Assembly (NCBI RefSeq): GCF_900162665.1
Contig: NZ_LT727813.1
Span: forward strand, 278,214 to 342,213
Reading direction: 5' to 3'
Length of the DNA: 64,000 bases
Source of the DNA: Oceanobacillus sojae
GTDB taxonomy: Bacteria; Bacillota; Bacilli; Bacillales; Amphibacillaceae
Numbering within the stretch: the stretch's first letter is position 1; the number at the start of each line of letters is the position of its first letter. Below, piece by piece: positions 1 through 64,000 of the stretch. A program made the position numbers and the translations under genes. The notes beneath the pieces were generated by a model. It was given only the letters and a program-made list of their open reading frames with translations, was not told the DNA's origin and ran no database searches.

Positions 1-300
1 ATTATAATCGAACTTTTATATACTATCACATCTCTTAAATCAATGCAATAATTATTAAAAATTAATTTTCCAATCAATCTTTCAATCGCTTGTGCAATCA
101 ATCGACTTTTAATACTATAGCATGTCCTTATCATTGATGCAAGAGGAAATCCTCAAAAAAATATAATCAAACTATTCTTTCAAAAAAAGGCTCCCTCTTT
201 CTATTTTTGACAGCTATTTCAATTCGGAAAATCAAACTTTTAAGCTTCCTCTTTTATAGAAGTATATTAAGTCATAAAATAATAACACCACTACTTGTTA
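1..300. other. AT-rich leader, no gene seen
   Basis: I see no credible coding frame, RNA gene or strong hairpin in this stretch. It is very AT-rich and lies upstream of the padR operon promoter. A gene ending to the left of the window would not be visible. Confidence 0.5.
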
Positions 301-329
301 TTGAATAGTACTGAACAAAATGCTATAGT
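301..329 (+). promoter_or_regulatory. Sigma-A promoter of the padR operon
   Basis: A TTGAAT -35 box at 301-306 and a TATAGT -10 box at 324-329 are separated by exactly 17 bp, and a TGC triplet precedes the -10 box (extended -10). The first gene starts about 40 bp downstream. PadR regulators usually repress their own operon, but no clear palindromic operator was recognised here. Confidence 0.6.
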
Positions 330-374
330 AAAATTAATCAGCTTATTACCTAACCTATAAAGAGGGTGACTTTA

Positions 375-695
375 GTGACTGCACAATTTAAAAAAGGGGT
401 TCTTGAACTATGTGTATTAGTACTGCTTGATAAACAAGATTTCTATGGATATGAGTTGATTAAACGTATTACGGATAAAATCGAAATATCAGAAGGATCT
501 GTCTATCCTGTGTTACGCCGGATATTGAAACAGGGGTATTGTACAACTTATCTTAGAGAGTCCACAGAAGGACCGAGCAGAAAATATTATCATTTAACAG
601 ATGAAGGGCAAGATTACCTCCTGGAACTTAAAGAAGAATACGAGAAATTCACACGAGGCGTTGATTCGTTAATGAAGGAGGAGAATAATGAATAA
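375..695 (+). CDS. PadR family transcriptional regulator
   Basis: This is a small winged-helix repressor of about 106 residues, typical of the short PadR class. The N-terminal part (LELCVLVLLDKQDFYGYELIKRI) is the PadR signature helix-turn-helix region, and the wing contains GPSRKYYHLTDEG. An upstream GTG at 366 abuts the ribosome site, whereas the GTG at 375 lies about 8 nt after AAAGAGGG, so 375 is preferred. It overlaps the next gene by 8 bp. A PadR followed by HAAS/DUF1700 and DUF4097 genes is a recurrent Firmicute operon responding to envelope stress or antimicrobials; that role is inferred here. Confidence 0.85.
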   Translation: MTAQFKKGVLELCVLVLLDKQDFYGYELIKRITDKIEISEGSVYPVLRRILKQGYCTTYLRESTEGPSRKYYHLTDEGQDYLLELKEEYEKFTRGVDSLMKEENNE

Positions 696-1245
696 ATTAG
701 ATTTTTTAGAAGAACTTCGCTACTACTTAAGAAACTTATCATCACAGGATCAAAAAGAGATTATTCAGGATTTTGAAGAGCATTTTGAAATGGGTCGGTC
801 TGAAGGAAAAACAGATGAAGAGATTGTTCGTTCGCTGGGTTCTCCACAACAGATTGCGAAAGACCTGCAATCTACACAACAATATGAAAAAGTGCCGGCA
901 AATCATTCTGCACAAAATCAATCCCCCAGAATAGGTATAATCATTGGACTTTTTTTCTTCAATCTTATTATTGTCCTTGGTCCTTCTATCGGTATTGCCG
1001 GGACAATTCTAGGCATATGGGTTGTTGCTTTTTCTTTTGTCGCACAGCTTTTTATAGCTGGTTTTCAATGGATTATCCACCCTGAATCTTTTTATCTATT
1101 TGAACTGTTTGCCTCCATTACACTGGCAGGGTCAGGATTATTAATCTTTATAGTAATAAATTATGTTACAAATGCAGCTATCCGTATATTTTCTAAGTAT
1201 ATTGCATTCAATGTCCGTTTAGTGAAAGGAGAGGATCGAGCATGA
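688..1245 (+). CDS. HAAS/DUF1700 domain membrane protein
   Basis: The first 65 residues form the HAAS (DUF1700) domain: a helical LDFLEELRYYL start, a DFEEHFEMGRSEGKTDEEI loop and an LGSPQQIAKDL end. They are followed by three hydrophobic segments at about residues 88-110, 112-130 and 145-168. These proteins are thought to be membrane partners of PadR regulators and of the DUF4097 protein encoded next. The gene overlaps padR by 8 bp and the downstream gene by 4 bp, indicating translational coupling. Its molecular function is unknown. Confidence 0.8.
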   Translation: MNKLDFLEELRYYLRNLSSQDQKEIIQDFEEHFEMGRSEGKTDEEIVRSLGSPQQIAKDLQSTQQYEKVPANHSAQNQSPRIGIIIGLFFFNLIIVLGPSIGIAGTILGIWVVAFSFVAQLFIAGFQWIIHPESFYLFELFASITLAGSGLLIFIVINYVTNAAIRIFSKYIAFNVRLVKGEDRA

Positions 1246-2213
1246 TAAAAGGAAAAAGAATTATCATTTTAGCGATTTTCCTGCTTCTTATTGGAATTAT
1301 TGGCATGGTTACCACCTTTTCATCTTACAAACAATCTGCTTTCTATGAAGAATCCAAATCTATTCCTATCGATACTAATGAGATAAATGAGATTGAAGTG
1401 GATGCTGAAAATACAGAAATACGGCTTCAAGCAGCTAACGGCGAAAACCCGAGAGCAGAATATACTGCAACGAGGAAAAAGATTAAAGATCAAGAGCTCC
1501 ATACATCGGTTGATGGGGGTAAATTAATGATTCAAATTGAAGAAAACTCTTTCTCTTTCTTCGATTTAGACTTTCTGTTTCGTTCCAAAGCTACATTAGA
1601 TATTTTTGTACCTGAGGATATAATAGATAAAATAAATGCGAAAACAACAAATACAAAAATTGCTGCTGTTAATCTGCAGGTTGATGCGTTACAGCTTCAT
1701 ACAAGTAATGGAAGAATTGAAGGTGAAAACATAGAAACTTCCTTACTTGATATGCAATCATCCAACGGAAGAATTGAATTGAATAATATACAGGGAGATA
1801 CAAATGTTAGAACTTCAAATGGAAGAATTACTTTAGAGAATGTCGTCGGTGAAGTGAAAGCAGATACGAATAACGCCAAACTAGCCCTACATTCTATACA
1901 GGGAAATGCAAATGTAAAAACAACAAATGGTAAAATTGATTTGCAGAATATTTCCGGGGAAATTACAGCAAAAACGAATAATGCAGCAGTAACTATTGCA
2001 ACAAAAGGATTTGATTATCCAATGGAACTAGAAACAAGTAATGGAAAAATCACTATAATTTCTGATCAAAAACCTGAAAATGCCACCTTTGATTTGCGTA
2101 CAAATAACGGATCCATTCGTGTATTCGATTCTAAGGATTGGGATATCACATACGGGAATGGAGAGACGTTAATTAAAGCCCATACAAGTAACGGTGGAAT
2201 TACGATTGAATAA
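1242..2213 (+). CDS. DUF4097 family beta-helix surface protein
   Basis: The protein has 323 residues: an N-terminal membrane anchor at about 5-27, then a repeated beta-strand array. The array carries recurring TSNGRI / TNNAKL / TTNGKI motifs spaced about 18-20 residues apart from residue 150 to the end, as expected for the putative adhesin-like DUF4097 beta-helix. The anchor suggests an extracytoplasmic domain. It is the third gene of the PadR operon, starts by a 4-bp overlap, and is followed by a strong terminator. Function is unknown; an envelope-sensing or protective role is inferred from context. Confidence 0.8.
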   Translation: MIKGKRIIILAIFLLLIGIIGMVTTFSSYKQSAFYEESKSIPIDTNEINEIEVDAENTEIRLQAANGENPRAEYTATRKKIKDQELHTSVDGGKLMIQIEENSFSFFDLDFLFRSKATLDIFVPEDIIDKINAKTTNTKIAAVNLQVDALQLHTSNGRIEGENIETSLLDMQSSNGRIELNNIQGDTNVRTSNGRITLENVVGEVKADTNNAKLALHSIQGNANVKTTNGKIDLQNISGEITAKTNNAAVTIATKGFDYPMELETSNGKITIISDQKPENATFDLRTNNGSIRVFDSKDWDITYGNGETLIKAHTSNGGITIE

Positions 2214-2263
2214 AACAGGCTTTTCACTTATATTTTCCGTATTGATACCAGCAACATCTATAC

Positions 2264-2298
2264 AAAAAAGCTGCTTTCGACTTGAAAGCAGCTTTTTT
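2264..2298. terminator. Bidirectional terminator
   Basis: The arms AAAAAAGCTGCTTTC and GAAAGCAGCTTTTTT flank a 5-nt loop and give A/T tracts on both sides. It sits between the convergent DUF4097 and DcuC-family genes. Confidence 0.85.
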
Positions 2299-2310
2299 GT
2301 ATTAATACTT

Positions 2311-3732
2311 TTATAAGAAAAGAATCATAGATAGCACAAACATAAATATAACACCTGCTATCATTGGTACGGAAGTACGCTTAATAATATGAATTGGATT
2401 CAATTTTAACGTTCCAGCTACAATTAAGATAACAGCAGCGACAGGGGATACGGCCCGGAATAAGTTTCCTGCCATTCCCATTGGAACACTGATAGCAATT
2501 GGGCTGATACCTGCTGCTTCAGCAAGTGGTACAACCAGCGGGACCATTGCAAAGAATAATGCAATACCGCTTCCGCTCAACAAGACGATTAGTGCTGTGA
2601 CAGCTACTAAAATAAGCGGTAAGATAAATCCGTTTCCTTCGCCATGTGTACTTTGCATTGTTTCCTGCAGTGTGTCAATCAAGCCAATCGATTGTAAACC
2701 TGCAACAAAGACAGAAGCGGCAACCAATAGAGCTACTACAGGAAGCATATTACCCATACCTGTAAAGAATTTTTCTGTGCTGGCAAAGACCTCTTTCGCC
2801 TTACGATGACGAATCAATTCACAGACAATTGCCAGGATAAAAGAAATTAACACAGCAATTTCAACATTGACAGCCACCGTAGCAGAGGTAGTCATTTCAA
2901 TAATAAAGGAAGCGAGTAAGATAATAATTGGAAATACTGGCAAAATCGAATAAACCGTTTTAAAAAGTTTGCTGCCTTCTACCTTTTCAATATCCTTTAA
3001 CTCTACCTGCTCCTCTGACTCTGCTGCCGTCATTTTTTTATCCATTCGTTTTTGCCAGAAATAATGAACTAATGCGATAAATAAAATGGTAGGAATCGAT
3101 ACAAGAGCGTGATAGCTAAATACATATTGTGTTACTGTCATATCATTAAACATAGGGTATTTAGCAAGTTCCTCCGCAATCGCAACGTTATCACTGCCAA
3201 GCGGTGTCGGTACGATAGTTGCTGAGGTGGCAATAACAGCACCAATACTTAACGTAGACATCCCCGCCTGTTTTAAAACAGGATACAAAGTTGCCAGAAG
3301 CAGAATCGCTAAAGTCGACGCACTTGGAATAACTAAAGATAAAACATTTCCAAGTAAGAATGTAAGCGGCACTAAGAAATAAACCGACTTCACTTTATTA
3401 ATAGGCTTGGTTAGCACTTGAACAGTTAAATCATTCGCACCAATAGAAGACATATAAGCAGTATATCCTCCAAGGATAAGAATAATTAACCCTGCTGAGC
3501 TTAAGGTTGATTTGAATTGTTCAACAATTACCTGTAACGGATCAAGCAGAGCCGCTCCTGTTGATTGAAAGTCCTGGAATACAATATCTTTTCCCATTGC
3601 CAGACTAATCAGGAGAAGAACAATCCCCATTAAAAATAAGGCAATTTTAATATCCATTTTCTTGATCAGCATATAGACAATAACAACAACAGCTAAAATA
3701 GCTGAACCATACATAATAAGATTATCTAACAT
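2311..3732 (-). CDS. DcuC-family anion/nucleoside permease
   Basis: This is a 473-residue integral membrane protein with about 12 hydrophobic segments. Its SxPSASTLAILLLATLYP and PTPLGSDNVAIA stretches resemble the C4-dicarboxylate anaerobic carrier (DcuC/YfcC) superfamily. It is the last gene of the rbsR-rbsK-nucleoside hydrolase operon, 29 bp after the hydrolase. The substrate is therefore more likely a purine or pyrimidine nucleoside, or a related sugar, than a dicarboxylate; that is inference from context. No ABC ribose transporter is present in the cluster. Confidence 0.7.
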   Translation of the reverse strand: MLDNLIMYGSAILAVVVIVYMLIKKMDIKIALFLMGIVLLLISLAMGKDIVFQDFQSTGAALLDPLQVIVEQFKSTLSSAGLIILILGGYTAYMSSIGANDLTVQVLTKPINKVKSVYFLVPLTFLLGNVLSLVIPSASTLAILLLATLYPVLKQAGMSTLSIGAVIATSATIVPTPLGSDNVAIAEELAKYPMFNDMTVTQYVFSYHALVSIPTILFIALVHYFWQKRMDKKMTAAESEEQVELKDIEKVEGSKLFKTVYSILPVFPIIILLASFIIEMTTSATVAVNVEIAVLISFILAIVCELIRHRKAKEVFASTEKFFTGMGNMLPVVALLVAASVFVAGLQSIGLIDTLQETMQSTHGEGNGFILPLILVAVTALIVLLSGSGIALFFAMVPLVVPLAEAAGISPIAISVPMGMAGNLFRAVSPVAAVILIVAGTLKLNPIHIIKRTSVPMIAGVIFMFVLSMILFL

Positions 3733-3761
3733 GATGTCTTCCCTCCGATGAATGGTAATGC

Positions 3762-4682
3762 TTAATTACATTTTTGAATGCTTTCCATAAACCACTTTTT
3801 AAATGCTTTCGCATCAATATCAACACAAACATGTACATTTGGCTGTTTATTCATTTTTCCTTTCAAATCAACAACGGTTGTCCCTTTTGTTAAAGCGCCA
3901 TCTAATTCAACATCGACAAAGGAATGCGCTACTTCAAATAGTTCCGGCTTCAGTAAATAAGCAACCGCACAGCTGTCATACATTTTCAAGCCTTGATTAA
4001 AGCTTCCGCCCCGGTATTTTTTAAATAAATGGTAAATCATATTTCCCGTCTTATTCATATCTTTTAAAACTTCGCTGTCTTCTGGATAAACGAGTGCTTT
4101 CAAACCAACATCCAATCCGGCCATAGCAATAGGTACACCGCTTGCAAAAACGATTTTAGCAGCTTCCGGATCTGCATAAATATTAAACTCAGCCATCACG
4201 GAAGAATTTCCTCTGCCAGTTGACCCGCCCATCATAATAATTTCTTTAATGTTCTGCTTTACTTCCGGATAGGTTCTAAATAACAATGCAATATTTGTTA
4301 ATGGCCCGATTGGCACAAGTGTCACAGGTTCATCGCTTGTTAGAATCTCTCTCTTCATTGCAGTTACAGCATGTTCGTCTAAAAGAAGACTTTCATCTGC
4401 TTCTTCAAAATCGTAACCATCCATGCCTGTCTCTCCATGAATGTCACTGGCATCAACAGGTTCAACAATTAATGGGGTTGCAGCTCCTTTGGCGATTGGA
4501 ACCTGTTTATCAAAAAATTTCATTAACCGGAGCATATTATACGTAACTTTATCCAGACTGACATTTCCATTTACTGTTGTAATTAAGCGAACGTCGAGTT
4601 CTTCGCTATATAATGCAATACCTAATGCAACTGCATCATCAATTCCTGGATCTGTATCGATAATAACTGGCTTCTTATTCAT
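3762..4682 (-). CDS. Inosine-uridine preferring nucleoside hydrolase
   Basis: The enzyme hydrolyses the N-glycosidic bond of nucleosides to give base and ribose. The diagnostic DTDPGIDDAVAL calcium-binding motif is at residues 9-20. MGGSTGRGN, the EFNIYADPEAA segment and a C-terminal YDSCAVAYLL with the metal-binding Asp are also present. Its 306 residues match the family. Position between ribokinase and a permease gives a complete route: uptake, hydrolysis, then phosphorylation of ribose. Which nucleosides are used cannot be read from the sequence. Confidence 0.9.
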   Translation of the reverse strand: MNKKPVIIDTDPGIDDAVALGIALYSEELDVRLITTVNGNVSLDKVTYNMLRLMKFFDKQVPIAKGAATPLIVEPVDASDIHGETGMDGYDFEEADESLLLDEHAVTAMKREILTSDEPVTLVPIGPLTNIALLFRTYPEVKQNIKEIIMMGGSTGRGNSSVMAEFNIYADPEAAKIVFASGVPIAMAGLDVGLKALVYPEDSEVLKDMNKTGNMIYHLFKKYRGGSFNQGLKMYDSCAVAYLLKPELFEVAHSFVDVELDGALTKGTTVVDLKGKMNKQPNVHVCVDIDAKAFKKWFMESIQKCN

Positions 4683-4798
4683 GACAATTCCTCCAATATT
4701 TTTATAATAAGCAGGACGTTTTCTCTTCCGGCTTAACAGCTGTTTACTTCTTTCTTCTATATAAATACTGTTTCTGCCTGAGAGAAAAGCTTTCTGCT

Positions 4799-5686
4799 TT
4801 ATCGATTCTTCATTCTTTTGATAACCTCTGCTCTTGTCGGCATTCCTTCCTGAGCTCCAATTTTCTCTACAGCTAAAGAGGCGGCCGCATTGGCAAATTC
4901 AATTGCCTTCTCTATATCTTTTTCTTTTGCATATTCCGTTACAAAGGCTCCGTTAAAAGTGTCTCCTGCTCCAGTAGTATCTTTTACCTTTGCCTGAAAA
5001 GAAGAAATTGTCTTCTCTTCTCCATCCGGCAATGTGAAAGCAACTCCCTGCTCTCCCCTTGTCTCTATAATCTTCTTTCTTATAGCTGAAGTATCTATGG
5101 ATTGCTTCATTGCCATGTGCTCTGATTCATTCGGTGTAATAAACGTTGCTTTTTCTACAATGTTCTCCAGAACCTTGTTATATGGGGCCGGATTAATAAC
5201 AACAGGAATACCATGCTTGTACGCAAGCTCTGCCGTGTATTCAATTGTTTCCATCGGTATCTCAAATTGCATTAAAACAATATCGCAGGAAAGAATTATG
5301 TCCTGTTTTTCTTTTACCATTTCCGGTGTTACATATTTATTCGCTCCCGGAGCAACAATAATTCGATTATCCCCATCAGAAAGAATAATAGTTGCAACGC
5401 CGGTTGATTCATTGGGAACAGTTATAATTGCGTCACTAACAGCGCCTTCAGCACGGAATCGTTCTTTCAAACTCTTTCCAAAAGGATCCTCCCCTACTGC
5501 TCCAACCATGACAACTTCTGCTCCTAGCCTGGCTGCTGCAATTGCCTGATTTGCTCCCTTACCGCCGGGATAGGTAGTAAACGATTCACCAAGAACCGTT
5601 TCTCCCTGCGCAGGTACTTTATCCGTTGTTGTCACCATATCCATATTGATACTTCCGACAACACAGACTCTTGGATTTTTTTTCAT
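4799..5686 (-). CDS. rbsK: Ribokinase
   Basis: This is a PfkB-family kinase converting ribose to ribose 5-phosphate. It shows VVGSINMDMV at the N terminus, GGKGANQAIAAARLGA (the PfkB signature 1 and ribokinase hallmark) at about 41-56, and TGAGDTFNGAF near residue 240 with the catalytic Asp. An ATG nine bases upstream directly abuts the ribosome site, so the ATG at 5686 is preferred; AAGGGA precedes it by about 9 nt. It follows rbsR by 13 bp and is co-transcribed. A 116-bp gap separates it from the nucleoside hydrolase gene. Confidence 0.92.
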   Translation of the reverse strand: MKKNPRVCVVGSINMDMVTTTDKVPAQGETVLGESFTTYPGGKGANQAIAAARLGAEVVMVGAVGEDPFGKSLKERFRAEGAVSDAIITVPNESTGVATIILSDGDNRIIVAPGANKYVTPEMVKEKQDIILSCDIVLMQFEIPMETIEYTAELAYKHGIPVVINPAPYNKVLENIVEKATFITPNESEHMAMKQSIDTSAIRKKIIETRGEQGVAFTLPDGEEKTISSFQAKVKDTTGAGDTFNGAFVTEYAKEKDIEKAIEFANAAASLAVEKIGAQEGMPTRAEVIKRMKNR

Positions 5687-5699
5687 ACAATTCATTCCC

Positions 5700-6674
5700 T
5701 TACTTTGTTGATTGTCTTTTGATTAATTGAACAGTGTATTGTTCAGAAGTAATTTCCTTCTGTTTATTTTCCATCCGGTCAATAATTATTTCAGCAGCCC
5801 GCTGCCCAATTTCATAGATGGGCTGACCCATCGTTGTCAGTGCCGGTGTTGTAATTTTTCCTAATTCAATCCCATCAAATCCAATAACAGATAAATCTTC
5901 TGGAACACGCAGGTTCAAAGCTTCAGCAGCCTTTAAAACACCTACCCCCATTAAATCATTCGCAGCAAAAATACCATCAATTTCAGGATGTTTTTTTATT
6001 AATTCCTTTGCTGCCTGATAGGCACCCTCAAAGGTATATTCTCCAGATGTAATAAAATCTTTTGAAAACCAATTCTCTTGTTCCACTGCTTCCAGGTAAC
6101 CTTTTTTACGTTCTACTGCACTTGTTGTATCCTCCGGACCACTTATATGCGCAATCCTTTTACAGCCTGACTCCTGCAGATGACGCACTGCTTCGATTGC
6201 ACCTGTCCGGTTATTCACCGTAACTGAAATTGTATCCATAATCTCTCTGTCTAATGCAACAATTGGAACGCTTACTTTATTTAGCGTTTCTAAAGGAATG
6301 GAGCTTGAAACCATTACCACCCCGCCAATTGTTTTTTGGAGAAGGGCGTGCAGGTATTTCATTTCCTTCTCCCGATTGTTATCTGTATTACAAAGAATAA
6401 AGGTATAGCCTGACTTATTTGCAGTATCCTCCACCGCACGTGCCAGTTCAGGAAAGAAAGGGTTCATAATATCCGGTACAAATAATGCAATCATTTTAGA
6501 TGTCCCTTTAAAAAGAGTCCTGGCAACATCATTGGGCCGATAATCTAATTCTTTAATCGCGGCTTCTACTTTTTCTTTTGTTTTTTCATTGATATATCCA
6601 TTTTTATTCATAACACGGGAGACAGTAGCAACAGATACGCCGGCAAGCTTTGCAACCTCTCGAATAGTCGCCAT
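5700..6674 (-). CDS. rbsR: LacI-family ribose operon repressor
   Basis: The product is a 324-residue LacI/GalR regulator. The helix-turn-helix (TIREVAKLAGVSVATVSRVMN) starts right after the first Met, and a periplasmic-binding-like ligand domain ends with QLIKRQSTK. The frame is open further upstream, but the ATG at 6674 has AGGAGG 6 nt before it and begins exactly at the DNA-binding domain, so it is the start. The gene heads the rbsR-rbsK-hydrolase-permease operon. Two matching palindromes lie in its promoter, so autoregulation relieved by ribose or a derivative is expected. Confidence 0.9.
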   Translation of the reverse strand: MATIREVAKLAGVSVATVSRVMNKNGYINEKTKEKVEAAIKELDYRPNDVARTLFKGTSKMIALFVPDIMNPFFPELARAVEDTANKSGYTFILCNTDNNREKEMKYLHALLQKTIGGVVMVSSSIPLETLNKVSVPIVALDREIMDTISVTVNNRTGAIEAVRHLQESGCKRIAHISGPEDTTSAVERKKGYLEAVEQENWFSKDFITSGEYTFEGAYQAAKELIKKHPEIDGIFAANDLMGVGVLKAAEALNLRVPEDLSVIGFDGIELGKITTPALTTMGQPIYEIGQRAAEIIIDRMENKQKEITSEQYTVQLIKRQSTK

Positions 6675-6695
6675 AACATTCCTCCTTCTATTAAA

Positions 6696-6785
6696 CATGT
6701 AACCCGTTACATGTAATCGTAAATTTAAAACGGATTTATGTAACCCGTTACACAATATTGTAAAGCGATTTCATTCCATTGTCAA
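6696..6785 (-). promoter_or_regulatory. rbs operon promoter with two LacI-type operators
   Basis: Read on the minus strand, TTGACA (6780-6785) and TACAAT (6757-6762) are spaced by 17 bp, a near-consensus sigma-A promoter. The palindrome TGTAACCCGTTACA at 6739-6752 covers the expected start site. A longer copy, CATGTAAC-CC-GTTACATG, lies at 6696-6713. Their centres are 41 bp apart, about four helical turns, which suits cooperative binding of RbsR. Confidence 0.85.
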
Positions 6786-6832
6786 TGATTTTTATTTTTG
6801 ATGCTTTATGAGGCTCCCTTCCAGCTGATATC

Positions 6833-7654
6833 TTACCTCTTCGCACAAATAACAAAGCTATCCAGTGATTCTCTCTCCTGCTGATGATTCATTAAATAAT
6901 AATAAACATCGATAAAAGATTGATAAGCGTCTCCCTTTCTCTCAAAATCAGCCCGGATATTATTCGCTTCATTAATTTCCCAGCCTCCATCCTGAAGATA
7001 TGCTGCATCAATAACCTCTTCTCTCATTATCTGAAAGCCTGCGTTCTCCAGGATTTCTCTTACTTGTCTTTTTTCAAACAGACATTGAATATTACCATCA
7101 TTTCCAATCTGGCTGCTGTGAAGCGCCAATAAAGATGCTGCTAAAAAATGGGCACGCTGTCCGCTTCTTGTATAATCCAAATCCCATTCTGCAAAGCAGA
7201 TCTGATTCGCTATCACCTTTACTTTCGCTATATAATCAATGAGTGTCTGTTCATTTTCAAAGTACCAGGAAGCATGTGATAAAACGACTGCATCAAAGAC
7301 TGTTTCTTCCTCGAAGGTTAAAAAGTCCGTTTCAAAATGAAAGGTAATTCTATCTCCAAGTGAAGTGTCCATAATTCGATTGGTCGCCTCTTCCAAAGTT
7401 AATGGCGCTCCATATGCTTTACTCGCAATATCAATAGCTGTTACCTTTCCACTTTCTCCAACAGCATCTGCAAGCACTACCGTTGTATCTCCCTGCCCGC
7501 AGCCTATTTCCAGCACATGCATCCCCTCTTTCATATCAAAAGCTTCGACCAGCTGAATCCGGTGAGCCAGCTGGATTTCCTGAATCGGATCGTTCTTATA
7601 TATATCGTATTTTTCAATGATTTTTCTTGCTTTTTTTAAATTATTTTCTTTCAA
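6833..7654 (-). CDS. Class I SAM-dependent methyltransferase
   Basis: A Rossmann-fold methyltransferase: the SAM-binding motif I HVLEIGCGQGDTTVVLADAVG is followed by an acidic VTAIDIASK and the motif IV-like FDAVVLSHASWYF. The substrate is unknown. The frame is open upstream into the preceding gene. The TTG at 7654, about 8 nt after a GGGGG stretch, avoids that overlap and is the tentative start; a GTG at 7708 is an alternative. It follows the EamA transporter gene closely and may be co-transcribed with it. Confidence 0.75.
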   Translation of the reverse strand: MKENNLKKARKIIEKYDIYKNDPIQEIQLAHRIQLVEAFDMKEGMHVLEIGCGQGDTTVVLADAVGESGKVTAIDIASKAYGAPLTLEEATNRIMDTSLGDRITFHFETDFLTFEEETVFDAVVLSHASWYFENEQTLIDYIAKVKVIANQICFAEWDLDYTRSGQRAHFLAASLLALHSSQIGNDGNIQCLFEKRQVREILENAGFQIMREEVIDAAYLQDGGWEINEANNIRADFERKGDAYQSFIDVYYYLMNHQQERESLDSFVICAKR

Positions 7655-7721
7655 TGGAACACGCCCCCAGCCTTTTATTCTTAAAAAAGGATGAACTAAA
7701 ATGTCCACCCTCTTACTCCAT

Positions 7722-8618
7722 TTATATTCTTTCCGATTCTTTTGGTACAGGCTGTTTCGATCCAGCCTGCAGCCGCAGGAAATAAAATATCCCGGCAATA
7801 ATCAGAACGCCGCCTATCATCTCTACAGGAGTGAGCTTCTCATGTAAAAGAATAACTGCCAGAATAGAGGCACCCACCGGTTCTCCCAATGTACTCATAG
7901 AAACCGTCGTTGTATTTACATAGTTTAACAGCAGGTTAAAAATAATATGTGCTCCCGTCGGGAAAATAGCCAGCATGATAAAGACCAGCCAATCATTTGC
8001 AGTATAACCTGTGAATGCTATCCCGCCAATAAGGTTAAATACAGCCATTGTAATCCCTGCTGCCAAAAACACTAAAAAGCTGTATACCCAGTGATTAATT
8101 GATTTTACATTTCGCTGACCGATCATTAAATAAAGTACCACAGAAACAACAGCCAGGAAGGATAAAATATTTCCCAGCAAAGCCCCGCTGCCGCTTCCTA
8201 AGCTACCTCCCCCAACAACAACGACACCTATAAAAGCTATTCCCATTGCTATTACTATACGTATATCTAATTTTTCTTTAAAGAAAATCAGACCTCCAAT
8301 TAAAGCAATCGCAGGCTGCAGTGCTAAAATTAGTGTAGAGCTTGCCACTGACGTATGATTTAACGACTCGAACCATAATCCAAAATGACCAGCCAGAAAA
8401 ATTCCGGCAAATACAATAGCTACCCACTCTTTTCTGTTTATCTTTAAAAATGATTTTCGATATTTAAAAACCATAGGGAAAATTAATACGCATGCTAAAA
8501 ACATCCGATACATTACCATGACGGTAGAAGGTGCATCCGATAATTTCACAAGTATTGCCGATAAGGATATGCAGATAATTGTGATAACTAATAATAGATT
8601 AATGGTCCCTTGTTTCAA
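7722..8618 (-). CDS. EamA/DMT family transporter
   Basis: The 298-residue protein is built of ten hydrophobic helices in two EamA repeats, with LKLSDAPSTVMVMYRMFLA in the first and TTTVSMSTLGEPVGASILAVILLHEKLT in the second. These permeases move metabolites, often exporting amino acids or related compounds. The specific substrate cannot be inferred. A second, divergent EamA protein is encoded at 48851-49762. Confidence 0.85.
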   Translation of the reverse strand: MKQGTINLLLVITIICISLSAILVKLSDAPSTVMVMYRMFLACVLIFPMVFKYRKSFLKINRKEWVAIVFAGIFLAGHFGLWFESLNHTSVASSTLILALQPAIALIGGLIFFKEKLDIRIVIAMGIAFIGVVVVGGGSLGSGSGALLGNILSFLAVVSVVLYLMIGQRNVKSINHWVYSFLVFLAAGITMAVFNLIGGIAFTGYTANDWLVFIMLAIFPTGAHIIFNLLLNYVNTTTVSMSTLGEPVGASILAVILLHEKLTPVEMIGGVLIIAGIFYFLRLQAGSKQPVPKESERI

Positions 8619-8892
8619 TTATTGACCCTCCTCTGAGATGGAATTCTATTTGGATAAGAAGAGGTTTAAACGTTTCTATTATCAAAATCACCTCTTACAT
8701 TAATAAAAAAATAAGATCATTACCAAATAATAATAGCATGCTGAAGGTATTTTTGACATCTATTCCATTCACAAAAAATTAATCTATCCGATTTCTCCTT
8801 TCATTTCTCTTCTCAGTTAAGCAGTTAAGTTTTTACAAACAGTCAACTGTGGTAAATTCTAATTGTAAACAATAAAAATTAAAGGAGTAATT

Positions 8893-9636
8893 ATGCCAAA
8901 TTTAAAAGATCAAGTCGTACTTATAACCGGAGCAAACCGTGGACAAGGGAAAGGGATTGCTAAACACTTCGCTTCACTCGGTGCAAAAGTTGCAGTAGGA
9001 GCCAGAAACTTTGAGGATGCTGAAGCACTCTCAGCAGAAATCGGAAAGGATCAAAGCCTTCCCGTCCAATTAGATGTAACAAACGAAGCTGATTGGACTG
9101 CTGCTGTCCAGTCTATTATCGAAGCTTATAATAAAATAGATGTACTTATTAATAATGCCGGTATTTTTATTAAAAAACCTTTGTTAGATACATCTGTAGA
9201 AGATTTTCAACAGTTAATCAATGTGAACCAGCTCGGCGTTTTTATGGGAATAAAGGCAGTTGTGCCGTACATGGAAAAACAGCAAAAAGGATCCATTGTT
9301 AATAATGTCTCTATCTCTGCTTTTGCACCAATTAACGACGCAGCTGCTTATGCAGCTTCAAAAGCAGCTGTTTCCAACCTTTCTAAATCTGCTGCAATCG
9401 AATTAGGGCCAAAAGGAATCAGAGTGAATTCCATTCATCCCGGTGTTATCCAGACAAATATGGCGAGCAGCAGTAATCTGAATATAAATGAAGCTGATGC
9501 CATTCCATTAAGGAGACTGGGCCAGGCTAATGATATAGCTCAAGTAGCTGCTTTTCTCGCCTCTGATGAGAGTGCTTATTGTAACGGCGCAGAAATTGTG
9601 GTGGACGGCGGGCTTACTTTAGGTACGGATGTTTAA
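8893..9636 (+). CDS. SDR family oxidoreductase
   Basis: A classical short-chain dehydrogenase of 247 residues. It has the cofactor motif TGANRGQGKGIA at about 12-23, NNAG near residue 88, the catalytic Ser, and YAASK near 154. The C-terminal end YCNGAEIVVDGGLTLG is typical of 3-oxoacyl-reductase-like or glucose-1-dehydrogenase-like enzymes. AAAGGAG precedes the ATG at a good distance. No neighbouring genes indicate a pathway, so the substrate is open. Confidence 0.88.
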   Translation: MPNLKDQVVLITGANRGQGKGIAKHFASLGAKVAVGARNFEDAEALSAEIGKDQSLPVQLDVTNEADWTAAVQSIIEAYNKIDVLINNAGIFIKKPLLDTSVEDFQQLINVNQLGVFMGIKAVVPYMEKQQKGSIVNNVSISAFAPINDAAAYAASKAAVSNLSKSAAIELGPKGIRVNSIHPGVIQTNMASSSNLNINEADAIPLRRLGQANDIAQVAAFLASDESAYCNGAEIVVDGGLTLGTDV

Positions 9637-9639
9637 TTT

Positions 9640-9870
9640 TCCAGCACGCAAGAAAAGCGCAGAGCGCCTGCTTAAAAACGTAGAGATTGGAGCGGCGCAA
9701 CTGAGATAAAGGAAACATGCCCCTTTAGGGGTATGCCGACGTTAGGCTTCAGCCTGTTTTTAGTCGGCCTTCCTTTACTTTAAACCGATGTTGACTTATC
9801 GTAGGGCGCTCACGTGTTAGCTCCTAGTTTTTGGCGCTCGGAGCTGGATGCGGCTGTTTTTCTATAAATA
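9640..9870. repeat. Structured intergenic element, possible dispersed repeat
   Basis: This GC-richer stretch contrasts with its AT-rich surroundings. It holds several short palindromes: CATGCCCCTTTAGGGGTATG, GGCTTCAGCC, AGCGCAGAGCGCC near the left end and GGCGCTCGGAGCT near the right end. It encodes no credible protein. Its outer arms are complementary in part, suggesting a folded repeat of the kind dispersed in Bacillaceae genomes. Only one copy is seen in this window, so the repeat status is inferred. Confidence 0.35.
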
Positions 9871-9914
9871 GTTATCCACAAGGCAATAATTCTATAATTT
9901 CCTCGACAGCAAGA

Positions 9915-9951
9915 AAATAGAGAGGCTGATAAATGGATCACCTCTCTATTT
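9915..9951 (+). terminator. Possible terminator hairpin
   Basis: AAATAGAGAGG and CCTCTCTATTT form an 11-bp stem with a 15-nt loop. The T tract is short. It lies about 280 bp after the SDR gene. Confidence 0.4.
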
Positions 9952-10179
9952 CCAATCTCTAAATGAGATAGATAAATTAAAAGAGGATATGCTTATTCTG
10001 GCTTTCATTAATTCAAGGCTTTTAAATACAAAAAACCACTACCGCTTCAGGTACGGTTGGAGAATACAGCGAATCTATTCTGGACCTGTTGAATGGATAC
10101 TTCATGCGCTCCTAAAATCCCATAGATTGTCTTTTGTTCGTTCTGTTCTAACGCTTGCAAAATTTTTTATTCATAATAA

Positions 10180-10231
10180 AAGCAGCCGGAGCAGATACTG
10201 TAAAAACGGACAGCACTGCTCCAGCCTCCTC
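10180..10231 (-). terminator. Terminator of the DnaJ-type zinc protein gene
   Basis: On the minus strand GGCTGGAGCAG pairs with CTGCTCCGGCTG, then TTTTATT follows. It begins a few bases after the stop codon. Confidence 0.65.
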
Positions 10232-10234
10232 TAT

Positions 10235-10402
10235 TTAATCAATTACTCTGTGATTTTCATCTACCTGCAGCTTTTCCGTCTTTTCCACAGCGGCAACAAA
10301 CCCGTCACCATGACAAACAGTACATGTATAGTGCCACTGTTCATCATCCATTAATAGGCCAGTCCCGTCACAAGCTTTACAGGCGTGTTTCTGTGAACCC
10401 AT
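10235..10402 (-). CDS. Small DnaJ-type zinc-finger protein (55 aa)
   Basis: Translation gives a 55-residue protein with two zinc-binding knuckles, CKACDGTG at about 8-15 and CTVCHGDG near residues 31-38. This is the CxxCxGxG pattern of the DnaJ cysteine-rich domain and of small Bacillus YuiA/methionine-aminopeptidase-linked zinc proteins. GGAAG lies about 6 nt before the ATG and a terminator follows the stop, supporting expression. It sits downstream of the aconitase gene in the same orientation. Function is unknown; a redox or chaperone-adaptor role would be speculation. Confidence 0.75.
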   Translation of the reverse strand: MGSQKHACKACDGTGLLMDDEQWHYTCTVCHGDGFVAAVEKTEKLQVDENHRVID

Positions 10403-10442
10403 AGCTGACTTCCTTTCTATTGTTTTTCTTTAAGAGGATAAT

Positions 10443-10520
10443 CAAAAAGTCCAGCAAAAATGAGGCATCAAATCCGTCTTGAACTTTTTGGTCCTTTTAT
10501 TAGCTATTTTGAACTCGCAT
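10443..10520. repeat. Short MITE-like element, copy A
   Basis: One end reads TCAAAAAGTCCAGCAAAAATGA, and the other, read on the opposite strand, is GAGTTCAAAATAGC followed by AAAGGACCAAAAAGTTCAAG. The latter closely matches the end of the larger element at 52431-52618 (AAAGGACCAAGAAGTTCAAG). The centre of the element is missing here, so this is an internally deleted copy. It overlaps the last codons of the aconitase gene. Confidence 0.65.
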
Positions 10521-12443
10521 TTTAATCCAATTTATAATCCCGCCGGCCAGCAGAATGTCAAGATGCCGCTTCGTCAAATCATGCTGGACGGTAATCGTAC
10601 GATCTGTCCCTTTCAGTTTTATATCAAATGTACGCTGGTTCTGTATTGTTTGATGGATATGACGAAATTCAAGTATATCCTCTTGATGGAGCAGGTCATA
10701 GTCTTCCTCATTCACAAACGTTAATGGCAGAATACCGAAGTTAATCAAGTTTTGAAGATGAATTCGAGCAAAACCCTTCACAAGCACAACCTTTAATCCG
10801 AGATAACGTGGCGCGAGTGCCGCATGCTCCCGGCTGGACCCTTGTCCGTAATTAAAGCCTGCTACCACTGTATGGCCGCCATCATCACGTTTTTTCATGG
10901 CCTTTTCATAATAATCTTCATCAATAATCTCAAAGGCAAAAGTACTGATTCTTTGAATATTACTGCGAAATGGTAATACTCGTGAGCCGCCGGCAAGAAT
11001 CTCATCTGTTGATATATTATCCTGCATTTTTAATAAAACAGGCAGATCAAAGTTATCTTCAATTGGCTGAAAATCTGGTATAGCAGTGATGTTTGGCCCT
11101 TTTTCCAATTTGATTTGGCTGTTATCCTCCGGCGGTGCCTCCAGCATTCCTTTTGTAGAAAAGGTAGTTGGTTCTTTTATTTTCGGATAAGAAATATCTA
11201 AAGTTCTTGGATCCGTAATGACACCTGTTAATGCAGAAGCGGCGGCTGTCTCCGGACTGCACAGGAAGACACTGTCTTCTCTTGTGCCGGATCGTCCCGG
11301 GAAGTTCCTTGGAGTAGTACGTAAACTGTTCCGTCCCGTAGCCGGGGCCTGCCCCATTCCAATACAGCCATTACAGCCTGCCTGATGCATCCTGGCTCCG
11401 GCGGACAAGAGATTCGCAATATGTCCATTCTCTACAAGCTGTTCCAGCAACTGACGGGAGGTTGGATTAATATCAAAAGAAATCCCGTTCGCAGCCTGCT
11501 CCCCTTTAACAATTTCACTGGCAATCGCAAAATCGCGGTATCCCGGATTGGCCGAGGAACCGATATAAGACTGATAAATGGCTTCTCCAGCAACTTCTGT
11601 AACAGGAACGACATTCCCCGGACTGGATGGTTTTGCGATTAACGGTTCCAGCGCAGATAAATCAATTTTTTCATGTTCATCATATGTCGCTCCGTTATCC
11701 GATTTTAATTCTACCCACTGATCTTCACGTCCCTGTGTTTTTAGAAAACGCTTCACTTCTTTATCAGAAGGAAATACGGTTGCAGTCGCTCCAAGCTCAG
11801 CACCCATATTGGCAATAACATGCCGATCCATGGCAGATAGCTCTTTAACGCCCGGACCATAATATTCAATGATCCTGCCGACTCCGCCCTGTACGCCGTG
11901 ACGGCGCAGCATTTCTAAAATAACATCTTTAGCGCTGACCCAATCCGGGAGTTTCCCTGTCAGCTCTACTCCCATCACACGGGGCATTTTTACATAGTAA
12001 GGTTCTCCCGCCATCGCCATTGTCACATCAATACCGCCTGCTCCAATCGCCAGCATTCCCATACAGCCGTTGGCACATGTATGACTATCTGATCCTAATA
12101 AGGTCTTTCCCGGGCGTGCCAACTGCTGCATGTGGACAGGATGACTGACACCGTTTCCAGGCCTGCTGTAATAAATTCCGAATTTCTGTGCCGCACTTCT
12201 TAAAAAAAGGTGGTCATCCGCGTTACGATAATCTTCCTGAATCAAGTTATGGTCTACATATTGCGCAGAAGCCTCTGTTTTCACCCGGTCAATTCCCATT
12301 GCTTCCAGTTCGAGCATTACCATCGTTCCTGTCGCATCCTGCGTTAATGTCTGATCAATCTTTATTCCAATTTCTTCTCCAGCCTTCATTTCTCCTGACA
12401 GCAAATGATCTTGAATTAATTTTTGAGCTGCATTAAGCTGCAT
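10500..12443 (-). CDS. Aconitate hydratase, Aquifex-type (homoaconitase-like)
   Basis: A 647-residue monomeric aconitase in the LeuC/LeuD fusion order, shorter than the roughly 900-residue CitB type and resembling the Aquifex-type family. The three cluster ligands are visible: Cys123 in DSHTCANG, and Cys357 and Cys360 in GCNGC. The swivel domain contains NYGQGSSREHAAL. The reaction is isomerisation of citrate and isocitrate via cis-aconitate with a 4Fe-4S cluster. GGAGGAAGCAAC precedes the ATG. The last residues (MRVQNS) are encoded by the end of a repeat element, so the C terminus may be altered relative to homologues. Confidence 0.88.
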   Translation of the reverse strand: MQLNAAQKLIQDHLLSGEMKAGEEIGIKIDQTLTQDATGTMVMLELEAMGIDRVKTEASAQYVDHNLIQEDYRNADDHLFLRSAAQKFGIYYSRPGNGVSHPVHMQQLARPGKTLLGSDSHTCANGCMGMLAIGAGGIDVTMAMAGEPYYVKMPRVMGVELTGKLPDWVSAKDVILEMLRRHGVQGGVGRIIEYYGPGVKELSAMDRHVIANMGAELGATATVFPSDKEVKRFLKTQGREDQWVELKSDNGATYDEHEKIDLSALEPLIAKPSSPGNVVPVTEVAGEAIYQSYIGSSANPGYRDFAIASEIVKGEQAANGISFDINPTSRQLLEQLVENGHIANLLSAGARMHQAGCNGCIGMGQAPATGRNSLRTTPRNFPGRSGTREDSVFLCSPETAAASALTGVITDPRTLDISYPKIKEPTTFSTKGMLEAPPEDNSQIKLEKGPNITAIPDFQPIEDNFDLPVLLKMQDNISTDEILAGGSRVLPFRSNIQRISTFAFEIIDEDYYEKAMKKRDDGGHTVVAGFNYGQGSSREHAALAPRYLGLKVVLVKGFARIHLQNLINFGILPLTFVNEEDYDLLHQEDILEFRHIHQTIQNQRTFDIKLKGTDRTITVQHDLTKRHLDILLAGGIINWIKMRVQNS

Positions 12444-12776
12444 GTTGCTTCCTCCTTAAAATATACTGTCCTGATTAGAATATGCTTATATAGTGTTTAT
12501 TACACATATCAAATGAAGTTAAACTGGATATTATTTTGTTAAGAGCAATCCGCTTCTTCTGACAAGGTTATTTTAGCATTCTTGCCTCCAAGATCTTTGA
12601 AGTTCCACAATACTTCATTTGGATTTCATTTTCCTTTCCGGGTCTTTTATACATGTCTTCCCTTAATAAAAATACAGAAAACGGTGAATATAGTAACCTT
12701 TCCGTCCCAAATATTTTATTTCAGCATTACTAAACCGGAAAAGAATTTTCAGCAGAAATTTTAATTACGTTAAAAA

Positions 12777-12805
12777 TTGCACTTATCGTACCAGCCCTAT
12801 ATAAT
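12777..12805 (+). promoter_or_regulatory. Promoter of the riboswitch transcript
   Basis: TTGCAC at 12777-12782 and TATAAT at 12800-12805 are separated by 17 bp. Transcription would start near 12812, just upstream of the riboswitch aptamer. Confidence 0.75.
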
Positions 12806-12811
12806 AAATGA

Positions 12812-12957
12812 AAACATCAATTGAAATAAATCCCAAAGGGGAGTAGCATAATAGCAGCTGTCGTCATTACAGGAGAAATCCTCGGCACTGCTGGCAATCG
12901 ATTAATTTCGTTGCTTGCGAGACCTTTGTCCAATCTGTGGGCAAAGGTCTCTTTTTT
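12812..12957 (+). promoter_or_regulatory. yybP-ykoY manganese riboswitch with terminator
   Basis: The segment carries the conserved blocks of the yybP-ykoY Mn2+ aptamer: AAAGGGGAGTAGC at 12835-12847, GTCGTCATTAC in the middle and CACTGCTGGCAA at 12886-12897. A canonical terminator follows at 12919-12957, where GAGACCTTTG pairs with CAAAGGTCTC before TTTTTT. By analogy with the known class, manganese binding should favour the antiterminated form and switch on the downstream genes. Those genes are not one of the usual targets (TerC, MntP or P-type ATPases). Confidence 0.82.
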
Positions 12958-12995
12958 GTCAGCTTTTGCCACACTTACTTCAAGGAGGAGAAAAG

Positions 12996-13121
12996 ATGTC
13001 TAAACTGACAAAGCTTCTAAAATCTAAAGTGGTAAAAGAAGGAATCAAGCAAGCAAAAAAACACGCCCTTCCTGTTATCAAAAAAGAGTTAGCTAAAAGA
13101 AAAGGCAGTTTTAAAAAATAA
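12996..13121 (+). CDS. Tiny lysine-rich protein (41 aa)
   Basis: The ATG at 12996 has AAGGAGGAG 6-7 nt upstream, a very strong ribosome site, so the longer frame open from 12915 (which crosses the riboswitch terminator) is not used. The 41-residue product is highly basic, with 16 Lys/Arg residues, and is predicted to be one amphipathic helix. Its stop codon overlaps the next start by one base (TAATG), implying coupled translation. No known family was recognised. It could be a nucleic-acid- or membrane-binding peptide, or a leader that sets kinase synthesis. Confidence 0.7.
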   Translation: MSKLTKLLKSKVVKEGIKQAKKHALPVIKKELAKRKGSFKK

Positions 13122-13753
13122 TGAAGCCGTCCAGATACAATGATTTAGCATCCACTGTTTTATTTACTAAAAGAAATCGACGTATCAAAGTACTCAGGCA
13201 TCACGGGGACTTAAAATTATATGGAATGGGAAGAAGTGCTGCTGTTTTCAGAATAAAAAATGAAAATAGAGTGATTAAAGTCTTTTACCCGGCTTTTGAA
13301 AAAACAGCAATCGAAGAAAAACAAAACTATGAAAAATTAAATGGAAACCCTTATTATCCCACTATATATGAAGCAGGAATCAATTACCTGGTTATGGATT
13401 TTATTGAAGGAAAGACATTCTTTGAATGCCTGGCAGAAGGAATTCCATTGAAGCCTCATTATATAGAGCAGGTTGACAATGGATTACAATTTGCAAAAGC
13501 AGCAGGATTAAATCCTTCAGATATTCATCTGCATAATCTTATCCTGACAAAGGAAGATGAAGTACGTATTATTGATGTAGCACGTTTTTCACAGGAAAAG
13601 AAGTGCACGCAGTGGGATGATTTAAAAATTGGTTATACCCGATATTACCAGCGCCCATTTTTCCCGAAAAAAATCCCTAAATGGGTCATGTATTCTGTGT
13701 CAAAATTTTATCGGTTATATAAGTATTTAGCGATAAAAAGAGGAAAAGAGTGA
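13121..13753 (+). CDS. Serine/threonine kinase-like protein, YrzF type
   Basis: A compact 210-residue protein with the protein-kinase fold. The glycine loop GMGRSAAVF is at 35-43, the ATP lysine is Lys53 in VIKVF, and the catalytic loop is DIHLHN with Asp134 and Asn139. Asp152 in IIDVARF takes the DFG position. All four key residues are present, so catalysis is plausible although the motifs are divergent. The first strand region (about 20-34) and the 53-90 segment with MDFIEGKTF complete the N-lobe. The gene is coupled to the tiny basic protein and controlled by a manganese riboswitch. B. subtilis YrzF-like proteins are the nearest relatives I can suggest; the substrate is unknown. Confidence 0.72.
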   Translation: MKPSRYNDLASTVLFTKRNRRIKVLRHHGDLKLYGMGRSAAVFRIKNENRVIKVFYPAFEKTAIEEKQNYEKLNGNPYYPTIYEAGINYLVMDFIEGKTFFECLAEGIPLKPHYIEQVDNGLQFAKAAGLNPSDIHLHNLILTKEDEVRIIDVARFSQEKKCTQWDDLKIGYTRYYQRPFFPKKIPKWVMYSVSKFYRLYKYLAIKRGKE

Positions 13754-13775
13754 GATATGACTCTTTTCCTTTTTA
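13741..13775 (+). terminator. Terminator of the kinase-like gene
   Basis: AGGAAAAGAGT pairs with ACTCTTTTCCT and is followed by TTTT. The stop codon lies in the loop. Confidence 0.75.
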
Positions 13776-13778
13776 ACC

Positions 13779-14153
13779 CTATCCCGTACAAATCATGATG
13801 ATATTCCTGTCTGGATCGCAAATTGTAAAAAATGAAAAATCATCAAAACGGGTAATTTCTGATTCCATATCGTATCCTAATTCTTTTACATAGACATAGG
13901 ACTCATCAATATTATCTGTATGGAAATTGAAGATTGGATACATACCGGAAGTTTGTTTTTTTACAATGCTTCCTGACCCGGCATCCAAAGTTAAACCAGT
14001 ATGTTCTGCAATTTTAATATTATATACCGGCCTTTCTACAGCAGTTAAATCATACTCCTGACCAAGTAATTCTGCATACCATTTTACGGACCTCTCTAAA
14101 TCGCTGACATGTACAAAAATCGTGTTAATTTTATTCATTATTGGACTGCTCAT
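13779..14153 (-). CDS. VOC family (glyoxalase/dioxygenase-like) protein
   Basis: A single-domain vicinal oxygen chelate protein of 124 residues. It opens with INTIFVHVSDLERSVKWYAELLG and closes with FFTICDPDRNIIMIC, the two beta-alpha-beta modules of the fold. His and Glu candidates for a metal site are only partly recognisable. The family covers glyoxalases, dioxygenases and antibiotic-binding proteins, so the substrate stays open. It is transcribed toward the kinase-like gene. Confidence 0.8.
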   Translation of the reverse strand: MSSPIMNKINTIFVHVSDLERSVKWYAELLGQEYDLTAVERPVYNIKIAEHTGLTLDAGSGSIVKKQTSGMYPIFNFHTDNIDESYVYVKELGYDMESEITRFDDFSFFTICDPDRNIIMICTG

Positions 14154-14195
14154 GTTTTCACTCCCTATATAATTAAAATATCTTAAACCGCTTTA

Positions 14196-15338
14196 TCAAT
14201 TACGATTGGCAGGGTGAAAATAAGAACGTACAATTTGTTCAGCACTCCATTCCAATAGCACAGAAGCACTTCTGACAGCCTCATCTAAAGTCATTGGTTT
14301 ATTAATAATGCTGTGGATGCTTACAACACCAAAATCATGAAGCACTGCTGCATCTTCATTTACTGATCCCGCTAAAATAACTGTTGGGACTCCCTGCATC
14401 TTTGCCATTTGTGCAACTCCCATTGGTGTTTTACCTGAAGCAGTCTGTCCATCCACTCTCCCCTCACCGGTAAAAACTAAATCTGCCCCTGTTAAAAAGT
14501 GATTTATATTACTGTACTCCAAAACGACGTCAATTCCTCTTTTCACTTCACATGGAAAAAATGCCTGGAAGGCCCCTCCAATGCCACCCGCAGCTCCGGC
14601 ACCTGCCATATCGTGCAGCCTGATTCCTGTAACCTCCGCAACATAATCCGCCCAATGCGTGAGATTTTGGTCAAGCTGCTCTATCATTTCTGGGGTTGCT
14701 CCTTTTTGAGGGCCGAAAATATGAGAAGCTCCGTTTGGTCCAATTAATGGATTTTCCACATCTGAGGCAATTAAAAATTGACATTCTTTAATCCTGGAAT
14801 CAAAGGCATCAACGTCTATCGAAGCAATTTTGTCTAAAGAACCTCCCCCATACCCGATTTCATTTTCATCTTCATCTAAAATTCTTAGCCCCAGCGCCTG
14901 CAGCATGCCGGCTCCCCCATCATTTGTAGCAGAACCGCCTAAGCCAACTGCAAAAGAAGTAAAACCATCATCCAGAGCCTGCTTAATTAACTGACCAGTC
15001 CCATAGGTTGTCGTTTCCAATGGGGAGAGTTCTTCATTAGAAATCAGAGTAAGGCCTGAAGCTGCTGCCATTTCAATGACACATGTTTTTTTATCTCCTA
15101 AAACACCATATCCAGCCTCCACTTTATTCCCCAAAGGGTCGGTGACAACCACGTTCCTTAGCTCTCCTCCTGTAGCAGCAATAAGTGTTTCCAATGTTCC
15201 CTCTCCCCCATCAGCAACAGGGATTAGGACTGTTTTCGCATCTGGAAAAGCATTTTTAACCCCTTTATTTATAGCATTGGCTGCCTCCACTGCACTTAAG
15301 CTTCCCTTAAATGAATCTGGAGCAATAACAATCTTCAT
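14196..15338 (-). CDS. glxK: Glycerate kinase
   Basis: The 380-residue protein starts with KIVIAPDSFKGSLSA and contains PVADGGEGTLE, GLGGSATNDGGAGMLQALG and TGEGRVDGQTASGKTP. These are hallmarks of the GarK/GlxK family that phosphorylates D-glycerate. The product feeds lower glycolysis. It is divergent from a CdaR-type activator gene, with a long inverted-repeat operator between them, so induction by a sugar diacid or glycerate is likely. No permease or tartronate-semialdehyde reductase gene is adjacent. Confidence 0.92.
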   Translation of the reverse strand: MKIVIAPDSFKGSLSAVEAANAINKGVKNAFPDAKTVLIPVADGGEGTLETLIAATGGELRNVVVTDPLGNKVEAGYGVLGDKKTCVIEMAAASGLTLISNEELSPLETTTYGTGQLIKQALDDGFTSFAVGLGGSATNDGGAGMLQALGLRILDEDENEIGYGGGSLDKIASIDVDAFDSRIKECQFLIASDVENPLIGPNGASHIFGPQKGATPEMIEQLDQNLTHWADYVAEVTGIRLHDMAGAGAAGGIGGAFQAFFPCEVKRGIDVVLEYSNINHFLTGADLVFTGEGRVDGQTASGKTPMGVAQMAKMQGVPTVILAGSVNEDAAVLHDFGVVSIHSIINKPMTLDEAVRSASVLLEWSAEQIVRSYFHPANRN

Positions 15339-15395
15339 TTAAACACATCCTTCAGCAAACGTTTTCATCCATCTGTAGTTTAAATTATACGAATC

Positions 15396-15424
15396 TTGAC
15401 TTCATTTGTATATGGCTATATCAT
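15396..15424 (+). promoter_or_regulatory. cdaR promoter
   Basis: TTGACT at 15396-15401 and TATCAT at 15419-15424 are spaced by 17 bp. The -10 box lies inside the left arm of the long inverted repeat. Confidence 0.65.
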
Positions 15425-15469
15425 ACAAAAATAAAAAGAATATTATATTCATTTTTGTATGATATAGCC
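15414..15469. promoter_or_regulatory. 19-bp inverted-repeat operator between glxK and cdaR
   Basis: The left arm GGCTATATCATACAAAAAT (15414-15432) and right arm ATTTTTGTATGATATAGCC (15451-15469) are perfect complements around an 18-bp spacer. The right arm ends 15 bp before the chosen GTG start. It overlaps the cdaR promoter and lies upstream of glxK, so it probably binds CdaR. As RNA it would also fold into a hairpin just before the ribosome site. Confidence 0.75.
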
Positions 15470-15484
15470 AAAGGAGCAGTAAAA

Positions 15485-16576
15485 GTGAATGTGTTAACAA
15501 AGGAAATCGCCAATGCCATTGTCAGAGAAACCTCTTTCCGTTTAAACCGGAATGTCAATATTATGGATATAAAAGGAGTGATTATTGCTGCTCAGGATAA
15601 GTTAAGATTAAATACAGTTCATGAGGGAGCAATAAAAGTATTAAAGAACAGAGAAACTCTCACTATTTACCCTGATCAAGATGAAGTATGGAAAGGCTCG
15701 GAGCCCGGAATTAATTTGCCTATCGCCTTTCAAGACAATATTATTGGAGTCATCGGAATTACAGGAGATCCAAATGAAATGAAGGATATCGGTGAACTGG
15801 TAAAAATGACTACAGAGCTGATGATTGAGCAGGAATTTATTACTTCCCAGATGGAATGGAAGCAGCGGACAAAAGAGATGATTATTGACCAATTGTTAAA
15901 AACAAGCCCTTCTCACCAGGCGATTCAGCAGGGACTTGACAGGCTGAAAATAGAATTAACGCCTCCATTTATGGCATTCATTATTCAAATAGGTAACCTC
16001 ACTGTCCAAAAACAAGAGTTGATTCAAAAAATAGAATCCTTATTCGGCAGCCAATTTGCTATAGCTGGATTTGTTAATATTAATCAGCTATTTATTGCTG
16101 TGCCAGAAATGGAAGAAACCGAAGTATTGCAACAAATAAAAGCGATACAGAAATTATTCCATAAGCAGCATATTAAATTTAAAATAGCCTATAGCTTACC
16201 TTTTCATGAACTGGACCAATTCCATCAGGCTTATTCCGAATGTGAGCTTGCTTTAAAAATCAGTGATCCGGAAACGGAAATTATTTCATTTAGTCAGATA
16301 GAAGTAAGAGCTTTGCTTCACCTGCTTGATCAAAAGCTTACAGAGAAATTTTCTAAACGAGTCCTAAAAAACTTAGACGAAACGCTGGCAATGACGTTAA
16401 AAGCATTTTTTGCAAATGATTTAAATATCCAAAAGACTGCTGACGCCCTGTTTCTACATCGAAATACACTGCTTTACCGGATAAATAAGATAACAAAGGA
16501 TACAGGATATAACCCGAGAATATTTAATGATGCGCTTATTTTACAGGTTGCTTTGTGGATTAATGAACATAAATAA
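15485..16576 (+). CDS. cdaR: CdaR/PucR-family sugar diacid regulator
   Basis: The GTG at 15485 has AAAGGAG 8 nt upstream; the ATG 30 bp earlier lies in the operator and is unlikely. The 363-residue product has the N-terminal diacid-recognition domain (LTKEIANAIVRETSFRLNRNVNIMD, with GVIIAAQDK and LPIAFQDNIIGVIGITG). It ends with the PucR-type helix-turn-helix (NIQKTADALFLHRNTLLYRINKI). This is the layout of CdaR/SdaR activators of glucarate, galactarate and glycerate use. It is divergent from glycerate kinase, its expected target. Confidence 0.88.
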   Translation: MNVLTKEIANAIVRETSFRLNRNVNIMDIKGVIIAAQDKLRLNTVHEGAIKVLKNRETLTIYPDQDEVWKGSEPGINLPIAFQDNIIGVIGITGDPNEMKDIGELVKMTTELMIEQEFITSQMEWKQRTKEMIIDQLLKTSPSHQAIQQGLDRLKIELTPPFMAFIIQIGNLTVQKQELIQKIESLFGSQFAIAGFVNINQLFIAVPEMEETEVLQQIKAIQKLFHKQHIKFKIAYSLPFHELDQFHQAYSECELALKISDPETEIISFSQIEVRALLHLLDQKLTEKFSKRVLKNLDETLAMTLKAFFANDLNIQKTADALFLHRNTLLYRINKITKDTGYNPRIFNDALILQVALWINEHK

Positions 16577-16900
16577 CGAAAGGTAAAGTTAGAATTAATT
16601 TATACAAGCTCATGCACGCTGTTACTATTAAATAATTGTTCCTTTTCCAAAATATTTACTTGATCACAATTACGTGCTTTCCTTTCTCTGCAATATAAAC
16701 AGTGTTTGGAAACAGCAATCAAAAAGAAATTCCAGCTGAGAATAAATGCTATAATGAAGCAAGAAAATAATTAAAAATCATCAACACCAAGGGAGTACCA
16801 TCCAATGGTGTTGATGATTTTCTAAAAACTTAACATCTGTCTATACGAAGAGTTTTACATATCCATAAAACAAAGTCTTCTTCAACTTTTTTCTATTGCT
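16577..16900. other. Gene-free interval with an orphan promoter and hairpin
   Basis: There is no credible coding frame. The interval contains an extended -10 promoter (TGC followed by TATAAT at 16750-16755) and, 20 bp later, a 16-bp perfect stem (16774-16821). This combination could specify a very short RNA. Confidence 0.45.
16774..16821 (+). terminator. 16-bp hairpin, possible sRNA/terminator
   Basis: AAAATCATCAACACCA and TGGTGTTGATGATTTT are perfect complements around a 16-nt loop. The stem ends in TTTT followed by C, so it may terminate a short RNA starting near 16762. Confidence 0.5.
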
Positions 16901-17092
16901 TCATGATTTCTCTCCTTCGATTCCTTTCCGTATAAATAATACAGCAAAGAATCCTAAAACAGATAAAGCAGTTATCGCTCCAATTAGCCCCCAATTTATT
17001 TCTCCGTTACGGAGCACACTTACAATCATAATTCCTGCAATAACACCTAGAAACAAATAAACATATGACTTTATTATATTCAGCATCTTCAT
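16901..17092 (-). CDS. Small two-helix membrane protein
   Basis: A 63-residue protein with hydrophobic segments at about 10-27 and 34-53 and a charged C terminus (RKGIEGEKS). It begins in a 4-bp ATGA overlap with the stop of the upstream alkD remnant, so it was once translationally coupled to it. A second Met two codons later is an alternative start. No family was recognised. Confidence 0.55.
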   Translation of the reverse strand: MKMLNIIKSYVYLFLGVIAGIMIVSVLRNGEINWGLIGAITALSVLGFFAVLFIRKGIEGEKS

Positions 17093-17487
17093 CCCCCTTT
17101 ACTATTTTTCTCTTCATTTCCTTTATTTTTCTTAATAGCTTTTAAAGCTTCTGTTTTACTGAGCCTGGACAATGGTGTTTTATCAACAAACTCAAGTACA
17201 GACTGTGGATTTGTTTTGGAATATTCTCTCAGCGCCCATCCAATAGCCTTATTAATGAAAAACTCCTCTGATCCCAGACATTGATTAATATAACTATATA
17301 GCTGTTCCTCGTCTGTCCTTATTTTATATTTTAATTGGAATAAAATTGCTGTCCTTTGCAGCCAGATATTCCCCGAGTCTATCCATTTCCCGGTGACAGC
17401 TTTTTTATTTTGTGGATATTGCATAAAATATTGCCCAACATGTTTCGTTGCAATCCAATCTAAAGATTCTTTTGAATCGTCATTGAA
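17089..17487 (-). pseudogene. Remnant of DNA alkylation repair protein AlkD
   Basis: The frame encodes the C-terminal half of AlkD, with WIATKHVGQYF, WIDSGNIWLQRTAILFQLKYK, FFINKAIGWALREYSKTNP and LSRLSKTEALK all recognisable. Homologues are about 220-235 residues; only about 130 codons remain, and an in-frame stop at 17488-17490 ends the similarity upstream. The only internal ATG gives a 111-residue fragment. The N-terminal half of the HEAT-like repeat glycosylase is not visible in the next 200 bp, so this looks like a 5' deletion, not a point mutation. DNA glycosylase activity is not expected. Confidence 0.7.
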
Positions 17488-17682
17488 TCACTGCAACATA
17501 AATTACTACTACCATTCAGTATTTAACAATATTTCCAGTAGTCTGCCCGGATTTTTGTTATATAAAAACAGTTATGTTAGAATTTGAAATATACAATTAA
17601 CTCGACTTAAATATTCTTTTACAAGAAAAGCACGCCTATAACTTCTCCATCCACTGATAAAGACAAAGGAGGTCTCAGATAA

Positions 17683-17853
17683 ATGAAATATGTGAATGGT
17701 TTATATGCATCACTTGTATTGATAATGTTAGTTCATTTAATCGATAATACTCTATTGGATAATAAGTATTCTGGTATAGCAATTTTTATCTCTTTATTTA
17801 TTTTCTTAGCTGGAACGATGTTTTTTATCAATGCAAAAAATCATATTAAATAA
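17683..17853 (+). CDS. Small membrane protein (56 aa)
   Basis: AAAGGAGG lies about 9 nt before the ATG at 17683. The 56-residue product has two hydrophobic segments, at about 6-22 and 32-50, separated by a short polar loop (DNTLLDNKYSG). A hairpin with a long T tract follows the stop, so it forms a complete monocistronic unit. No family or function was recognised. Confidence 0.65.
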   Translation: MKYVNGLYASLVLIMLVHLIDNTLLDNKYSGIAIFISLFIFLAGTMFFINAKNHIK

Positions 17854-17864
17854 ATACATAAAAG

Positions 17865-17903
17865 TATCAAGAGCCAAGGAATCTTGATATAGCCTTTTTT
17901 TTA
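17865..17903 (+). terminator. Terminator of the 56-aa membrane protein gene
   Basis: TATCAAGA pairs with TCTTGATA, and a run of eight T residues follows after TAGCC. Confidence 0.6.
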
Positions 17904-17960
17904 AAATTAATAAGTCCATATTTTATGGGGTAGTTCCTCATCTTTCTCTATGATCGTCCA

Positions 17961-18386
17961 TTATTTTTTCCTGCTGCTTCGCATGGCTGGGATTACTTTT
18001 AACTCTCCACTTTCATTCTCAGAAAACTGCTTATACTCAGGTGTCCCGATACCGTAAAGCGCAATTTTTCCTTCTTTGTTAAAATGAATCCCCCAGCCCA
18101 GCTTCTTCGGCAAGGTAGAACTTCGTAAACAAGCTTGGGATTTTGCAAAAAAAGCCTCTTCTTCCGCAGCTAGATTTTCTTTTGAAATCTCTTTATGCCT
18201 TACATGTACCTCAAAGAGCAGCTCACTTTGACTATATATATAAGGATTAGCGGATAAGAGTTCATATTCGATTTGTGCTTTCGTCGGCTTCTTGCCACGA
18301 GCTGCTGGAAGCTGTCCCGCTGTTGCCGTGCTATCCGGGGCTACAGTTATAAACGTCTGATAATAATTCAAATCCTTCTTCACCAT
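17961..18386 (-). CDS. DUF6157 family protein
   Basis: A 141-residue soluble protein with the NYYQTFITVAPDS opening and the central PTKAQIEYELLSANPYIYSQSELLFEVHVRH block, which I associate with DUF6157. It ends in a basic tail (RSSRKK). No catalytic motif is evident and the function is unknown. It stands alone with its own ribosome site. Confidence 0.7.
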   Translation of the reverse strand: MVKKDLNYYQTFITVAPDSTATAGQLPAARGKKPTKAQIEYELLSANPYIYSQSELLFEVHVRHKEISKENLAAEEEAFFAKSQACLRSSTLPKKLGWGIHFNKEGKIALYGIGTPEYKQFSENESGELKVIPAMRSSRKK

Positions 18387-18467
18387 TTGCTTGCCTCCCT
18401 GCTATTGATGTTTTCTTTATCATAAAGTTAGTAAATCTCCCGTCAAAACGGAGCTTTGTATAAATTT

Positions 18468-19337
18468 TTATCGTATCCATTCATATTCTGTGAAATCATC
18501 TGTCTTCAAGCCCGTCCACTGCATACTTTTGGTATATAAAATCTTTTGAAGCTCTTCATTATACGAGACGGGTGATGTCCGCTCTGTCTTATTATCTTTA
18601 AAAAATTCCCCAGTAACACCTTTTACTTCACTGGAAGCAGCTAAATAAACCGGACGAGCTGCGCCCTGCTCAGGATTTTTTGAAAATAACTTCATTAATG
18701 GTCTAAATAATTTAGGCGACATCCGTGTTGCCTGCGGTGTATATATAAATCCCGGATGCAGTGCATTAACAGTTATACCACTGTCTGCCAATCTTTTCCC
18801 CATATAATACGTCATCATAAGAACGGCTGTTTTTGCAGTTTTATACGCCTGCATTCCTGAATAGCTGGAAGAAGTCTGGTTTATTGCATCATCCGGATTA
18901 AAATTTTTATCCTGCATGACGGACGCAATATTAATGATTCTTCCTGACCCGGACACCTTTAACTTATCAAGCAGCAGATGACTTAATAAAAACGGAGCCA
19001 GATAATTGACGGCAAAGGTCATCTCAAAACCATCCTCACTGACTTGATATTGACCAAATACACCGCCCGCATTGTTTATAAGAACATCTATTTTTGAATA
19101 ATGCTCCTCAACCTGCTCTGCCAGCCTTCTGATATCCTGCTGTGAAGACAGGTCAGCAACCAGCAATTCAATTTCCCTATTGCCAGTAGTATCTATTATA
19201 TTTTGGCGTGCTTCTTCGCCTCTTTTCTCATTTCTGCACACTAAAATAATGTGACAGCCTTGTTCGGATAAATTGCGCGCTGTTGCAAATCCAATACCTG
19301 AATTAGCCCCTGTTATTAAGATAGTCTTTCCTTCCAC
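18468..19337 (-). CDS. SDR family oxidoreductase, retinol-dehydrogenase-like
   Basis: The 289-residue enzyme has TGANSGIGFATARNL at about 8-22, DVLINNAGG near residue 85, the catalytic Ser in NIASVMQ and a YKTAK active-site motif. The spacing and the LHPGFIYTPQ segment resemble plant/animal retinol-dehydrogenase-like SDRs, widespread in bacilli. The NADP preference and substrate cannot be determined. A small lipoprotein gene lies just upstream. Confidence 0.85.
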   Translation of the reverse strand: MEGKTILITGANSGIGFATARNLSEQGCHIILVCRNEKRGEEARQNIIDTTGNREIELLVADLSSQQDIRRLAEQVEEHYSKIDVLINNAGGVFGQYQVSEDGFEMTFAVNYLAPFLLSHLLLDKLKVSGSGRIINIASVMQDKNFNPDDAINQTSSSYSGMQAYKTAKTAVLMMTYYMGKRLADSGITVNALHPGFIYTPQATRMSPKLFRPLMKLFSKNPEQGAARPVYLAASSEVKGVTGEFFKDNKTERTSPVSYNEELQKILYTKSMQWTGLKTDDFTEYEWIR

Positions 19338-19358
19338 CTGTATCCTCCTTTTTATTAA

Positions 19359-19571
19359 CTATGGATTTAAAATTTCTCTTAATTCCTGTGTGGTTTCTTC
19401 AGTTGTAAAAAAATCATTATTAAATTTACCAAAACTAGTTGATTCAGAAATAGAAATTGCATTTATATTGTATGTCTCAATCATCAGTATTTCCTCCTTT
19501 GGTTGACATCCTGTTAATACAAAAACAAAGGAAAATGATATCAAAACGATAAATAAAAATCGCAAGTTCAC
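19359..19571 (-). CDS. Small lipoprotein (70 aa)
   Basis: The GTG at 19571 is preceded by GGAGGAGG at about 5 nt. The product begins with a signal peptide and an LTGC lipobox with Cys at about residue 22. The mature part is only about 48 residues, with a Ser/Thr-rich, acidic sequence. It could be a truncated member of a larger lipoprotein family, as it lacks any recognisable domain. It ends 21 bp before the SDR gene start and is probably co-transcribed with it. Confidence 0.6.
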   Translation of the reverse strand: MNLRFLFIVLISFSFVFVLTGCQPKEEILMIETYNINAISISESTSFGKFNNDFFTTEETTQELREILNP

Positions 19572-19687
19572 TTCGTCCTCCTCCACATACAGAATAATTC
19601 ATTCTAGCTTGTTTATTTTTTTACAATTTAAGGTACGCTTATCTATCAATAATAACAGAAAATTTAAATTCATACGATTATTCCTGT

Positions 19688-19716
19688 TTGAATCAGAAGT
19701 CCAGCTATGCTAATAT
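19688..19716 (+). promoter_or_regulatory. Promoter of the rlmA leader transcript
   Basis: TTGAAT at 19688-19693 and TAATAT at 19711-19716 have a 17-bp spacer, and TGC precedes the -10 box. The predicted start near 19723 gives a leader of about 180 nt before the methyltransferase. Confidence 0.6.
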
Positions 19717-19766
19717 ATTCATGAATTAGATTTCTATAATTCATTTAAATTTAAAGGAGTTTTTTT

Positions 19767-19796
19767 ATGTATTTTCAACCTCTTCTTTATAGCTGA
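19767..19796 (+). CDS. Nine-codon leader peptide MYFQPLLYS
   Basis: AAAGGAG (19753-19759) sits 7 nt before an ATG that opens a 9-codon frame ending in TGA. The strong ribosome site on such a short frame, in the leader of an rRNA methyltransferase gene, suggests a regulatory peptide. Ribosome stalling on it by an antibiotic would alter leader RNA folding, as for other inducible ribosome-protection genes. This role is inferred. Confidence 0.5.
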   Translation: MYFQPLLYS

Positions 19797-19820
19797 TAAC
19801 TAGATGTAGATTGTTTCCAA

Positions 19821-19882
19821 ACCCAGTTCATATCATTTTTGCATGTATGACAGGGGTTTATTTGTCTATGTCTTTTTTCTGT
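19821..19882 (+). promoter_or_regulatory. Candidate attenuator hairpin in the rlmA leader
   Basis: AAACCC pairs with GGGTTT and TCATA with TATGA in an imperfect nested hairpin (about 19822-19862), followed by a TCTTTTTTC tract. It lies between the leader peptide and the methyltransferase start. Confidence 0.4.
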
Positions 19883-19906
19883 CTAAATAAAGAATGAGGT
19901 GGCTAA

Positions 19907-20788
19907 ATGAATAAAAGAACATTGGCTGCAGAATATGCAAACCATTCTGAAGCTATTTTTAAATGTCCTGTCTGTAACTCATCGATGAGAGTTTTCGAGC
20001 TGAAAAGTTTAATCTGCTCAAATAATCATACATTTGACTTTGCCAAGCAGGGATATATCAACCTGATGACTCACCCTGTAAAAAATAAGTACAGCAGAAA
20101 GCTTTTCGAAGCGCGCAGAAAACTTATTGCAGAGGCTGGTTTTTTCGAACCATTAAGTCAAGCAATTACTGAAATCGTCTATAAGCACGTTGATATTAAT
20201 AAGAAAAGTCTTTCGTTAATTGATATGGGATGTGGTGAAGGTTCGCATCTCTTTAACATCTGCAAGAGTATTCGTTCTAAGTATCAAAAAATAATAACAG
20301 GAATAGGGATTGATATTTCTAAAGAAGGGATTCTGGAGGCTTCTAAAAGCTATACCAATAAGATTTGGACTGTTGGTGATCTTGCGAATACGCCTTTTAT
20401 GAATGAGCAATTCGATGTTATGCTGAACATCTTGTCACCATCAAATTATAATGAATTTAACAGAGTCCTAAAAGCGGATGGTTTATTAATAAAAGTCGTT
20501 CCGCAAAGCAGCTACTTAAAAGAACTAAGAGAAATTATTTTCAATCAGCCTGAAAAACAATCCTATTCTAATACAGATACTGTTATAAGATTTAATGAAA
20601 ATTTTCAAATGGTGGATAATTCAAGGGTAAGTTATACTGTTCCTCTTGATAAACTATCCATTCAATCACTGGTTGAAATGACTCCCTTATCGTGGGAGGC
20701 GCCAAAGGAAGAGGTTAAATCCTTCTTGAATGGAGATACAACTCAAATAACCGTTGCTTTAGAAATATTAATTGGCAAAAAACAATAA
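19907..20788 (+). CDS. rlmA: 23S rRNA (guanine-N1)-methyltransferase, RlmA type
   Basis: The 293-residue protein starts with a zinc knuckle (CPVCNSSM and CSNNHTFD, four Cys/His ligands at about 19-41) followed by the family hallmark FAKQGYINLM. The SAM motif LIDMGCGEGSH is near residue 105. This is the RlmA family that methylates N1 of G745 or G748 in 23S rRNA hairpin 35; in Gram-positives the RlmA(II)/TlrB type acts on G748 and affects macrolides such as tylosin. The upstream leader peptide and hairpin suggest antibiotic-induced expression. A bidirectional terminator follows. Confidence 0.85.
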   Translation: MNKRTLAAEYANHSEAIFKCPVCNSSMRVFELKSLICSNNHTFDFAKQGYINLMTHPVKNKYSRKLFEARRKLIAEAGFFEPLSQAITEIVYKHVDINKKSLSLIDMGCGEGSHLFNICKSIRSKYQKIITGIGIDISKEGILEASKSYTNKIWTVGDLANTPFMNEQFDVMLNILSPSNYNEFNRVLKADGLLIKVVPQSSYLKELREIIFNQPEKQSYSNTDTVIRFNENFQMVDNSRVSYTVPLDKLSIQSLVEMTPLSWEAPKEEVKSFLNGDTTQITVALEILIGKKQ

Positions 20789-20798
20789 TATACAGTTA

Positions 20799-20843
20799 AA
20801 AACCCTATAAAACAAACCTGTCCGTTTTGTTTTATAGGGTTTT
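20799..20843. terminator. Bidirectional terminator
   Basis: AAAACCCTATAAAACAAA and TTTGTTTTATAGGGTTTT form an 18-bp stem between the convergent rlmA and allantoinase genes. Confidence 0.85.
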
Positions 20844-20877
20844 CTGAGAAAGTAATACTCAACAATTAAAATGGCTG

Positions 20878-22233
20878 TTATTTTGTCAATAGTTCACCTT
20901 TTGGTTCACCAATAATACCCTTTTCAAGGTCAAATACGACATTCCCCCGTAAGATTGTTTTAGTTACACGGCAGCCGATTTTTCTTCCTTCATAGGCGCT
21001 GTGCTTGTTCTTATAGTATAAATTTTCTCTTGTTACAGTATAAGACTCGTCCGGATCCAAGAAAATGATATCCGCATCCTTTGCAATTGCAATTTCACCT
21101 TTGTTTGTTAAATTGAAACGTTTAGCAGGAGTTGTTGCGATGAGTTCGACAAATCTTTCAATAGGAAGTCCGCGCTGCTTTACTGCAAGATCGAACATTA
21201 AGTCAACATTGTTCTGTGCTCCGCTGATACCGCCCCATGCTTCAAAAAGATTATTGGCCTCTGTTTTTAAGTTCTCTGTACACGGTGAATGATCAGATGT
21301 TAACCAATCAATATTGCCATTTAATAATTCTTCCCATAACTTGTCATGGTCTGCTTTCTTTCTTAGTGGCGGCTGACATTTTGCATATGCGCCAATCTCT
21401 TCTACATCCTCTGCAGACATTGCAAAGTAATGCGGACATGATTCTACGGTTACATCTAAACCTTCTGCGCGAGCTTTTAAAATTTCCTGTACTGCTTCAG
21501 AGGTACTAATATGGACGATATGAAGCCGGCACCCTGTTTCTTTTGCAAATAATAACGCGCGCTGTACTGCCTCAACCTCTGTAAATACTGGACGTGCATC
21601 CGGATAATCCATTGCAGAAACCTTTCCTTCACGGATGAATTCTGCCTCTAGTTTCGAAGTTATATCCGGATTTTCTGCATGAAGGCAAAGGATTTGATCT
21701 AATTCTGCCAGCTTTTTCATGCCTTTATACAAGGTGAAATCATCAACGCTTTCAAAATCACCCGGAGTATCACTGCCCACATTAGATAGAAATGCTTTAA
21801 ATGCAGGAACTCCAGCCTTATCCAATTCTTCCAGATCATCTATATTTCCAGGTACAAGCCCGCCATAGAAAGCATAATCAACATAGTTTTGTGTTTTAGC
21901 TGCTTCCAGCTTTAAATCAAGTGCTGCTTTATTTGTTGTAGCTGGCAATGCATTTAAAGGCATTTCCACATAGCTTGTCGTACCCCCGGCAGCTAATGCC
22001 TTTGATCCGGTTTCAAACCCTTCCCATTCCGTTCTCCCGGGCTCACTAATATGAACATGCGTGTCCACCATACCTGGCAGCACATACTGTCCGGAAGCAT
22101 CTAGTATGTCTGCAGATGCTTCTGTAATTTCCTCGGCAATCACAGTAATTTTCCCATCTTTAATACCAATTTCAATCTTTTTCGGACCATCAGCTAATAC
22201 TACTTCACCATTCCGAATAATTAAATCTAACAT
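20878..22233 (-). CDS. allB: Allantoinase
   Basis: A cyclic amidohydrolase of 451 residues that opens allantoin to allantoate. [17 protein letters not shown] carries the first two metal-binding His. The bridging Lys is in [11 protein letters not shown], the later His ligands are in LHAENP and HIVHIST, and TSDHSPC holds the Asp. Length and the GRTEWEGF motif distinguish AllB from dihydroorotase and hydantoinase. No other ureide genes (allantoate amidohydrolase, permease, PucR) lie nearby, so the rest of the pathway must be elsewhere. Confidence 0.9.
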
Positions 22234-22468
22234 GTTGATTCCACCTCTTTATAAAATGAGAGCAAGAGTAATTGTTACTGTTATCGTTGTTGTACTTCGA
22301 AATCTTTTCATGAAATCTAACTTAAGAGCGGCGTATAATAATCCAGATCTTTTTAATCATTCATTGATTTTCCATCATTACACTTTCTTTATTATGTGAT
22401 TAATCAATATCTTCCATCAATGATACATTGTCTAACCTGCTCGTATATCATTTCCCCTAATATGACAA

Positions 22469-22852
22469 TTAGTTTGAACCTGCTTTTCCTTCCTGTTCCT
22501 CATTATCTTCCCCATGCAATTCCTTTAAATGCTTGAGATGCTCCGTCCCCCAGCTCCTCATGGATACTAACAATGGTGTTAACCCGTGTCCATATTCCGT
22601 CATCGAATATTCCACTTTTGGGGGCACCTGTTGGTAGACTTCACGATGAACAATGTCATTATATTCTAACTCTCTTAATTGTGAGGTTAACATTTTTTTA
22701 GTGATTTCCGGAATAGCCCGCTGCAGCTCACTAAAGCGTAATTTTTCATTTTCCATAAGATGAAATAAAATAATCGGTTTCCATTTACCAACAATAATAT
22801 CTAATGCAACTTGAAGCTCTCCACAATTTTCACCCACAGTTAGATTCGCCAT
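22469..22852 (-). CDS. HxlR family transcriptional regulator
   Basis: The 127-residue winged-helix protein has CGELQVALDIIVGKWKPIILFHLMENEKLRFSEL and the SQLRELEYNDIVHREVY wing, typical of HxlR. A Cys near residue 10 is at the position used for thiol sensing in HypR/YodB-type members. It is divergent from a flavin reductase gene, the usual arrangement for electrophile- or quinone-responsive control. The shared region contains the motif AAAGTAACTAGGTATATTTA as a possible operator. Confidence 0.85.
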   Translation of the reverse strand: MANLTVGENCGELQVALDIIVGKWKPIILFHLMENEKLRFSELQRAIPEITKKMLTSQLRELEYNDIVHREVYQQVPPKVEYSMTEYGHGLTPLLVSMRSWGTEHLKHLKELHGEDNEEQEGKAGSN

Positions 22853-23044
22853 TTTTAAATTTCTCCTTTATAAAGACATGCGTAAAATCCTTTTATATCA
22901 ATTGGTTTCCTAAAAGTAACTAGGTATATTTAAAGTGCCTTCTTCTCAAAAAGAAACTTTAGGTTTATTATAACTCTAGTAATCAAATTAATACAAACTT
23001 ATTATTTGATTCATTTCATATAAATTTATACGGAGGGTTACAGC

Positions 23045-23626
23045 ATGACTAGAATTGGTATTATTACAGGAAGCACACGTGACGTACGTGTTAATTTACA
23101 GGTTGCAGAATGGATTAAAGATTTTGCAGATAATAGAGATGTGGATGCAACATTTGAAATCGTTGATATTAAAGAAAGTGGTCTTGGACGCTTTAATGAA
23201 GCAATTCCACCGCTTATGACAAATAAAGAATATACAACAGAAGAGCAAAGTGTCTGGTCAAGAAAAATTGATTCGTTTGACGGCTTTATTTTTGTTACAC
23301 CTGAATATAATAAAAATTTCCCGTCAGGTCTTAAAGATCATTTAGATTACCTAGGTTCAGAATGGCATCATAAAGCAGCGGGTATCGTAAGCTACGGTTC
23401 CACCCTTGGTATTGCAGCTTCCCTTGCACTGCGCACCACTTTATCAAACTTAAAAATTGCAACGGTAGAACCACAAGGTGCATTCAGCTTATTTAATGAT
23501 TTTGAAAACATGGCAACTTTCAAACCAATGGAGGTTCATAAACCAAGATTTGGTGAAATGATTGATGATGTTGTTGCCTGGTCAAATGCACTTAAATCAG
23601 TTAGAAAAGAAAAAGCTTTAGTGTAA
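23045..23626 (+). CDS. NADPH-dependent FMN reductase
   Basis: A flavodoxin-fold reductase of 193 residues, with the flavin phosphate loop GIITGSTRDVRVN at the N terminus and the TPEYNKNFPSGLKDHLDYLG motif near 85-104. Members reduce flavins, azo compounds or quinones with NAD(P)H. GGAGGG precedes the ATG. The divergent HxlR gene suggests induction by reactive electrophiles. A strong terminator follows. Confidence 0.88.
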   Translation: MTRIGIITGSTRDVRVNLQVAEWIKDFADNRDVDATFEIVDIKESGLGRFNEAIPPLMTNKEYTTEEQSVWSRKIDSFDGFIFVTPEYNKNFPSGLKDHLDYLGSEWHHKAAGIVSYGSTLGIAASLALRTTLSNLKIATVEPQGAFSLFNDFENMATFKPMEVHKPRFGEMIDDVVAWSNALKSVRKEKALV

Positions 23627-23643
23627 AACTTAATGAACAAATA

Positions 23644-23697
23644 AAAGGAGCTTTCGTCAAATACATGTTTATACATTTGATGAAAGCTCCTTTGTTT
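23644..23697. terminator. Terminator between FMN reductase and CGNR genes
   Basis: AAAGGAGCTTTCGTCAAAT and ATTTGATGAAAGCTCCTTT form a nearly perfect 19-bp stem followed by TTTTC. Confidence 0.8.
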
Positions 23698-23699
23698 TC

Positions 23700-24320
23700 T
23701 TATTTCAGGTTACTCTTTTTCTTGTAATACCGCCGCGCTTTTTCCCTGTTTCCACAATCCGCCATTGAACACCAACGACGGCTTTTGTTCCGGCTTGAAT
23801 CAAAGAACAGCCATCCGCACGGTTCTCCTTCACACTGCTTTACTCTGTCCAATTTTTCCGAAAGTAAAAGGTCTATTGCTGACTGCACAATTGGCCAAAG
23901 CATATAATCAAGCTCGTGTTCTCCTTTTTGAAAGCTTAAAATATACGTACTTTCTTTTGGAATAATTTCAGCCAAACTATACGCCCTTGTCAAATATTTA
24001 TTTAAAATAGCACGATCAAGTGAATCAGGCTCTAAACCAGCAGCAATTGATCTGAATAAACGAAAAATAGCTTCCCTTAATTCAATGGCTTCTTCTAAAA
24101 CCTTTGCAGCCTGATCTGGATGATGTTTTGCCTTTTCAAGTAAGCTCTTTTGTTGAGGACTGCTTAAAATATCCGCATATCGGCTCCATTCCACTAATTT
24201 TTCATAATTTATTAACCAATCCTTTGCGTTATCGCTATTATGCCAGCTGACAGTATTGGCAAAATCTAAACATAAACGCTCTCCAATTAAATTTTCAGCA
24301 CTTGTGTTTAATTTAGACAT
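23700..24320 (-). CDS. ABATE/CGNR zinc-finger regulator
   Basis: The 206-residue protein has an ABATE-type N-terminal domain (LIGERLCLDFANTVSWH) and a C-terminal CGNR zinc finger (CEGEPCGWLFFDSSRNKSRRWCSMADCGNREKARRYY with four Cys). Such proteins are putative transcription regulators. An ATG at 24329 directly abuts GGAGGG; the ATG at 24320 has proper spacing and is preferred. It is divergent from a DinB-like gene. The shared region carries two copies of TATAACCATTA overlapping both promoters. Confidence 0.85.
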   Translation of the reverse strand: MSKLNTSAENLIGERLCLDFANTVSWHNSDNAKDWLINYEKLVEWSRYADILSSPQQKSLLEKAKHHPDQAAKVLEEAIELREAIFRLFRSIAAGLEPDSLDRAILNKYLTRAYSLAEIIPKESTYILSFQKGEHELDYMLWPIVQSAIDLLLSEKLDRVKQCEGEPCGWLFFDSSRNKSRRWCSMADCGNREKARRYYKKKSNLK

Positions 24321-24339
24321 TTTCCGCATCCCTCCTTTT

Positions 24340-24398
24340 TATAACCATTATAAAGTTTATTGACAGTTATAATCAATCCTTTTATAATATAACCATTA
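24340..24398. promoter_or_regulatory. Divergent promoters with direct-repeat operators
   Basis: On the plus strand TTGACA (24360-24365) and TATAAT (24383-24388) have a 17-bp spacer, a perfect consensus promoter for the DinB-like gene. On the minus strand TTGATT (24371-24376) and TATAAT (24347-24352) have an 18-bp spacer. TATAACCATTA occurs at 24340-24350 and 24388-24398, one copy near each start site, fitting control of both genes by the CGNR protein. Confidence 0.7.
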
Positions 24399-24495
24399 AA
24401 AGTTATTTAGAAGGTTATACTTAATCAGGGGCATTTTTCATGGTTTAATTCAAAATAATTTGTAAGGGGTTACAAAAAATATCGGAGGGATGAAG

Positions 24496-24957
24496 ATGAG
24501 TGACGCATTAAGAAATGCAATGGAAACGATGATAAAGGAAACATTTGAAGGACCACCTGGTGAAGGCAGTATGTTCACTGAATCACGGCCAAACAGCGGG
24601 CTCTTCGGGAGTCTGAATCAGTTAACCGCAAATGAGGCTTCCACTGCAGTTAATGGAACGACAATTGCTGCACATGCTGATCACACCCGGTTTTATTTAT
24701 GGGGGACCAATGTCATCCTGAAAGATGGTAAACAGCCGGAAATGGATTGGGGAGAAAGCTGGAAGATTAATTTAGTTGATGAAAAGAGATGGAATCAAAT
24801 TCAGGAAGAATTGCGGCATGAATACGTAACATTTTTAGAAAGACTCAATACGATTGAATGGAGTGAGCCCCCTACAAAAGAGGTATTAGGTTCTTTGGCT
24901 CATTCAGCATATCATCTTGGAGCTATTCGACAGATGTTGAAGGTGATTAAGGGGTAG
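24496..24957 (+). CDS. DinB-like protein
   Basis: A 153-residue four-helix protein of the DinB/YfiT superfamily. Candidate metal-binding His residues are at HADHTRF in the second helix region and at LAHSAYHLGAIRQM near the C terminus. These proteins are often thiol-dependent transferases or DNA-damage- and stress-induced. The ATG at 24496 is 7 nt after GGAGG; a slightly earlier ATG is too close. A consensus promoter and a divergent CGNR regulator gene suggest tight control. A terminator hairpin follows at 25046-25081. Confidence 0.8.
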   Translation: MSDALRNAMETMIKETFEGPPGEGSMFTESRPNSGLFGSLNQLTANEASTAVNGTTIAAHADHTRFYLWGTNVILKDGKQPEMDWGESWKINLVDEKRWNQIQEELRHEYVTFLERLNTIEWSEPPTKEVLGSLAHSAYHLGAIRQMLKVIKG

Positions 24958-25045
24958 GTTTTTAAACCACATTATGAACTTTAGTCCTGTATAAAACAAT
25001 CCAACTGCACTCTTTAATTGTGCTATTTTTACTTGAATATTTTCA

Positions 25046-25081
25046 AAAGAAAAGGAGTTCATTTAAGAATTCCTTTTCTTA
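25046..25081 (+). terminator. Terminator of the DinB-like gene
   Basis: AAGAAAAGGA and TCCTTTTCTT enclose a short inner GTTC/GAAT pairing. The T tract is partly within the stem. Confidence 0.55.
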
Positions 25082-25141
25082 TTTATATTGGTATAATGCT
25101 TTTTGAAATAAAACTGGGTCATTTTTCTTGTGTTATTCTAT

Positions 25142-25205
25142 AAAAGTGACTGCTAACTGAAGTTTAACCTACGTTAGCTTTAGCATCGATTCCAGTCACT
25201 TTTTA
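25142..25205 (-). terminator. Terminator overlapping the GNAT gene end
   Basis: On the minus strand AAAAAGTGACTG pairs with CAGTCACTTTTA. The first arm encodes part of the last residues of the acetyltransferase, so gene and terminator overlap. Confidence 0.6.
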
Positions 25206-25740
25206 ATAAAGAAAAAGAATAATGATCATAATACTTACCTCTGAATAAATGCTTTTCCCGATAGATCCCTTCTTTTTTAAATCCAAGTTTTTCTAATAAT
25301 TTTATAGAATTGACATTCCCTAAAGCGACATATGCATTAATTCTATTTAATTTCATATTGTCAAAACCGCTTTTAATTGCACTTATTAATGCCTCTTTCA
25401 TATAGCCCTGTCCCCAGTATTCATACCATAAGTCATAGCCTATCTCAGCTATATTGTTCGCTCTGTCCCAACAGTCATAACCACATGTGCCAATTTGTTG
25501 ATGATCGTTATCCTTTGTAACTAATATCCAGCGGTTGTACCCTTTTCTTTCAGGCTCTGAATTCCAATCAACAAATTCTGCCGCTTCATTTTTAGTCGTA
25601 AATAATTCTTCATCATATAAAAATTCACATACTTTTTCGTTGCTGAATAACCGATAAATAAAATCAATATCCTCCCTTCCTATATTTCGCAAAATTAATC
25701 TGTCAGTTTCTAAATCTGGAAAATTTTTAAGTACAGTCAT
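25180..25740 (-). CDS. GNAT family N-acetyltransferase (RimJ/RimL-like)
   Basis: The 186-residue protein begins ETDRLILRNIGREDIDFIYRLF and contains the acetyl-CoA loop region YEYWGQGYMKEAL followed by NRINAYVALGNVNSIKLLEKLGF. This fits the RimJ/RimL (Acetyltransf_3) subgroup. The acceptor may be a ribosomal protein N terminus or a small molecule and cannot be assigned. It has its own ribosome site and its 3' end forms part of a terminator. Confidence 0.87.
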   Translation of the reverse strand: MTVLKNFPDLETDRLILRNIGREDIDFIYRLFSNEKVCEFLYDEELFTTKNEAAEFVDWNSEPERKGYNRWILVTKDNDHQQIGTCGYDCWDRANNIAEIGYDLWYEYWGQGYMKEALISAIKSGFDNMKLNRINAYVALGNVNSIKLLEKLGFKKEGIYREKHLFRGKYYDHYSFSLLKSDWNRC

Positions 25741-26019
25741 CAGAAAACTCCTTTGGAACTTTTTATCTTAAACAATGTTGAAGTAACTAGTTGAAACACT
25801 TCTTCAATTAAACGGGCAGTTTGTTGCATTATTTCAAAATCTAACCTGCCAGCATAATTGTACCAAATTTTTCAAACATTATGTTAATTATTTTTAAAGC
25901 CGAAGAAAACTTTTATAATACGAGAATGTAGAATTAACTATGCAGCTTGAACATTACTTGAAAGATAATTAGAATTAAATGTAGATATCAAAATTTTTTA
26001 TATATTGAGGAGTTTTTAG

Positions 26020-26436
26020 ATGAACGGAAAAGAAATTTACCAAGCTTGGATGAATGCCTGGAACAAAGACATATCTGTTCTTCATGATATTACAGATGAT
26101 AATTGTACTGTTCATCAAGCAAGAACAGATGGCAATGATTCAAACAGTAAAAAAGGAGCACAAGCATTAATAGATGTTGTTGAATCTGCTAAATATTATT
26201 TTGAAAATGTACAAATGTCGCTGGTGGTTCAGCCAATTGAAGAAGGAAATTATGTCTCCGCCCGTTGGAATTTCAAGGGGACTTATAATGGAAATATGGA
26301 AGGAGCAAAAGCTGAAAAAGGAAAGCTTGTTTCTTTTGACGGAACCGACATCTTTCGTATGGAAAATGGTAAAATCAAAGATTATTGGGTTTCTTCTGAT
26401 GTTATGGATTTTATGAATCAGCTGGAAGTATTTTAA
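26020..26436 (+). CDS. NTF2-like / SnoaL family protein
   Basis: A 138-residue protein with a cone-shaped NTF2-like fold. It has the YQAWMNAWNKDISVLHDIT opening, a VSARWNFKGTYNG strand and the FDGTDIFRMENGKIKDYW strand that is typical of SnoaL-like ester cyclase homologues. GAGGAG lies before the ATG. Many relatives have no known activity. It is isolated between the GNAT gene and the tRNA cluster. Confidence 0.8.
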   Translation: MNGKEIYQAWMNAWNKDISVLHDITDDNCTVHQARTDGNDSNSKKGAQALIDVVESAKYYFENVQMSLVVQPIEEGNYVSARWNFKGTYNGNMEGAKAEKGKLVSFDGTDIFRMENGKIKDYWVSSDVMDFMNQLEVF

Positions 26437-26590
26437 AGATTTTTTCACTTTGCATTCACTGAAAATTGAATGGTCTAATACTATTTTTGCACTTTCAAAA
26501 AGCATCGAGTAGAACATTCTAATAAGTTTCAATGCAAGGAAGCGCTGACCAACAAAAAAGCCCCCATTTTAAATAAAAAAATGAGTTCGC

Positions 26591-26645
26591 AAAAAAGGGG
26601 CTGTTGCACTTTCAGTTACCTGATTGTGCAACAGCCCCTTTTTTT
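26591..26645 (-). terminator. Terminator of the tRNA cluster
   Basis: AAAAAAGGGGCTGTTGCAC and GTGCAACAGCCCCTTTTTTT form a 19-bp stem immediately downstream (minus strand) of the last tRNA-Leu. It can act in both directions. Confidence 0.9.
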
Positions 26646-26659
26646 ATTATACCTATTAA

Positions 26660-26743
26660 TGCGGTCAAGAGGATTTGAACCTCCACGGGTTATTCACCCA
26701 CCAGGCCCTCAACCTGGCGCGTCTGCCATTCCGCCATGACCGC
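26660..26743 (-). tRNA. tRNA-Leu (GAG)
   Basis: The minus strand folds into a class II tRNA: acceptor GCGGTCA/TGACCGC, the anticodon arm CCAGG-TTGAGGG-CCTGG (anticodon GAG), a long variable arm and GGTTCAAATCC. CCA is not encoded. It is the last tRNA of the cluster and corresponds in position to trnS-leu2 of B. subtilis. Confidence 0.95.
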
Positions 26744-26755
26744 ATTATATATAAA

Positions 26756-26843
26756 TGGTGCGGATGAAGGGAGTCGAACCCCCACGTCCTTAACGGACAC
26801 TGGAGCCTGATTCCAGCGCGTCTGCCAATTCCGCCACATCCGC
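26756..26843 (-). tRNA. tRNA-Leu (CAG)
   Basis: Acceptor arms GCGGATG and CATCCGC, the anticodon arm CTGGA-ATCAGGC-TCCAG (anticodon CAG) and a long variable arm are present. The 3' CCA is encoded. Confidence 0.95.
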
Positions 26844-26853
26844 AAAAATAAAA

Positions 26854-26929
26854 TGGTGAGCCATGAAGGATTCGAACCTTCGACCCTCTGATTAAAAGTC
26901 AGATGCTCTACCGACTGAGCTAATGGCTC
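26854..26929 (-). tRNA. tRNA-Lys (TTT)
   Basis: The minus strand reads GAGCCATTAGCTCAG at the 5' end, with anticodon loop CTTTTAA (TTT), GGTTCGAATCC and an encoded CCA. A copy of its 5' third lies upstream at 27058-27083. Confidence 0.95.
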
Positions 26930-27057
26930 CTATGTTAAATGGAGTATTGCTTTATTTAGTGCTTCTCATTTTGGTGGACCCCTGCATCTGCAAGCATATT
27001 CTTTGAAGTAAATGCTTCGGGGTTACTCGAAGCTTATTCGGCAGAAGTGTTGCTCGT

Positions 27058-27083
27058 TGCTCTACCGACTGAGCTAATGGCTC
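27058..27083 (-). pseudogene. Truncated tRNA-Lys 5' fragment
   Basis: On the minus strand the first 26 nt match the intact tRNA-Lys exactly, from GAGCCATTAGCTCAG through the D arm (GTCGGTAGAGCA). The sequence then diverges and no anticodon arm or T arm can be formed. It lies about 130 bp upstream of the intact gene. It is most simply a partial duplication or recombination scar. Confidence 0.75.
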
Positions 27084-27165
27084 CTAAATAAAATACTGCT
27101 TTTGAAATAAAAAAATACTATTAACGTGAATAGTATTAGCATGTATTCCTTCTAAAAAATAAAAA

Positions 27166-27240
27166 TGGCTGGGCCACTAGGATTCGAACCTAGGGTACAC
27201 GGGATCAAAACCCGATGCCTTACCGCTTGGCTATGGCCCA
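27166..27240 (-). tRNA. tRNA-Gln (TTG)
   Basis: Acceptor TGGGCCA/TGGCCCA, D arm AGCCAAGCGGTAAGGC, anticodon loop TTTTGAT (TTG), T arm GGTTCGAATCC and an encoded CCA are present. Confidence 0.95.
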
Positions 27241-27247
27241 ACTATAA

Positions 27248-27324
27248 TGGCGGTCCGGACGGGACTCGAACCCGCGACCTCCTGCGTGACAGGCAGGCAT
27301 TCTAACCAACTGAACTACCGGACC
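27248..27324 (-). tRNA. tRNA-Asp (GTC)
   Basis: Acceptor GGTCCGG/CCGGACC, D arm TAGTTCAGTTGGTTAGA, anticodon loop CTGTCAC (GTC), T arm GGGTTCGAGTCCC and an encoded CCA are present. The trnS cluster of B. subtilis that this group otherwise resembles lacks an Asp gene, as far as I recall. Confidence 0.95.
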
Positions 27325-27350
27325 GGATATTTTTTAATTTTTAAGAAAGA

Positions 27351-27422
27351 TGACCCGTACGGGATTCGAACCCGTGTTACCGCCGTGAAAGGGCGGTGTC
27401 TTAACCGCTTGACCAACGGGCC
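27351..27422 (-). tRNA. tRNA-Glu (TTC)
   Basis: Acceptor GGCCCGT/ACGGGTC (with one G-T pair), D arm TGGTCAAGCGGTTAAGAC, anticodon loop CTTTCAC (TTC) and T arm CGGGTTCGAATCCCG are present. CCA is not encoded. Confidence 0.95.
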
Positions 27423-27438
27423 ATTATGAAAATTTAAA

Positions 27439-27529
27439 TGGCGGAGAAGGAGGGATTTGAACCCTCGCGCCGCTTACACGACCTACACCCTTAGCAGGGG
27501 CGCCTCTTCAGCCACTTGAGTACTTCTCC
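27439..27529 (-). tRNA. tRNA-Ser (GCT)
   Basis: A class II tRNA with acceptor GGAGAAG/CTTCTCC, anticodon loop CTGCTAA (GCT), a long variable arm, GGGTTCAAATCCC and an encoded CCA. Confidence 0.95.
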
Positions 27530-27537
27530 ATAAAAGG

Positions 27538-27609
27538 CTCCACAGGTAGGATTCGAACCTACGACCGATCGGTTAACAGCCGATTGCTCTACCACTGAGC
27601 TACTGTGGA
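27538..27609 (-). tRNA. tRNA-Asn (GTT)
   Basis: Acceptor TCCACAG/CTGTGGA, D arm TAGCTCAGTGGTAGAGC, anticodon loop CTGTTAA (GTT) and T arm TAGGTTCGAATCCTA are present. It is the first gene of the cluster. CCA is not encoded. Confidence 0.95.
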
Positions 27610-27667
27610 ATGTAAAAGTATACAGTCACTTGCTATGTAATAATTCAATTACGCAACAACAAGAAAT

Positions 27668-27696
27668 ATCATACAATATATCCTGTTTTTTGTCAA
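27668..27696 (-). promoter_or_regulatory. tRNA cluster promoter
   Basis: On the minus strand TTGACA (27691-27696) and TATGAT (27668-27673) are spaced by 17 bp, about 60 bp upstream of tRNA-Asn. No other promoter of this quality is seen within the cluster, so the eight tRNAs are probably one transcript. Confidence 0.8.
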
Positions 27697-27863
27697 TAAA
27701 AACATCTAAAGTTTTTCTATGCTCAAAAGGTTAATCAAAACTCTGTGCAATTCGACAATGCCTGAAGACAGGTTATTCTCAAGGAACAAGAACTGTCATT
27801 TCGTATCAGCTTCATTAATTTATCATGGAAAATATTATTCGTCAATACTTATTGCAAAAAAAT

Positions 27864-28319
27864 TTAAATCAGCTTCAATTTCCCTCTGCATTTGCCGCAT
27901 CGGTATCTGGATACATCTACTTTTCTTACCCTTTTATAAACAGCGTTACAGTTTCGGCACGCATATGTATAGCGGTAACGCTTCTCTTCGGAAGGCAGTT
28001 GTTTACAATGACGGGGAGATCCTGTTTTTGCAAGCAATTCTCTGAAATCTCTATCCCGGTGCCCATACCCTTTTCCTTCAATATGCAGGTGATAATGACA
28101 AAGTTCGTGCTTAATAATACCGTAAAGTTCTTCCTTTTCAAATTCCAAGACATATTTAGGGTTTAATTCAATAATCCGTCTGCTTGGTATATATCTTCCG
28201 CCAGTGGTCCGCAAACGGGCATTAAATTGCACTTTATCAATAAACGGCTTATTAAAATAAATCTCTGACAATTGGTTTACCAGCTCATATAATTCCTTAT
28301 CTGAAATTGGATTCATCAT
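27864..28319 (-). CDS. SprT family zinc metalloprotein (YdcK)
   Basis: The 151-residue protein has the HELCHYHLH motif (HExxH, about residue 75) of SprT-like metallopeptidases and a C-terminal zinc ribbon (CRNCNAVY and CGKCRGKL). B. subtilis ydcK lies at the same place, next to the trnS tRNAs. The ATG at 28319 is 9 nt from GGAG; an in-frame ATG three codons earlier is too close. Its biological role is not established; eukaryotic SPRTN relatives act on DNA-protein crosslinks. Confidence 0.88.
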   Translation of the reverse strand: MMNPISDKELYELVNQLSEIYFNKPFIDKVQFNARLRTTGGRYIPSRRIIELNPKYVLEFEKEELYGIIKHELCHYHLHIEGKGYGHRDRDFRELLAKTGSPRHCKQLPSEEKRYRYTYACRNCNAVYKRVRKVDVSRYRCGKCRGKLKLI

Positions 28320-28701
28320 ACATTCCATCTCCTGAAAAATAAAATCACACTTTGTTCCGAAAAACTTTCTCTGCCTTATCGCAAATTCAAAAGCTTCCTT
28401 CCTATATATTATTGATTATACTCTCTTAGCCACCTTACTAAAAAAAGAAATATCTTTAAGAACGTCTATTCTATTATAATATGATTTATATCAAAACTCA
28501 ATTCTCATTTGTTTTATCTAATTGAGAATAAATAGAATCTTTCATTTAAAAACTTATTTCTTTACAAAAGAATATAAAACTTTTCCTTTGTTTATTAGTA
28601 GATACACTTTTCCCTGTCAACACAGAACTCTAATATACTATTAATAAAAATTCATATAAATAACACAGAATATTAATAGCAATCTACTAGTAATTATGTT
28701 A
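28320..28701. other. Intergenic region between sprT and katA
   Basis: No gene is seen. ATTCTCA (28501-28507) and TGAGAAT (28523-28529) form an inverted repeat with a 15-bp spacer that could bind a Fur-family or other dimeric regulator. The remainder is AT-rich. Confidence 0.4.
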
Positions 28702-28716
28702 TTATAATAATTGTAT
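28702..28716. promoter_or_regulatory. Candidate PerR box upstream of katA
   Basis: TTATAATAATTGTAT matches the PerR consensus TTATAATNATTATAA at all but two of the fixed positions. It overlaps a TATAAT -10-like box and lies 30 bp before the katA start, so peroxide induction is likely. No strong -35 was seen. Confidence 0.6.
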
Positions 28717-28745
28717 TTAATATCTATTTAGGAGGGAAACTATTT

Positions 28746-30233
28746 ATGAGTGAGAAAAGAAAAATGACCACTGCATTTGGGGCTCCTGTTCCAAATGATG
28801 ATGATTCCAAAACGGCCGGTAAACGTGGTCCATTATTAATGGAAGACTTCTGGTTCCTTGAAAAACTTGCACACTTTGATCGTGAAGTAATTCCTGAACG
28901 CCGTATGCACGCAAAAGGATCTGGTGCTTATGGAACATTAACAATTACAAACGACATTACAAAATATACAAAAGCAAAAATCTTCTCTGAGGTTGGTAAG
29001 AAAACAGATATGTTTATCCGTTTCTCCACTGTAGCTGGTGAGCGTGGTGCAGCTGATGCTGAACGTGATATCCGCGGAACAGCTATGAAGTTTTATACAG
29101 AAGAAGGCAACTGGGATTTAGTTGGTAACAACACACCTGTATTCTTTATGAGAGACCCTAAACGTTTCCCAGATTTAAACCACGTTGTAAAACGTGATCC
29201 AAAAACAAATATGAAAAACGCTGATGCAAACTGGGATTTCTGGACTAACCAGCCAGAAGCACTTCATCAGGTTACCATTGTTATGTCTGACCGCGGTATT
29301 CCAAAATCTTACCGTAACATGCATTTATTCGGAAGCCATGCATACAGCTTATATAATGAAAATAACGAACGCGTATGGGTAAAATTCCATTTTAAAACGC
29401 AGCAGGGTATTGAAAATCTTACAAACGACGAAGCTGCAAAAATTGTCGGCGGAGATCGTGAAAGTCACCAGCGTGATCTATATACTAATATTGAAGAAGG
29501 CAATTTCCCTAAATGGAAAATGTATATTCAGGTAATGACAGAAGAAGAAGCTGCAAACATGCCTTACAACCCGTTTGATTTAACAAAAGTATGGTATAAA
29601 GATGAATTCCCGCTTATTGAAGTTGGTGAATTAGAGCTTAATAAAAACCCTGAAAACTATCATGAAGAGGTAGAACAGGCAGCATTCGCTCCTACTAACA
29701 TTGTTCCCGGCATCGGATTCTCTCCGGATAAAATGTTACAAGGACGTTTATTCTCTTATGGAGATGCACAGCGTTACCGTCTTGGCGTTAACCATTGGCA
29801 AATCCCGGTCAACTATCCGAAAAACGCGAAAAACTTCCATCCATATCACCGTGATGGTGCAATGCGTGTGATGCCTTACCAAGGTGGGCAGGTCAGCTAC
29901 AGCCCGAACCAATATGGTGAGTGGGAAGATAGTAAAGAGCATCAGGAGCCTGCATTACAGCTGGGTGCAGATGTTGATTACTATGACTTTGATGAAGATG
30001 ATAGTCTTTATTATGAACAGCCAGGCAAGTTATTCCGCTTAATGTCTGATAAGCAGAAACAACTGCTTTTCCAAAATACAGCGGATGATATTGCTCCTGC
30101 ATCAAAATCAGTCAAACTTCGCCACATCAACAACTGCTATAAAGCAGATCCGGATTACGGTAAAGGTGTTGCAGAAGCAATTGGCATTTCTCTTGATGAA
30201 GTGGAAGCAGCAAACGAAGCATCTGTAAAATAA
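28746..30233 (+). CDS. katA: Vegetative catalase
   Basis: A clade 3 haem catalase of 495 residues that converts hydrogen peroxide to water and oxygen. Its distal His is in [12 protein letters not shown] and the Asn in [12 protein letters not shown]. The proximal-side signature [14 protein letters not shown] contains the haem-ligating Tyr. AGGAGGG precedes the ATG. Codon use is biased as in a highly expressed gene. It is inserted between tex and sprT, which are adjacent or nearly so in B. subtilis, and a PerR-like box lies upstream. Confidence 0.95.
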
Positions 30234-30241
30234 TTATAAAT

Positions 30242-30290
30242 AAAAAAACGAAGATTTCTCCCTTATCCAAGGTGAGAGTCTTCTTTTTTT
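30242..30290 (+). terminator. katA terminator
   Basis: AAGATTTCTC pairs imperfectly with GAGAGTCTT, followed by TTTTTTT. Confidence 0.75.
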
Positions 30291-30294
30291 ATGA

Positions 30295-30334
30295 GAAAAG
30301 GAACTTCATACTGCAGAAGCTCCTTTTCTTTTTA
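30295..30334. terminator. tex terminator
   Basis: GAAAAGGAACTTC and GAAGCTCCTTTTC form a stem flanked by T-rich sequence, between convergent katA and tex. Confidence 0.65.
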
Positions 30335-30347
30335 TCAATAATTATAT

Positions 30348-32507
30348 TTACTGAACCATAGAAAGTGCAATTCTCCCTTTTTGGACATTTACGTCGTCTA
30401 CCCAGACAGTGACTACATCACCCACAGATGCAACATCCATTGGATGCTTGACGAACTGCTTCGACATTTTAGAGATATGCACAAGCCCATCCTGTTTTAC
30501 TCCGACATCAACGAAAACTCCAAAATCAACGACATTACGAACTGTTCCCTGAAGCTCCATGCCAGGTTTTAAATCCTCCATATTCATTACGTTTTTCTTC
30601 AATAATGGCTGTGGAAAATCATCCCGCAAGTCGCGCTCCGGCTTGCTTAATGCTTCCAGAATATCCTCCAGCGTCGGTAAACCGATCTCCAGTTCTTCTG
30701 CCGCAGCTTTTTTATCCATCTCTTTAATTTTTTGCTGTAAAGGCTCTGTCCCCAATGCCTGCTCATCTAAGCCAAATTTGTTCAGTAAAGCTTTCACATG
30801 TGGATAGCTTTCCGGGTGAATTGGTGTGCGGTCAAGCGGTGTATCCCCATCTACAATTCTCAGGAAACCAATTGCCTGCTCATATGTTTTTGCACCAAGC
30901 CGCGGAATCTTCTTTAATTGCTTTCGATTCGTAAACTTGCCTTCCTCTTCCCGTTGTTTAATCACATTATTTGCGACGGCTTTACTTAACCCGGATACAT
31001 ATTGTAAAAGGGAAGAAGAGGCTGTATTTACATTTACACCAACCTGGTTGACAGCTGTTTCAACGACAAATGTTAATGAGTTGGACAGTTCTTTTTGACT
31101 GACATCATGCTGATATTGCCCGACACCGATAGACTTTGGATCAATTTTCACAAGCTCAGCCAGCGGATCCTGCACCCTTCTCGCAATAGAGACAGCACTT
31201 CTTTCCTCTACCTGCAGATCAGGAAATTCTTCTCTTGCCAAAGCGGAAGCAGAGTACACACTTGCACCAGCTTCATTGACGATAATATATGGCATATCTA
31301 ATTTATTATTTGTTAACACATCCGAAATAAATTGCTCTGTTTCCCTGGATGCTGTACCATTTCCAATCGCAATCAGCTCGACACCAAACTGATTAATTAA
31401 GTCCATAACAACCTTTTCTGCACCCTTCACATCTTTTCTTGGAGCAGTTGGATAGATCACATTTATTTGATGAACCTTCCCTGTTTCGTCCACAACAGCA
31501 AGCTTACAGCCTGTACGGAAAGCGGGATCAACTCCCAGAATAACCTTTCCTTTTAATGGCGGCTGCAGTAACAAGTTTCTTAAGTTAACCGAGAAAACTT
31601 CAATTGCCTGTGCTTCTGCTTTTTCAGTCAGCGCACTGCGTATCTCTCTTTCCACAGAAGGCTCAATCAGTCTTTTATAGCTGTCTTCCACAGCTGCTGT
31701 CAGCAATTCCTTGATATTTTGTGGACAAGCCTTCTTAATCACCTTTTGTTCTAAATAGGAGATTATTTTATCCACAGGAGGCTCCAGCTGCACTTTTAAA
31801 ATGCCTTCTTTTTCACCGCGGTTAAGCGCAAGAATACGATGGGAAACCAGTGAACGTACTGCTTCACTGTATTCATAATACATCTCAAAAATTTGTTTTT
31901 CATCAGCTTCTTTATTTTTATCATGCGACCTGATCATTCCTTGTTTCATCGTTGTATCACGAATAAATTCACGGTAAACAGGTTCATCAGAAATCCATTC
32001 AGCGATAATATCATTAACTCCCTGAAGCACTTCTTCTGCTGTATTTAACTCATGTTCTTCCGAGAAGAATTCTGCTGCTTTCTTTTCTAAATCAATGGAT
32101 TCCTTCTGCTCCCAAATAATTTGTGCCAGAGGCTCTAATCCTTTTTCTTTTGCAATAGTTGCTCTTGTCCGGCGTTTTTGCTTGTATGGACGGTATAAGT
32201 CCTCTACTTTTTGCAGCTGTGCAGCTTTCTCGATTTCATTTCTTAATTCATCTGTTAATTTTCCCTGTTCTTCAATGATACGGAGAACTTCCTGTTTTCG
32301 CTCAGACAGGTGAAGCACATATGCCCATCTATCCTGTATTTCTTTGATTTTTACTTCATCCAGTCCACCTGTTGCTTCCTTTCGATACCTTGCAATAAAT
32401 GGAACTGTATTCCCCTCATCTAAGAGAGAAATTACTTTAGAAACAATTTTATCTTGTACTTTTGTATCCTTTGATACGATTGTAATTAATTTTTCATCTA
32501 AGTTCAC
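30348..32507 (-). CDS. tex: Tex family RNA-binding transcription accessory protein
   Basis: The 719-residue protein follows the Tex plan. A helical N-terminal domain (VPFIARYRKEATGGLDE) comes first, then a YqgF-like RNase H fold (ILGVDPAFRTGCKLAVVDETG), then a helix-hairpin-helix (NTASSSLLQYVSGLSKAVANNVI). A C-terminal S1 domain (MELQGTVRNVVDFGVFVDVG) completes it. It is the counterpart of B. subtilis YdcI, downstream of the sigma-B operon. The general role is in transcription or RNA turnover; details in bacilli are limited. Confidence 0.92.
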   Translation of the reverse strand: MNLDEKLITIVSKDTKVQDKIVSKVISLLDEGNTVPFIARYRKEATGGLDEVKIKEIQDRWAYVLHLSERKQEVLRIIEEQGKLTDELRNEIEKAAQLQKVEDLYRPYKQKRRTRATIAKEKGLEPLAQIIWEQKESIDLEKKAAEFFSEEHELNTAEEVLQGVNDIIAEWISDEPVYREFIRDTTMKQGMIRSHDKNKEADEKQIFEMYYEYSEAVRSLVSHRILALNRGEKEGILKVQLEPPVDKIISYLEQKVIKKACPQNIKELLTAAVEDSYKRLIEPSVEREIRSALTEKAEAQAIEVFSVNLRNLLLQPPLKGKVILGVDPAFRTGCKLAVVDETGKVHQINVIYPTAPRKDVKGAEKVVMDLINQFGVELIAIGNGTASRETEQFISDVLTNNKLDMPYIIVNEAGASVYSASALAREEFPDLQVEERSAVSIARRVQDPLAELVKIDPKSIGVGQYQHDVSQKELSNSLTFVVETAVNQVGVNVNTASSSLLQYVSGLSKAVANNVIKQREEEGKFTNRKQLKKIPRLGAKTYEQAIGFLRIVDGDTPLDRTPIHPESYPHVKALLNKFGLDEQALGTEPLQQKIKEMDKKAAAEELEIGLPTLEDILEALSKPERDLRDDFPQPLLKKNVMNMEDLKPGMELQGTVRNVVDFGVFVDVGVKQDGLVHISKMSKQFVKHPMDVASVGDVVTVWVDDVNVQKGRIALSMVQ

Positions 32508-32575
32508 TGCTGCTTCTCCTCCTTACTCTACTTTCTATTGTATCAAATTAAGCGAAGCAATGCTTTCTGACACAT

Positions 32576-32649
32576 AAAAAAAGGCTGATTTGTAATCCAA
32601 TAACAACTGAAACAGTGTTCATGTTATTTTCATACGAATCAACCTTTTT
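32576..32649 (-). terminator. sigma-B operon terminator
   Basis: On the minus strand AAAAAGGTTGATTCGTA pairs imperfectly with TACAAATCAGCCTTTTTTT, with an inner AATAAC/GTTATT pairing. It overlaps the rsbX stop codon. Confidence 0.65.
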
Positions 32650-33244
32650 CTCCTTTGTATCTAATTGCCATTAATGTGGTATCATCCTGTCTGGTATTGT
32701 CACTATAATGTGCATAGGCTTCTGTAATCCTGCCAACATTATAATCTTTGAAAAAATACTGGGATAATTCTTTATCCATTACTCCATCAGAAAACACGAT
32801 AAAGTTTGTGGCTTTTTTTAATTTTTCTGTCATGACCTTGACACCGCGATAACGTGAGCCCAGGTATCCGGAGCTTGGGATATTTCTCTTTTTTTTAACT
32901 CCATCCTCCAAAATAATAATCCCTATATTCCCAATGGAAGAAAAAGTAAAGGTTTGATCCATGAAGTCTAATTTTAAAATACCCATGACTGCTCCACGCA
33001 TGCCAACCAGCCGCTTGTTGCATAGCTCAATGATTTCTTTCACTGTTCTGTATTTATGCTGTCTCACAATATCTATGACAGCCTGCGAGGATTCCTTTGC
33101 AATCTCTCCGCTTCCAAGACCATCTGCGAGCACTCCTAAAAATATTTGGTCTTCTTCGACAAAAAAGTAACTATCTCCACAAAAATGGTTACCTTTCTTC
33201 GATTTTTGATAAACGGAAACATCTACATACTTGCCAGAAATCAA
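32639..33244 (-). CDS. rsbX: PP2C phosphatase RsbX
   Basis: This is a 201-residue PP2C-type phosphatase with GVLADGLGSGEIAKESS, holding the metal-binding Asp, and a C-terminal FSDGVMDKEL followed by DDTTLMAIRY. In the sigma-B system RsbX dephosphorylates RsbS and RsbR, resetting the stressosome. It starts within the last 4 bp of sigB and is the final gene of the operon. Confidence 0.92.
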   Translation of the reverse strand: MISGKYVDVSVYQKSKKGNHFCGDSYFFVEEDQIFLGVLADGLGSGEIAKESSQAVIDIVRQHKYRTVKEIIELCNKRLVGMRGAVMGILKLDFMDQTFTFSSIGNIGIIILEDGVKKKRNIPSSGYLGSRYRGVKVMTEKLKKATNFIVFSDGVMDKELSQYFFKDYNVGRITEAYAHYSDNTRQDDTTLMAIRYKGEKG

Positions 33245-34032
33245 TCGAATACCTCTGCGCTTTCTGTCTGCATAGTTTCTCGTAATTTACGGAGTGCTCT
33301 TCTTTGAAGGCGTGAAACGTGCATTTGTGAAATTCCCAGCTTTTCTCCTGTTTCTTTTTGACTCATATTTTTGAAATACGTATATTCCAAAATTAATTGC
33401 TCCCGCTCTGATAAAACAGGGAGTATTTTTTCAAGCATCATTTTCTGTTCAAGATTTTTAAAGCTGTTATCTTCATTTCCAATTAAATCTAAGATAGCAA
33501 CTGTACTGCCATCTGAATCAGCCTCAATTTTATGATCGACAGATAAAGCTTTATAGCTTTTGCTCATTTCCATCGTCTCTAAAACTTCTTCTTCTGGTAC
33601 ACCGATATGATCTGCGATTTCTTTAATGGTAGGAGATTTTTGATTTTCTGTCGTCAGTTCATCAGCACTTTTTCGAATTTTTGGCCCCAATTCTTTAATA
33701 CGACGAGGTACATGAACGCTCCATGTTTTATCTCGTATGAATCGTTTTATTTCACCAATAATTGTCGGGATCGCGAATGATTCAAACGACTTACCATAAG
33801 ATGGATCGTACCTCTTAATTGCTCCAAGCAATCCAATCATGCCGACTTGTACAAGGTCTTCATGAATGGCACTGTTTTTGGAATACTTCCGGGCAATAGA
33901 TCCAACAAGATTCTGATAGGTTAAAACAATTTTTTCCTGTAATTCTTCGTTTGTCGGATCTTCCTGAAGAGTACTTATCCATTGGTAAACCTCATCTCCC
34001 CCTCTATTGAATGGTTGAGATTTGGTCGTCAT
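33241..34032 (-). CDS. sigB: RNA polymerase sigma factor SigB
   Basis: The 263-residue sigma-70 family factor belongs to the SigB/SigF/SigG group. Region 2 shows HEDLVQVGMIGLLGAIKRYDPSYGKSFESFAIPTI, and region 4 ends in SQKETGEKLGISQMHVSRLQRRALRKL. It directs the general stress regulon. The start overlaps rsbW by 29 bp, as is usual in these operons, and rsbX overlaps its end by 4 bp. Confidence 0.95.
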   Translation of the reverse strand: MTTKSQPFNRGGDEVYQWISTLQEDPTNEELQEKIVLTYQNLVGSIARKYSKNSAIHEDLVQVGMIGLLGAIKRYDPSYGKSFESFAIPTIIGEIKRFIRDKTWSVHVPRRIKELGPKIRKSADELTTENQKSPTIKEIADHIGVPEEEVLETMEMSKSYKALSVDHKIEADSDGSTVAILDLIGNEDNSFKNLEQKMMLEKILPVLSEREQLILEYTYFKNMSQKETGEKLGISQMHVSRLQRRALRKLRETMQTESAEVFD

Positions 34033-34483
34033 CCATGTCCACCTCTTCTTCTCTATTGTATTTAGTCATAATGACCATTACACCATATTTGTTGTTAATT
34101 TTTACTTCATCCATTAGTGCTTCAATCAAGAATAAACCAAACCCTCCTTCCCGTATTTTCTCTACAGGCTCATCGGAACGGTATGGTCCAGTTTCGCTTT
34201 TTACCTCTCCCAGATTAAAGCTTCCTCCACGATCGGCTACCATTATTTCAATCCTGTCTTCGTATAATCCAAAGCCGACAGTGATTTCACCAGACTCATT
34301 CTCTCCATAGGCATGCTCTACAGCATTGGTAACAGCTTCTGATATAGCAACCTTCAAATCTTCAATAGCATCATAGGAAAAACTCATCCGATTAGCAATG
34401 CCTGATAGTGTTAAGCGCATTACTCCAATATATTCCGCTTTGGCCGGCACCTTCATTTCGATATAATCAAATGCTTCCATCAC
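34004..34483 (-). CDS. rsbW: Anti-sigma-B factor and serine kinase RsbW
   Basis: A 159-residue GHKL-type kinase. It has DLKVAISEAVTNAVEHAYG (N box), VADRGGSFNLG and a glycine-rich GGFGLFLIEALMDEV lid. RsbW binds SigB in unstressed cells and phosphorylates RsbV. It starts by a 4-bp overlap with the end of rsbV, giving coupled synthesis of the partner pair. Confidence 0.95.
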   Translation of the reverse strand: MMEAFDYIEMKVPAKAEYIGVMRLTLSGIANRMSFSYDAIEDLKVAISEAVTNAVEHAYGENESGEITVGFGLYEDRIEIMVADRGGSFNLGEVKSETGPYRSDEPVEKIREGGFGLFLIEALMDEVKINNKYGVMVIMTKYNREEEVDMDDDQISTIQ

Positions 34484-34812
34484 TCATTGCCACCTCGAAT
34501 CGCTGCTTTTATATCTATAATTTCACTAAGACCAGTAATTTCAAAAATACGGTAAACCCGTCCTTGAACATTTCTCAATGTAAAATGACTTCCACTTTCT
34601 TTAGAGGCTTTTAAAGCACTGACAAATACACCTAAACCAGTACTGTCCATATATTGGACGTCTTCTAAATCCACTTCAACCTGGTTGCCGCCTTCTTTTA
34701 TTAAAGGCATTAATGATTCCTTGAGCTCAGGTGCAGTGTATGCATCAATTTCTCCACTTACTTCTAATACTTTCAAATTGCTGTCCTCATTGATTTTCAC
34801 TGATAAATTCAT
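34480..34812 (-). CDS. rsbV: Anti-anti-sigma factor RsbV
   Basis: The 110-residue STAS-domain protein has the YMDSTGLGVFVSALKAS motif with the phosphorylatable Ser. Dephosphorylated RsbV binds RsbW and releases SigB. The frame extends 15 codons upstream, but the ATG at 34812, just after AGGGGGTC and with homologous N-terminal sequence (MNLSVKI), is the likely start. A gap of about 190 bp separates it from rsbU, where a separate promoter for rsbV-rsbW-sigB-rsbX is expected. Confidence 0.93.
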   Translation of the reverse strand: MNLSVKINEDSNLKVLEVSGEIDAYTAPELKESLMPLIKEGGNQVEVDLEDVQYMDSTGLGVFVSALKASKESGSHFTLRNVQGRVYRIFEITGLSEIIDIKAAIRGGNE

Positions 34813-35004
34813 AATGACCCCCTCTGTCATCAAGCTCTTGGATAGATGACTATACAATCTAAATTCATTTTAATCTTGTTTTTCATTTTATATACGGTAA
34901 ATAAAAAGTTCTTTTCAAAACTTTTCTTTACTCTCTCTCAAGCTTCTAAATGATAATTTAATCACTTTGCAGGCTAATATACTATATTCCCGGCTTTTCT
35001 ATCT
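34813..35004 (-). promoter_or_regulatory. Region upstream of rsbV, candidate promoter
   Basis: On the minus strand TTGAAA and GTATAT are spaced by 17 bp (about 34892-34920). In B. subtilis an autoregulatory sigma-B promoter lies here. I did not find a convincing GTTTAA-N13-GGGTAT match, so the promoter class is uncertain. Confidence 0.35.
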
Positions 35005-36018
35005 TTAAACCTCTTTACGAAGAACAATTAATGTAAAATCGTCCCGCAACTGAAAATCCTGCAATTTCTCAAAATATTGATATACATTATCCACCAGCTC
35101 CTGAGCAGGTAAATCAATATATTTCCGGATTACTTCTAAAAGTTCTTCCGTTTCAATAAAACGGTCCCCGTCCCGGCATTCCGAAACCCCGTCTGTTAAA
35201 AAGATAATCAAATCATCTTTATCAATATCTAATTCATATTCCCGGTATTCTGCATCAGGCATCACACCGAGAACAATACCTTTCGTGCTGATCTCTTCAA
35301 ATTCTCCGGTTTCCGCACGATAAATATACCCCGGCTCATGACCTGCAGATGATAATTTTAATTTACTTTCCTTTGGCAGATAGTGTGCATAACACATCGT
35401 GATAAACATGCTTGAATCAATATTTCTCTCTACGACCCGATTCAAATTTTCCAGAACCTTATTTGGCGACATCGTTGCCTCCGGGTAGCTGTCAATTGCA
35501 TATTTAATCATTGACATACATAATGCAGCCGGTATCCCCTTACCAATAACATCTGCAATGGCAATTCCGATTGTTCCATTACTGCCTACTGTAAAATGAT
35601 GATAATCTCCATTCATCTGATGAGCAGGTACACTAATGACTCCTATATCAACACCATTTCTTTCCGGTTTTTGCGTTCCCAATAATGTCTTTTGCATATT
35701 GGCAGCAACAGAAATCTCAGCGGTCAGAACATTTTTTTCCTGTCTTAAATAATCTACTTCCTGCAGTGCCAGTCCATAGAAAACAGTAGCTTCTAATAAA
35801 AACTCCATTGAGATTTTATATTCATTCATCAACTGGGGATAAATATTCTCCATTGCCTGGATATGCAAATTAATTAACTCTTCCGGTAAAATATTCTTTT
35901 TGATAAAAGCTTTACTAATTAGCTCAAGGTCATATAAAGCCTTCTCATCTTGTGTGTTTATATATTTTCTTAATAGCTCCTGATATTTAATTGTATTTTT
36001 TTCAATGGTCTCTTTCAC
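35005..36018 (-). CDS. rsbU: PP2C phosphatase RsbU
   Basis: RsbU dephosphorylates RsbV when activated by RsbT. The 337-residue protein has an N-terminal helical RsbT-binding domain (about 1-85), a short linker with the VAANMQKTLLG motif, and a PP2C domain with GIAIADVIGKGIPAALCMSMI and IFLTDGVSECRDG. The GTG at 36018 lies about 8 nt after GGGGGAG and gives a length close to B. subtilis RsbU (335). Unlike B. subtilis, it is separated from rsbT by nearly 370 bp with a long hairpin. Confidence 0.93.
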   Translation of the reverse strand: MKETIEKNTIKYQELLRKYINTQDEKALYDLELISKAFIKKNILPEELINLHIQAMENIYPQLMNEYKISMEFLLEATVFYGLALQEVDYLRQEKNVLTAEISVAANMQKTLLGTQKPERNGVDIGVISVPAHQMNGDYHHFTVGSNGTIGIAIADVIGKGIPAALCMSMIKYAIDSYPEATMSPNKVLENLNRVVERNIDSSMFITMCYAHYLPKESKLKLSSAGHEPGYIYRAETGEFEEISTKGIVLGVMPDAEYREYELDIDKDDLIIFLTDGVSECRDGDRFIETEELLEVIRKYIDLPAQELVDNVYQYFEKLQDFQLRDDFTLIVLRKEV

Positions 36019-36286
36019 TATAGTTACTCCCCCTATATTCCACAAAAACCAGGAATCTTTTTTCTCATTTATGCTTTCCCAGAGATTGGCGGCAGGCGTG
36101 TACCGCTCTTATACATACATTGTCTTTATTCAGGTTGTGTAACTCTTCTGTTATACCCTCAGCTGCCTATTTATCCTGTAGTCTTATCCAAAACCAATAG
36201 CTAAATTCTTCAGCCTGGCAGAGCTAAGATTGCCCGTCTTATCAGAGGTCATTTCAGCCTAAATGATCCAGAAAGTCAGTGCCTGT

Positions 36287-36341
36287 AACCCTTCCGCCCA
36301 TCCTCACTTTAAAAGAGAAAGTGAGGATGGGCGGAAGGGTT
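36287..36341. repeat. 24-bp perfect inverted repeat between rsbT and rsbU
   Basis: The left arm at 36287-36310 (AACCCTTCCGCCCATCC then TCACTTT) and the right arm at 36318-36341 are perfect complements around a 7-nt loop. The GC content is well above its surroundings. On the operon strand no T tract follows, so it is not a standard terminator. It could be an RNA-processing or attenuation hairpin, or the trace of a mobile element. Confidence 0.85.
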
Positions 36342-36386
36342 TCTCTGTGATAAAACAAGAAAAGTTACTAAAATTAAAGGATTATC

Positions 36387-36788
36387 CTATCTGATCCATT
36401 TGATCGCTTTAATCTTAGTTCCTTCTCCAACGGTGGATTCTATATCAAAATCATCCATTAAACGCTTCACTCCGGGCAGTCCGGCACCGAGCCCCCCAGA
36501 GGTAGTATAGCCATCTTGCATAACGCTGCTTATATCCTTAATTCCTGGACCAGTATCAACAGCAGTCATTAATATACCCTTCTGGCTGTTTGTATAGATG
36601 TATTCAAAACAAATCTGCCCATTTTCAGCATATAAATATATATTACGAGCTAATTCAGATACTGCAGTAGCAATTCTAGCCTGATCAACGGTGCCAAACC
36701 CAATTTCTTTGGCCATTTCCCGGCCAAGCTGTCTTGCTCCAACAATATCCCACTCTTTATGAATATTGACACAGGATCTTGGGTTCAT
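36387..36788 (-). CDS. rsbT: Switch kinase RsbT
   Basis: The 133-residue GHKL kinase has ARIATAVSELARNIYLYA, DTGPGIKDISSVMQDG and SGGLGAGLPGVKRLMDDF motifs. RsbT phosphorylates RsbS and RsbR on stress, leaves the stressosome and activates RsbU. It lies 3 bp downstream of rsbS. Confidence 0.94.
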   Translation of the reverse strand: MNPRSCVNIHKEWDIVGARQLGREMAKEIGFGTVDQARIATAVSELARNIYLYAENGQICFEYIYTNSQKGILMTAVDTGPGIKDISSVMQDGYTTSGGLGAGLPGVKRLMDDFDIESTVGEGTKIKAIKWIR

Positions 36789-36791
36789 ATA

Positions 36792-37148
36792 TTAACCTCC
36801 CAATTCCTGGTGCAGCTTCACTAATCCTTGTTCTAAATCTAATGCAGTAGGGACATTTTGCAGATGTATTCCTAAATCAATTAATGTCATTGCAACCGCA
36901 GGCTGAATTCCTGTTAATACGACACGGGCCCCCATTAAATCCGACATGGATACAACATCACCAAGCACTTTTGCAATGAAAGAATCAATAATATCTACAG
37001 ATGTCAAATCAATCACAACACCAGTGGCACCTGTTTTATGAATTTTTGCTAATAAATCCTCCTGAAATTTAATAGCCGTTTGATCATCAATCTCAGTCTG
37101 AATAGAAATCAGCAAATAATTATGTAGTTTTAAAATAGGTATCCGCAT
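36792..37148 (-). CDS. rsbS: Stressosome STAS protein RsbS
   Basis: The single STAS domain of 118 residues shows [19 protein letters not shown] with the conserved Ser phosphorylated by RsbT. RsbS forms the stressosome core with RsbR and captures RsbT. It is 3 bp from each neighbour, so rsbR-rsbS-rsbT form a tight unit. Confidence 0.94.
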
Positions 37149-37151
37149 TTT

Positions 37152-38021
37152 CTACTCCCCCTTAAGTGAATGCATTATATCTTCAATCCCTTGATTCTTA
37201 ACATGTAAATCAACTACTTCTCTCTCCGTAATCTCCAGCGCTTTTGTAAAACCCTTCTCCAGCGTGCTTCTTGTTGGAAATTTACTTAAATCAATGCCAA
37301 TGTTTACAATGGTTTGGGCAATTTCCGGACGAATTCCTACAAGGATGCACGTTGATCCAATCAGTCTGACCGCCTCTGCAGCCTGGATAATATGATGTGC
37401 GACCATCGTATCCACCACTGGAACCCCTGTGATATCAATTAATACAACTTCGGAGTTATGTTTAATTGTCCCCTCCAGTAAATTTTCCATAATCAATTTA
37501 GCTCTATCTGTGTCAATAGTACCAATCAAGGGCATTACAGTAATTCTTTCCATCACTGGAATTAACGGTGCTGATAGTTCCTGCAGAGCTACCCGCTGCA
37601 GAGAAAGTATATTTTCCCAGCTCCCTGAATACTCATTAACAAGCTGGCGGATTAACGGTTCTATCCACTCATCCACACTTGTTAAGACATTTGAAAAATG
37701 GTTCGAATCAACCTGATCTGCCTGTGCAAGTAAAAAATCAATAGTTACACGACGAAAAATCTGCAGCCCATCCGTGATGTAACTGAGCGGCCAGCCAAGG
37801 TTAATAATTTTCTCTGAGAACTCTTCTACTACCTTTGAAGACCCCTCGTTTTGAATACTTGTAAAAATAACATTCACAAATTCGCGGTTGGTATTTTCGT
37901 AAAGCTCATCAGATATACTTGCTGTATAATTACCAGCCTTTATCCTTCCAACCTCATCCATCCAATTATCAACAATAGAATCACTGTTATTGATAATTAA
38001 TTCTTTCAGATTTTCATCCAT
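37152..38021 (-). CDS. rsbR: Stressosome sensor RsbR
   Basis: The 289-residue protein has a non-haem-globin-like N-terminal sensory domain (about 1-135), then a linker helix (LSAPLIPVMERITVMPLIGTID) and a C-terminal STAS domain. Two Thr/Ser phosphorylation positions are expected; the segment LIDITGVPVVDTMVAHHI carries one Thr. It is the only RsbR paralogue in the window. GAGGGAACGAGTT precedes the ATG. Confidence 0.93.
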   Translation of the reverse strand: MDENLKELIINNSDSIVDNWMDEVGRIKAGNYTASISDELYENTNREFVNVIFTSIQNEGSSKVVEEFSEKIINLGWPLSYITDGLQIFRRVTIDFLLAQADQVDSNHFSNVLTSVDEWIEPLIRQLVNEYSGSWENILSLQRVALQELSAPLIPVMERITVMPLIGTIDTDRAKLIMENLLEGTIKHNSEVVLIDITGVPVVDTMVAHHIIQAAEAVRLIGSTCILVGIRPEIAQTIVNIGIDLSKFPTRSTLEKGFTKALEITEREVVDLHVKNQGIEDIMHSLKGE

Positions 38022-38318
38022 AACTCGTTCCCTCCATATTTTCTTTTTACTACTGCTACTGTTGCCTTTACTACAAAAATATACTTATAGTTTTAGAAGG
38101 TTTTCACGCTAAACATCTCTATTGTAACACACATAGAATATATCTAGCATTGATGTACCTGCTATAGACATTCCTATCAAACTAGCTGGTTTTTAGCAAT
38201 TAATACGAGTAAGCATCAACTTATATATCACTTTTTGAATATCCTTATTCATTATAGTTTTTATAGCATATTTTAAGCGTTCTGCAAAGGTGTATGCCCT
38301 GCTTTTCGTACTACATTA

Positions 38319-39020
38319 TTAAGACTCCAGGAACAAATCCAGCAATTCTTTTGCGCTGTAGACAATTTTATCTGGTTTTACAGCAGCTTCCGGCATTTGT
38401 CTGTGGCGATGATTCATCCAGACAGCCTGCCAACCCGCCTGTTTTGCACCGACAACATCATTTGCAAAGGAGTCTCCAACATAAATTGTTTTTGCTTTCG
38501 TTAAATCAAGCTTATCTTCAATAAAATGAAATGCCTCCACGGAAGGTTTGGCATGCCCAATCGCTCCTGAAATGAATAAATAATCCTCAGGTATCCACTT
38601 GTTCAGCTTTAATTGCTTTATTTTCATGGCCTGATGATCTTCTGCACCATTTGTTAAAACAGCCAGCTGCTTTTTATCTGCTGCAAGATAGTCCAACAGT
38701 TGGACAGCTTCTTCAAATAATTCAATTTTCCCCTGCTCCTGGACGTAGGTATTCTGAAATTCTACAGCCTGCTCTGCCGATATCTCTATACCCATATCTG
38801 CACAAGCGTCTTTTATACGGCGGATGTGCATTTCCTTCATCGTTATTTTTCCTGCTGTCTGATCGTCAAATAATTCATCACTATACTTACGGCTAAGCAG
38901 ATATAGATTATCCAGCTCGCTATCCTCCAGGGATATATTCAACACTTTTTTACATGTAGTTTTAAATGTTGCTGACTGATCATATAAAGTATCATCCATA
39001 TCAAAAATAATCGTATCCAC
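38319..39020 (-). CDS. HAD-superfamily hydrolase, YjjG-like
   Basis: The 233-residue HAD-IA phosphatase has FDMDDTLYD (nucleophile Asp7 and Asp9), LAVLTNGAE with the motif II Thr, the Lys in HAKPSVEAF and YVGDSFANDVVGAKQAG. Its order resembles YjjG/YsbA-type pyrimidine 5'-nucleotidases. It lies between ndoA and rsbR, a position where B. subtilis has no gene. It ends about 300 bp before rsbR, and a terminator separates it from ndoA, so it is likely monocistronic. Confidence 0.85.
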   Translation of the reverse strand: MDTIIFDMDDTLYDQSATFKTTCKKVLNISLEDSELDNLYLLSRKYSDELFDDQTAGKITMKEMHIRRIKDACADMGIEISAEQAVEFQNTYVQEQGKIELFEEAVQLLDYLAADKKQLAVLTNGAEDHQAMKIKQLKLNKWIPEDYLFISGAIGHAKPSVEAFHFIEDKLDLTKAKTIYVGDSFANDVVGAKQAGWQAVWMNHRHRQMPEAAVKPDKIVYSAKELLDLFLES

Positions 39021-39167
39021 AATTATCGACCTCCTTCATCCTCCTTCATCATTTTACTATATTTTCTAAAGAAGGAGAAATACTTACTGTTACAGGAACA
39101 GATGAAGCTTTTTTCGAAGAGACGAGCCCGGGGCCACGGAAAGCGGAGTGTATTTATAGGGGCCTAA

Positions 39168-39200
39168 GATTACTCGCCTCCATAAAAACCGTTGCAGCGG
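39168..39200 (+). repeat. Solo copy of the 33-bp repeat
   Basis: GATTACTCGCCTCCATAAAA followed by ACCGTTGCAGCGG matches the unit tandemly repeated at 58850-58976 (GATTACTCGCCCCATCAAGA then CCGTTG). It lies between ndoA and the HAD gene. Confidence 0.7.
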
Positions 39201-39235
39201 ATATCTTTCAGAATTTTTATATACTTTCCTATCCT

Positions 39236-39272
39236 AAAAAAAGACGGCTCTGTAAAAGAACCGTCTTTTTAA
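39236..39272. terminator. ndoAI-ndoA terminator
   Basis: AAAAAAAGACGG pairs with CCGTCTTTTT around TCTGTAAAAGAA, with T runs in both directions. Confidence 0.8.
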
Positions 39273-39291
39273 TCTATTTATCATGAAATTA

Positions 39292-39654
39292 TTAATTATT
39301 ACTGTACACATCTCTTAAGCCAAGGCTTATTTCTAAGGATTGATTGATTTTTTCCATCATTTCTTTGTCCAGCTTTGTAATTTTATCAGTTAATCGCTGC
39401 TTATCTAATGTGCGGATCTGTTCTAACAGAATGACTGAATTCCGGTCAAATCCATAACGTTTTGCATCGATTTCAACATGCGTCGGTAATTTAGCCTTCT
39501 GAATTTGAGCTGTAATAGCCGCTACAATAACAGTCGGACTAAATCGATTACCGATATCATTTTGTAGAATAAGAACTGGTCTTACACCGCCCTGTTCCGA
39601 GCCAACCACAGGGGATAAGTCAGCAAAATAAACCTCGCCTCTTTGAACGATCAC
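39292..39654 (-). CDS. ndoA: mRNA interferase NdoA (EndoA, MazF family)
   Basis: The 120-residue MazF-type toxin has [37 protein letters not shown] and a conserved [19 protein letters not shown]. EndoA cleaves mRNA at a UACAU sequence in B. subtilis. It follows the antitoxin gene by 5 bp. The pair lies upstream of the sigma-B operon as in other bacilli, so it is a chromosomal housekeeping toxin-antitoxin module and not a mobile one. Confidence 0.93.
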
Positions 39655-39659
39655 AAGTG

Positions 39660-39947
39660 TTACACCCCGATCACGGAGCGCTCTAGAGTTATTTCAGCCT
39701 CCTCTTCAGCTTGAAAAGCCTCTGAAGCAATCGTCAGATTAATTCTTGCCATTTCTTCATATCCACGTTGCATCGTTTCATGAAAACGCTGGAGGTGTTC
39801 TTCTTTTTTATGGTTTAAATAAATTTGAGTTGCTTCACAAATAAAATCGCTTAAGTCGGAGCTATTCTCATATTTCATTAACCCATCCACCTCACTCAAT
39901 AAATTTTTCGGTATTTTTACCATGATTTCTTCTTTATTTTCAGCCAA
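39660..39947 (-). CDS. ndoAI: Antitoxin NdoAI (EndoAI)
   Basis: The protein is a ribbon-helix-helix antitoxin of about 95 residues that binds and inhibits NdoA through its C terminus. The TTG at 39947, about 8 nt after GGGGG, gives a length like B. subtilis EndoAI (93); the frame continues further upstream but without a good start. The [15 protein letters not shown] strand-helix segment is the DNA-binding part, and [23 protein letters not shown] is the toxin-binding tail. Confidence 0.85.
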
Positions 39948-40486
39948 AATCAAGCACCCCCGCCAACAATTAACGTTCATTATTAAATTTAATATCATAA
40001 TAGCATTGTGAGCCTACTTTTGCAAAGGGGTTATGGCGAATTTGTAAAAAAATCATGTAAATTTGTCGTTTTAAACCTTAATTTATGTGGTATTTAATAT
40101 ATTTGAAGTATAAAAAAATAATATTTTACCCTTTCGCTAAAAAACATTATTTACCATATTTTTAATTTCCTGTAAGCTTTACATCAGCTGCTCAAAAAAA
40201 TACATACTAAATTACAATGTTTAATTACGGAAAATATTTGTGTTTTTGTTAAAAATAAACGCGTCATTTTACAATTCAAATAATACAGTGCAGATATAAT
40301 ACTCCCATTTATCTATTCAACGAAATAAATACCTGTCTATCTAATTATATGCCAATATGTTAAAATCATACCTCTATAAGACAATGTTCAAAAATGAACC
40401 CATTGATAAGCAGCAGATTTCTTCACCAATGAATCTTTTCAAACATTTATCTTAAGGCAGCTTTAACGAATTCGAAGTAGAACAAA
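39948..40486. other. 540-bp gene-free AT-rich interval where alr would be expected
   Basis: In B. subtilis and relatives, the alanine racemase gene lies between ydcC and ndoAI. Here the interval is very AT-rich and shows no alr-like frame on either strand, and I see no recognisable remnant. It presumably contains the ndoAI promoter. Confidence 0.7.
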
Positions 40487-40514
40487 AGCAGGCCCGTTCA
40501 CACGAAGCCTGCCA
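40487..40514 (-). terminator. Terminator of the YdcC-type lipoprotein gene
   Basis: GGCAGGC pairs with GCCTGCT on the minus strand, followed by TTTGTT, about 15 bp after the stop codon. Confidence 0.55.
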
Positions 40515-40527
40515 ATATATAATCGTA

Positions 40528-41565
40528 TCATTTAATTGTTTGCCCTTGAACAGATTGTGCTACTTCAATCATTTCTTCTTTTGTCAGCTCCGTACTTGCC
40601 AGTTGGTAATCAACGCCTTGATAAGTCCATTTTAATGTATTATCTTCCAAGGCCCCAACGGTAGTTCCAAGATTGACAATATCTCCGTTTACTTCTTCCG
40701 GAGCTGCACTCACCGGTGCGGTTTCTCTAATTTCCTGAACAAGCGTGAAGTTTTTCTCTCCTTCAAAGGTAGTAATAATGCGCTCGCCATCCTCTAAAGC
40801 AACCTCTTTCTTTTCGGCAGCCTCTGCTCCAGCTGTATATGTCGGATACAGTGTACGTACTTCCTGCGCTGCAGTTTCTACTGCTTCTCCTTCTTCTGCA
40901 CCGGAGGCTTCATCATCTGTTTCTTTTTCCATATTTTTCTCCATTGAAAAATCATCTTCTGCAAAGGTTGCGTCTAAATCAAAGTCATGAAAAGTCACAT
41001 TAACCAGCGGCTCGCCGTCTTGATTTAAAACATTGACCATTACCGGGGTATAGCTGGATTTATCAAAGTAAATTTCTTGAGCAGGCAAATTATTGTTGCT
41101 TTGGTAATTTGTTTTTGTCTTAAAAATATAATGGTCTTCTGTTGTTTCAAATTGTGCTTCCGGATCATTTATAACATCATTCACCAGAGATTGAAATAAA
41201 TACGGCTGACTGCTATTTTCCGGCCATTCTGATTGGAATTTGAAGCTTTTCTCCAATGCAGGTGTCAGCACAAAGACACCATCTGTATTTTTTAAAATCA
41301 CTTGACTTTCATTCTGCTCCCCTTCATTTTCGAGCTTTACCCGATATTGATCATCTGCCTGATACCATATATCAATTAAAAAAGTTTGTTCCTGATCATT
41401 TGTATTCATCGTCATATCCGCAGTCGCTTTGTAGCTATCTAAATCTGCAACTGTCTTCTGCAATTTTTCCACAACATCTTCCTGTGATTTTTCTCCACAT
41501 GCTGAAAGCAATAAGCTAATTGCACTTAATAGTAAAACGACACCGAAAAAACGTTTCTTTATCAT
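40528..41565 (-). CDS. YdcC/LolA-like outer-surface lipoprotein
   Basis: The 345-residue protein has a lipoprotein signal peptide with LLSACG (Cys near residue 23). A LolA/LolB-like beta region (VADLDSYKATADMTMNTNDQEQTF and PYLFQSLVNDVI) is followed by an acidic linker and a C-terminal DUF4367-like domain. It corresponds in position to B. subtilis YdcC. The ATG at 41565 has better ribosome-site spacing than the one two codons earlier. Function is unknown; a role in sporulation or in the membrane is suggested for homologues. Confidence 0.85.
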   Translation of the reverse strand: MIKKRFFGVVLLLSAISLLLSACGEKSQEDVVEKLQKTVADLDSYKATADMTMNTNDQEQTFLIDIWYQADDQYRVKLENEGEQNESQVILKNTDGVFVLTPALEKSFKFQSEWPENSSQPYLFQSLVNDVINDPEAQFETTEDHYIFKTKTNYQSNNNLPAQEIYFDKSSYTPVMVNVLNQDGEPLVNVTFHDFDLDATFAEDDFSMEKNMEKETDDEASGAEEGEAVETAAQEVRTLYPTYTAGAEAAEKKEVALEDGERIITTFEGEKNFTLVQEIRETAPVSAAPEEVNGDIVNLGTTVGALEDNTLKWTYQGVDYQLASTELTKEEMIEVAQSVQGQTIK

Positions 41566-41633
41566 TAGCATATCTCCCTTGTCTCATTTAACAGAGGGAA
41601 CAATTTGTTTTCATGAAAAAATATACACCGTGT

Positions 41634-43148
41634 TTAAGAAAATGTACGGATTGCTTTTGGAATCCCCTGAATAACATCTCCTGCAAGCAGGTCCTGTTCC
41701 GAGTGTTTTTCCTGGACTAGTAAGTCTGCAGATTTTCCGTGCAGAAAGCAAGCGTTATTTATCCCTGCAAAGATGGATTTACTTTGCATAATCATAGCTA
41801 AAATCATTCCAGTCAATACATCCCCGCTGCCTCCTTTGGCAAGTCCTGGATTTCCGCTCGATTCGACTGTCTGGTTTCCCGCCGGGTCAGTAATAATCGT
41901 ATGCTTTCCTTTTAAGACAAGATAGCAGTTATATTTCTTTGCAAATTCAGAGCTGTACCGAAAAGGCTCCAAAAGTAAATCAGAGACAGACATATCCATC
42001 AATGCTGCAAGTTCACCAGGATGCGGTGTTAAAATAAGCGGAGCTTGTCTTGCGCCGAAATCTGTTAAATACGATTTCAGATGGTAAAGGCCGTCAGCAT
42101 CGACAACGATTGGCCCTTTAAACCTGAGCAATGCCGGAAGAATTTCTTTTCCGGTTTCTTCCCTTCTGCCCAAACCTATTCCAACAGCAATCGCATCAAA
42201 ACTGGACAAGTCAATATTATCGATTCCAGTAATATAACCATTTTTTTCTGAAGCAGAGATATACATAGCCTCCGGATTATTCCCGGCAATCATGGAAATA
42301 ACATCTTTTACCGATGCAGTCGTTAATAAACCTGCTCCAGTCCTCAATGCTGCCTTTGTCGTCATCAGAACAGATCCTGGCATAAACTGGCTGCCGCCAA
42401 TAATCAGCCCTCTCCCATGATCTCCTTTATGTGAATTCACTTCCCGCTTTGGAAAAGACTTCTGAAAACTGGATGTGGTCCACAAGCGCCTCTTTGTTTG
42501 CTTTTCAAAAAGACTTTGAGGAAATCCGATATCAGCTATAATCCATTCTCCAAAATAAGAGGACGTATGCTGACAGACTGCTGATTGCTTTACTGCACCA
42601 ATCATAATCGTTGCATCTGCTTTGACTGCTTGAAAAACCGGAATGCCTTCCTCTGCTGGCAGACCGCTCGGTATATCAATGGAAATAACATAAGCATTTT
42701 TTTCATTCACTTGTCTGACTGCAGTTAGTACATCTCCTCTTAATTCACCGCGTACACCAATACCAAGCATCGCATCAATAATAACATCCGCTTCCATTAA
42801 AGCAGCTCCTGATACACCTTCTTGATACTGCTCGATCCGGCCGCCAAATTGCCGATAAATTTCCTTATGATAAGCTGCATCTCCTGTTATTTTTTCATCT
42901 GGTGCAACCTGGATTGCTTTGACAGGATAACCTGCTTCTGACAGCACGCGGGCAATGACAAATCCGTCTCCGCCATTATTTCCGCCACCAATCAAAATAA
43001 CTGCTCTGTCTTCTTTGGATATCCGTTTCTCTATTTCTCTGCTCGCTTCTCTACCTGCATTCTCCATGAGTATTTTTGCGTCAAGTCCAATCGTACCAGT
43101 TGTTTCCCGGTCAACCTTGTACATTTCTTCCGCGGTAACAATATACAA
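41634..43148 (-). CDS. nnr: Bifunctional NAD(P)H-hydrate repair enzyme Nnr
   Basis: The 504-residue protein combines two domains. An N-terminal YjeF epimerase domain shows ENAGREASREIEKR, GGGNNGGDGFVIARVL and DAMLGIGVRGELRG. A C-terminal ribokinase-like ADP-dependent dehydratase domain shows the GSGDVLTGMILAMI signature near the end. Together they repair R- and S-NAD(P)H hydrates. It lies downstream of acpS, the usual order in Firmicutes. Confidence 0.93.
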   Translation of the reverse strand: MYIVTAEEMYKVDRETTGTIGLDAKILMENAGREASREIEKRISKEDRAVILIGGGNNGGDGFVIARVLSEAGYPVKAIQVAPDEKITGDAAYHKEIYRQFGGRIEQYQEGVSGAALMEADVIIDAMLGIGVRGELRGDVLTAVRQVNEKNAYVISIDIPSGLPAEEGIPVFQAVKADATIMIGAVKQSAVCQHTSSYFGEWIIADIGFPQSLFEKQTKRRLWTTSSFQKSFPKREVNSHKGDHGRGLIIGGSQFMPGSVLMTTKAALRTGAGLLTTASVKDVISMIAGNNPEAMYISASEKNGYITGIDNIDLSSFDAIAVGIGLGRREETGKEILPALLRFKGPIVVDADGLYHLKSYLTDFGARQAPLILTPHPGELAALMDMSVSDLLLEPFRYSSEFAKKYNCYLVLKGKHTIITDPAGNQTVESSGNPGLAKGGSGDVLTGMILAMIMQSKSIFAGINNACFLHGKSADLLVQEKHSEQDLLAGDVIQGIPKAIRTFS

Positions 43149-43245
43149 TTTTGTTCCCTCCTACCGCAATAAAATATATGAGACAAACTATGCGTTTATG
43201 CCTTTCCTCTTTGTATTTATTTTCTTTAAAAGGATATTTAAAAGC

Positions 43246-43602
43246 TTATCGCTTCTCTAATAAAACCTGCGCAACCGCATGCTCTCTGCTGTGAGATATA
43301 GACAAGTGGATATGTATATCATCCATGCCCTCTACCTCCATTTCAGGTGCTCCATTGAGATCATTTTTAATTTCAATTTGTTGAAAGCCTATTTTCCCTA
43401 TCCCTGTTCCATTTGCTTTTGCAAAGGCTTCTTTTGCAGCAAATCGCCCTGCTGCATACTCCACCCGCCGATGGGCAGATAAAACTGCCACTTTTTCTTG
43501 TTCTGCTTTTGTTAACACCCGCTCTAAAAAACGGTCATTTTTCTCCAGCAGCCGTTTAATCCTTTTTAATTCGATGATATCAATGCCTGTTCCAAGTATC
43601 AT
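43246..43602 (-). CDS. acpS: Holo-[acyl-carrier-protein] synthase
   Basis: The 118-residue AcpS transfers 4'-phosphopantetheine to acyl carrier protein. The magnesium-binding motif GIDIIELKRI at the N terminus and RFAAKEAFAKANGTGIG in the middle define the family. The ATG at 43602 is 8 nt after AGGAG; a GTG two codons earlier is too close. It is divergent from the rhomboid gene, as in B. subtilis (acpS and ydcA). Confidence 0.94.
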   Translation of the reverse strand: MILGTGIDIIELKRIKRLLEKNDRFLERVLTKAEQEKVAVLSAHRRVEYAAGRFAAKEAFAKANGTGIGKIGFQQIEIKNDLNGAPEMEVEGMDDIHIHLSISHSREHAVAQVLLEKR

Positions 43603-43732
43603 TTTCACTGCTCCTAAAAGTTATTTCATGTGTGAAAACACCTTTTTAATGGTCATAATCTATATTATTTCTTATTATATTATATAGGATATCTTATCAA
43701 CTTTAAAAGCTTTGACTATGAGGGGGCACGCT

Positions 43733-44518
43733 ATGTTTATCAGAACAGAACGAAGCGTAAAGGAATTTTTCCAGCTATATCCCGTTGTAACGATTATTGT
43801 CGGGATTAATATATTACTTTGGCTTATTATCGACTTTTTAAATTTAAGAATTGGCAACGAATTAAGATTCTACGGAATGGGGATTAATGCCGGTATTGCT
43901 GCCGGAGAATGGTGGCGGCTGATTACACCAGTTTTTCTTCATGCCGGGGCCATGCACATGCTGTTTAATTCCTTTTCGCTTGTGTTATTTGGTCCTGCCC
44001 TCGAGCAGATGCTTGGTAAAATCAAATTTATATTAGCTTATTTCGGGACGGCTGTTACAGCAAATATTCTTATCTACTTCATAGAATCACCTAACTATGC
44101 ACATTTAGGTGCATCCGGAGCGATTTTTGGTTTATTTGGGATTTACGTTTATATGTCTATTTTCCGAAAAGATTTAATCGATCCATCCAGCATTCAAATC
44201 GTCGGGGTGATTGTAGCCATTGGACTGGTTATGACGTTTTTAAGGAGCAATATTAGTGTGTTAGGGCATTTATTTGGTTTATTCAGCGGTTTTATTTATG
44301 CCCCGCTGCTCCTCGCTGGTGTGAAAAGTTATTCTCCCTGGGCACGGCCCCGTCCGCGAAAAAGAAAATACGCAGATGATGATAACGGTCCACAATTTGA
44401 CCCGGACCGCTGGAATAAAAAACGAAAAATGCCAGAGGCTATCCGAAAAAACATGCTGTGGATAATTGTAGGTATCATTGCTGTTTTATGGTTATTAGGA
44501 CAGGCAAATATATTATAA
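43733..44518 (+). CDS. Rhomboid family intramembrane serine protease (YdcA)
   Basis: The 261-residue protein has at least six membrane segments. The catalytic dyad is Ser128 in LGASGAIFG and His179 in LGHLFGLFSGF, with the WWRLITPVFLHAGAMHMLFN segment at about 60-79. The linker after the last catalytic helix is basic (RPRPRKRKY) and is followed by a final membrane helix. GAGGGGG precedes the ATG at 43733; an earlier ATG lacks proper spacing. Its substrates are unknown. Confidence 0.92.
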   Translation: MFIRTERSVKEFFQLYPVVTIIVGINILLWLIIDFLNLRIGNELRFYGMGINAGIAAGEWWRLITPVFLHAGAMHMLFNSFSLVLFGPALEQMLGKIKFILAYFGTAVTANILIYFIESPNYAHLGASGAIFGLFGIYVYMSIFRKDLIDPSSIQIVGVIVAIGLVMTFLRSNISVLGHLFGLFSGFIYAPLLLAGVKSYSPWARPRPRKRKYADDDNGPQFDPDRWNKKRKMPEAIRKNMLWIIVGIIAVLWLLGQANIL

Positions 44519-44536
44519 GCTTTGGATAAAATAATC

Positions 44537-44572
44537 AGCTGGACATGCTATTTTCTCATGTTCAGCTTTTTT
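44537..44572 (+). terminator. Terminator of the rhomboid gene
   Basis: AGCTGGACATG and CATGTTCAGCT form an 11-bp stem followed by TTTTTT. Confidence 0.8.
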
Positions 44573-44671
44573 ATTTTGTTGAAAACTTGAAACCTGTATA
44601 AAAAAATTACCTCCCTATGCTATAATAATGACACCTCGTACTTCCCTCAAATTAAACAAAGGAGGTTTCCT

Positions 44672-45430
44672 ATGGAAATCTGCACTTCATTAATCTTTTT
44701 CCTGATTGGAATCATTTTTGGTTCATTTTTTATGGTTGTAGGTATTCGTCTTCCGCAAAAAATCTCATTTACTCGCGGGCGCTCCAGATGTCCTTCCTGC
44801 AGCTTTCAGCTTGCTTGGTATGATAACATTCCCATTCTATCTTACATCTTTTTAAAAGGCCGCTGCCGGAAATGCCGCTATAAAATCCCTTGTTTATATC
44901 CACTGACAGAAGCTTTTACAGGCTCCCTCTTTGTGATCTGTTACTTACATGCAGCCTCTTCTATGGAACTGCTTCTTTCCCTTATTTTTATGTCGTTATT
45001 AATTATAATTATCGTAACGGATTTATGCTATATGCTCATTCCTAATAAACTGCTTGCTTTTTTCCTTCCTGCTTTTATTCTCTTCCGTATAATAGAACCA
45101 TTAGATCCCTGGTGGAACTCTGTCGCAGGAGGACTTGCCGGATTTCTAATTATCTTTATTGTAATATTATGGAATAAACAAGGGATGGGAGCCGGAGATA
45201 TGAAATTAATGGCTTTGCTCGGCATTATATTAGGACCGTCTCATATGATAGCAACTTTTTTGCTGGCTTGTATTTCCGGGGCATTAATCGGCAGTATTTT
45301 ATTATATTCGGGATTCATTCAGCGGAATAATCCCTTCCCTTTTGGACCTTTTATTGCTTTTGGAGCTATCCTTACTTATTTTCTTGGAGAGGACATGATT
45401 CAATGGTATTTGAATTTATTTACCACGTAA
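44672..45430 (+). CDS. Prepilin peptidase (A24 aspartic protease)
   Basis: The 252-residue membrane protein has the zinc-type tetracysteine loop (Cys40, Cys43, Cys65, Cys68). The two catalytic Asp residues are Asp117 in TDLCYMLIP and Asp176 in GAGDMKLM (GxGD motif), so it is predicted to be active. It cleaves and usually N-methylates type IV prepilins or competence pseudopilins (comG products). No pilin or com gene lies in the window. It is monocistronic with AAGGAGG before the ATG. Confidence 0.92.
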   Translation: MEICTSLIFFLIGIIFGSFFMVVGIRLPQKISFTRGRSRCPSCSFQLAWYDNIPILSYIFLKGRCRKCRYKIPCLYPLTEAFTGSLFVICYLHAASSMELLLSLIFMSLLIIIIVTDLCYMLIPNKLLAFFLPAFILFRIIEPLDPWWNSVAGGLAGFLIIFIVILWNKQGMGAGDMKLMALLGIILGPSHMIATFLLACISGALIGSILLYSGFIQRNNPFPFGPFIAFGAILTYFLGEDMIQWYLNLFTT

Positions 45431-45560
45431 AAATGCCAGTAAACTAAGTGGCCAGACCCCTATAATATATTTTCTTCAAGTAAAACAAATAATACAAATA
45501 TGACGATTAAGATTTTAGCTTAATTCGCGATAACTCTAATATATTTATAATGATAAAGCC

Positions 45561-45590
45561 TTTGTAAATTTGTTACTACAAATTTACAAA
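45561..45590. promoter_or_regulatory. 13-bp inverted repeat upstream of nagB
   Basis: TTTGTAAATTTGT and ACAAATTTACAAA are perfect complements around TACT. Located about 150 bp upstream of nagB, it is a candidate operator for an unlinked regulator. As a DNA palindrome with a 4-bp centre it suits a dimeric repressor more than a terminator. Confidence 0.45.
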
Positions 45591-45736
45591 AACATATGTA
45601 CAAATACCATTATTTATGTCTATAATAATATTGATTAAAATATAACAGGATAAATAAGTAGTGGCAGAAGCACGGAACAAACGGTACAATGAAGGTAAAT
45701 AATATTATCTATTCTATAATTAGAGGGGGAAAAATA

Positions 45737-46468
45737 ATGAATATTATCCAAGCAAAAAATTATCAGCAGATGAGTGAGCTTGCTGCAAAAAAACTGATAG
45801 AGCAAATAAATAGAAAATCAGATAGTGTACTTGGTCTGGCAACCGGTTCAACACCGGAAGGTCTATACGAAGAAATTATTAAAGAGCACAAAGAAGGCAA
45901 TGTTTCCTTCAAGGATATTACAACCTTCAACTTAGATGAGTATGTCGGGCTCTCTAAAGACAATGATCAAAGCTATTACTATTATATGCACAAGCTTCTG
46001 TTTGACCATATTGATCTAAAAACCAATCAGGCTAACCTGCCCAATGGGGATGCAAAGGATTTACAAGAAGAATGCAGCCGATATGAAGCGTCTATTCAAC
46101 AAGCCGGCGGCATTGACATTCAAATCTTAGGAATTGGCTTAAATGGCCATATCGGGTTTAATGAGCCGGGGACACCATTCTCCATACAAACACATATTGT
46201 TGACTTGGATGAGTCAACTCGACATGCCAATGCCCGCTTCTTTGATTCCATTGATGAAGTACCATTACAAGCTATTACGATGGGTATTGATTCTATTATG
46301 CAGACGAAACAAATTATTCTCTTAGTATCTGGTTCAAAAAAAGCAGAAGCATTAGAAAAATTGGTAAACGGCCCAGTAACGGAAGATTTTCCGGCTTCCA
46401 TTTTACAAAAACATCCAAATGTAACGATTATTGCTGACCGCGAGGCATTGTCTGAGCTTTCTCAATAA
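45737..46468 (+). CDS. nagB: Glucosamine-6-phosphate deaminase
   Basis: The 243-residue enzyme converts glucosamine 6-phosphate to fructose 6-phosphate and ammonia. It has LGLATGSTPEGLYEEI at the N terminus, TFNLDEYVGLSKDNDQSYYYYM and the catalytic ILGIGLNGHIGFNEPG. The ATG at 45737 follows AGAGGGGG; the frame is open 16 codons upstream but with no ribosome site. nagA and the GntR regulator are not adjacent, unusual for a nag locus. Confidence 0.94.
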   Translation: MNIIQAKNYQQMSELAAKKLIEQINRKSDSVLGLATGSTPEGLYEEIIKEHKEGNVSFKDITTFNLDEYVGLSKDNDQSYYYYMHKLLFDHIDLKTNQANLPNGDAKDLQEECSRYEASIQQAGGIDIQILGIGLNGHIGFNEPGTPFSIQTHIVDLDESTRHANARFFDSIDEVPLQAITMGIDSIMQTKQIILLVSGSKKAEALEKLVNGPVTEDFPASILQKHPNVTIIADREALSELSQ

Positions 46469-46483
46469 GGAAATATAAAAATT

Positions 46484-46520
46484 AAAGCATTGACCAACAT
46501 ATGATGGCCAATGCTTTTTT
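46484..46520. terminator. Bidirectional terminator nagB/cshA
   Basis: AAAGCATTGACCA pairs with TGGCCAATGCTTT, followed by TTT, between convergent nagB and cshA. Confidence 0.8.
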
Positions 46521-46541
46521 CATTGTATTTATTATTTACTC

Positions 46542-48850
<2,309 letters not shown>

Positions 48851-49762
48851 ATGCGTCAGTCCGCTTTCAACCCCAAAGCAGCAATTGTAATTGGGGTTCT
48901 TTCTATATCTACATCAGCAATTTTCGTCCGGCTTGCTTCAGAAGCATCTGCTTCTATCATAGCAAATTATCGTCTTTTATTTGCTGTTTTACTCTTATTG
49001 CCTTTTATTTTATTTCATTATAAGCATGAGTTTAAACGTATTACCACAAAAAATTGGTGGCTCTCCATTCTTGCCGGCGTCTTTCTTGCTCTATTTTTTA
49101 TTTTGTGGTTTGAATCATTAAATTATACCTCTGTTGCCAGCAGTGTTGTGCTTATATCACTCCAGCCAATCCTGGCCTTTGTTGGGACATACTTTATCTT
49201 TGGCGAACGTTTTTCATCCGGAGCTGTTATTAGCATATTCATTGTTTTACTTGGTGGATTAATCATAGGCTCTGGAGATTTTCAATTATCTGGAGACGTA
49301 CTATACGGAGACATCCTTGCTTTACTTGGGGCAATTGCTGTAACGATTTATTTTTTATCTGGTCAGCATGTCCGGAAAAATGTTTCTCTGATCACCTATA
49401 CATTTATAGTTTATAGTATCAGTGCCGTTACATTAACGCTATTTAATGTAATACAGCAGGAAAATTTCTTTTCTTATCCGGCCAGCCATTGGTGGATTTT
49501 TATCGCTTTGGCGATTATACCAACTTTTTTAGGTCATTCTCTTTTTAATTGGTCGTTAAAATGGTTAAGCACATCTACCATTTCTATGGCTGTTGTATTT
49601 GAACCTGTCGGAGCAGGTATCCTTGCTTTTCTTATTTTAAATGAAGCACCAACCTGGGCCCAATTTCTTGGAGGAACGATTATCGTAATCGGATTATTTC
49701 TGTTTATCCTCAGTACTTCACGGAAAAAAAAGATTACCATTTCAACAAAAAATCATAAGTAA
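48851..49762 (+). CDS. EamA/DMT family transporter
   Basis: The 303-residue permease has ten predicted helices in two EamA repeats, with VRLASEASASIIANYRLLFA in the first and STISMAVVFEPVGAGILAFLILNEAPT in the second. It is paralogous to the protein encoded at 7722-8618 (shared WFESLNYTSVASS and SLNHTSVASS motifs). The transported compound is not predictable. It is followed 23 bp later by a degV gene in the same direction. Confidence 0.85.
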   Translation: MRQSAFNPKAAIVIGVLSISTSAIFVRLASEASASIIANYRLLFAVLLLLPFILFHYKHEFKRITTKNWWLSILAGVFLALFFILWFESLNYTSVASSVVLISLQPILAFVGTYFIFGERFSSGAVISIFIVLLGGLIIGSGDFQLSGDVLYGDILALLGAIAVTIYFLSGQHVRKNVSLITYTFIVYSISAVTLTLFNVIQQENFFSYPASHWWIFIALAIIPTFLGHSLFNWSLKWLSTSTISMAVVFEPVGAGILAFLILNEAPTWAQFLGGTIIVIGLFLFILSTSRKKKITISTKNHK

Positions 49763-49785
49763 ATACTCATAAAGTAGGTGAAGTA

Positions 49786-50640
49786 ATGACAATTCAATTA
49801 ATGACAGACAGCTCTGCTGATTTACCCGTACTCTTAAAAAATAAACTTCATGTAGAAATTGTTCCTTTGTATCTTCATTTTAGTGACGGTCAGTACACTT
49901 GCGGACAAACGATGAATATTGAATTATTTCATAAGAAAGTGAAGAAGCTGGGCGAAGTTCCGCGTTCAGCGGCACCCAGCCCAGCCGATTTCTATGAAGC
50001 ATATAAAAAAGTTTCACCGGAGAAGAAAATTCTGATGTTAAGTATATCAAGTGAGATAAGCAGCACTTATGCAAATGCAGTAACAGGAAAAAACATGTTA
50101 TTAGAGGAAGAACCTGATCGTGTTATCGAGGTACTCAATACAAAAACTGCTTCCTGTGGTATATGTCTGCTTATACATGAAGCGAATAAAAAAATAGAGG
50201 AAGGGTATTCATTCAACGAACTTGTCAGTCATTTAACAGAACGCATTGAACAGACAGCTACTTTATTTGTATTAAAAAGTTTAGATAATCTTGTTTTAGG
50301 CGGCCGTTTAGAGAAAATTAAAGGAAAAATTGCAAAGACATTAAATATAAAAGTGCTTATGAAAGCGACAGATAAGGGCGCTATTGATGTCGTAGAAAAA
50401 GTACGCGGAGAAAAGAAATCATTACAGCGGTTCATTGATCAAATCGGAGAATACGCAGAGGATACGGAAAATAAAATTATTACAATGACCTATTGCCGGG
50501 ATAAAGACAGAGCGCTGAATGTCTTGGAAAAAATTCGCGGCAAATATGCTTTTTATGATGCTATTTTAGAGGAGTCCGGTCCGCTTATTTCTACATATGG
50601 CGGAGAAGGTGCCCTCGTTATTTCATTCTTTAAAAAATAA
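49786..50640 (+). CDS. DegV family fatty-acid-binding protein
   Basis: The 284-residue protein starts LMTDSSADLPVLL, the DegV signature, and contains RSAAPSPADFYEAY and SSEISSTYANAV. DegV proteins bind a fatty acid in the cleft between two domains; the FakB subset delivers it to the FakA kinase. Whether this is a FakB cannot be decided from sequence alone. A strong terminator follows. Confidence 0.88.
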   Translation: MTIQLMTDSSADLPVLLKNKLHVEIVPLYLHFSDGQYTCGQTMNIELFHKKVKKLGEVPRSAAPSPADFYEAYKKVSPEKKILMLSISSEISSTYANAVTGKNMLLEEEPDRVIEVLNTKTASCGICLLIHEANKKIEEGYSFNELVSHLTERIEQTATLFVLKSLDNLVLGGRLEKIKGKIAKTLNIKVLMKATDKGAIDVVEKVRGEKKSLQRFIDQIGEYAEDTENKIITMTYCRDKDRALNVLEKIRGKYAFYDAILEESGPLISTYGGEGALVISFFKK

Positions 50641-50717
50641 CATGGAGCCAATTTCTCCAAGCAGCTGGTTAAAGCCTGGTTCCAGAATGTTCTTTTTCTT
50701 TACTTTGAAATAAATGA

Positions 50718-50752
50718 AGAAAGGCCGGGGTTTTGTCCCGGCCTTTCTTTTA
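50718..50752. terminator. Bidirectional terminator degV/esterase
   Basis: GAAAGGCCGGG and CCCGGCCTTTC form an 11-bp GC-rich stem followed by TTTTA. It ends at the stop codon of the convergent esterase gene. Confidence 0.9.
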
Positions 50753-51445
50753 TGCAGGTGATTCTGTCAGAAAACCATAAATCATATTGTTTAATGTGTC
50801 TTTATCGGTACCCAGGCAAATTAAATGTTTTGACCTTTCAAAAAAGACAACTTCTTTTTTTTCAGAGTGAATTAACTTATCTAAATAGTATGCTGTTTTA
50901 TAAGGCACCATTCCGTCAAGCTGCCCCTGGGCAATTAATACCGGCGATTTTACTTTGTCCAGATATTTTCTTGTAAACCGGACAAGCTTCATGAATTCAA
51001 AATGCGCTTTTAACGGTACAACTCCCATTTTCTTTTTATAGTGATTAAATAGCTGATTTTCTTTTAAATGACCTCGCAGTCCATCACCAATTACTGCTGC
51101 AGCATCCAGTCCAAGCTGCTTTAAGCATAGATATTTTCCTGAAGTAGCCAGGAGTACAAGTCTGTCAATTTTATACTTCGCTGCTAAATAGGAGGCAATC
51201 ATTCCTCCCATAGAAAATCCGATAACATAAATTGTTTCAAACTGTTGGATAAGCGTTTGCAGCTCTTCTTCTGCTGCTTGAATCCAGCTCTCATAAGAAG
51301 CATTCTCCAAATTTAACTCTGTGCCATGTCCCGGCAAGGTTGGCACCTCAATATGCCAGTCCGTGTTGTCTCTTAAATAATTTGCTAATGGCTCCACTTC
51401 ATAGGGCCCTCCAGTGTACCCGTGAATAATTAAACATCCAATCAT
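50750..51445 (-). CDS. Carboxylesterase (Est30/YvaK type alpha/beta hydrolase)
   Basis: The 231-residue alpha/beta hydrolase has the oxyanion segment IHGYTGGPYEVEPL, the nucleophile elbow GFSMGG with Ser near residue 97, an Asp in AQGQLDGMVPY and a His in RSKHLICLG. This is the Est30/YvaK family of small carboxylesterases or monoacylglycerol lipases. The natural substrate is unknown. Its upstream region contains a MITE-like element. Confidence 0.88.
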   Translation of the reverse strand: MIGCLIIHGYTGGPYEVEPLANYLRDNTDWHIEVPTLPGHGTELNLENASYESWIQAAEEELQTLIQQFETIYVIGFSMGGMIASYLAAKYKIDRLVLLATSGKYLCLKQLGLDAAAVIGDGLRGHLKENQLFNHYKKKMGVVPLKAHFEFMKLVRFTRKYLDKVKSPVLIAQGQLDGMVPYKTAYYLDKLIHSEKKEVVFFERSKHLICLGTDKDTLNNMIYGFLTESPA

Positions 51446-51480
51446 GATTTTCTACTCCTTCTCGTAAATTACACTTTAAA

Positions 51481-51628
51481 GTGCATGTTCAAAAAAGACC
51501 TGAATGGGTTTCAGAAGATTAAGACGGCGCAGTGTTATGATGACTTCTGCATTACCCGCGTGGGGCAGGCGGTATGAGTAGAAGACCCATTACCTCACCG
51601 CTAATCATTGGGATATTTTTTAAACATC
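51481..51628 (+). repeat. MITE-like element, copy C
   Basis: The left end GTGCATGTTCAAAAAAGACC resembles that of the element at 52431 (GTGCGTGTTCAAAAAGTACG), and the right end ATTTTTTAAACATC resembles CTTTTTGAACATC. The interior differs (AAGACGGCGCAGTGTTATG, with GC-rich blocks), so it is a second subfamily. It has no coding frame. It has the same orientation as copy B. Confidence 0.55.
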
Positions 51629-51700
51629 TTCTTAAAGGAATCTCCTCCTGACAATTTCAGGAGGATAACCTTATCATCTCTTGATTTTGTTGATATATAC

Positions 51701-52090
51701 CTACATGAACCCTTTTACAAAAGTGCTAAATTGTTTCACAATGGGAGAAACTTGATGGTAAGTACTTGCTATTTGCCCAACTTTACTGATTACAGTGTCA
51801 AAATTTAATGGATTGCTCTCACTTGTCCCTCCATTGTTTATGCCTTGCTGCGATTGACTTTGCTGTTGAGACATCAAATATTGTGTTGGTAATTCCGGCT
51901 TTGAAAATAATTCATATGGAGTAAACTCTTGCCTCGTATTTCGCTGATTTATATTTGAAGAAGTTGGTATATAAGGATTATCTTTATTCAATCCGTTGGG
52001 GAAAGTATGCCTTTGGTTCAATGGCCGATGTTGCACATCTATCACCTTCTTCTGCCTTTTTGAGTTTAAGATTACTGCCATTTTATGCAT
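51701..52090 (-). CDS. YppG-like protein
   Basis: The 129-residue protein is rich in Gln, Asn, Ser and Pro. Its C-terminal segment (NFDTVISKVGQIASTYHQVSPIVKQFSTFVKGF) resembles the YppG-like family of spore-forming bacilli, suggesting a possible spore or coat association. There is no clear ribosome site ahead of the first ATG, and a Met three codons later is an alternative. It lies 21 bp downstream of the glutaredoxin-like gene, and the pair is flanked by repeat elements. Confidence 0.65.
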   Translation of the reverse strand: MHKMAVILNSKRQKKVIDVQHRPLNQRHTFPNGLNKDNPYIPTSSNINQRNTRQEFTPYELFSKPELPTQYLMSQQQSQSQQGINNGGTSESNPLNFDTVISKVGQIASTYHQVSPIVKQFSTFVKGFM

Positions 52091-52111
52091 TAGAAGGCTT
52101 ACATGTGCAAA

Positions 52112-52399
52112 TCACTTTCTATACTTAAACACATTTTCAAATGAAAAAGTATCATCACTCGAATCACTAATTACTCCTAATTCATAAAGGATTTTATTTT
52201 CCTGATTTCCTTCTATTTTCTTACCATCGATAAAAATTGTCGGTGTTCCAAAAACCTTCATTTCCTGCAATTCTTTTAAATAATCTTTATTTTTCGTCAC
52301 GTTTTTTAATTCGTAGGTAACATCATTTTTATCTAGAAATGCTTTCACCTTGTCAGATGCCTCACTGCCTTCGCTGACAAATAATGTAACCTTCTTCAT
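52112..52399 (-). CDS. Glutaredoxin-fold protein lacking active-site cysteines
   Basis: The 95-residue product has the glutaredoxin layout: a first strand KKVTLFVSEG, then EASDKVKAFLDKNDVTYELKNV, and the cis-Pro TPTIFIDGKKIEG. The position of the usual CxxC is occupied by SEGSEAS, and there is no Cys in the protein, so dithiol chemistry is excluded. The ATG at 52399 follows TAGGAGG; the upstream extension lies partly in a repeat element. It may be a structural or binding derivative or a decaying gene. Confidence 0.72.
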   Translation of the reverse strand: MKKVTLFVSEGSEASDKVKAFLDKNDVTYELKNVTKNKDYLKELQEMKVFGTPTIFIDGKKIEGNQENKILYELGVISDSSDDTFSFENVFKYRK

Positions 52400-52430
52400 A
52401 AAAATCCTCCTACCGGTTCCTGCTTTGTAG

Positions 52431-52618
52431 TGCGTGTTCAAAAAGTACGAAGAAAAGGACCAAGAAGTTCAAGGCGATAAGCTTTTCCCAAACGGAGCAT
52501 ATGCTTTATAATACGTGAGTAACGCTTTTGGTGGAGCGAGTAATCGCAGTCCCATTGGAAAAAGCTTATCAACGCAGAAATTCGCCGTGTCATTTTTATT
52601 GGACTTTTTGAACATCCT
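52431..52618 (+). repeat. MITE-like element, copy B (about 185 bp)
   Basis: Terminal inverted repeats GTTCAAAAAGT (52435-52445) and ACTTTTTGAAC (52603-52613) enclose an inner inverted pair GATAAGCTTTTCCCA / TGGAAAAAGCTTATC. It has no coding capacity. The interior also contains, on the minus strand, GGGACTGCGATTACTCGC, the core of the 33-bp repeat found at 58850-58976. It sits just upstream of the glutaredoxin-like gene. Confidence 0.75.
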
Positions 52619-52752
52619 CTTATATTCACTTATTTTTAGTTACCCTATTTTTTTATGTATAAAACTTACTCAGCAGATTTTTTCATCTAAAAGAACAATC
52701 CATTTTATGGTTATTCAAAAGGCTTCCGTTGCTCTTTTTTCAAGCTGCATAC

Positions 52753-52786
52753 AAAACACCAAAGCAGTGTAAACTTTGGTGTTTTT
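52753..52786 (-). terminator. Terminator of the first PepSY gene
   Basis: AAAACACCAAAG pairs with CTTTGGTGTTTT. It lies about 10 bp after the PepSY stop codon on the minus strand. Confidence 0.75.
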
Positions 52787-52796
52787 AAAGTTATTA

Positions 52797-53408
52797 TCAA
52801 TCATCTTCATAATCTATTTCTAAAGAAAGAATGTCTCCAGTTTCTCCATGGATATCAATATCAGCTTCTTGATGTCCATTAACGAGCTCCAGTTCATAAA
52901 CATATCTGCCATCATCAAAGTCTAATTCAATTTGTACGACTTCTCCTTCAAATTCCTGTTTCGCAATCTCAATTGCTTTCTCCTGCGCTATCAGATTGCT
53001 TTTATTCTCCCCGCTGCTATTTTCTGCATTAGTTTCCTGCTGTCCAGCAGCTTCCAGATTTCTATCATCGTTGTCTCTGTTCTCATTATTTTTATAATCA
53101 TCGTCAATTTCTTCGTAGACAACTTCTCCTGATTCAGCATCTATTACTACATCATACTCTTGTTTATCGACGATAATTTCTGCTTCATAATAAAACTTAT
53201 TTCGTTCTTTATCCAGCTCTATTTCTTTAACTGTTCCCTGATATGCTTCTTCTAATTTTTTAGTTGCCTCTTCAATGGTTATATTTTCTCCTGCAACAAT
53301 TTGCAGTTCTCCTTCTTTTGAACTTGACGCTTCTGTATGATAAACCCCAGCTCCGACAACTCCTGCTAATATAGCTGCTCCTGTAATCATTCCAATTTTT
53401 TTATTCAT
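52797..53408 (-). CDS. PepSY domain exported protein
   Basis: The 203-residue protein has an N-terminal signal or anchor (about 5-24) and two PepSY modules. The first, at about 40-95, shows ATKKLEEAYQGTVKEIELD then YDVVIDAESGEVV; the second, at about 140-203, shows AIEIAKQEFEGEVVQIELD. An acidic, Asn-rich linker joins them. PepSY domains often inhibit proteases or act in the envelope. It is close to a second PepSY gene and a two-component system on the same strand. Confidence 0.85.
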   Translation of the reverse strand: MNKKIGMITGAAILAGVVGAGVYHTEASSSKEGELQIVAGENITIEEATKKLEEAYQGTVKEIELDKERNKFYYEAEIIVDKQEYDVVIDAESGEVVYEEIDDDYKNNENRDNDDRNLEAAGQQETNAENSSGENKSNLIAQEKAIEIAKQEFEGEVVQIELDFDDGRYVYELELVNGHQEADIDIHGETGDILSLEIDYEDD

Positions 53409-53590
53409 TTGTTTTTCCTCCTTATTTCTTATTAATTACATCTTACCCGGTAATAATGACAACACCATTTGAGTAAGATTAGAATTTCATGAGAAATGGA
53501 TTGTCAGGAAATTAAAATCGAAAACAGGAGCTTTTTACTCTTTTCTTAGTATTATTATTCCGCTGTCTAACTATGTTACTGTCTGACAGT

Positions 53591-53648
53591 AAAAAATCTG
53601 GGCGAATTTAAATTCTAAGCGCAGAATTTTGAATTCATCCAGATTTTT
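53591..53648 (-). terminator. Terminator of the second PepSY gene
   Basis: AAAAATCTGG ... CCAGATTTTT with a nested AAATTCT/AGAATTT pairing forms a long imperfect stem 14 bp after the stop codon. Confidence 0.75.
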
Positions 53649-53662
53649 CAAACACATATTTA

Positions 53663-54295
53663 TTAATCATCTATATCAATTTCAATCATAACTATGTTTC
53701 CCGTATACGCATTAATCTCAATCGATGCTTCGTCTTCCCCGTCAACAATTTCAATTTCATAAATATAAACACCGTCGTCCGAGTCCAATTCCAGATCTGT
53801 TACTTTACCCGGAAATTCCTTGAGAGCAATTTCCTTAGCCTCTTCATGTGTCAGCATAGCATCATTTTCTGTTTCTTGATTATCTGATTCGGATTTCGAT
53901 TTTTCTTCGGCAGGCTCTGAATCACCAGATTCCGAATTACCCTCTGCAGCATTTTCTTCCTTTTTCGTCTCACCTTGTTTTTCTGTATTGTCCTCTTGAT
54001 TATTTGCTGTTTTTTCTACAGCTGTTAAGTCAATCACCTGTCCAGTATCTCCGTTCAGCTTTAAGAAATATACACCTTGATCCTGTGTGACTTCCATCTG
54101 GTATACAGGCTCCCCGTCTTCAACACTCAGCTCCGGTTCCGAGTGCTGACCAGGATATTGAATATTAACAAGTTCGATAATTTCTTCTGAATTAAGTTCC
54201 GGGCTGGAGGTTGTAGCACTTGTCTGGTATACAGTTAAACCGGCGATACTGAGAGCAATCAGCGTACCAATCACCCAAATCATTTTCTTACGCAC
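53663..54295 (-). CDS. PepSY domain exported protein
   Basis: The 210-residue protein has an N-terminal membrane segment (about 5-24), a PepSY-like module with EIIELVNIQYPG, then a long acidic Glu/Ser/Asn linker (about 95-145). The C-terminal PepSY module reads THEEAKEIALKEFPGKVTDLELDSDDGVY. The start is GTG, after AAAGGAG. It is a paralogue of the neighbouring PepSY protein. It lies about 155 bp downstream of the sensor kinase gene and may be a target of that system. Confidence 0.85.
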   Translation of the reverse strand: MRKKMIWVIGTLIALSIAGLTVYQTSATTSSPELNSEEIIELVNIQYPGQHSEPELSVEDGEPVYQMEVTQDQGVYFLKLNGDTGQVIDLTAVEKTANNQEDNTEKQGETKKEENAAEGNSESGDSEPAEEKSKSESDNQETENDAMLTHEEAKEIALKEFPGKVTDLELDSDDGVYIYEIEIVDGEDEASIEINAYTGNIVMIEIDIDD

Positions 54296-54450
54296 GTCAA
54301 ATCACTCCTTTCTTTCAGTATAAGCGGTATTTTTTATGAAAGCATGGCAATTAGATTAGAATTTGATGAGAATGGCTAACATCCCTTTATTTAGTAAGTT
54401 TTTAAAAACGTGATATTTCTTAAACCTTTTGGGAAAAGCTTTTGCTGTAC

Positions 54451-55857
54451 TTATTGTTTATGATTTTGTCCCAGCTCCCAAGTAAATGTTGAGCCTTTCC
54501 CTACTTCGCTTTCCACGGTAATATTCCCCCCATGTGTTTCAATAATTTCTTTAGCAATAGCCAGTCCCAGACCAGTTCCGCCTGTTTCTCTATTTCTCGC
54601 CCGGTCAACACGGTAAAAACGGTCGAAAATCTTCTCTTGCTCTTCCTTGCCAATTCCTTCTCCAAAGTCCTTAAATTGGATAAAGCTCTTTTCCGCATCC
54701 GAATACATCGATACAAGAACATCCTCTTCACTATATTTCAAAGCATTTTCAATTAATATATACGGGATTTGCTTTAATTGATCTATATTTCCGTAAATTT
54801 CATAATTTCCATTCTCTGCATCAAGCTGAATTCTCCGCTTGGGATAGGCGTTTTGAATGGTCTGAATAACTTGTTCTACTACCTCACGTACATTTACTTC
54901 CTGCTTTTTGTTCTCGTTCTTATGCTTTGCTAATAGAAGCAGCTGCTCTACAAGCTTTTGCATCCGATCAGCTTCTGAATCAATTGCTCCTACAGATTCA
55001 TCCAGTAATTCAGGACGGCTCTTCCCTTGACGCTCAATAAGCTGTGCGTAGCTTTTTATAATCTGGATAGGTGTTTTTAATTCATGGGAAGCATTGGATA
55101 CAAAGGCTTCCTGCTTTTCAAAGTTTTCTTTTAACGAATCAATCATTTCATTAAATGTGATTTCCATTTCATAAATTTCGTCCCTGGAGCGTTTTTCAAC
55201 GTCTATCTTCTCCCAGTTTTCGCCTTTATAACGTCTTTCCATATCAATCTTTTGCCAATTTTTATTATGGATATTCCGCTGCATTGTATCCTTTAACTTT
55301 TGAATAGGTGTTAATAGAAAGCGGCTGAGTACGATACTTGCTATAATTGTCGGAATTAATATTACAGCACTGGAGAAAAGAAGAACATAAGTTAAGGTTC
55401 TCATCGTTTCATCTAAATAGACCAGTTTATTAGCTACATGTACGGTGACAATATCTCCGTTTTCCCAGATAATCGGCTTTTCGATTATAGCGTAATTACT
55501 TCCTGCATCATCCTGAACAATACGACTTGTTTCCGATGTTGTGTAGTTTGCTTCCAGACTTGCGTACTGACTTGATTTTGTTTGCGATCGAACAACATTA
55601 TTTCCTGTCTCATCAATAATCCGAATGATTCCGTTTGCTGGCAGATACGCAGTCAATAGATCCCGCATTGTCTCCGTTGAGGTAGAATTACTTTGGGAAA
55701 CAGCAGCAACAAATGCATCTGTCTGTACGCTCAGCTGATCAATCTCTCCATTTGATGCTGTACGATTAAAGAGAAAATAAATCGCTGTATGAGAAATAAC
55801 GATTGCTAAAAACATAAAAACAGAAGAAAATAAGATAATTTTTTTTCGTAATGTCAT
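54451..55857 (-). CDS. HAMP sensor histidine kinase
   Basis: The 468-residue kinase has membrane helices at about 10-30 and 155-178 around an extracytoplasmic sensor. A HAMP domain follows, then the HisKA box SNASHELKTP with His258, and an HATPase domain with N, G1 (KDFGEGIGKEEQEKIF) and G2 (GTGLGLAIAKEI) boxes. The HAMP region contains a 14-residue tandem duplication (residues 200-213 and 214-227). It overlaps the response regulator gene by 4 bp. The signal is unknown; PepSY genes downstream suggest envelope stress. Confidence 0.9.
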   Translation of the reverse strand: MTLRKKIILFSSVFMFLAIVISHTAIYFLFNRTASNGEIDQLSVQTDAFVAAVSQSNSTSTETMRDLLTAYLPANGIIRIIDETGNNVVRSQTKSSQYASLEANYTTSETSRIVQDDAGSNYAIIEKPIIWENGDIVTVHVANKLVYLDETMRTLTYVLLFSSAVILIPTIIASIVLSRFLLTPIQKLKDTMQRNIHNKNWQKIDMERRYKGENWEKIDVEKRSRDEIYEMEITFNEMIDSLKENFEKQEAFVSNASHELKTPIQIIKSYAQLIERQGKSRPELLDESVGAIDSEADRMQKLVEQLLLLAKHKNENKKQEVNVREVVEQVIQTIQNAYPKRRIQLDAENGNYEIYGNIDQLKQIPYILIENALKYSEEDVLVSMYSDAEKSFIQFKDFGEGIGKEEQEKIFDRFYRVDRARNRETGGTGLGLAIAKEIIETHGGNITVESEVGKGSTFTWELGQNHKQ

Positions 55858-56543
55858 TGGCTTCCTTCCTTAATGGAGTAGCCTACTCCACGAATCGTTT
55901 GAATAAATGCCTTATCATATCCCTTATCAATCTTTTGGCGCAGGTAACGGATATATACATCTACCACATTCGTTTCACCAATGTAGTCAAAGCCCCAGAC
56001 TTTTTCTATTAATTGATCCCGTGTAAGTACTCTATTTTTATTTTCCAATAAACATACTAATAAATCATACTCTCTTGGTGTCAAATCAATAAAGTCCCCT
56101 GAACGGGTTACTTCATGGGCTGCTGTATCTACCAGTAAATCTCCTGCCTGCAGAGTTTCCTTGCTGGAACCGGCCTGAACCGTTTTTCGTAAATTAGCAC
56201 GGATTCGGGCCAACAATTCTTCAATTTGAAAAGGCTTCGTAATATAATCATTTGCTCCAAGATCAAGGCCGTTTACTTTATCATATACTTCATCGCGGGC
56301 AGTTAATAAAATAACAGGTGTTTCATTCCCCTGCCTGCGGATTCTTCTTAACACTTCTAAACCGCTCAATTCAGGTATCATAATATCTAATAAAACAAGT
56401 CCCCACTCTTCTTTTTCTATATATTCCAGAGCTTGTTTGCCATTTGATGCAACTGTTGTTTCATAGCCTTCATAATCTAATTCCAATTGCAAAACACGGC
56501 TGATTTTTTGTTCATCCTCTACAATCAGTATTCTTTCTGACAT
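55854..56543 (-). CDS. OmpR-family response regulator
   Basis: The 229-residue regulator has a receiver domain with the phosphoacceptor Asp53 (LLDIM), a Thr in LLTARDE and a Lys in ITKPF. It is followed by a winged helix (PREYDLLVCLLENKNRVLTRDQLIEKVWG and VDVYIRYLRQKID). It pairs with the downstream histidine kinase, and the two genes overlap by 4 bp. In order and type it resembles YrkP/CssR-like systems; the specific orthologue is not certain. Confidence 0.92.
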   Translation of the reverse strand: MSERILIVEDEQKISRVLQLELDYEGYETTVASNGKQALEYIEKEEWGLVLLDIMIPELSGLEVLRRIRRQGNETPVILLTARDEVYDKVNGLDLGANDYITKPFQIEELLARIRANLRKTVQAGSSKETLQAGDLLVDTAAHEVTRSGDFIDLTPREYDLLVCLLENKNRVLTRDQLIEKVWGFDYIGETNVVDVYIRYLRQKIDKGYDKAFIQTIRGVGYSIKEGSQ

Positions 56544-56727
56544 TGGCCGCGCCTCCTTCTCTCCCAGATAATAAATGATTGTACAAAAAAACTGTCACCA
56601 ATAGCTGCTTGAACAATTATCTTTGGAAATAGTTCTACTTCATAATAAAGCAGAACTGCATATTCGTTCAATATCTTTTGGAGACAGTTTATTTCAATGT
56701 AGGGGCTAAAACTATGTCAGCAATCGC

Positions 56728-57051
56728 TTAGCCTAATTGCTGATTTAAGAATTCTGTAACAGAATCCGGTGTTTTGGTATACGCACTATGCTGATGTGCT
56801 ATTTTTTCACCGTTTTGAAACAGAAGAATACTTGGGATACCCATTACTTCGTATTTTTCAGCTAACCCGGAGACTTCATCACTGTTTACTTCATACCAAT
56901 CATAGTTCTCGAATTCTTCCATTACTTCCCCGATAAACATATCCATCCGCTTGCAATCCGGACACCAATCTGCAAAGAATTTTATAATTACGGGTTTCTC
57001 ACTTTGAATAATTTCTTGAAATTCTGCTTCTGTATTAATTGTCTGCATCAT
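56728..57051 (-). CDS. Thioredoxin family protein
   Basis: The 107-residue protein has the thioredoxin fold with the active site FFADWCPDCKRMD and the cis-Pro in MGIPSILLFQNG. The WCPDC motif differs from the WCGPC of TrxA, so it is a specialised thiol-disulfide protein. An upstream frame extension lacks a ribosome site; GGAGAG lies just before the ATG pair at 57051/57048. Confidence 0.88.
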   Translation of the reverse strand: MMQTINTEAEFQEIIQSEKPVIIKFFADWCPDCKRMDMFIGEVMEEFENYDWYEVNSDEVSGLAEKYEVMGIPSILLFQNGEKIAHQHSAYTKTPDSVTEFLNQQLG

Positions 57052-57130
57052 TATCTCTCCAATCCTTATTTTATCGCGGTGTAACTGACTATAAGACTCC
57101 AACTTTAAGAAATGGAGGAAATATTTCATT

Positions 57131-57273
57131 TCTAAGTGGGAGATCCAACAGCCAGTAACGGCCCGATTGGTTCGGGCCTACAGGATGTAGGTCACAAAGG
57201 CATTGCGACACGACGTCGCGAACTTAGCCTTTGTTCCTCGAATAGCGGGGAATGAAAGACCCCCCACTCAATG
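57131..57273. ncRNA. Highly structured intergenic element, possible ncRNA or repeat
   Basis: The outer arms AGTGGG (57135-57140) and CCCACT (57263-57268) close a 130-bp region with several nested helices. These are GGCCCGA/TCGGGCC (57160-57178), CCTACA/TGTAGG (57177-57191), CAAAGGC/GCCTTTG (57195-57233) enclosing GCGAC/GTCGC, and GGGG/CCCC before the right arm. It is far GC-richer than its flanks and has no coding frame. It looks like a mobile-element-associated or dispersed RNA; the family was not identified. Confidence 0.5.
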
Positions 57274-57283
57274 AAGTTTCACT

Positions 57284-58096
57284 TTATTTATATTCTAATC
57301 TTCCTAATGCCAAGGCTGCAATCAATCCGCCTATAAATAAAAGTACGGATACGATAATATTTCCGGCACCAGTTGGAATACCTGGAAAGACAATGGTTAT
57401 CGCACCAATAACAAGCCCGATGATAACTGCGTACGTACTTGTAAAATAATTCCTTAAAAAGTAAGTAATAATTTTACTCATAGTAATAAATCCAATTGCA
57501 ATCCCCGCACCCGCTACAATAATAATAGAAAACTGAAAATTACTAATCGCTCCCATTATCGTCGGATATACACCGAGCAGCATCATTATCATCGATCCGC
57601 TTATTCCCGGAATAATCATAACACTACTGCCGATAAAACCTGCTACAAATAATAAGATATACGTACTTGTACTAATATCTTCAATAACCTGTCCTTCATT
57701 CGGATTTAAAATTCCTAATCCACTGACAATAACAAACCCGATAACCAGCAAAATATAATGCTTTGCCTGAAATTTTGTTTTTCCTTCTGCCTTTTGGTAT
57801 AAGAAGGGAATCACACCAATTACCAGCCCTAAAAAGAAAAATTGGGTTTGCATTGGAAAATGGGTAAACAACCAATCAATCACTCTGGCAAATAAAAATA
57901 TAGCTGTAACCATACCAATCCCTAATGGAACTAAAAAGCTGAGGTGTTTCTTCCAATCCTTACTGAAAAAACCGCTTATCGATGCAATCAATTGTTCGTA
58001 AATGCCTAATAGTACAGCAATCGTTCCTCCGCTTATTCCCGGAACAACTTCAACCGATCCCATAATTAAGCCGCGATATACATTTTTCCACTCCAT
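57284..58096 (-). CDS. DUF368 membrane protein, PopT-type polyprenyl-phosphate transporter
   Basis: The 270-residue polytopic protein has the duplicated motif VEVVPGISGGTIAVLLGIYEQLI near the N terminus and MIIPGISGSMIMMLLGVYPTIM in the middle. These are hallmarks of DUF368, recently linked to recycling of undecaprenyl phosphate (PopT). The ATG at 58096 starts at the conserved MEWKNVYRG; the upstream extension is charged and unlikely. It probably works in the cytoplasmic membrane for cell-wall lipid carrier return. Confidence 0.85.
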   Translation of the reverse strand: MEWKNVYRGLIMGSVEVVPGISGGTIAVLLGIYEQLIASISGFFSKDWKKHLSFLVPLGIGMVTAIFLFARVIDWLFTHFPMQTQFFFLGLVIGVIPFLYQKAEGKTKFQAKHYILLVIGFVIVSGLGILNPNEGQVIEDISTSTYILLFVAGFIGSSVMIIPGISGSMIMMLLGVYPTIMGAISNFQFSIIIVAGAGIAIGFITMSKIITYFLRNYFTSTYAVIIGLVIGAITIVFPGIPTGAGNIIVSVLLFIGGLIAALALGRLEYK

Positions 58097-58382
58097 ATAT
58101 TCTTTTTCTCCTTCATCTTTCGTTACTCCCAAATCATTTTATCAAAAGTAGTTCAAAAAATATACTTTAGAAAAGGTTTCTTATTAATTACTTCTCCACC
58201 AGTTCAATCATCTTGTAAAGAAGTATTAAAACATTTACATATCAAAATGCTTCTATCATGACGATAGTTAATAAATCCTTTATAATATTTGTATATATTA
58301 AAACGTGAAAAGAAACAATACGAAATAATCATCATATATTATCATATGTATTACTGTGTTCGATTTTTTAGGGGGCAGAAGC

Positions 58383-58574
58383 ATGAAACGCTATTTGACA
58401 GTAATTCTATTTGCAGTAAGTATTCTTATTATCTACATTGGGGCTAAATTACAAATTTATTGGAGCGGTATTCTTGCATGGGGACTCGCATTGATTTGTC
58501 TTATTTTTGCAGTACACTATTCGAAGTATATCCCAAACGAAAAAGCCTCTAAAAAGAAAAAGAAGGAAATATGA
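58383..58574 (+). CDS. Small membrane protein (63 aa)
   Basis: The ATG at 58383 lies 7 nt after GGGGG. The 63-residue product has two hydrophobic segments (about 3-22 and 26-46) and a very basic C terminus (KKKKKE). No family was recognised. A terminator follows the stop immediately. Confidence 0.65.
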   Translation: MKRYLTVILFAVSILIIYIGAKLQIYWSGILAWGLALICLIFAVHYSKYIPNEKASKKKKKEI

Positions 58575-58617
58575 AAAGTCTCCCCGCTATCCATTTTGCC
58601 GGCGAGGAGATTTTTTC
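58575..58617 (+). terminator. Terminator of the 63-aa membrane protein gene
   Basis: AAGTCTCCCCG pairs with CGAGGAGATTTTTT; the run of six T residues closes it. Confidence 0.75.
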
Positions 58618-58849
58618 CATGTCCTCCAGTTTATTCTATTTCCCTCAAGCTGCTAACCCTTTTATCCATCTCAAGTACATTCAATTTCGTATAAATAAAA
58701 GTATATAAACTATCATCGCCTAAGTATGCTCTTCCTGTCTGTATATGCAGCACCCCCATCTTACTGTAAGTGAAATGGATTTATTTTAAGAAGTGCGTAA
58801 TAATAAAGTGAAGCTTTATTTTCTGAGGCCTTTTTGGAAAGTATGGGCT

Positions 58850-58976
58850 GATTACTCGTCAAGACTGTCGGGGTTGTGATTACTCGCCCCATCAAGACCG
58901 TTGGGGTTGCGATTACTCACCCCATGAAATGCGTTGGGACTGCGATTACTCGTCCCATCAAGACCGTTGCATCATG
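58850..58976 (+). repeat. Tandem 33-bp repeat array, four units
   Basis: Units start with GATTACTC at 58850 (28 bp, partial), 58878, 58911 and 58944 (33 bp each) with no spacers. The consensus is GATTACTCGCCCCATCAAGA then CCGTTGGGGTTGC. The unit length is a multiple of three and one frame is open through units 2-4 (repeating CDYSPH), but no start codon or ribosome site is present. Related solo copies lie at 39168-39200, 52519-52545 (inverted) and 62772-62800. Confidence 0.85.
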
Positions 58977-59046
58977 TTGAAATAATAAATATAATGAATT
59001 TATTGGAGAGAGTTTCCTAAAGCAGAATTGGGGGTTCAAAGTACAC

Positions 59047-59907
59047 ATGATTAAAGATATAAAAGAAAAATATACAATTCACTGTCAAAATGAATATGAC
59101 CCATTACAGCAAGTAATTGTTGCTCCGCCAGATTATATGAAAATCACAACGGTTATTAATGAAACACAGTCCCATTATGCAAAAGAAAATATTAATATTA
59201 GCAAGGCAACGAAGCAGCATCATTTTTTTGTAGAAACATTGGAGTATCACGGGGCAGAAGTGATCTCCCTCTCAACAAAGCCTGACTTAAATGAGCAAGT
59301 CTTTACAAGGGATATTGGTTTTACGCTCCATGACAGATTATTCGCAGCTAATATGGATCGGGATATTCGTAAAGAAGAAACAAGAATTCTTAAAAATTGG
59401 CTTCATGAAGAGCAATTGGACTATACTTCTTTTATAAACACAAGTATAGAAGGCGGAGATGTAATTATTGATAACGATCAGATCTGGGTCGGTTTAAGTC
59501 AACGTACAAAGCAAGCAGCCGTTGACTATCTTCGCGAACAATTTCCTCATTTACAGATTACAGCCATTCCATTGCGGTCAGATATCCTTCATTTGGATTG
59601 TGTATTTAATATCCTGGAGGGTAAACACGCGCTGATTTATCCTGATGGATTGAGCAAGAGCGCCTATCAGATATTATCAGAACAATATACATTAGTGGAA
59701 GTAACTAAAGAGGAACAATTCAGCATGGCCCCGAACATTCTGTCTATAGGGGATAAAAAAGTGATTAGCCTTCCTGAAAATAAACGGGTTAATAATACGT
59801 TGAAGGAGCTTGGTTATCATACTATAGAAGTCCCTTTCTCTGAAATTATCAAATCTGGAGGGTCATTCAGATGCTGTACACTTCCTCTTTATCGTAGAAA
59901 ATCATAA
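59047..59907 (+). CDS. DDAH/arginine-deiminase-family hydrolase
   Basis: The 286-residue protein belongs to the pentein (amidinotransferase) superfamily. EYDPLQQVIVAPPDY is near the start, the guanidine-binding Asp is in FTRDIGF, EGGDVII follows, the catalytic His is in DILHLDCVFNIL, and the nucleophilic Cys is in GGSFRCCTLPL at the C terminus. This layout fits dimethylarginine dimethylaminohydrolase-like enzymes; the substrate could be arginine or a methylated or modified arginine. GGGGG lies before the ATG. A strong terminator follows. Confidence 0.85.
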   Translation: MIKDIKEKYTIHCQNEYDPLQQVIVAPPDYMKITTVINETQSHYAKENINISKATKQHHFFVETLEYHGAEVISLSTKPDLNEQVFTRDIGFTLHDRLFAANMDRDIRKEETRILKNWLHEEQLDYTSFINTSIEGGDVIIDNDQIWVGLSQRTKQAAVDYLREQFPHLQITAIPLRSDILHLDCVFNILEGKHALIYPDGLSKSAYQILSEQYTLVEVTKEEQFSMAPNILSIGDKKVISLPENKRVNNTLKELGYHTIEVPFSEIIKSGGSFRCCTLPLYRRKS

Positions 59908-59917
59908 AAAATTACTT

Positions 59918-59969
59918 AAAAAGAGCGGGAACGGATTCAAGATGGATGAATCCGTTCCCGCTCTTTTTA
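59918..59969 (+). terminator. Strong terminator after the DDAH-family gene
   Basis: AAAAAGAGCGGGAACGGATTC pairs perfectly with its complement at 59948-59968 around a 9-nt loop, giving a 21-bp stem ending in TTTTT. Confidence 0.9.
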
Positions 59970-60189
59970 CAACACTATATACACGCGTTTAGACAGCTGC
60001 TTTTCAACCCTCCTTCGATACTTATAACCATCCGATTACTTCAAACATCTTTTTTCTTTTATCAAAAAGGAGTATAATAAAATAATATGGATAAATATTT
60101 ATTTGTAGACAACTAAATCATTATTTTTAGAGAATTCTATTTTGTAAGAGTATACATAGAAGAATTTTAGATTAGGAAGGTTTGTGACA

Positions 60190-61698
60190 ATGATGAGGAA
60201 AGATACGAATCAAACAGATGTCATTTTAATCGGCGGTGGAATCATGAGTGCCACGATTGGTTCCTTATTAAAGACACTGCAGCCTGAATGGCAGATTAAT
60301 GTTTTTGAAAAGCTTGGCCAGACAGCACAGGAAAGTTCTGATGCCTGGAATAATGCCGGGACGGGTCACTCCGCTCTATGCGAGATGAACTATACACCTG
60401 AACAGGCCGATGGTTCACTCGATATTACAAAGGCAGTAAAAATAAATGAACAATTCCAATTATCTAAGCAATACTGGTCTTATCTTGTTAAGCAGGGTGT
60501 ATTGGATAATCCAAGTGACTTTATTCAAAACGTACCGCATTTAAGCTTTGTAGAAGGTGAAAAAAATGTGGAATTTCTAAAAAAACGTGTAGAGTCTCTT
60601 GTTAAAAATCCATTATTTAAAGGTATGGAAATAACAGATAATGAAGAAACCTTAAAAGAGTGGATTCCTCTTATGATGGAAGGCCGCAGTAAAAGGGAAC
60701 CTATCGCTGCTTCCAAAATTGACTCTGGAACAGATATTAATTTCGGAAGCCTGACACGTAAGCTGTTTAATCAATTAGAAGAACAGGGAACACGCCTTTA
60801 CTTTAAACATGAGGTAGAATCCATCGGACGCACGAAGGATAACTTGTGGAAAGTAAAGGTTAAAAATCTGTTCAATGGAAAAGTTTCTTATCACAAAGCT
60901 AAATTTGTATTTATTGGAGCAGGCGGCGGCAGTCTTCCATTATTGCAGAAAACAAATATTCCGGAATCGAAGCATATCGGCGGCTTCCCGGTGAGCGGTT
61001 TATTTATGGTTTGTAATAATCCGGAAGTTGCAGAGCAGCATCACGCTAAGGTTTATGGAAAAGCTAAGGTTGGAGCACCGCCAATGTCAGTGCCGCATTT
61101 AGATACACGATTTATCAACGGTAAACGTTCCTTACTATTTGGACCTTTCGCAGGCTTTTCTCCTAAGTTTTTAAAAACAGGTTCAAACTTCGATCTGTTT
61201 GGATCCATTAAACCTAACAATGTAACAACGATGCTTGCAGCTGGAGCAAAAGAGATGGCACTTACAAAATATCTTATTCAGCAGGTACTCCTCTCTGACG
61301 AAAAACGTATGGAGGATTTACGTGAGTTCATCCCTAATGCCAAACAGGGAGAATGGGATATTATTGTAGCTGGACAGCGTGTACAAGTTATTAAAGATAC
61401 AGAAACAAGCGGAAAAGGAACTCTTCAATTCGGTACAGAGGTAATTACTGCAGAAGACGGTTCCATCGCAGCTTTACTTGGAGCCTCACCAGGGGCATCT
61501 GTTTCTGTTGATGTAATGCTCGACGTCTTGCAGCGCTGCTTCCCGCATCATTTTAAAAAATGGGAGCCAAAAATTAAAGAAATGATTCCATCCTATGGTA
61601 TTTCTTTATCAGAGCATCCTGACTTATTTGCTGATTTAAATAAGAAAAATAATGAGATGCTTCAATTGGATGCGGAAAAAGAAGTGTTATTAAGCTGA
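60190..61698 (+). CDS. mqo: Malate:quinone oxidoreductase
   Basis: The membrane-associated FAD enzyme oxidises malate to oxaloacetate and passes electrons to quinone. It has the dinucleotide motif [20 protein letters not shown] and [17 protein letters not shown], a hallmark of Mqo, plus [12 protein letters not shown] and a C-terminal [15 protein letters not shown]. The ATG at 60190 is about 9 nt after AGGAAGG; a GTG two codons earlier is too close. With the aconitase it contributes to the TCA cycle, but the genes are far apart. Confidence 0.94.
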
Positions 61699-61761
61699 TC
61701 ATTTAAGCACTATATATTCCAGTGGTTATTAAAAAAGGCTGGAATATCACTAGCAAAAAAT

Positions 61762-61813
61762 AAAAAGGAAGGAAGTTCACACCGGATTGTAATGTGAACT
61801 TCCTTCCTTTTTT
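61762..61813 (+). terminator. mqo terminator
   Basis: AAAAAGGAAGGAAGTTCACA pairs perfectly with its 20-nt complement around an 11-nt loop, followed by T residues. Confidence 0.9.
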
Positions 61814-61934
61814 AATCATTTATAGGCAGATATATATAAAAACTGGTAGAAATAATGTATCTTCTCAGATCGGCTGCCATAAGGGCAGAGCTTCGTTCAT
61901 TTTCCGCTTTGAATCTTCCTTATACATAAAAACG

Positions 61935-61973
61935 ATAGTGACTTTTTATTGAAAAGTCACTATTGTTGTTTTT
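61935..61973 (-). terminator. Candidate tetR terminator
   Basis: ATAGTGACTTTT pairs with AAAAGTCACTAT. On the minus strand a TTTTT run follows, about 30 bp after the tetR stop codon. Confidence 0.65.
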
Positions 61974-62004
61974 ATTAGGCTTTGTCCCAGCCTCTTTACT
62001 TTTA

Positions 62005-62601
62005 TCAAACTACTTTCACCGGCGCCCAGGAAACAGCATTTAATATAAAGGATGATAATTCTTCTTTATATTTTTCAACTTCCTCTGAAGAATGCTGAAA
62101 TAAAATTAAACCTCTTGCCGTAGATTCAATTAACGATATAACAAATTCACTGTAATAGCTGGTATTGATATTTTCCCTAATCTCTCCGTTCTCTTTCGCA
62201 GCTTCAAGATAATCAGCAATGAGATCGTATAAAGGACGATAGATAACCTTCCATTTATCTACATCTCCGCTTCTTGTAATGCCTGCATAAACAATAGAAG
62301 GAATGGTTCTATCCTCCTGATTTACTTCAAAGATACGGTCTATCGCTAATCGTAAATTAATATCCAGTCCAGCCTTTACATTCCCGTGCTCTGTGAGGTA
62401 TTGTGTATAATTGGAAATGATTTGCTGGGCCAGATCCGGGAGAACATCCATTTTACTATTATAGTATAGATAAAAGGTACCTTGAGCAATTCCAGCATTC
62501 TTTACAATCTGAGATACACGGGTTTCCTCCAGGCCTTTTTCTTTAAAAATATGATAAGCACTTTCCAGAATAAGTTCTTTTTTATTCGCCGTTTTAGCCA
62601 T
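62005..62601 (-). CDS. TetR/AcrR family regulator
   Basis: The 198-residue regulator has the N-terminal helix-turn-helix KKELILESAYHIFKEKGLEETRVSQIVKNAGIAQGTFYLYYNSK. The C-terminal domain resembles YfiR-type TetR proteins. AAGGTGG precedes the ATG at 62601; a longer frame upstream has no ribosome site. It is divergent from a YhgE/Pip gene and probably represses it. Confidence 0.88.
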   Translation of the reverse strand: MAKTANKKELILESAYHIFKEKGLEETRVSQIVKNAGIAQGTFYLYYNSKMDVLPDLAQQIISNYTQYLTEHGNVKAGLDINLRLAIDRIFEVNQEDRTIPSIVYAGITRSGDVDKWKVIYRPLYDLIADYLEAAKENGEIRENINTSYYSEFVISLIESTARGLILFQHSSEEVEKYKEELSSFILNAVSWAPVKVV

Positions 62602-62771
62602 TTCGACGCCACCTTTTAAAAAAATTAAAACTGACTGATTGTCATTCATTTATATTTATGATACCATACTTTTAGGAAAAGTTGAACACAAAAAATAAAT
62701 TGGAGCCGTTTTGGGCACCCTGAACTGCACACAGCTATTTTCTTGATTAACCATTAAATAATGAGACCTGC

Positions 62772-62800
62772 GATTACTCGGTCTATTAAGATCGTTGCTA
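62772..62800 (+). repeat. Solo copy of the 33-bp repeat
   Basis: GATTACTCGGTCTATTAAGA then TCGTTGCTA matches the 58850-58976 array unit. It lies in the region between tetR and the divergent YhgE/Pip gene, close to the promoters. Confidence 0.6.
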
Positions 62801-62831
62801 TATTTTTGTTTGAGAAAAGAGGAGAATTTTT

Positions 62832-64000
62832 TTGAAAAAAGCTTTTAAAATTACAAAACAAGATATGAAAAACATCATTCGTGTTCCTTCTGTTCTTATT
62901 TTGATTATCGGATTAGCGATCCTCCCTTCTTTTTATGCTTGGTTTAATATAAAAGCATCCTGGGATCCATACTCCAATACACAAGGAATCAAAATCGGCG
63001 TAGTCAGTGACGATGCCGGCACAGAAGTAGAAGGCCGGTCCATAAATATGGGAGACGAACTGGTAGAAAACTTAAAAGAGAACGACTCCTTAGGGTGGCA
63101 ATTCGGTGATTCCATCGAAGAAGCAGATGAGAAGGTTTATAAAGGGGATTACTTTGCAACGATTCATATCCCGGAAAGCTTCTCTGAGGATGTAGTCAGT
63201 ATACTTAATGACGAACCAAGGAGTGCGATTGTCCAGTATAAGGTAAATGAAAAAATCAATGCCATTGCTCCTAAAATGACAAGTGCCGGGGCAACACAAA
63301 TCACGGAAACCATTAATGACGAATTTGTCCAGACAACGGCAAAAACATTACTGGAAGAATTTAATAATGCAGGAATTGAGCTTGAACAAAATCTGCCGAC
63401 TCTGCAAAAAATTAAAAACGCAGTTTATAATCTGCATGACCATATTGGAGATATAGATAAAGCAGGCGATCTTATTGTCGAGCTGGATGAAGACCATGAT
63501 AATATTCAGGGCTATGCCGATAAATTGGAGAGTCTTGGGGAGTATGAATCGAATATCAGAGAAGGCGGAGATCAGATTCTGACTGCTCAATCCCACCTGG
63601 ATGACATCAATAGACTGGGAAGTGCTGTTGTTGAATTAAATCAGGCAATGCCTGATATCGAAAACGCGTTAACCCGGATCAGCTCTATTCAGCAGTACTT
63701 CCCTGAAATTAATCAGGGACTGCAGGACGCCTATGCAGCGAGTATTACTGCCGGTGATACGTTATCGAACGTACAGGCACGTATTCCGGAAATTAATAAT
63801 CAGATTCACGATTATCAGAATCAGGTGGACCAGGCTCAGGATACATTAGATGAAGCAGAGCAGGCAAAAGACGAAGTTGCAGAGCTTATTAACAGTCAAA
63901 TAAACGACGCCGGAGAGATAATCAATGGTCTTCCTTCTTTTGATTTTGGTACAGAAGAATCCGTTACACCTGACTTTGTAAATAACGTAAAAGACTCTGT
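62832..64000 (+). CDS. YhgE/Pip domain membrane protein, partial
   Basis: The TTG at 62832, about 7 nt after GAGGAG, opens a frame that runs off the right edge (389 codons seen, no stop). The N terminus (ITKQDMKNIIRVPSVLILIIGLAILPSFYAWFNI) is the first membrane helix and signature of the YhgE/Pip N-terminal domain. A long extracytoplasmic coiled-coil-like region follows. Family members include the phage infection protein (Pip) receptor of Lactococcus and secretion-associated (EsaA-like) proteins. The divergent TetR suggests inducible expression. Confidence 0.88.
   Translation, partial: MKKAFKITKQDMKNIIRVPSVLILIIGLAILPSFYAWFNIKASWDPYSNTQGIKIGVVSDDAGTEVEGRSINMGDELVENLKENDSLGWQFGDSIEEADEKVYKGDYFATIHIPESFSEDVVSILNDEPRSAIVQYKVNEKINAIAPKMTSAGATQITETINDEFVQTTAKTLLEEFNNAGIELEQNLPTLQKIKNAVYNLHDHIGDIDKAGDLIVELDEDHDNIQGYADKLESLGEYESNIREGGDQILTAQSHLDDINRLGSAVVELNQAMPDIENALTRISSIQQYFPEINQGLQDAYAASITAGDTLSNVQARIPEINNQIHDYQNQVDQAQDTLDEAEQAKDEVAELINSQINDAGEIINGLPSFDFGTEESVTPDFVNNVKDS

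Follow-up and report, generated by a model that had tools for sequence, protein, structure and literature searches.

What does a leader with the look of a manganese riboswitch do in front of a gene for a kinase-like protein? To our knowledge, the targets known for Mn2+ riboswitches are transporters, P-type ATPases and TerC chaperones. The question arises from a stretch of 64,000 nucleotides (the window below) in a genome of 4.8 Mb, where a two-gene unit at 12777-13753 on the plus strand consists of a promoter-like site, the leader, a 41-aa ORF and a 210-aa kinase ORF (Table 1). The stop of the 41-aa ORF overlaps the kinase start at 13121, just as the first-pass annotation had read the coupling, and since the next gene, a glyoxalase-like one, lies on the opposite strand, the unit comprises two genes. 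The hairpin found 3' of the kinase is reported by the terminator scan on the minus strand only. On the other side, a gene for an aconitase-family protein of 647 aa (10500-12443, minus strand) runs divergently from the riboswitch operon. The window further holds a tRNA gene cluster with eight Rfam matches (26660-27609, minus strand) and a Bacillaceae-1 RNA of 74 bits in Rfam (57177-57243, minus strand).

Table 1. Features of the putative riboswitch-kinase unit and its 3' flank, in window coordinates.
Feature	Position	Strand	Basis
Promoter-like site: TTGCAC, 17 nt, TATAAT	12777-12805	+	-10 perfect, -35 3/6, by reading
Predicted Mn2+ riboswitch aptamer, RF00080 short form; L1 GGGGAGUAGC, L3 GUCGUCA	12826-12928	+	Covariance models
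P1 5' strand CAAAGG, switch helix	12834-12839	+	Folding; covaries in the leader alignment
P1 3' strand CCUUUG, common to the terminator 5' arm	12923-12928	+	Folding, alignment, terminator scan
Intrinsic terminator: hairpin stem 12919-12951 (14 pairs) and U-run	12919-12957	+	Folding, terminator scan
Segment CUUUUGCCACAC, complementary to the terminator 3' arm	12963-12974	+	p 0.015 against 200 shuffles
Ribosome binding site GGAGG	12984-12988	+	By reading
Gene for the 41-aa Lys-rich small protein	12996-13121	+	ORF, alignment, pN/pS
Predicted RIO/Hanks-like kinase, 210 aa, YrzF-like; start overlaps the preceding stop (TAATG)	13121-13753	+	Profiles, alignment, predicted structure
Hairpin 3' of the kinase, possible terminator	13741-13774	+	TTTT after it on the plus strand
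Glyoxalase-like gene, convergent with the kinase	13779-14153	-	ORF and profile

The leader had been taken at first reading for a yybP-ykoY aptamer, with a covariance-model search suggested as the check. This search gives a match of RF00080 at 12826-12916 on the plus strand with 24.7 bits (E 5.3e-5 over the 401 nt searched, and E 1.5e-4 for the same site genome-wide), yet this falls short of the curated 45 bits, so that the Rfam scan at the gathering threshold misses the leader. Low scores are usual with this model, as 96 of 147 genomes of the family have a match at E<=1 and 7 of the 147 pass the cut-off. The mntP leader of E. coli scores 41.6, likewise under 45, while the alx leader of that species gives no match at E<=0.01 in the 4 kb searched. 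As the mntP leader fails and so few family genomes pass, the cut-off is strict for the short form. What the window leader lacks is thus the 45-bit score; what it has is the L1 string GGGGAGUA at 12838-12845, the L3 letters CGUCA, and a P1 helix that competes with the terminator. With these elements the aptamer assignment holds, and so does that of the terminator, which has a 14-pair stem followed by a U-run. Judged from its sequence, the leader joins a yybP-ykoY (Mn2+) aptamer of the short form to a terminator, and from the riboswitch class we infer that it is controlled by Mn2+.

We have also compared the leader with its relatives. Leaders were collected by the string GGGGAGTAG together with a tail with AGACCTT; there were 108 string matches, four without the tail were dropped, and 104 were kept. 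From these, 42 leaders standing 5' of kinases, TerC and other genes were chosen for the alignment A2, 23 of them from the 80 kinase loci described below. L3 CGUCA, which holds the Mn-contacting adenosine, is present in all 42 aligned leaders and in 103 of the 104 collected ones, and L1 GGGGAGUAG is present in 42 of 42. That L1 and the inner P1 pairs do not vary is uninformative, because both are fixed by the collection string and tail; L3 and the outer P1 pairs are free of the collection criteria. L3 CGUCA matches the letters U39, C40 and A41 of the L. lactis Mn site (PMC9190785), and in our own alignment all of the site letters given there are identical in the window leader except U44, whose contact is made via the phosphate. 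The L3 core of the window leader is also that of the TerC leaders in the same genome and family, and the stem beside L3 carries one bulged C in the window type.

The consensus pairs are formed in 96.4% of cells over the 42 leaders versus 28.8-47.2% with slid partners, a percentage favoured by the derivation of the consensus structure from the same rows. Two-sided changes are found in 9 of the 18 consensus pairs; for instance, at the P1 pair 3/130 we see C-G in 18 rows, 14 rows with U-A and one with U-G, while nine rows are unpaired. A second covariance model (R1), built from the 42 leaders of A2, finds exactly two sites over this genome, i.e., the window leader and one 5' of a TerC gene (TIGR03716, 304.9 bits versus a cut-off of 138.5); since the model was built with both of them, the informative part is that no third site turned up. 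Two unusual sequences were seen as well. Among the four that were dropped, L058 is an RF00080 match with the L1 string, different L3 letters and no AGACCTT tail. At L115, a second Mn-type leader (5029-5126, 64.6 bits) without CGUCA lies downstream of the kinase, and the gene after it encodes 448 aa, by eye a CorC/HlyC-type CBS membrane protein.

The "consensus promoter" of the first-pass annotation proved half right: the -10 hexamer TATAAT (12800-12805) is perfect, while the -35 hexamer TTGCAC (12777-12782) has three of six matches, and the scan that gave the terminator does not include the pair in its output. TTGC and TATAAT are also present upstream in relatives of the genus.

How the leader might switch can be read from its two competing helices. 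The P1 3' strand CCUUUG falls inside the 5' arm of the terminator (12919-12951). When the nascent transcript is folded from 12820 at every 4 nt, P1 is best at lengths of 110-122 and the terminator from 126 on, and for the full leader the fold with the terminator has -52.9 kcal/mol versus -37.3 kcal/mol with P1 forced. Since P1 covaries and its 3' strand is common to the terminator, an ON switch is implied. We consider it likely that the locus is an Mn2+-ON transcriptional riboswitch operon and that the kinase is part of the response to high Mn2+. Following the known class, plentiful Mn2+ would bridge L1 and L3, so that P1 would hold and the terminator would be blocked; with P1 held, RNA polymerase would transcribe on into the genes of the 41-aa basic protein and the RIO/Hanks-like kinase. 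At low Mn2+, the terminator would prevail. In Halalkalibacterium halodurans, suppressor deletions affecting the ykoY Mn2+ riboswitch terminator were selected and are described as raising YkoY production (PMC10898510). Two Bacillus RNA-seq papers place the leader named there 5' of ykoY and of yybP (PMC4342826, PMC3871023). Next to 30 leaders, made up of the 29 best-scoring RF00080 loci of the family and L001, we have found TerC in 11 by BLAST, a P-type ATPase-like next gene in 14 by eye, another gene in two, and no script-passing ORF in three.

The 41-residue Lys-rich gene was called at first from the sequence alone, and comparison bears it out. Over 14 equal-length orthologues, the mean pS is 0.78 and the mean pN 0.21 (pN/pS 0.27), with pN below pS in 91 of 91 pairs, versus pS 0.29 with pN 0.30 and pS 0.21 with pN 0.34 in the other two frames. 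By this substitution pattern, the 41-aa ORF is a real gene under purifying selection. G16, P26, K34 and R35 are invariant in 22 aligned small proteins of 34-43 aa. The 41-aa protein matches no family in Pfam (0 families at E<=1) or NCBIfam. That it serves as the common substrate of the kinase is unlikely, since three of the 22 relatives (L115, L123 and L137) have no Ser, Thr or Tyr; most likely it would be an accessory, such as a nucleic-acid or membrane binding helper, rather than a substrate.

As for the second protein, in which Lys53, Asp134, Asn139 and Asp152 had been picked out as kinase key residues, an alignment of 49 homologues shows all four without exception (catalytic Lys, catalytic Asp and Asn, and metal Asp), together with E66, the alphaC Glu, and G35 and G37 of the Gly-rich loop are likewise kept in all 49. 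The window kinase stays under the Pfam gathering cut-offs, with 19.6 bits for Pkinase (cut-off 31.7, E 6.7e-4) and 18.3 bits for RIO1 (cut-off 22, E 1.9e-3); the homologue at L115 passes that of RIO1 (27.8 versus 22). The best NCBIfam match is a PASTA Ser/Thr kinase (E 4.5e-8, far under its cut-off), and weak matches are given by an LPS heptose kinase and a KDO kinase (E 4.2e-4 and 0.033). An AlphaFold2 model of the protein (pLDDT 93.9, pTM 0.88) has the kinase fold. Foldseek puts M. tuberculosis PknA/PknB entries (6b2p, E 5.6e-8) and Rio2 on top, and the best match listed by VIA-align is A. fulgidus Rio2 (Z 15.2, rmsd 3.6, 156 residues, 19% identity). In its list of 50 rows, kinases of the RIO, Hanks, Ark1 and lanthipeptide-synthetase types span Z 12.6-15.2, and with so many kinases no more than about 2.6 Z units apart, the fold leaves the substrate class undecided. 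By its profiles and modelled structure, the protein is a RIO/Hanks-like kinase with predicted activity, apparently of the YrzF family; its nearest named relatives are in Oceanobacillus species.

Whether the leader and the kinase belong together has been examined in the best 80 of at least 574 relatives of the kinase in our genome collection. A leader of at least 73.8 bits by the leader model stands upstream on the same strand in 64 of these 80 loci, 23 of which were used in model building and 41 of which were not. Two further loci have degraded leaders (L110, 30.6 bits; L124, 29.1 bits), and 14 are without a leader, counting L117 and L139, where the upstream sequence covers 311 and 980 bases from the kinase match. 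A synteny survey of the 41-aa plus kinase pair had been suggested; of that pairing, the link between leader and kinase stands, while a small basic ORF is found between them in only 24 of the 64 linked loci. The other genes of this interval are Spo0M-like in nine loci, DUF6376-type lipoprotein in five, TerC in four and FbpB-like in two, and PAP2 occurs there too; some loci hold two types, and in 28 of the 64 our script found no ORF at all. Spo0M (L077), DUF6376 (L115), TerC (L090) and both FbpB-like genes have been confirmed by profile, the rest being assigned by likeness.

Runs of riboswitch, TerC and further genes up to the kinase occur at L090, L097, L107, L134 and L147. At L147 the order is riboswitch, TerC, DUF6376 lipoprotein, PAP2 and kinase, all but the kinase above the Pfam cut-off, and this run ties the kinase to envelope genes; at L149 the order is riboswitch, PAP2 and kinase. 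The linkage to manganese physiology, which had been offered as an inference, is thus strengthened both by the count of linked loci and by the TerC-kinase runs. On the strength of this conservation, the kinase may be a regular part of the way in which many Bacillaceae respond to high Mn2+, along with TerC metal chaperones and P-type ATPases. It would convert high Mn2+ to phosphorylation of a target, probably on the envelope or secretion side, because the genes between switch and kinase elsewhere include TerC, the lipoprotein and the PAP2 phosphatase.

On the other hand, the pairing has clear bounds. Within the genus, the leader is present at nine of nine close orthologues (at least 67% identity, window included) and at none of the 17 other kinase rows, for which about 1.5 kb upstream was covered and a distant leader could escape. 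Mapped on an 83-row tree of the kinase, the leader labels need 9 changes versus 17.5 in shuffles, and a clade of eight rows (B. pumilus types, B. atrophaeus and two long-branched rows; support 88) is without a leader. L112, which has one stop, was omitted from the alignment A3 and the tree, and L012, with one TAG, from the alignment A1. A class survey covered 299 genomes, 141 of them with a kinase match; the 80 better-scoring ones were re-searched for leaders with laxer filters. Here 19 of 86 kinase rows have a same-strand leader no more than 3 kb upstream, and 14 of the 21 rows with a kinase score of at least 238.7 are linked, one of them (G432) to a 5'-truncated leader. From the 126 leaders listed in the 80 genomes, we estimate the linkage expected by chance at well under one row in 86. 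Family f21 has five of nine rows linked, the leader being 136-170 bp upstream; these five leaders score 29.9-36.1 bits, yet all show GGGGAGUAGC, the P2 hairpin and UCGUCA. Family f25 has a leader at none of its 25 kinase rows.

Two simple generalizations can be rejected from these data. The link is not limited to Oceanobacillus, since leader and kinase are paired in many genera, nor is every YrzF-like kinase linked to a riboswitch, given the survey count, f25 and the eight-row clade. As f25, the B. pumilus/B. atrophaeus clade and the 17 rows of the genus are without a leader, Mn2+ control is not intrinsic to the kinase family. Some individual loci are worth recording. In genus g71 of the class survey (L142-L146), a longer, P2-bearing Mn leader stands directly 5' of a divergent kinase. 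In the Paenisporosarcina type (L110, L150), the 5' half of the leader is lost and the terminator kept, so that the kinase there should be without Mn2+ control. L111, from a record titled Pseudomonas sp. ISL-84, is a Cytobacillus-like kinase locus, probably from a mislabelled or mixed assembly.

Many riboswitch-kinase leaders without the small ORF hold a second terminator-like hairpin. Such a hairpin is seen, among other loci, at L082, L083, L085, L087, L093-L096, L098, L101 and L102, as well as L121, L122, L130, L133 and L136. In some cases the 5' arm of this second hairpin is complementary to the 3' arm of the first, and in 37 of 63 kinase loci (the 64 linked ones minus L107, which gave no hairpin) the stretch after the first terminator is complementary to the 3' arm of that terminator at p<0.05. 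This proportion is 8 of 9 for the distinct leaders of the window and genus and 6 of 26 for the other leaders that could be scored, four more having given no hairpin. The pattern suggests a tandem-hairpin relay through both terminators, of which the window segment 12963-12974 is possibly a remnant or a lock. The relay is only a lead, because the complementarity is mostly non-significant in the Cytobacillus/Peribacillus type, the rows are non-independent, and the second hairpin looks by eye more stable alone than the relay helix. If true, one aptamer relaying through two terminators would mean a very tight OFF state. We can thus sketch, tentatively and with nearly as much belief as doubt, a conserved Bacillaceae module from Mn to phosphorylation, in which the riboswitch sets the kinase level, small basic proteins act as helpers, and many leaders relay through two terminators.

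The same observations could be read in other ways. The kinase might be a passenger without an Mn2+ role of its own, behind a leader that served TerC or another Mn gene since lost or moved; the riboswitch-TerC-kinase runs would fit such a history, as would the members of the kinase family without a leader and the two decaying leaders (L110, L124). A passenger, however, is expected to lose its switch more often than is seen: the leader is intact in most of the best 80 loci, over many genera and despite changing intervening genes, nearly half of the linked loci have no script-found ORF between leader and kinase, and the divergent kinase group pairs directly with its P2-bearing leader. We hold this history to be quite unlikely. 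It is far less probable still that the leader has drifted to another ligand or signal and, for all its likeness to yybP-ykoY, does not sense Mn2+. The sub-threshold RF00080 score and the bulged C beside L3 would agree with such a drift, but the E. coli mntP leader is below the same cut-off, and the L3 core is identical to that of TerC leaders in the same genome and family.

An alternative of another kind leaves the Mn2+ control in place and changes the substrate: if the protein had the kinase fold but acted on small molecules or RNA instead of proteins, this would be an Mn2+-controlled modification of lipid, sugar or RNA. The weak hits to LPS heptose and KDO kinases in NCBIfam, the RIO-like small C-lobe, and the archaeal RNA kinase Ark1 among the structural matches listed (Z 13.6 and 13.4) all point that way, and a nucleic acid target would go well with a basic partner. 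Against this, NCBIfam gives the PASTA Ser/Thr kinase as its best match, the best Pfam matches are Pkinase and RIO1, the latter over its cut-off at L115, and the best structural match is Rio2. We regard this alternative as improbable, though by no means negligible, and prefer the reading of an Mn2+-ON operon whose kinase phosphorylates a target in the high-Mn2+ response.

In the literature searched, outside which lie the founding papers (Price 2015, Dambach 2015), we found no link between an Mn2+ riboswitch and a kinase. The riboswitch belongs to a known class, its kind of target is unusual, and the conserved kinase link is the new part. Such a conserved target would mean that a metal level is passed on to phosphorylation via an RNA sensor, and the recurring switch-kinase pairing is pointing to such a route, from Mn level to phosphorylation, in Bacillus relatives. 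It would also give a context to YrzF-like kinases, which are barely mentioned in the literature that we found.

Comparison with known systems places each part of the unit. The small basic proteins of the FbpB type are regarded as helpers in the iron-sparing response, and the 41-aa protein is like these Fur-regulated proteins (PF13040) in size and charge, but its membership is not supported, as it matches neither a Pfam nor an NCBIfam model. FbpB-family ORFs with PF13040 above the cut-off do stand directly after an Mn leader at L090 (42 aa) and L128 (41 aa), before TerC or the kinase, in a family named for Fur (iron) control. Among the RIO kinases, A. fulgidus Rio2 is the best listed structural match; its identity to the window kinase is low, the RIO1 profile is weak in the latter, and Rio2 has an extra N-terminal domain that the window kinase is without. 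B. subtilis YrzF is an apparent orthologue of the window kinase by way of a B. atrophaeus relative (L135), where the genes adjoining the kinase are, as we take them to be, csbX, bofC and yebC, presumably the place of yrzF. Unlike the window kinase, this clade has no riboswitch in the upstream stretch examined. YrzF is given as one of four Hanks-type kinases in B. subtilis (PMC12747378) and appears once in an interaction table (PMC4205851).

The closest comparison is that with the yybP-ykoY riboswitch of the TerC/ykoY type. The window leader is shorter than the Rfam model, yet it has the same L1 and L3 core and the same P1 that shares a strand with the terminator, and its ON logic would be alike. 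While the known type serves a transporter or metal chaperone, the window leader is followed by the genes for a small basic protein and a kinase.
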